Origin: Gonapodya prolifera JEL478
Taxonomy: Eukaryota > Monoblepharomycota > Monoblepharidomycetes > Monoblepharidales > Gonapodyaceae
Assembly (NCBI GenBank): GCA_001574975.1
Contig: KQ965835.1
Location: forward strand, 80,503 to 101,346
Reading direction: 5' to 3'
DNA length: 20,844 nt
Shown here: positions 1-20,844 of the stretch, one piece after another
Numbering within the stretch: the stretch's first letter is position 1
Layout of the letters: each line of letters begins with the position of its first letter
Translations under genes and position numbers: made by a program
Notes under the pieces: model-generated
What the model was told of the DNA's origin: nothing
Databases searched by the model: none
What the model saw: only the letters and a program-made list of their open reading frames with translations

Positions 1-1
1 C

Positions 2-3000
2 GAGGATGTCGTCGACTTGTTTCGATCCTCGGACGTCGCGACGATTTACTGCAGAAAGAACGAGGTGTGTTGCTTGGCGGGGATATTGTTTGAAGACCTC
101 AACTGACACAGACAATGCTCTTTTGCAACTACGAAGGAGTTCATGAATGCGCGGCCGAGGTCTCACAAACGGAAGGGATCGCGGAGAAAGAGAAACTCCG
201 GTATCTCCATCAATACCGATGTCTCAGACGCTTATGACACTCCGTCATCCTCCGACGCTTCCGCCTACTCCGACACTGCGTCCAGTTATGACTCGGAAAC
301 AACGGACTCGGAGTACGGATCAAATTCCCGAACTTCGCGAACAATCACCCCGACGCCATCCGCATTAACGGACGACGATGATCCTCCTGCATTGAAGCGA
401 AAAGTTTCCTTCGGACCCACAACGACCTTCACACTCTCTCCTACCAGCCCCGAATCGCCGGGTAACTCTCCGCCTCCTTCGGGCCCAAAATATCTTCCAC
501 CAGCTCTAACTGCAGTTGCACCACATTCCGCCTTGAAATCGCCATCACCCCGGATCGTACCCCAACCCGCGAAGCCCCCGTCGCCCACCCGGCGTATGGT
601 GACGAAAGCGCGCTCGTCTCCTGTACTCTCCCCAAACCGAGCACCCCCTCCACCGCCGAAGGAGCGTGCACCTGTACGTATCGAAATGAGGAGCGTAGCA
701 CCACAACCCCCTGCCGACCCCCGAATAGAAATGAACGCTATTCCGCGACCTTTACCTCCACCACTTCCGGACAAGGACTACGAGGGACGAGTCAAAGTTT
801 CCGTCGTCCCCGTCGTCCCTGCCGCCATACCCGTATATCCTACAAACGGAAATCCCTCTCCACGGAGCAGCAACTCTTCGGCAACAGCCTCCTCCGTGAG
901 CACTAAATGGTCGGGTTCACGAACCGCGGACCGAGCGCTCGGGGCCTTCACTGTCCGGTCGTACAAGCTCAACTCGCCGGACCAAGAAGAAGTCGTCGAG
1001 ATAAGGCCGGTGCATTTGCAAGCAATGCGACGGGCCCGGTCGTTCGACCACCTTCGCAGTGCATCCTCTCAGAGCTATGTTTCTGACTTCGGATACCCAC
1101 CGGCACCAACTGCGTATGATGCATTCAGTCGTCCACTGAAACCAGACAGCCCGCCGCCTACCGTTTTGTTCATCCCGAGAAGTCCCCCCGTTCCTGCAAT
1201 ACCCCCGCAGGATCGAAAACCGGTTCGTACCCTATCCAACAAATCAAAAAGCAATCTCGAGCGGACAAAGTCAAACAGCTCTCGGAAATCCACGGATGGA
1301 GAGGAGCCCCGAATTGGTGGTCTTGTGGGGCTTCTCAGAAGGCTTTCAAATCGGAACCTCAAAAAGGATGCAGAGAAATCAACTCAAATGGAGGAACTAA
1401 AACCACCACCTCCACCGGTGCCAGCACGACGGGAGGGATCTCAAATTAGCCTTCTTTCGGTATTGTCAGCGGCCTCCAGGAAAAGCGAGCCTGGACCCGT
1501 GGAGCCACCGCGGAAGAAGCCTCCGCCCCCACCTCCGTCCCCGGCACGCTTAAAAGAGATCGCCAAACCATCGAAACAGTACCTTGACAATGGCCCCATA
1601 AGTCCTCGATCCGAACGCTCTCTGGAACAGCAAGTGGAGGAATACTTTCCTCGGAGTGCGTCTGCCGCAAGCTCAAGCCTCACCATGGAATCACCTGAAG
1701 TTCCCTCTGTGGACACATACTGGGCGATGCAGAACAGCCGAAACGGTCCGAACCACCTTTCATGGGGCAACAGCGGACAGAACCCCGGACCTGCCGACGG
1801 AAAGCTCCTCACACCACCCGCAGTGACTGCGTCTGGACGACCAACACCGCGTCCGGCGCCGTTCTCTTGGGAGGTCGCTCAAGCTGCCACGAGGCTTTCT
1901 GGTGGCTCTATAGCGGGCCCTCGTCGCTCTGCGGAGAACCCTCCCGTCAGCCGCCTGTCGTTCGATAGACCCGAGCCACACCGCCGTCTATCCCATTACA
2001 GTGTGGAAAGCACCGCGAGTTCGTCCGAAGCGCCAACTTCGACCACTTACCTCTCCAGCGCAGGACCATTCAGTGCGAGCGCGATTGGGTTTGGCAGCCC
2101 TGTTCCAATCCCAGCGCCACGCCCTCCGAAACGAGGCTCCAGTCTTAATGTAGTGCCACCAACGCCAGTTCAGTCCCCCGCACTTCTGAAGTGGGAACCG
2201 GGAGTCCAGTTCCGGCTGAGTGGGAAGGAGTACGCGTTTCCGTTCACCTGGAGGAATGACGTGAACTCCACGGCGAGTGATTTGATGGGACCGCTTGCGA
2301 GGGCAGAGTGGGCGCCGCAAAGGGCTTGGGGCTACAAGCAGGTACGAATTTAGTGATGCTTCTTCGGGGAGTTTGGTTTTGCTGATGCTTTCACTGATGG
2401 TGCAGACAATGGTCAACGAGCTGTCAGCATCTATTCGATACAGCCCCCGGCACCGCAGCTCCAAGAAGCGAGGAAAGACAGGATTTGGATACACCCAATT
2501 TGTGAGTTGGATCTATCGTTTTCTTAAAGGACCTCCTCATGTTGATCGACCCTCCATTCCAAACAGACAATTTTCTTCAACAATCCCCAATTATTCCGTG
2601 TCGCCATGGATCTCTACGTAAAGAAAACGTCATCGCTAGGACCCGCTGATTTCCGCCACTACTTCATCCGCCCTTTGCAAGCTGTTGCCCACTTGTACGT
2701 GAACGAAAATGTCGTGACGGAATGGACTGCCGTTGAGCCACCTCTGGAGTGGCGCGGAGTGGCGGACGGGATGAGCGACTACCATGTTGCGTACATCGTC
2801 AAAGACATGCGAGAGGAGATCACCGAAGAGTGCAAGACGCACGTTGAGCTTTGGATCAAGGCTAATATGACGACCGGAGAGTGGCGTGAGTGCTTCGGCT
2901 CGTTGTCACAATATGCACGGCTGAGTCTTTTGCTAACCGCTGCTTTTCATTCTTGCCGATAGTTCAAAACAGACCTGGTTTCAGCCAGTTGAAGAACAAA

Positions 3001-3056
3001 TCGCGAGGAATCGGAGTCGGACGATGATGATAGAAGAGGCGCCTTCAAGCGAGTAA
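2..3056 (+). CDS. Paralog A: PB1-tail / Pro-Ser-rich linker / conserved C-terminal region protein (5' partial, 5 exons)
   Basis: Exon model: 2-64, 140-2341, 2406-2501, 2567-2880 and 2963-3056, about 922 residues from the window edge. The first 21 residues (EDVVDLFRSS...CRKNE) match the end of the PB1 domain of paralog C, and the intron falls at the same phase-0 place, so the PB1 start lies outside the window. The first intron (65-139) has a CTGAC branch site; 112 or 137 are alternative acceptors, and with 112 an ATG at 6 would become possible. Exon 2 is a low-complexity Ser/Pro linker with an RVxF-like KVSF near residue 109 and many proline runs of SH3/WW-ligand type. The C-terminal region (about residues 703-922) holds the conserved W...LMG...QRAWGYK block, then TIFFN...LFRVAMDLY and IAYIV-type strands shared with B and C. 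The last donor is uncertain: GTGGCG at 2881 gives an ending (VEEQIARNRSRT...) that aligns with B and C, whereas the stronger GTGAGT at 2886 gives a shorter unrelated tail stopping at 3027. Function unknown; scaffold role inferred. Confidence 0.72.
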
Positions 3057-4443
3057 GGGAGAGTTGGTCACTCATTGGTCGGTTCAGTTGCATTTTGCCT
3101 TTCAAAGATTCCCCCAATTGTGTTACTTTGATTCAAATTATGCCGAGTTCCTGGAGAATCATTGGCCCCACACGCACTCTTGACTACATTTTATATAATA
3201 TACATTTCTTATCTTGTGTCAGCTTTATCAAATGTAGAACACGTCGTTTGTTGTCAGAAAAATAGTGTTTGTTGATTGTTGCACGGTGTAGAAAAGAAAT
3301 GGAGAAATGAAGTGTTGCCTACATTTTGACAGAACGAATTGCAACATTCCACTCTCACGGTTTCACTTCGCACGAGCAGCAGTTGCCGTCCGACGTGTGG
3401 AGAAATCGTAACTCAAGCACAGCTGCCCAAGGATGTCGCACCTGCCCTTCCAAAAGTCGATACCGGACATTGCGTGCGTAACATATTTCGCTCTGTGAGC
3501 TAGGTGACAGTTGATTGCCACTCGTTAGCAAACTCCGAGCATTTGCATTTACATGTCGTTACATTCTTCGATGTGGCTTTTTAGAGCTTCATTTCAGCAT
3601 CTCCGAAGCCTTTGCACATGAATTATGACGTTTGGAACCTATCATATACTGTTTGCAATATCGGCAGGAGGGCCTCGCCACAGACTTGACACTTTGTTTG
3701 TCGAATCGAGATACTGATTGTTTTAGGTCCCGAGTCGCGCTGTCTGAGAGGCGACATGACGTTTTATTGAGGATCATGTCACTAGAGATGATTCTGATCA
3801 TGCAAAGTCGTCATTCAGCGGTAAGCCGAGAGAATAAAATCACCACTACACTTTACACTTTTGCTCTTGTTTTGCAGATTTCTGGGCTAATATCAACCTT
3901 GCTTTTCGTCGAATCCTTCTCCTTGCGAAGACTTCCCATGATTGCCACCCAACTCCGACCCGCCCAACGACGAATTCAAACCCAAGCTTAAGGCGCGCTA
4001 TATCGCAGACACGGACACCACCTGCATTGCGCGGTATCTATTTTGATGGTGTGTAGTTGATCCTACTGCGAGAGTCCGCTCCATTCGCCTGCTTCCTGCC
4101 CGCGCTCACCACACATTACCGCACACTGCGCAGCCTCTATGCTCGCCTTCCCCGTCGCGTACCTCCCCGACCCACCCCCACTCCCTCACACCTCCTCACT
4201 CACCAAGCCTCCTCCCACTCCCAAAATCAATTCCCCGTACCTTGCACTTTAATTTTAAAATTTATTCTTGTCCCCCAAAAAACAAAAATAAAATGAAACT
4301 CTCCCACCCTACACCTCCGAAGTCATTCGGTGTCCGATCCCGCCCGCCCTGCCAATTCAGCCGCCCTCGAATTTCACCCGTCCGTCCCTTGCGTATCCCC
4401 CACACGGACAAGAGCAACCCACTAAGGGATAAGGGCGGGGAAA
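3057..4443. other. Intergenic region A-B, no convincing gene
   Basis: The first 900 bases are relatively AT-rich, including a TATATAATATA-type stretch near 3190-3200 that may hold the 3' end signals of paralog A. Several short open frames occur on both strands, but none has a recognisable motif or plausible splicing. One 34-codon run ending at 4044 (FKPKLKARYIADTDTT...) looks protein-like and could be a decayed exon, yet I could not connect it to paralog B. From about 4080 the plus strand becomes very C-rich, with an A-rich patch at 4250-4290 (AAAACAAAAATAAAATG), which is more like the upstream region of paralog B than coding sequence. Confidence 0.5.
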
Positions 4444-6870
4444 ATGATGTACATGGCGCAGACGCACGTGAAACGGAACTCGGAGTCGGCGATCGGGGGG
4501 GATAAGGCGAGGTGGGACGAGGTGGAGGAGAGGAGGGGGTGGGTGCTGGTGGGTTTTGCGGAGTGCAGGGGTGGGTGGGTAGGGTGTACGGAGGAAGGTG
4601 GAAAGGTGACAGTGGAATGGGAAAGCAATGGGGAAAAGCGATCCAAGTGGAGGATGTGTGCGGTGCGCGTATTTCTCGGAATCGGAGGTGGGAGCCAACA
4701 GGTGTCTGCTGTCTGAACACACACGCGCCGGTACGAGACCGGCTTTTTTTTTTGAGCTCCTGGATGCGCACTGTGATCCGAGGAGGTGGAGTGGGCTTTG
4801 TGCTGGCTTCGATCCTGGCCTCTTGCTTGCGAAAGGGTGGAAGCCGGAGCAGGGCTCCCATGGGCACACGCAGACATCGAATACGTCGGCGCATTTTAAA
4901 GGACGAGAGAGAGTGATGGGTCGAACTATGACCTTGAGTGGCGGTTACCTTGCGACCAGTGACCATCGCTCACATCCCCGTTCCTCCCCTCGCAACGCAC
5001 GCACAGCCCTCCCGCCCCCACCCCCCACCCCGCCACCCCACTGACGCCTCCCTCGCATCCACGCTCTCCACGCTCTCCATCGCCTACTCCTCTTCCTCCT
5101 CCTCCTACTCCTCGCTCTCCAACTCCCGAAACCCACGCCCGAGATCCCTCGTGGCGCCCAAGAGAGTCCACTGGCCGGAAGAGACCGTGGATGTTGTGTG
5201 GAGGCCTGAAGTCGAGGTCGAGAGTGAGGCGGAGAGCGACGTGGACGTTGACGGGTATGGCGTTGGGTATGGCAATGGAGCGGGGAACGGGTATGGGGGA
5301 GATAGCTCCTCCGGCGTGGAGGATAGTGAATGCGACTGGACGGCTCACGACGTCGAGGTGGAGCGGGCCGATAGTGGGGTGTCTGTGTCGTCCTACCCAA
5401 CACCACCTCGGTCCACCGGGGGCGGCGGTGGGATCCGCCGTGTTCCGGCACCGGCACCACCACCCCGTCGACCGTTGCCCGGATCAGCGAGCTTTCCCGG
5501 ACTGTCATACCCGTCCTCAGCCGTGGCGGCGGCGGTGGGGTCGCTCCCATCCCCGCCCGACTCGTTCCCCTTTCCAATGCATTCCCCGCCCTTCATCTCC
5601 GCCTCTTCCCCCCTCCTGTCCTCCTCCTCCCTCACCTCGTCCCACGCCCACGCTTCATCCCACTCCCCATCCCCCACACCCACATCCTCCACGACCTCCT
5701 CTGCCGGCGCGGGGGCGGGGGAGTCGGGGTTAGGATTAGACTGGAAGGATGAGCGAGACGTGCCGATCGCGGAGATGATGGGGTGTGTGGGCGGGGATGG
5801 GTGGGGTGCGCAGAGGGCGATGGGGTATCGGGTTGTGAGTAAGGGGTGGTGATGTGGGTGATGGAGAGACAGCTGACTCACCCCACGCGCTCCCAATTCG
5901 ATTGGAAACTCAATGCAATTCCGATTTCGATTCCGATTCTTACTGCAACTGCAACTGCAACTGCAACTGCATCAACCTCCCACTCTCGTCAATCAACTCT
6001 CACCCCCACCCAATCCTCCTCACCCACCTTCCCCACCCACCCAACCGCTAATCACAGTCCAAAACGGACAAAAAAGGCGGCTACCTGACGTACATCGTCG
6101 ACGAGTCGTGCCTGGCACGCGCGAGACGGGAAGGTGTGGCGTGTGTTGTTGAGTTGGTAGGTTGAGACTAGGTGTGGGGGCGTGCAGGGGAGAGAGCGAG
6201 TGCAAAAAGGACTGACCGACTCTGAAATCTTTTCACGCACGTACCTCCTCGTCCCACCCACCTATATTCCGTCGTATCCACCCTCGGCTTCTCCTCCAAC
6301 CTCGACTCACCTCTCCCCCATACAACCCCACACTACCACACTACCACCAAACCCATCACTCAGACCCTCATCTTCCCGTACGCCCCTCTCTACGTAGCAG
6401 CCCGCAAACGTCTCCCACCCTTCCTGACCTCTCTCCGCCCATCGACATTCTTCCGCGACGTCTTGGACCCCGTCAAACCCTCCTCTATCCCCTCGTCCTC
6501 CTCCTCGTCCCCTGGCTCTATCCCCACCTCTGACCCCTCCCACCCCGACGAAGTCTACCTCCAAACCGCCTCCCTCCTGATCCCCCCACCCCCCGTATCC
6601 ACCCTCGAAAAGTCGCTCAAATCCCCGCTCGACCCCCCGACCGCCCGGATCGCACTCATCGTCCGCCCGGCCGGGTTCGCGCTGGGGGATGCGGGTGTGA
6701 AATGTGTGAGGGGGTGGGTGAGTAGGGCGGAGGCGAGTGCGAGGGTTGAGGAAGTGAGGAGGGTGGAGCAGGCCAAAAAGGTTCTGGCAGTGCAGAAGGG
6801 CGGGATAATGATGGGGATGGGTGTGGGAGGGGCCGTGGGGATGTTGGGTGGGGCGTGGGTCGGTGTGTGA
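4444..6870 (+). CDS. Paralog B: eroded PB1-like exon, Ser/Pro-rich linker, conserved C-terminal region (4-exon model)
   Basis: Model: 4444-4578, 5007-5834, 6058-6135 and 6364-6870, about 515 residues, all junctions in phase 0. The later exons are well supported; the first is weaker. It aligns without gaps to the end of the PB1 domain of C (shared M-x-Y, R, W and a VLV strand), but the acidic OPCA residues are missing and no PB1 N-terminal half was found, so the domain looks degenerate or its 5' exon is unrecognised. The linker has PKRVHW at residues 96-101 followed by EE...VVW, matching PKRVRW in C, and long Ser runs. The conserved region starts at W291 (WKDERDVP...MMG...QRAMGYRV), continues through a KKGGYLTY exon and TLIFPY...FFRDVLDPV, and ends with a strongly hydrophobic Gly/Met-rich tail of about 22 residues that could sit in or on a membrane. 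The donor at 6136 (GTGGCG) was preferred to GTGTGG at 6134 because it keeps the conserved phase. Confidence 0.65.
4568..4584 (+). other. Potential G-quadruplex overlapping the exon-1 donor of paralog B
   Basis: Four G-runs separated by 1-2 bases (GGGG-T-GGG-T-GGG-TA-GGG) make a textbook G-quadruplex pattern. The proposed splice donor GTAGGG begins at 4579, inside the motif, so folding could hide or modulate the donor. The motif is read directly; folding and any effect on splicing are inference. Confidence 0.5.
5942..5971 (+). repeat. Hexanucleotide microsatellite (ACTGCA)5 in an intron of paralog B
   Basis: Five perfect copies of ACTGCA lie in the 5835-6057 intron. They directly follow an imperfect 6-bp tract (TTCCGA/TTTCGA) at about 5921-5939. 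The tract is open in all frames, which makes spurious Thr-Ala or Cys-Asn repeat peptides; it lies between good GT-AG sites and is best read as intronic. Confidence 0.85.
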
Positions 6871-7432
6871 GTGAGCTCGCGTCGGTTTGCAGTGGGGGAG
6901 TGCCCAGTGGGTAATGCCGTCGAGTGGCGATTGGAGTGTACAGCGAAGCAAGAGCGACAACATGTATTACATCAGCAGTGAACCCTGTATATAATTGATC
7001 TTAGACGTGCGCCGTGATCAGATGCCGCCCTCCTTTGCCGCAGCCACGTCGCACGGGCAGCGCAGCCGCGAGAACGGATGGCGCGGCGACGTGTCTCCCC
7101 CGCCGACTGCGCTGTCTCCCACTGGCAGCGTGCGAACGTGTGAATGAGAGAGAGTGGGCGTGTGAATGCGAAGAGGGGAGAGTGGGAGGTCGCAGCGTGA
7201 GGGTGGTGTGGCGTGGCAGCAGCAAGCCTCGGTGTGATTAGCAGCAGAATAGGACCACTCAACGCGAACTCTGCTCTCTGTTCTGTTCCCGCTCCTGCCA
7301 ATCTTTTTGCTGCCTCCCTCGGGTGTGCCTGTCTCCTAATAGTCCGAGTGTGCTGAGGCAGAACTGGCTGAACTCTCGCTCCCGGCACCTCGCCCCCCGC
7401 CGCGCAATCTCTTCCCCACCTTCCCTCCCCCA
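6871..7432. other. Intergenic region B-C with the presumed promoter of paralog C
   Basis: No gene recognised. Sequence is mixed GC with a TGTATATAATTGA stretch near 6985-6998 and a pyrimidine-rich run just before the ATG at 7433, which resembles a fungal 5' leader. Open frames here on either strand lack recognisable motifs. Confidence 0.5.
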
Positions 7433-9789
7433 ATGTTCTGGCGCTCGCGCACCGCGTCGCCCAAGCGCACCCCGCAGCCGTCTCCCGATGCCAGCGCGGC
7501 CCCTCCTCGCCGCGGATCCGTGCAGTCCCCTCCGGTCTCCCCTCTCACCCCGCAATCGCCCAACCCTCCATCCGCGAAACGACTCGTCGTGCAACACCCA
7601 GCTGGCTCCAAATCAATCTTCATCTCTCCCCGCTCTCGCCCGCGTACCCTCGACGCCTTTGTCGCCTTGCTCAGGTCTCGCATCATGGCGCTGCAAGAGG
7701 TCAATTGGGCAGACGTGAAGATGCACTATGTGGATTCGGACGGGTATTCGCGAATTTTACTCGAGGATGACCTGGATCTGGAGCAGATGTGGGCTGTCGA
7801 GGGACCCCAGTGGCCCCTGGTGCTTGTGTCGCGGGCGGGAGGGAATGAGGTACGTCTTATGTGGCGTGTACCGCGGACTTGGACTTGGCGAGAGGTACAG
7901 GGGAAGCACGGCGGGGAAGGGACTACAGAGAAGCATTGTGCTGCTCGTGGAGAAGGACGGGATGGTTTGCCCTCCGTGGGGATGAAGTGAGGGGGGGGCG
8001 TCCCCCACATGTACATGTGTGCCGATGGCAGAATTGGCAAAAGGTACAGGGGGACACGCCGGAGCAGGGAAGTAAGGAGGATAATTTCGCTACTGGTGGA
8101 GACCCAAGGACGCGGGATGGAGTGCCCCCCGTGGACGACCGTGCGTCCCCCGCGTGTGTCGGCTGCGGCACCCATGCACACGCCGCCACTCACACCGACC
8201 ATTCCACTTTCCCACTTAGGCTTCTCAACACCTCCCCCACGCACCTTCCGACTTCATCGCCCACCCGCTTCCCCTCTCCGCTTCCGTCTCCGCCTCCTCA
8301 GACCACGAATCCACATCCTCCCTCGCTCGGCAAACCGTCCCCTCGACCCGTCGCACATCCTCCGTCGGACCCGGCTCCACCACGGGGGCGGGTGCCCCCA
8401 AACGCGTGCGGTGGCAAGAAGGCCCCCCCGTGTCGTGGACGCCTCCACCGAGTCCCGTGGACACGATCCGAAGCGGCACGTCGCTCCATGCGAGAGCAGG
8501 CTCGCTCGACTTACCTGTCGACACACGCACACGAACTCTTCCCGCACGGATCTCACCCTCGTTACTCTCACCGGGTCTGCTCTCCCCAACCGCCTCATCC
8601 CACTCCGGGGCGTCTAGCGGGGGCGGGGGCTCTCTTACACGCTCCCCATCCCTGCCCCTCGTCCGGCACCCACCCCCACCCTCCTCCGACACATCCTCTA
8701 TCTCCTCCTCCACCACCACCTCCTCCTACGGCGGCGGCTCCACCCTAAGCTCTTCCGCCTCCAAATCCGCCTCCGACGTCCTCCGATTCCCCCTCCCCGG
8801 CGCGGCGTGGGCGGGGTTGGTGCTGGAGTGGAAGGATGAAAGGGATGTGCCGATTGGAGTTCTGATGGGAGCGTTGGGGAGACAGGAGAGGGGGGAGCAG
8901 AGGGGGTGGAAGTGGAAGTTGGTGGGTTGAAAGGGGGGTGAAGAGCTGCTGGCTCGCCCGGACAAGGGTATCCGAGGGCACAAGTGACGCCACGACGCCA
9001 GACGTCCGTGCACTCCCCCGCGGATGTCATCTCTCGGCGCCTTGCCTTGCGTTTCTCCGTTTCTCCGCAGTCGGGATCCCCCGCCGGCCGCCGCGTTATC
9101 TAACATCCGCCCTCATCCCTCCCCCCACCACCCCACCACCCCACCGCACCAACAGATCCGCGCCGAACCGAACCAGCTGTCCATGACGTACTACCCCGCG
9201 AATGTGGATCCGGTGATTTACACGAGGGTCACGTCGCATGAGTTGCCTGAAATTGTGGGTTTGTTTGTGGTATGGCTGGCCATGTCTTTGTTGTGTCTCA
9301 CCTTATTCTTCTCTCCCACATCCACCACTACCACTCGCCGCCTTGCCCCAACACTCCCACCGCACACAGACCCTCTTCTTCAACACCCTCTCCCTCTTCC
9401 GCTCCGCCCACAAACACATGCGCTCCATCCTTCCCTCTCTCCACCCATCCGACTTCTTCCGTGACCTCGTGGACCCCCTCCGCCTTCGCGACGTCCCCCC
9501 ACCCCACCTCCCCAACTCCTCCCACCCACCCGAAATATTCACCGACTGGTCCTGCGTCGTCCTCCCCGACAAAGTCCACCGCGGGACGTTGGCACACGGG
9601 CAGGGAAACATCGCGTTCGTGGTGCGTGAGGCGGGCGATGGGTTACGGAATGAGTGTCGCTGGGCTGTTCAGGCGTGGTTGACCAAGGAGTCGGATCGGG
9701 TCGTGGGGAGGATCAGGGAGGTCGCGGCTCCGGCGAGGGACAGGCAGGTGGCGCTTGTGATGGTGCCGGGGATTGCATTTGGGTTTTAG
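7433..9789 (+). CDS. Paralog C: PB1 domain, Ser/Pro-rich linker with RVRW motif, conserved C-terminal region (4 exons)
   Basis: Model: 7433-7849, 8220-8921, 9156-9254 and 9370-9789, giving 545 residues with every junction in phase 0. The ATG at 7433 follows a pyrimidine-rich leader. Residues 1-48 are Ser/Pro-rich; 49-133 form a PB1 domain with a basic first strand (AKRLVV) and an acidic OPCA-type motif (YVDSDGYSRI...EDDLDLEQMW, residues 99-120). The PB1 family is known for heterotypic pairing in polarity and signalling complexes. The linker (140-340) holds PKRVRW at 199-204, followed by VSW. The C-terminal region has W343-KDERDVP...LMG...QRGW, an exon with LSMTYYP, then TLFFNTLSLFRSAH...FFRDLVDPL, which aligns ungapped over 38 residues with A and B, and a final DW...VVLPD...IAFVVRE...ECRWAVQAWL block. 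This is the best-preserved member. Molecular role unknown; a scaffold or phosphatase-targeting protein is the working inference. Confidence 0.75.
7866..8160 (+). repeat. Diverged tandem duplication (about 150-bp unit) inside intron 1 of paralog C
   Basis: Two copies run about 7866-8013 and 8014-8160. Shared blocks occur in the same order: TTGGC..A.AGGTACAGGG, GGGAAG, GTGGAGA, GACGGGATGG / GACGCGGGATGG, CCTCCGTGG / CCCCCGTGG, and GCGTCCCCC followed by a GTGT-rich run. The repeat fills most of the 370-nt intron 7850-8219, whose GTACGT donor and CCCACTTAG acceptor lie outside it. It explains why this intron is much longer than the others in the gene. Confidence 0.65.
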
Positions 9790-10843
9790 AATGGGCGTGG
9801 GTTGATGGGGTTGGGGAGGTGGTGGTTGGGGTTCAGACGGTTGGGATGCGAGAAGTTGACCGGTCGAGGAAAAAGAGTCCTCGCCAGGCGCGGGGACACG
9901 GTTAATGCGCCCCTTCCACGGCATCGACCCCGATCGGATGCTCGCCCCCAATCCGACCTTCACACCACTTGCTCTACATACCGCAGCCACCGCCCCCCTT
10001 CCTCCAATCTCGGATCCCAGAACGTACAACTCGTCACGCGCTAGAAAAGAATCTGACACGGACACCACATGGGATAATGCTGATTATGGGTCGTTTTGTA
10101 GGAAGTATTTTGATTTTGGTTTTCTTATTTTGATGAGGTTGAAAATAGATACCCGGCCGCCGCCCAAGTGGGGGGGATGTGAACTTGCGTTTGAGTAATA
10201 AGGGCATGCCGAAGTTGTGGCCAGACACCGACGCAGGTGTTGTTTTCTAAGGATGGCCTTTGCCAGGTGGCGGTTCCTCTTCTTGGCGATCTCGATCCTG
10301 CGCCGACACGGCATACTCCGAGGCGGATTGCAGTGAATAAACGAGCGAAAAGATAATCTGAAGATGTTATTTTTGTATCTTTTTTGATGATAATTTGCGG
10401 TGCAAGGGTTCTTGACACTCCAAAAGGCCCTTTTCGCGCGGATGGGGGCCGAACAACAGGAAAGAGACGAGCCACCCACTCAATACGTTACGAAATCTGG
10501 TTTCTGTGCTACTCAAACATGCAGACAGCTCTAATTGCGCCATTGCCCCCGTGTTGTCCGCCGTCTGTAATCTGATCAGAGGCACACTGCCGGAAACATG
10601 AGACCGTTTCGGCGTGATTGACTCTTACATACGAGTGGAATTACGTCTCCCCATCTCTCACAGCTTCTTCTTAAATCAAATTTTCGGTCATCACCGCCAA
10701 GCAAGCAACAAAAGTCATATGACTGGCGGCGGCTGGATCTATTATGCTGTCAGAATTTTTTCTCCCCCACCCCAGTTATATCTCCCCCCCCCAAATAAGG
10801 ATTTTGAGGGAATGTTAAGCTGAATTAAAATAATGTATTCAAG
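9790..10843. other. Intergenic region after paralog C, no gene recognised
   Basis: The C-rich/G-rich character of the gene cluster fades out by about 9900, then the sequence becomes AT-richer. Small open frames are present: a plus-strand frame of about 97 codons at 9905-10198, and minus-strand frames at 10084-10479 with a basic run (KKRNRHLAKAILRKQHLRR). None has a known motif, splice pattern or codon behaviour that would support a gene. A C-rich tract occurs near 10765-10795. Confidence 0.5.
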
Positions 10844-11149
10844 TCATTGTTGTGCCTTTATACAACAGAAAGCATAGAGCTGCTCTCTATATCTAAAAAT
10901 ATCCTCCTGTGTCATTTTGGGGAGTTCAATGCACTCCCCATTTGCTATCTGATCAAAATGTCCACCATTCATGTGATTCTCCCAGATAAAAAAATGCGGC
11001 CATGCAAATGAAAGCTCCACAGGCTGGGTCTGACCCCTGTTGAGGCCAATCGAGGCAGTGCAGAATTCTGGCATCTGCAGGAATGTCACTGTCAAAAAGA
11101 TAAGAAAGCATGCAAGTGCATGCCTCAAGTTTTGGGCCATATTCATCAA
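10844..11149 (-). CDS. Possible small secreted protein, hypothetical
   Basis: An intact 101-codon frame with an ATG and a hydrophobic N-terminus (about residues 10-27, with leucines and phenylalanines, followed by a TEFCTA-like small-residue stretch) that resembles a signal peptide. The rest is ordinary soluble sequence, rich in aromatic residues (WPHFFIWENH...), ending EDIFRYREQLYAFCCI. I do not recognise the family. It lies alone in gene-poor, repeat-bearing DNA, so it could equally be a fragment of a mobile element. The surrounding region gives no clear promoter. Confidence 0.3.
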   Translation of the reverse strand: MMNMAQNLRHALACFLIFLTVTFLQMPEFCTASIGLNRGQTQPVELSFAWPHFFIWENHMNGGHFDQIANGECIELPKMTQEDIFRYREQLYAFCCIKAQQ

Positions 11150-11491
11150 GGTTGTAGTGGAACTAACACTCGAAGGGGTTAGTAGGAACTACTGAAGGCT
11201 TGGGTAGGATGGGGCATAAAGGTAGCTTCAGGCACCACTATTATATGTTCAGAAGCCTCATCTAGCTAGACCAATACACATCTATCTCACATACTACCAT
11301 CTCTCTCTCCATCCGATCCTCTCTAGTCCCGCACTGCTACTTACCCTTTGGATGACCCTAGGAGGCTGATCGAGTATCAGTTCTACCACAAGGTTAGGGC
11401 AGCAAAGAGAGTCAAACACAACCCATAAGTTGGTGCAAGCAAATCGGCGTCAATGCCGGCTAGTGCCCTTGTGACAGAACTACCGCCGTAA
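11150..11491. other. Gap upstream of the ankyrin fragment, nothing definite
   Basis: No gene recognised. A short protein-like run of about 33 codons (LDDPRRLIEYQFYHKV...) ends with a stop near 11430 on the plus strand; it is too short to assign and may be a relic. A pyrimidine-rich stretch lies at about 11290-11330. Confidence 0.4.
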
Positions 11492-11731
11492 CCAACCCAC
11501 CTCTTTGCAGCTGTGGATTGTCAAGACACCGAACTAACCGTATTTCTCCTCAACCAAGGAGCGGACGTTACAATTCGCGATCGATGGGGGAATAGTGCGT
11601 TTAGCGGCATGGTACACGACAGTTCTTTTTTCTGTACCGTTTTCAGAGCCGATTTAAGAGAGGAAGTCTTTGCAGCACTAGAGGCGAGAGGATTCCTTCC
11701 CGAAATGCTCGAGAGGCGCCCATACGTCTAG
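11492..11731 (+). pseudogene. Truncated C-terminal fragment of an ankyrin-repeat gene
   Basis: The 79 codons from just after the TAA at 11489 to the stop match the C-terminal end of the ankyrin gene at 12182-13826. THLFAAVDCQDTEL aligns with TPLHCAMHLRDTEL, GADVTIRDR with GADITIRDR, and ALEARGFLPEMLE with ALEERGIFRAMLE. Only the last ankyrin repeat and the tail remain; the upstream sequence has an in-frame stop and no matching repeats, and there is no start codon in the conserved part. It is most simply the remnant of a duplicated neighbour. It could be a terminal exon of a gene whose other exons I cannot see, but no acceptor fits well apart from a TTTGCAG at 11504-11510, which lies inside the homologous stretch. 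Confidence 0.7.
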
Positions 11732-12181
11732 TCTGGTGGAAATTATATATCAGAAGAACTGCCAGTCACTACACCACGCGATATCAGTGGAGAAACGTGC
11801 AGACGGAGTGGGAGTCGATCAAAGGCACCCGCATATCAGAAGACTCATTTTCCGACTTGAGTGTCGACCAACCTTTCTTATAGGTCATCCCACTCCTATT
11901 TGGCCATGTCAATATTTTATGTTCGCTGGTCGTGATGGAGTAGACGGATGTACCACGGACCCCTCGCACATGTCAGCAGAGGGGACAAAAGGAGGGGGAT
12001 ATGACGACAATAGTCATACGTTTGTTAAATAATTCATGCCAGTTTCGCTTGTATTTGAATAATAACTAGAGCCTTCATTCTGTGGACAACTCGTTCACTG
12101 GTTCTGCGGACAATTGAACTCGGTCAAGTGAGTGTGACAAGTCTAGATCCCATCCGGCAACAACACAGCTTGAACTTTCGG
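11732..12181. other. Gap between ankyrin fragment and ankyrin gene
   Basis: No gene recognised. A 98-codon open frame on the plus strand (11736-12032) has no motif and an irregular composition. The segment just before 12182 presumably contains the promoter and 5' leader of the ankyrin gene; no clear TATA element was found. Confidence 0.4.
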
Positions 12182-13826
12182 ATGAACGAAATCAACGCAA
12201 GTGGGTATTAGTCGTGATTCTCTTCAGTCCGCAACCGATTGACAGTGGTCCGGTTTCCGATGTCCGCAAGCACACACATCCGCGATATTCTCTCTTCTCA
12301 ACCTTCCCTCGGAGCTCATCCTCCGCATCTCTCTCTCCTGGACTGACTATCCGCTCGGCCTCCCGACCGAATCACACAATCGGGCCATCTACGCCCTCCT
12401 GGGCGATCCCGGAGCTGTTGCAGCAAGAGCCCTCGCGAGTTATGGCTCAGTGGACGAAGCGCTTGTGGCGGAGGTGATCCGCGCGGCGAAGACGGGTGAT
12501 TTTCGCGTCGCGACGATGCTTCTGAACCAGGGTGCCGATGTCAACGGGAAGCTGGTCAGATACGACGACAGTCATGAGGAACGATACATGAAATACACCC
12601 CTCGGTTTTTCTGGGTGCAGGATCAAAACAAGGAGGACGCAAACGGGGGAAATGGAAATGATTTGCGAGGTGCTGGAAACGGAAATGATCTCCGCAGATG
12701 TGCTGGCCGAAGAGAATCGAGGAGATCTTCCTTCAGTGATGCCGACACGGAAAGTACTGTGAGCGATGCAGAGCACCTCTATACTACACCGCTCATAGAA
12801 GCGTGCAAAGCCCGTGCTCCAGCGGCTGTCCGCTTCCTTTGCGAGAACGGAGCAGACCCCAACGGGAATACGTGCTTGATATACCCCGTGGCGGAGGCCA
12901 CGGCAAAAAACTTGCAGCACGACATTCTGCAAATTCTTCTCGAGTTTGGGGCCCGCCCAACAGACGAGTCATTTGGCAACGCGTGTATAAAGGGACACGC
13001 TAGAGTAATTCAAGTTCTCCTTGATTATTCACCTCGGGATTGTATTGACGCTTGGATCAATACAAGCGTGGTGGTACCATCTTTTGGTGACAATCACTTC
13101 CTTCGCGACGCTTGCAGTTGTGGACAGGTCGAAATTGTCAAACAACTATTGAAGGCGGGCTTCAGTGTTGAGCCTCATTCTGCAGCGGTGGACACACCAC
13201 TCACAGCCGCGTGCAAGTATGGTCACTTTGATGTTGTGCGCGTCCTGGTGGACCAGGGCGCCACCGTGAACGGAATAGCGTCTGAGGAATCGTGGGAGCG
13301 TGAAGCAGCGCCCACCCCTTTGCTACGTGCATGCCAGAGCGGTAATTTGGAAATCGTAGAGTTTCTTTTGGATAGGGGAGCGGACATTGACTTTATTGGC
13401 GAGGGCAGTGCCCTCCATATCGCTTGCTCGCGACAACACATGGATCTCTTCCAATTGTTGATTACAAGGGGGGCCAAGGTGGATACTGGCAAAATAGTCA
13501 AGGACCATTGCAGCACGTTGCATCACGCTTGGACAAAGGAGGTCGCTCAAACCCTCCTCGACCTGAGTGCCAACGTGAATGGACAAATGGAATACAACGA
13601 TTGGATCACTCCCCTCCACTGCGCGATGCACCTTCGGGACACGGAACTTATCTCGCTCTTTGTGGACCACGGAGCAGATATCACAATTCGAGATCGGTCG
13701 GGAGAGAGTCCATTGAGTGATCTTGTGACAAACAGACGTGGCTACGGTGAAAATTTCATCAACAGAACCCTTGATGCGCTTGAGGAAAGGGGAATTTTTC
13801 GGGCAATGTTGGAGGAGGCCATATGA
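12182..13826 (+). CDS. Ankyrin-repeat protein with F-box-like N-terminus
   Basis: About 524 residues in the model 12182-12200 plus 12271-13826 (intron 12201-12270, GTGGGT donor, TTGAC branch, CAAG acceptor). The long frame is open from 12243 but has no early ATG; the short first exon supplies one. Otherwise the nearest in-frame ATG is about 12516, which would delete the conserved N-terminus. An ATG at 12260 reaches the same frame only with a one-base shift. The N-terminus LLNLPSELILRIS resembles an F-box core (SCF ubiquitin-ligase adaptor), which is inference. Roughly eight to nine ankyrin units follow, with typical TPL..AC..G...IV..LL..GAD spacing, from about residue 70 to 490. An acidic/Ser insert with a duplicated GNGNDLR motif (about residues 131-150) separates the first unit from the rest. 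Ankyrin arrays bind proteins; the partner here is unknown. A truncated paralog lies 450 bp upstream. Confidence 0.75.
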
Positions 13827-14436
13827 GATGGAGGTTTCGGGAACACCGTGCTTCTGTCGGACAGTGAGCTGGCCTGGAATGCTCAACGATTTGAGTGTCT
13901 CCTCTTCAAAACGACCACGCCTTTTCTTGAGCATCAGAGAGACTTAATTAATTTTCGTGCACGGAACGTTGAGAAGCCCAGATGAGGAAGCGTCGCAAGA
14001 ATTAGAGAATTTCACTTCTACTGACACTATTTAATTTAAGATATGTAGAAACCTTCACTTCAAAGATTAGGATTATAGTTTATCTACCTCGTGCTCTTCC
14101 TCTTCCCCTTGCCATAATTGAACCGAAACTTCCTCGACGCACCCACCCAACTCTGCGCCATGGCACTTGCTAGCATCCGTCGGGGCCTTTCTGGAAAGGT
14201 AGCTTTCACCTCCGCAACGTGTCTCTATGTCGGCACTCCTAATTCCTTTTTGCAAGAGTATCGCCACCATCGCACACACCTCCTCGCTGTCACCCGATGA
14301 GCGGGGATTAGACTGCGGTTCTGGGAGGGAATATAAGCCTTACGTCATCACTCTTCTGATCAGACAACGGCGAGCTCCAAATGACGATGAACGGACACAC
14401 ACAAACAGAAACGAATTCTACTGGAATTGATAATTG
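13827..14436. other. Gap downstream of ankyrin gene
   Basis: No gene recognised. AT-rich sequence at 13945-14060 likely contains the 3' end signals of the ankyrin gene. A 68-codon minus-strand frame (14073-14279) has no motif. Confidence 0.4.
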
Positions 14437-14807
14437 TGTCAGGGGGTTGGGGTATGGGGTGTTCGAGTGCACGAGAGTTCGAGAGCCGAGGGCGCGAGAC
14501 CAGCGTGCGGAGAGGAGTGCGAGGGCGAACGAGCGAGTGCGAACGAGAGAGCGAGACGGGCGGTCACACCAAGTGACCTCGACGGGAACGGATGAGAGAC
14601 GGGGAGACGATACGAGGGTACGAAGTCCAGCTTGTTAGGGCAACGTGTACACTGTTTATAAATCGGTTAATACTACTATTAACTATCTTTTGTCAGGGCA
14701 AGTCCGCCACGAATCCAATGCTTCCCGTGTGGTGTGGGTAGGGCTGATTGTGCTGGTGAATTTGAAAGGCTGTGGTCACAGGGTAAGTCCAACCCGAGCC
14801 CCTTACA
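14437..14807 (-). mobile_element. Solo LTR (371 bp) of the retrotransposon family found at 18966-20844
   Basis: Read on the minus strand, it starts TGTAAGGGGCTCGGG at 14807 and ends CCCCCTGACA at 14437. That matches the starts (TGTGAGGGGCTCGGG) and ends (CCCCCTGACA, CCCCCTCACA) of the LTRs upstream of gag. In between are a TTTATAAA box (14655-14662), GACTTCG, the GGTCAC-N5-GTGACC hairpin (14562-14578) and ACGCTGGTC, in the same order and similar spacing. The flanks are ATTG at 14433-14436 and ATTG at 14808-14811, a perfect 4-bp target duplication. No internal element sequence adjoins it, so it fits a solo LTR left by recombination between two LTRs. Confidence 0.8.
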
Positions 14808-15008
14808 ATTGCATCTCGTTTGGCGAGCACAAGGGGTGAGCAGAGGGTGAAGTTCTGAAGTGCATGAACGAGCAAAGAAAACCGGATGAGCCTTACGTCA
14901 TCTCCTTGAAGAAAGGAATTGTGGATGTAAAATAGAGTTTGTAGCAGAGCAGTCAAAGATGGGCAGGCATGCAGACATGAACTATGAGTCACAACAAACA
15001 GATTTTGA

Positions 15009-15215
15009 GTCACAGGTCAGAAAGATGTAACAGGGAGTTTACAAGCAAGCCAACATGACTCGCGGTCTGCCCAAGCAGATATTGCGACACTCAGTAATCG
15101 ACGCACTTTTATGATTGAGAAAACACTGCATGGGGAGATGCAAGACTACTGCAGGATATTGAAAGGAAGCCCAAGTTGGTGGGGCATGCAGATAAACGCG
15201 GTACGGATGGGATAA
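15009..15215 (+). pseudogene. Short decayed coding fragment, possibly Helitron- or other transposon-derived
   Basis: A 68-codon frame without start context, ending in TAA, reads like real protein (SNRRTFMIEKTLHGEMQDYC and RILKGSPSWW). The M..Y....KGSPS.W pattern reminds me of the N-terminal region of Helitron replicases, but the match is from memory and weak. Flanking frames are closed by stops. It lies in repeat-bearing, gene-poor DNA, 200 bp from a solo LTR, which suits a relic. Confidence 0.25.
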
Positions 15216-16048
15216 TGCGACTAACATACAATTCTGCTGAACTGAGACATCCGCATCGCAAAAAGCTGCTTGCTGTGATATCAATAATTTCATGCTATGA
15301 CAGCTGTGAGTCAATGATGCAGAGTGCGTGAAAAACAGAGGACTACTAGTCTGACGTGCACTAAGGAGTGCAACCAAGACAAGGACGGAAACTTGTAAGA
15401 GCCTGGCAATGCCACACGCAAAATGCAGGTGCTTGGTTAGTGTGCAATTATGGTAGGGGCCGGGGTGAAAACCCAACCCAACCAAACCCAGCAATAAAAA
15501 GAAGCTTTGCTGTTCCGAGCAATTTACGCGGTACATTTTTACTTCAAGAGAAATTGATAAACGTTACTCGAATACCCGTCTCCGCCGCTTGGTACTCGAC
15601 TGGACTAACCAACCGCCCTCGTCCCTCAAATACCAAAGCAAAAAACAGTGCCGTACATGTACGTTCCCTTCATGTCGGATCCCCAAAACTATATTTACGA
15701 GGCGTTTGCATTGCAGGTACGCCGAGCTTGAAAAACCGGAGTGCTGACATGCAGTGCATGAGGGTGAAGGAAGGAGGACGTTGATGGCCTCTTGCAAAGC
15801 CTTCGGGGAGGGAAGAGCTCAACATAAGTGAACCATTGGTGACAAGTCAGCAGCTCCTGTCCTCAGCTTGAGCCCTCGATTTCCAGGTCCCCCTTTGGTC
15901 TCGTTTGCTTCCGCTGCGACCGATTGTGCTCCCCTGGTCCCTGGTGCGATCCCCGTGAGCGCTCCATCAGTCCTCCCTGCCGCGGTGCGTGCTCCTCGTT
16001 GCCCCTGCCGCGACCCAGACGTCTTCTCAACCACCTGTCCACTCTCAG
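15216..16048. other. Gene-poor stretch
   Basis: No convincing gene. Open frames on both strands (for example 165 codons on the minus strand at 15039-15536) have many Cys/Ser/His codons, no domain motif and no codon pattern. From about 15860 the plus strand becomes C-rich, leading to the signal-peptide exon at 16049. Confidence 0.45.
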
Positions 16049-16194
16049 ATGCCACCCTCAACACGAATGCGTCCATTCCTCCTCCTTTCCGCCACCCTGT
16101 TGGCACTCATTCCAGCTGCCATCTGCCAAATCGTGAACATCACCGTCGTCAAGTCCGGCGGGACTTTTCCTTCCATGGGCGAGCTCGCCCCGTG
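16049..16194 (+). CDS. First exon of a secreted protein, rest missing (partial or relic)
   Basis: ATG at 16049 (or 16067) opens a classic signal peptide: short basic start (STRMR), a hydrophobic core (PFLLLSATLLALIPAA) and a likely cleavage after AIC or ICQ. The mature part begins IVNITVVKSGGTFPSMGEL and the frame runs into TGG-TAA; a GTAACA donor at 16195 could end the exon in phase 2. No continuing exon was recognised, because the following DNA is a repeat. Secreted fungal cupredoxin-like or hydrolase proteins can begin this way, but the family is not identifiable from 48 residues. It may be a gene truncated by repeat insertion. Confidence 0.4.
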
Positions 16195-16256
16195 GTAACA
16201 TTAACTGTAGTGATTCGGATGTCACTGGGCACGGGCCACGTTTGCAGCAGATACCA

Positions 16257-16331
16257 AAGGCTAGACTGCTGCGAGTATGGACTGTGGACCCTCAAGCGGG
16301 TATCTCAAAAGGATGCCGCGTCGACTGTTCC
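16257..16331 (+). repeat. Direct repeat copy 1 (about 75 bp)
   Basis: Matches the segment at 16550-16624, about 293 bp downstream. Shared blocks are TAGACTGC.GC.A..ATGG, then G.GT.TCTCAAAAGGATG and TGACTGTT-type sequence in the same order. Not part of any recognised gene. Confidence 0.6.
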
Positions 16332-16474
16332 AAGGCCCCAAACAACTAGGCCATGGCGAGATCCGAGGCAAGCAATACATAAGAAGAGAATACTGGAGAA
16401 GCGACACACCAACAGCATACGTCTCGCATGTCAACACGGTCTTCAAAATACAACTACACTAAAACCTTGTGTGT

Positions 16475-16493
16475 GGGTCCCGCTCCTGGACCC
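16475..16493. other. Small inverted repeat GGGTCC-N7-GGACCC
   Basis: A perfect 6-bp stem with a 7-base loop, located between the two direct repeats. Role unknown; it may be part of the same repeat. Confidence 0.45.
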
Positions 16494-16549
16494 AAAACTG
16501 TCACGTCGATTTGAGTGGCTCTGAGATGACACGGTCATAAGAAACGTCC

Positions 16550-16624
16550 AAGATTAGACTGCCGCAAACATGGCAAGAAGGTCTTGCACGCGCGCGAGTG
16601 TCTCAAAAGGATGACATGTTGACT
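16550..16624 (+). repeat. Direct repeat copy 2 (about 75 bp)
   Basis: Second copy of the repeat at 16257-16331. The core TCTCAAAAGGATG is identical and the flanks are diverged. Confidence 0.6.
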
Positions 16625-16875
16625 GTTAGACTGGGCAACAGCTTAATACAAGGTCGAAACGAAACGACTAAAAATTGTGGAATGAGAACTTTCAGCTGCA
16701 GAAAGCATCCAAAGCGGGGTGAAAGGGAGGGGCGAGAGCTATGTGAAGTAGCGGATGAGAATTGAGAATACGAGGAGCAAACAGATCGGATCGGCATGCG
16801 CATCGCGAGGGTTGTCGCCGAAAAAAAACAATCAAACAACGTCAAGGCGTCCCGCCGCGCGCCAAATTCCAACGC

Positions 16876-17034
16876 ATGGCAAACGCTCGTACAGTGGTCG
16901 CGGGGGAGTTGGGCTGGTTCGACCTCTTATTCAAACTCAGCGTGGCAATGGTCAAGCGAGCGTGGGCATGGACAAGGAAGGATGGGGAGGTGGTGGAGAT
17001 GGTGAGTGAGCGAGAGGGGAGGGCTCGGATGTAA
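16876..17034 (+). CDS. Hypothetical 52-residue ORF
   Basis: ATG to TAA frame with a plausible amphipathic/hydrophobic middle (GWFDLLFKLSVAMVKRAW) and a charged end (EREGRARM). The frame continues open upstream to 16762. No family is recognised and it has no supporting neighbour. It could be the end of a decayed gene or chance. Confidence 0.2.
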   Translation: MANARTVVAGELGWFDLLFKLSVAMVKRAWAWTRKDGEVVEMVSEREGRARM

Positions 17035-17230
17035 TTGCAATGTGCCGGGTTAAGTGCCGGGGCGTTATTTAAAGGAGCGCTCGCAGAGAGGCGGTGGCAT
17101 GATATCGTGATATATGATATAGATTACATAACTGAGCGTGTCTCTAGTGTTCTAGTGTGCGGAGCGGGAGGGCGGTGGTGGTGGGAGAAGTTCGAATATC
17201 TAGTTGTGTTGAACAGTCAATATGATACCG

Positions 17231-18437
17231 TCAACATGGAACGGTCAACACCCCCCCCCCCGCCCCCCACCCCTCCCGTCCTCTCACCTTCCGCACAAGT
17301 CCCTGCAGCTCCTTGGCTCTCATCGCCGACACTTCGAGGACCTCCTCATGGTTCACGACCTGTTCGGGGGCCTGATTCTGTTCAGAGACGGGGACGGGAG
17401 TTCCGAGGATTTCGTGTGAGACGGAGGGGACGGGGCGGTATGGGACGCGATTGGTTATGAGGGAGATTCTGCGTGCGGGGGTGACGCGGGAGGGTGGTAA
17501 GGAGGAAGTGATCAATTTGGTGAGGCGCGCGGCTTCGGAAGGATGAGGGACGGAAGACGCACCCAAGCACGCGGATCCCGGCATGTCTCGCCACGACGAC
17601 TTCAGGTACGGTGCTCATCCCGACGGCGTCGCCTCCCGCCTGTACGAGTAGGCGGGCCTCACCCCTGGTCTCGTACGAGGGACCAGCCACATAGCAGTAG
17701 GTTCCCTCCCTCGCAATCTTCTGCATCCCGAGCTCCTTGACCGCTCGAAAGAACGTACGGCGGAGGTCCGGGTCGTACGCGTCCGACATCGCGGGGAAGC
17801 GGGGTCCGAACCTATCCTCGTTGGCGCCAATGAGTGGGTTCCGCCCACCAAGCCCCGCGACCGACATATGGTCCTTGATCGCCATGACGTCCCCCGGCAC
17901 GTAGGTCTCGTTGAGCCCTCCTGCGGCGTTGGTGACGATCAGGGTGTGCACGCCGAGGAGGGAAAGCACGCGCACGGGGTATGTCGTGAGCGCGAGGTCG
18001 TGGCCCTCGTAGAAGTGGAAGCGGCCGACCATGAATGCGGTCGGGATGGAGTTGAGGTGGGCCAAGACGAGGTTGCCGGGGTGCCCTTGGACGGTGGATG
18101 TGGCGAAGTGGGGGATGTCCTGGGATTTCGGATGGGTTGATTGAATTGAATTGGAAGTCACCACGACGGTGCGGCGATTATTGAACGACAGAGCGAGCCA
18201 ACTCGAGCACCATCCGCACCGCACCTTGTAGGGAATGACGACCTTCTCTCTGTCCTTGTCTACCGAGTCCACGAGTCCGCTGAGTCCTGATCCGCAGATG
18301 ACGGCGACGTGGACGTGCTGCAGAGACGGCGGACAATGCGAGCGGATCCACGCGACGGTCTCGTCGTATTTGGGAGCGGAGTGTGGAGACATCGCGTGTT
18401 GGTGTGTCGAATCGGTGACCGCAGCATTCATCGGCAT
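17231..18437 (-). CDS. PNP1: Purine nucleoside phosphorylase, trimeric (PNP/MTAP family), 3 exons
   Basis: Exons 18437-18225, 18119-17563 and 17468-17231 encode 335 residues, near the usual size. Introns are 105 nt (phase 0) and 94 nt (phase 2); both were placed because the joined protein restores family motifs (IPYK-DIPHF and VLG-ISLITN). The enzyme cleaves inosine or guanosine with phosphate to base and ribose-1-phosphate in cytosolic purine salvage. The expected active-site residues are present: phosphate loop GSGLSG (49-54), H84 in GHPG, R104/H106/Y108 in GRFHFYEG, NAAGG (135-139), E221 in GPSYET, M239/S240 in VGMST, N263 in LITN and H297 in NHEE. The Asn in LITN favours 6-oxopurines over methylthioadenosine, so PNP rather than MTAP. 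The last codons pass through a long G-run, so the exact C-terminus is uncertain. The start at 18437 was chosen as the first ATG; 18431 and 18392 are alternatives. Confidence 0.93.
17251..17277 (-). other. G-rich homopolymer tract in the 3' end of PNP
   Basis: On the plus strand there is a run of 11 C (17251-17261) followed by further C-runs, so the coding strand carries 11 G plus several G-runs of G-quadruplex type. It encodes a Gly-rich end (GWGAGGGV) just before the stop. Length variation here would change the final residues and the stop position but not the catalytic core. Confidence 0.7.
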
Positions 18438-18515
18438 CCCCAAATGCGGGCGAGTTCACAAGTAATCAATCAGTTGACTTAATAAGTAAATAGATTAAAT
18501 AGTAATCACACATGT
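18438..18515 (-). promoter_or_regulatory. Probable promoter / 5' leader of PNP
   Basis: An AT-rich block (about 18462-18510, with TAATCAATCAG and AATAAGTAAATAGATTAAATAG on the plus strand, shown in part) lies directly upstream of the PNP start between GC-rich sequences. This is typical of a fungal promoter core; no specific factor site is claimed. Confidence 0.35.
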
Positions 18516-18965
18516 TCTAGAATGTGGTTACCGGTCGCCGATGGGGAAGCACCCTTGACAGGACGTTGTCCCTCAAACAGTGCACCGAATTCGCAGCGAC
18601 TCCTCCACATCTCCACCCTCTCTTCTCCCTTCCCCTCCACCACCACCAGCTACCTCCTGCCGACCGTCCAAACCCCGGTACCCAAACGTCACCTCCTCCG
18701 TCCCCGTCGCAATCCCAAGGCTCACGAGCGCGACGGCGGGCGCGGGCGAGTCGGCGACGAAAGATCGACCCCGTCGCTTCAATCAGCAATGGCCACATCT
18801 TCGTCTGCACGCCACAGCTTTGTACATCGACAAAATACGCTTTGGTACCGCCGTCCCCACAGCGTGGGTTTTAATCCAACCGCAACGTTTATGTAATTCA
18901 ATTATAAATTCGGGCCTTCTTTCTGCTTTGCTCGTTTGTTTTTCAAGATCAATAAATTGCTCGTG
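18516..18965. other. Region between PNP and the retrotransposon LTRs
   Basis: No confident gene. A minus-strand frame (18782-18573) contains a protein-like run (SPAPAVALVSLGIATG then VTFGYRGLD) that weakly recalls the N-terminus of beta-lactamase-like serine hydrolases, but it is short, lacks the rest of the domain and overlaps other open frames. AT-rich sequence at 18890-18960 precedes the first LTR. Confidence 0.35.
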
Positions 18966-19194
18966 TGCGAGGGGCTTGGGCGAGCTCCCTCGCAAGTTGC
19001 TGTGGCCAACCTTTGGCACACGATTCATCAAATCCGGAAGCTTTTGGACTTCACCCAGCTGTTGGACTTCACCCTCTTAGCGTAAACTAGAATCTGGCGA
19101 TTTATAAATGAATGTAAACTGCTGCAAAATAAGTTCCGACTTCGATCCTCACTCTCGCTCGCTCATCTCGTCCCCTCGTCTCGCTCGTCTCTCC

Positions 19195-19211
19195 GGTCAC
19201 TTGGCGTGACC
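19195..19211 (+). other. Conserved hairpin GGTCAC-N5-GTGACC in LTR 1
   Basis: A perfect 6-bp stem with loop TTGGC. It is repeated at 19681-19697 (loop TCGGC) and, on the minus strand, at 14562-14578 (loop TTGGT). All lie about 85-95 bp downstream of the TATA box, so they would be in the transcribed leader. Confidence 0.7.
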
Positions 19212-19265
19212 TCTCGGCTCTCGGGTCTCTCTCTCGACTCTCTCNTACTCGTTCTCGGCTCTCTC

Positions 19266-19282
19266 GCACGCTGGTCGCGTGC
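19266..19282 (+). other. Second leader hairpin GCACGC-TGGTC-GCGTGC in LTR 1
   Basis: A perfect 6-bp stem with a 5-base loop. LTR 2 keeps a 5-bp version at 19769-19783 (CACGC-TGGTT-GCGTG). The solo LTR has only a degraded form. Confidence 0.6.
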
Positions 19283-19325
19283 CCTCGGACTCACTCAGCA
19301 ACCCCCGCCCGCTCCCCCTCACACT

Positions 19326-19337
19326 TGGCGCTCCCGG
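19326..19337 (+). other. Putative primer-binding site
   Basis: TGGCGCTCCCGG begins 2 nt after the end of LTR 1. A primer-binding site classically begins TGG, complementary to a tRNA CCA end. The tRNA is not identified, and the equivalent after LTR 2 (TTGTCTTCCCG) has lost the TGG. Confidence 0.35.
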
Positions 19338-19450
19338 CTAGGTCTGACCGCGACGCAGACCACTTCCACCACGGCACCCCATCCAGAGTCATCCTCCGGA
19401 CCCGTCTATCGCTCTCGGCTTCTCTCCGGCATCGAACCCACATCCATATT

Positions 19451-19825
19451 TGTGAGGGGCTCGGGCGGACCCTCACAGTTGCTGTGGTCCAAGTCAGCGG
19501 AACACGCTGGAACTCATCGGAACTGCTTGCGCAATAACGGACACGATTTGATAAGCAGAATATGAAAAGCGTAAACTAGAATTGGAGCTATATAAACACT
19601 TGTAGAAATGCTAAGAATAAGCCTTTTGACTTCGAATCTCACTCGCCTCACTCGTTCCCACTCGCTCGTCGCGGCTCTCAGGTCACTCGGCGTGACCTCT
19701 CGGCTCCCTCTCGGCTCTCTCTCTCGCTCGTACTCGACTCCATCTCTCGCTCGTACACGGCTCTCTTACACGCTGGTTGCGTGCCTTCGGACTCACTCGG
19801 CAACCCCCACCCGCTCCCCCTGACA
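19451..19825 (+). mobile_element. LTR copy 2 of the tandem pair (375 bp), immediate 5' LTR of the gag element
   Basis: Starts TGTGAGGGGCTCGGG and ends CCCCCTGACA. It contains a TATATAAA box (19589-19596), the motif GCGTAAACTAGAAT shared with LTR 1, and both hairpins (19681-19697, 19769-19783). It lies 127 bp after LTR 1 and 173 bp before the gag ATG. Confidence 0.78.
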
Positions 19826-19998
19826 TATTGTCTTCCCGTCTCCGGTCTGACTTCGCAGCCCCGCCACCGCCACGTACGCCCTCACCTACCGGTCATCAAC
19901 GTTCCCCATCAACACCAACCGCAACTCGTTCGATCTCCCTCTCATCCCCGGATTTATCCTGGTACCTGTTAGACCACCCGATTCACCGTCTTCGCAAC

Positions 19999-20844
19999 AT
20001 GCCTGGCCCTGATCCTGCCCCCTCGGACCTCCGCCACCTCAAGATCCTCAACCACCCACTCGACGAATTCAACCCACGCGACCCCCGTACCAGTCTCCGG
20101 AAATATCACGCCTACATCTCGGCCGTCGACGACTATGTCTCGCTTTACGGGTTGGCCGGAAAGCATCCTCAGGCGATCGCCTTGGTATCCCCGAACGTCC
20201 CAGACTCTGTTCGCGACAGCATTCGCCTCGCCCACCCCGACGCTACGACGCTCACCATCGAGGCCTGGAAGAAATCACTCGAGATCGCCTACTTCCCTCC
20301 CGATCCCCATGTCTGGCATCGCACCTTGGCCAAGCTCGAGTGGGACCCCAACACCTCCCGCCTCTCAACCCACGTCGCGGAATTCATTCGCATCGCCCGC
20401 CGCGCCGACATTGTCGACTCCTCGAAACTCGATCCACAGGAACAGCTCGCCTCCCGGAATCTCTGGTACCACTTCCTCGACTCGCTCCCACAACATGTCC
20501 GATTCTATGTTACCCTCCTTGGAATCACCAACCTCGCCGACTTCACCAGCGACAAGATTGCCCTCGTTGAAAGCAACCTCAACAACATCTCGTCCACTCC
20601 ACCTGCATCCGTCACCAGTGTTGCACGTGTCAACTTCCAGCTGCCGCACCCGGAACCTGCCCCAAGCACCATCTCCAAACTTGAGTCTGCCATCGACCAG
20701 CTTGTTCAACAAGTTGCAGCCCTTTCTGCCACCCCCCGCCCCCAGCAACCCNCGTACCAGCATATTCCCCTTGCGCCACCAGGACCTGCACCACCTATCC
20801 ATGCTGACGCCCCACCCCCATTCACAACTGGCTGTGGATGGTGC
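19999..20844 (+). CDS. gag: Retrotransposon Gag-like polyprotein start (3' partial)
   Basis: ATG at 19999 opens a frame of 282 codons that reaches the window edge without a stop (one N at 20752 leaves a residue undetermined). The first 200 residues are helix-rich, with W-K-K-S-L-E-IAYFPPDPH followed by a WHRTLAKLEWD...STHVAEFIRIARR block, which is the typical architecture of retrotransposon capsid (Gag) domains. A Pro/Ser/Gln-rich linker with a short predicted coiled stretch (ISKLESAIDQLVQQVAAL) follows. The last residues GCGWC could be the first CxxC of a CCHC zinc knuckle. The ATG lies 173 nt after an LTR, as expected for gag. Protease, reverse transcriptase and integrase would lie beyond the window. 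Ty3-type affiliation is a guess. Confidence 0.82.
   Translation, partial: MPGPDPAPSDLRHLKILNHPLDEFNPRDPRTSLRKYHAYISAVDDYVSLYGLAGKHPQAIALVSPNVPDSVRDSIRLAHPDATTLTIEAWKKSLEIAYFPPDPHVWHRTLAKLEWDPNTSRLSTHVAEFIRIARRADIVDSSKLDPQEQLASRNLWYHFLDSLPQHVRFYVTLLGITNLADFTSDKIALVESNLNNISSTPPASVTSVARVNFQLPHPEPAPSTISKLESAIDQLVQQVAALSATPRPQQPXYQHIPLAPPGPAPPIHADAPPPFTTGCGWC

Follow-up and report, generated by a model that had tools for sequence, protein, structure and literature searches.

Three neighbouring genes of Gonapodya prolifera share a C-terminal domain with a large paralogous family of probable PB1/SH3 scaffolds

The window analysed here is a stretch of 20,844 nucleotides of Gonapodya prolifera JEL478 (contig KQ965835.1, positions 80,503 to 101,346), and its first half (positions 2-9789) holds three genes on the plus strand, A, B, and C, whose models were confirmed (Table 1). 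The 5' end of gene A lies outside the window, and the product of gene C comprises 545 aa. The splice models were made by hand, but the modelled exon joints find support in introns that recur at the same places throughout the family, in selection on the spliced frames, and in family members without the first intron, which read through the joint. Rfam at gathering scores gave no matches in the window.

Table 1. Exons and motifs of genes A, B, and C (positions in the window)
Feature	Position	Strand	Remark
Gene A, PB1 end; exon cut by window start	2..64	+	continues PB1-like exon of contig C36
Gene A, linker exon; ends in first part of C-terminal domain (2231-2338)	140..2341	+	acceptor at either 112 or 140
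Gene A, RVxF-like motif KRKVSF	395..412	+	
Gene A, middle domain exon	2406..2501	+	
Gene A, third domain exon (TIFFNNPQLF...)	2567..2885	+	
Gene A, short last exon	2963..3027	+	C36 shows similar ending
Gene B, linker and first part of C-terminal domain (5730-5831)	4938..5834	+	exon start not fixed
Gene B, RVxF-like motif KRVHW	5160..5174	+	
Gene B, middle domain exon	6058..6156	+	
Gene B, last exon, with third part of domain	6364..6870	+	
Gene C, first exon; PB1 at about 7577-7795	7433..7849	+	
Gene C, linker exon; ends in first part of domain (8814-8918)	8220..8921	+	
Gene C, RVxF-like motif KRVRW	8400..8414	+	
Gene C, middle domain exon	9156..9254	+	donor picked by hand to fit C36 copy
Gene C, last exon, with third part of domain	9370..9789	+	

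The three genes have in common a C-terminal domain, roughly 185 residues long and coded in each of them by three exons; its two inner introns are in phase 0 and lie at the same places. For the whole domain, none of 2,000 shuffles reached the score of any of the three pairs, in agreement with the proposal from the sequence-only reading that three same-strand neighbours share a C-terminal region. Its gapless segment of 38 residues was recovered as well (identities of 9/38 for A/B, 15/38 for A/C, and 17/38 for B/C), and 0 of 20,000 shuffles reached the score of any pair. A profile test of the C-terminal alignment, named at that time as a possible refutation, was run and left the alignment standing. 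The family profiles were iterated on the fetched loci, so that their E-values include their own members; the single-sequence test is the search of the genome with protein C alone, which recovered the last exons of B (4.0e-8) and A (0.00128). Across the family, the last domain exon has AG immediately 5' of its first codon in 43 of 43 cases, and a phase-0 GT follows the first domain part in 31 of 40. The middle exons were chosen because they resemble a set of exons to which those of A, C, and D belong, and their similarity is therefore not independent; 34 of 37 domain rows were aligned, with the middle exon replaced by hand in three (C of the window, C100, and C27).

Comparison with the copies on the homologous contig C36 indicates purifying selection, with dN/dS values of 0.09 (A), 0.18 (B), and 0.14 (C). 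Together with the search with protein C, the introns, the tree, and the shuffles, these values support a common ancestry of the three C-terminal regions and the earlier suggestion of an old duplication kept by selection.

For the C-terminal domain, searches of Pfam and the PDB turned up no match to a named family, in keeping with the sequence-only reading, in which the shared order of parts could not be assigned to any. Pfam searches with the domain pieces of A and B, with whole C and D, and with the domain consensus yielded nothing significant for this domain. The 29 last exons matched seven Pfam families with one member each (best PROL5-SMR at 0.032 and DUF3615 at 0.038), which were treated as chance, and sequence-profile searches of the PDB gave one row each, with E-values of 0.062 and 0.27 and unrelated names. 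A low-confidence structure model (pLDDT 64), covering no more than the last exon of A, found no row under E 2.8 with Foldseek against the PDB; four VIA rows for this model (Z 2.0-2.6), all of them bacterial toxin or toxin-antitoxin proteins (HigB, YoeB/ParE), were also regarded as chance.

At the N terminus, the PB1 domain of gene C matches 73 positions of the family PB1 profile and reaches 22.5 bits against PF00564 (E 1.2e-4), just below the cut-off of 23.6; queried with the whole 545-aa protein C, Pfam returned nothing at E up to 1. Only the tail of the PB1 of gene A lies in the window, and its start is visible on contig C36 alone because C105 has 6,000 N just upstream. A PB1 in full in C and as a tail in A had been read from the sequence, and both stood, but the eroded remnant claimed for gene B was rejected, since the family PB1 profile with filters off found nothing better than E 0.27 around B on the C36 stretch and 8.7 in the window. 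With a limit of E 1, eight of 16 family members match PF00564, the best of them at 1.6e-6, and a profile of these 16 PB1 domains found the PB1 of NBR1 (0.0035) and then that of Cdc24 (0.033) first in the PDB. An acidic stretch of the OPCA type is present: each of the 16 members has between 7 and 14 acidic residues among its final 40 aa, as in VDSDG...LEDDLDL of gene C. Examined for a beta-grasp fold, a single-sequence model of the C PB1 of low confidence (pLDDT 59) has the order E-E-H-E-E-H, with the Cdc24 PB1 as the best Foldseek row (E 0.52) and a Z of 2.5 (rmsd 3.7, 73 aligned) against the PB1 of 6tgs. A Pfam search for PB1 over the genome gave 11 matches at E up to 0.1, two of which overlap the 25 family PB1 copies, while one more (C105:124381) sits directly in front of a further family gene; the PB1 at C36:151319 is above the Pfam cut-off. 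Because so few Pfam matches coincide with the family copies, ordinary annotation would miss most of the family.

The extent of this family became apparent in stretches fetched from the same genome, which contain 46 matches of the last domain exon, 41 of the first part, 25 of the PB1, and 8 of an SH3 domain, corresponding to about 25 lineages by our own count on the tree. Alignments A2 and A3 hold 16 of 20 and 29 of 36 listed matches, without those that were near-identical, short, or split. An N-terminal PB1 is present in many members and an SH3 in some, and for many members no PB1 was seen in the fetched stretch. Both modules occur within one gene in a C28 gene, in two on C36, and in one on C105. 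The SH3 is above the Pfam cut-off in D (27.5 bits), L038 (29.6), and L024 (32.1) and below it in L016 (25.3 versus 30). In the frames scanned, which included 20 further ones out of those listed for family loci, Pfam found no enzyme domain belonging to the family; three of these 20 gave an SH3, and one gave a Peptidase_A22B match (L041:3255-4001) that was read as a neighbouring gene.

The family is clustered on C36/C105, C51/C95, and C21/C27, and 14 of the roughly 25 lineages survive as close pairs spread over two contigs. The idea that the trio forms a unit or system of its own had to be given up: A, B, and C are three of about 25 genes, their head-to-tail order was seen on just one contig of the homologous pair, and C36 does not preserve the junction between A and B. 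Gene order is rearranged between C36 and C105, and a gene E was found on C36 alone. In the tree (39 of 43 rows, with four short rows dropped), A is placed apart from B and C. Two long branches, the B pair and the C pair, meet in this tree, and the tree program flags their union as possibly false.

The RVxF-like motifs in the linkers of all three genes, also noted in the sequence-only reading, were confirmed and are kept in the C36 copies, but they are not a part of the family build. Such a motif occurs in 10 of 34 linker frames versus 3.1 expected, with homologous copies counted twice, and seven of these ten frames belong to A, B, C, their C36 copies, and one C3 gene, so that the motif is confined to a subgroup.

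We consider it somewhat probable that A, B, and C are members of a large, diversified family of PB1/SH3 scaffolds in this flagellated, zoosporic fungus, with an as yet undescribed domain for binding partners, a function inferred from a build of PB1, SH3 in some members, a long Pro/Ser-rich linker, and the conserved C-terminal domain. PB1 domains pair head to tail, using an acidic OPCA face together with a basic first strand, and the PB1-bearing paralogues could accordingly form homo- or hetero-oligomers, to which SH3 domains and Pro-rich linkers might add further contacts. The C-terminal domain, being the part common to the family, is probably its common output and may bind a shared partner or surface; members without PB1, such as B, would take part via the linker or the C-terminal domain only. 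The weakest step of this proposal is that the RVxF-like motif of A, B, C, and one C3 gene may recruit protein phosphatase 1 (PP1). A bolder version, tentatively put forward and in our own view doubtful, holds that the undescribed domain marks out a fifth family among fungal PB1 proteins, that its about 25 paralogues represent a combinatorial PB1/SH3 assembly code, and that the A/B/C/C3 subgroup targets PP1.

Other explanations account for parts of these observations. The genes might primarily encode PP1 regulatory subunits, in which the RVxF motif docks the phosphatase and the PB1 and C-terminal domains choose the place or substrate. The motifs in A, B, C, their C36 copies, and the C3 gene fit this reading, as do the hydrophobic residues that follow closely in B and C, as in known PP1 regulators, but short motifs arise easily and the count among the linker frames is low, and we regard this reading as unlikely. 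A function as organisers of NADPH oxidase or cell polarity, doing in this fungus the job that p40phox/p67phox or Bem1 have elsewhere, is suggested by the combination of PB1 and SH3 in one protein, which PMC2121648 and PMC7051960 describe for Bem1 and the phox proteins. However, the PB1 of the family is N-terminal, no PX or TPR match was obtained in the frames scanned, and about 25 lineages far exceed the need of one oxidase or polarity complex, which renders this function improbable.

A rapid turnover for self/non-self recognition or host interaction, with tandem arrays as a source of variety, would be in line with the contig clusters, the restriction of gene E to C36, and the rearranged order between C36 and C105; given dN/dS values well below 1 for all three genes and the many lineages retained as close pairs, we regard it as quite unlikely. 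Partial errors in the models, together with a shared region that reflects a chance or low-complexity likeness, might be feared from hand-made splicing in GC-rich, repetitive sequence, but the shuffle tests, the conserved introns, and the selection on spliced frames make this highly implausible.

Compared with known systems, the scaffold family proposed here consists of familiar modules, but its build and common C-terminal domain appear in neither PB1 survey (PMC2121648 and PMC7051960), as far as the sections available to us extend; the four kinds of fungal PB1 proteins listed there include none of this build. No title on the family was present among the literature matches listed, which is not proof of absence. 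PP1 regulators with RVxF motifs have a parallel in the RVxF-like motifs of the A, B, and C linkers, but the motif is missing from most family members. Cdc24 and CBS-PB1 (Mug70), the other two fungal kinds in PMC7051960, have a PB1 with an acidic stretch like the family, whereas no RhoGEF or CBS match was found in the family frames scanned. NoxR/p67phox and p40phox share PB1 and SH3 modules with the family, which differs in its N-terminal PB1 and its large size, and neither the N-terminal TPR repeats of NoxR/p67phox nor a PX domain had a match in the frames scanned by Pfam. The polarity scaffolds Bem1/Scd2 (SH3-SH3-PX-PB1) likewise carry both SH3 and PB1 on a single chain that has a disordered linker, but the family has the PB1 first, one SH3 at most as far as seen, a different C-terminal domain, and no PX match in the frames scanned exon by exon with Pfam. 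The domain alignment of the current study provides a profile for finding the family elsewhere, and, if it is widespread in early-diverging fungi, the family would represent a scaffold repertoire that domain surveys have overlooked.

The genes A, B and C are under constraint, and each ends in a C-terminal domain made of three exons, with the two inner introns in phase 0 at the same positions in all three genes and also in gene D, which adjoins A on C36, the contig homologous to that of the window (C105). In the hand-built models, local scores over the domain were 69 (A/B), 142 (A/C) and 221 (B/C), compared with best scores of 54, 64 and 59, respectively, in 2,000 shuffles, and the ungapped 38-residue segment named in the sequence-only reading was borne out for every pair (0 of 20,000 shuffles). 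With protein C as the sole query, a search of the whole genome (assembly of 47.6 Mb in 207 contigs, with the window at C105:80503-101346) recovered B and A through their last exons (4.0e-8 and 0.00128, respectively). Comparison of the spliced models between C105 and C36 gave dN/dS values of 0.09 for A (876 codons), 0.18 for B (469 codons) and 0.14 for C (541 codons), at dS values of 0.31, 0.63 and 0.38, and this constraint backs the frames used. The short peptide ahead of B is perhaps its first exon or a separate small frame.

Coordinates of the features discussed (window positions unless a contig is named)
Feature	Position	Strand	Remarks
Genes A, B and C	2-9789	+	
Match to C36	3466-3541		near far side of A on C36; 3468-3525 matches again ahead of B
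Short peptide starting MMYMAQTHVKRNSESAIGG	4444-4660	+	63% identity to C36 over 70 residues
Two copies of a ~100-base stretch within the first intron of C	7882-8134		73% alike
Ankyrin-repeat gene	12243-13826	+	PF00023, 3.6e-43
Purine nucleoside phosphorylase-type (PNP) gene	17382-18455	-	PF01048, 1.3e-34
Repeat related to the LTR-type element	19079-19348		76%
Start of LTR-type retroelement, then gag-like open frame	19568-20844		no Pfam match in the frames scanned
Upstream neighbour of the window (L003)	C105:74503-80502		6,000 N; masks start of A and its neighbour on C105
A and D on C36	C36:95-100 kb	-	
B, C and E on C36	C36:116-124 kb	+	
Gene E, after C	C36:122.5-124.5 kb (L014:6402-8885)	+	
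First domain intron absent	C51:88.3-88.9 kb (L037)		
First domain intron present	C70:243.2-243.9 kb (L036)		

The family is large. Protein C matched 58 places in the genome at E <=1 and a second query 83, both being counts of exon matches rather than genes, and profiles run on fetched stretches from 19 contigs gave 46 matches to the last exon (some being two pieces of one interrupted exon), 41 to the first part, 25 to PB1 and 8 to SH3. An AG directly precedes the first domain codon in all 43 last exons matched from their first position, and a phase-0 GT stands at the expected place in 31 of the 40 first parts whose match was complete at the end; in eight of the other nine, the frame continues into a peptide resembling the spliced middle exon, and no such read-through was found in the last, C55_141193. 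The splice sites are backed from a second side, because the C51 gene, which cleanly lacks the first domain intron, and its close relative on C70, which has it, encode an identical peptide across the joint; a recent loss or gain is possible.

A midpoint-rooted tree of 39 last-exon rows contains, by our count, 14 pairs of close relatives, each pair split between two contigs, and another 11 rows, and therefore about 25 lineages. Its deep part is weakly resolved. B and C group with E and a C3 gene (support 86/87, drawn open), and A belongs to the other half (93/89, drawn open). The tree program warns that the B pair and the C pair form long branches, which may have been joined to each other spuriously. 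The three neighbours therefore represent a local sample of the family.

A diverged second copy of parts of the window region is present on C36, including a piece of A (87%). Since A and D differ there from B, C and E in strand and place, C36 has no counterpart of the window's A-B junction, and the matches around window 3466-3541 are consistent with a breakpoint lying in a repeat. Gene E is absent between C and the ankyrin gene (window 9790-12240), and searches of the genome with protein C and the second query found it on C36 only. C105:125-152 kb and C36:126-151 kb (L015-L019, L038 and L039) carry the same family genes in opposite order and strand, as after an inversion. The ankyrin gene has a short match beside E on C36 (82% over 142 bases), and the PNP gene has copies on C36 (83%) and C42 (80%). 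The first ~226 bases of the LTR-type query occur at at least 45 places (40 of 64 candidates scored). In the genome as a whole, IFT46 gave a match over the cut-off and the Fungal_trans family 72 matches, which makes a flagellated fungus the most likely source.

The domain consensus runs from L.WK......E.MG.LG..EW..QR.WGYK through S..Y.PR to TIFFN...LF..A....P.K...L.P..F...FV.PL...TEWA...PP...GD.H.AYVVK..G..L...C...V..W, and nothing significant was found for it in Pfam or PDB sequences. Modelling covered the last exon of gene A only, from three window sequences (pLDDT 64); the model has the order strand-helix-helix-strand-strand-strand-helix and was uninformative in fold searches. The N-terminal modules are known ones. 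PB1 of C scored 22.5 bits (E 1.2e-4), just under the cut-off of 23.6, and PF00564 matched 8 of 16 members at E <=1 (best 1.6e-6); a 16-row PB1 profile placed NBR1 PB1 (0.0035) and Cdc24 PB1 (0.033) first in PDB. In the single-sequence model of C PB1, strands and helices follow one another as expected, at low confidence (pLDDT 59), with Cdc24 PB1 as the first Foldseek row at a non-significant E of 0.52. No PB1 was detectable in B, for which an eroded one had previously been proposed. SH3 clears the Pfam cut-off in D, L038 and L024 and falls short of it in L016, and PB1 and SH3 occur within one gene on C28, in two genes on C36 and in one on C105. Several members of the contig pairs C55/C107, C36/C105 and C31/C100 (L033, L040, L041, L015, L018, L029 and L032) lack PB1, and some SH3, in the fetched stretch, and the N-terminal parts of these genes may be situated upstream of it.

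The RVxF-like linker motif, likewise noted in the sequence-only reading, holds for A, B and C, for their copies on C36 and for the gene on C3, and is a subgroup feature rather than a part of the family: it matched in 10 of 34 linker frames, with homologous-contig copies counted twice and 3.1 expected from shuffles, and the other three matches differ in kind, two standing right where the domain begins. An anatomy of assembly modules and disordered linkers joined to one conserved globular end, with no enzyme domain among the share of family frames scanned by Pfam, leads us to lean modestly towards a scaffold or adaptor. A phosphatase role, a role in oxidase or polarity systems and one in recognition would each be less probable than the scaffold or adaptor.

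The three genes thus belong to a genuine gene family, unnamed in the libraries searched, that combines known modules with one domain lacking any match there. Pfam PB1 gave 11 matches in the whole genome (E <=0.1); two of these overlap family PB1 copies, and one more sits shortly before a different gene of the family. The accessible text of PMC7051960 describes four PB1 families across 12 fungal proteomes, Bem1, Cdc24, CBS-PB1 (Mug70) and NoxR, setting aside two single-species cases (p62-like, and PB1 with SAM), and that of PMC2121648 gives the same four kinds. As far as these portions of the two papers go, none of the four combines an N-terminal PB1 with the C-terminal domain of the present family.
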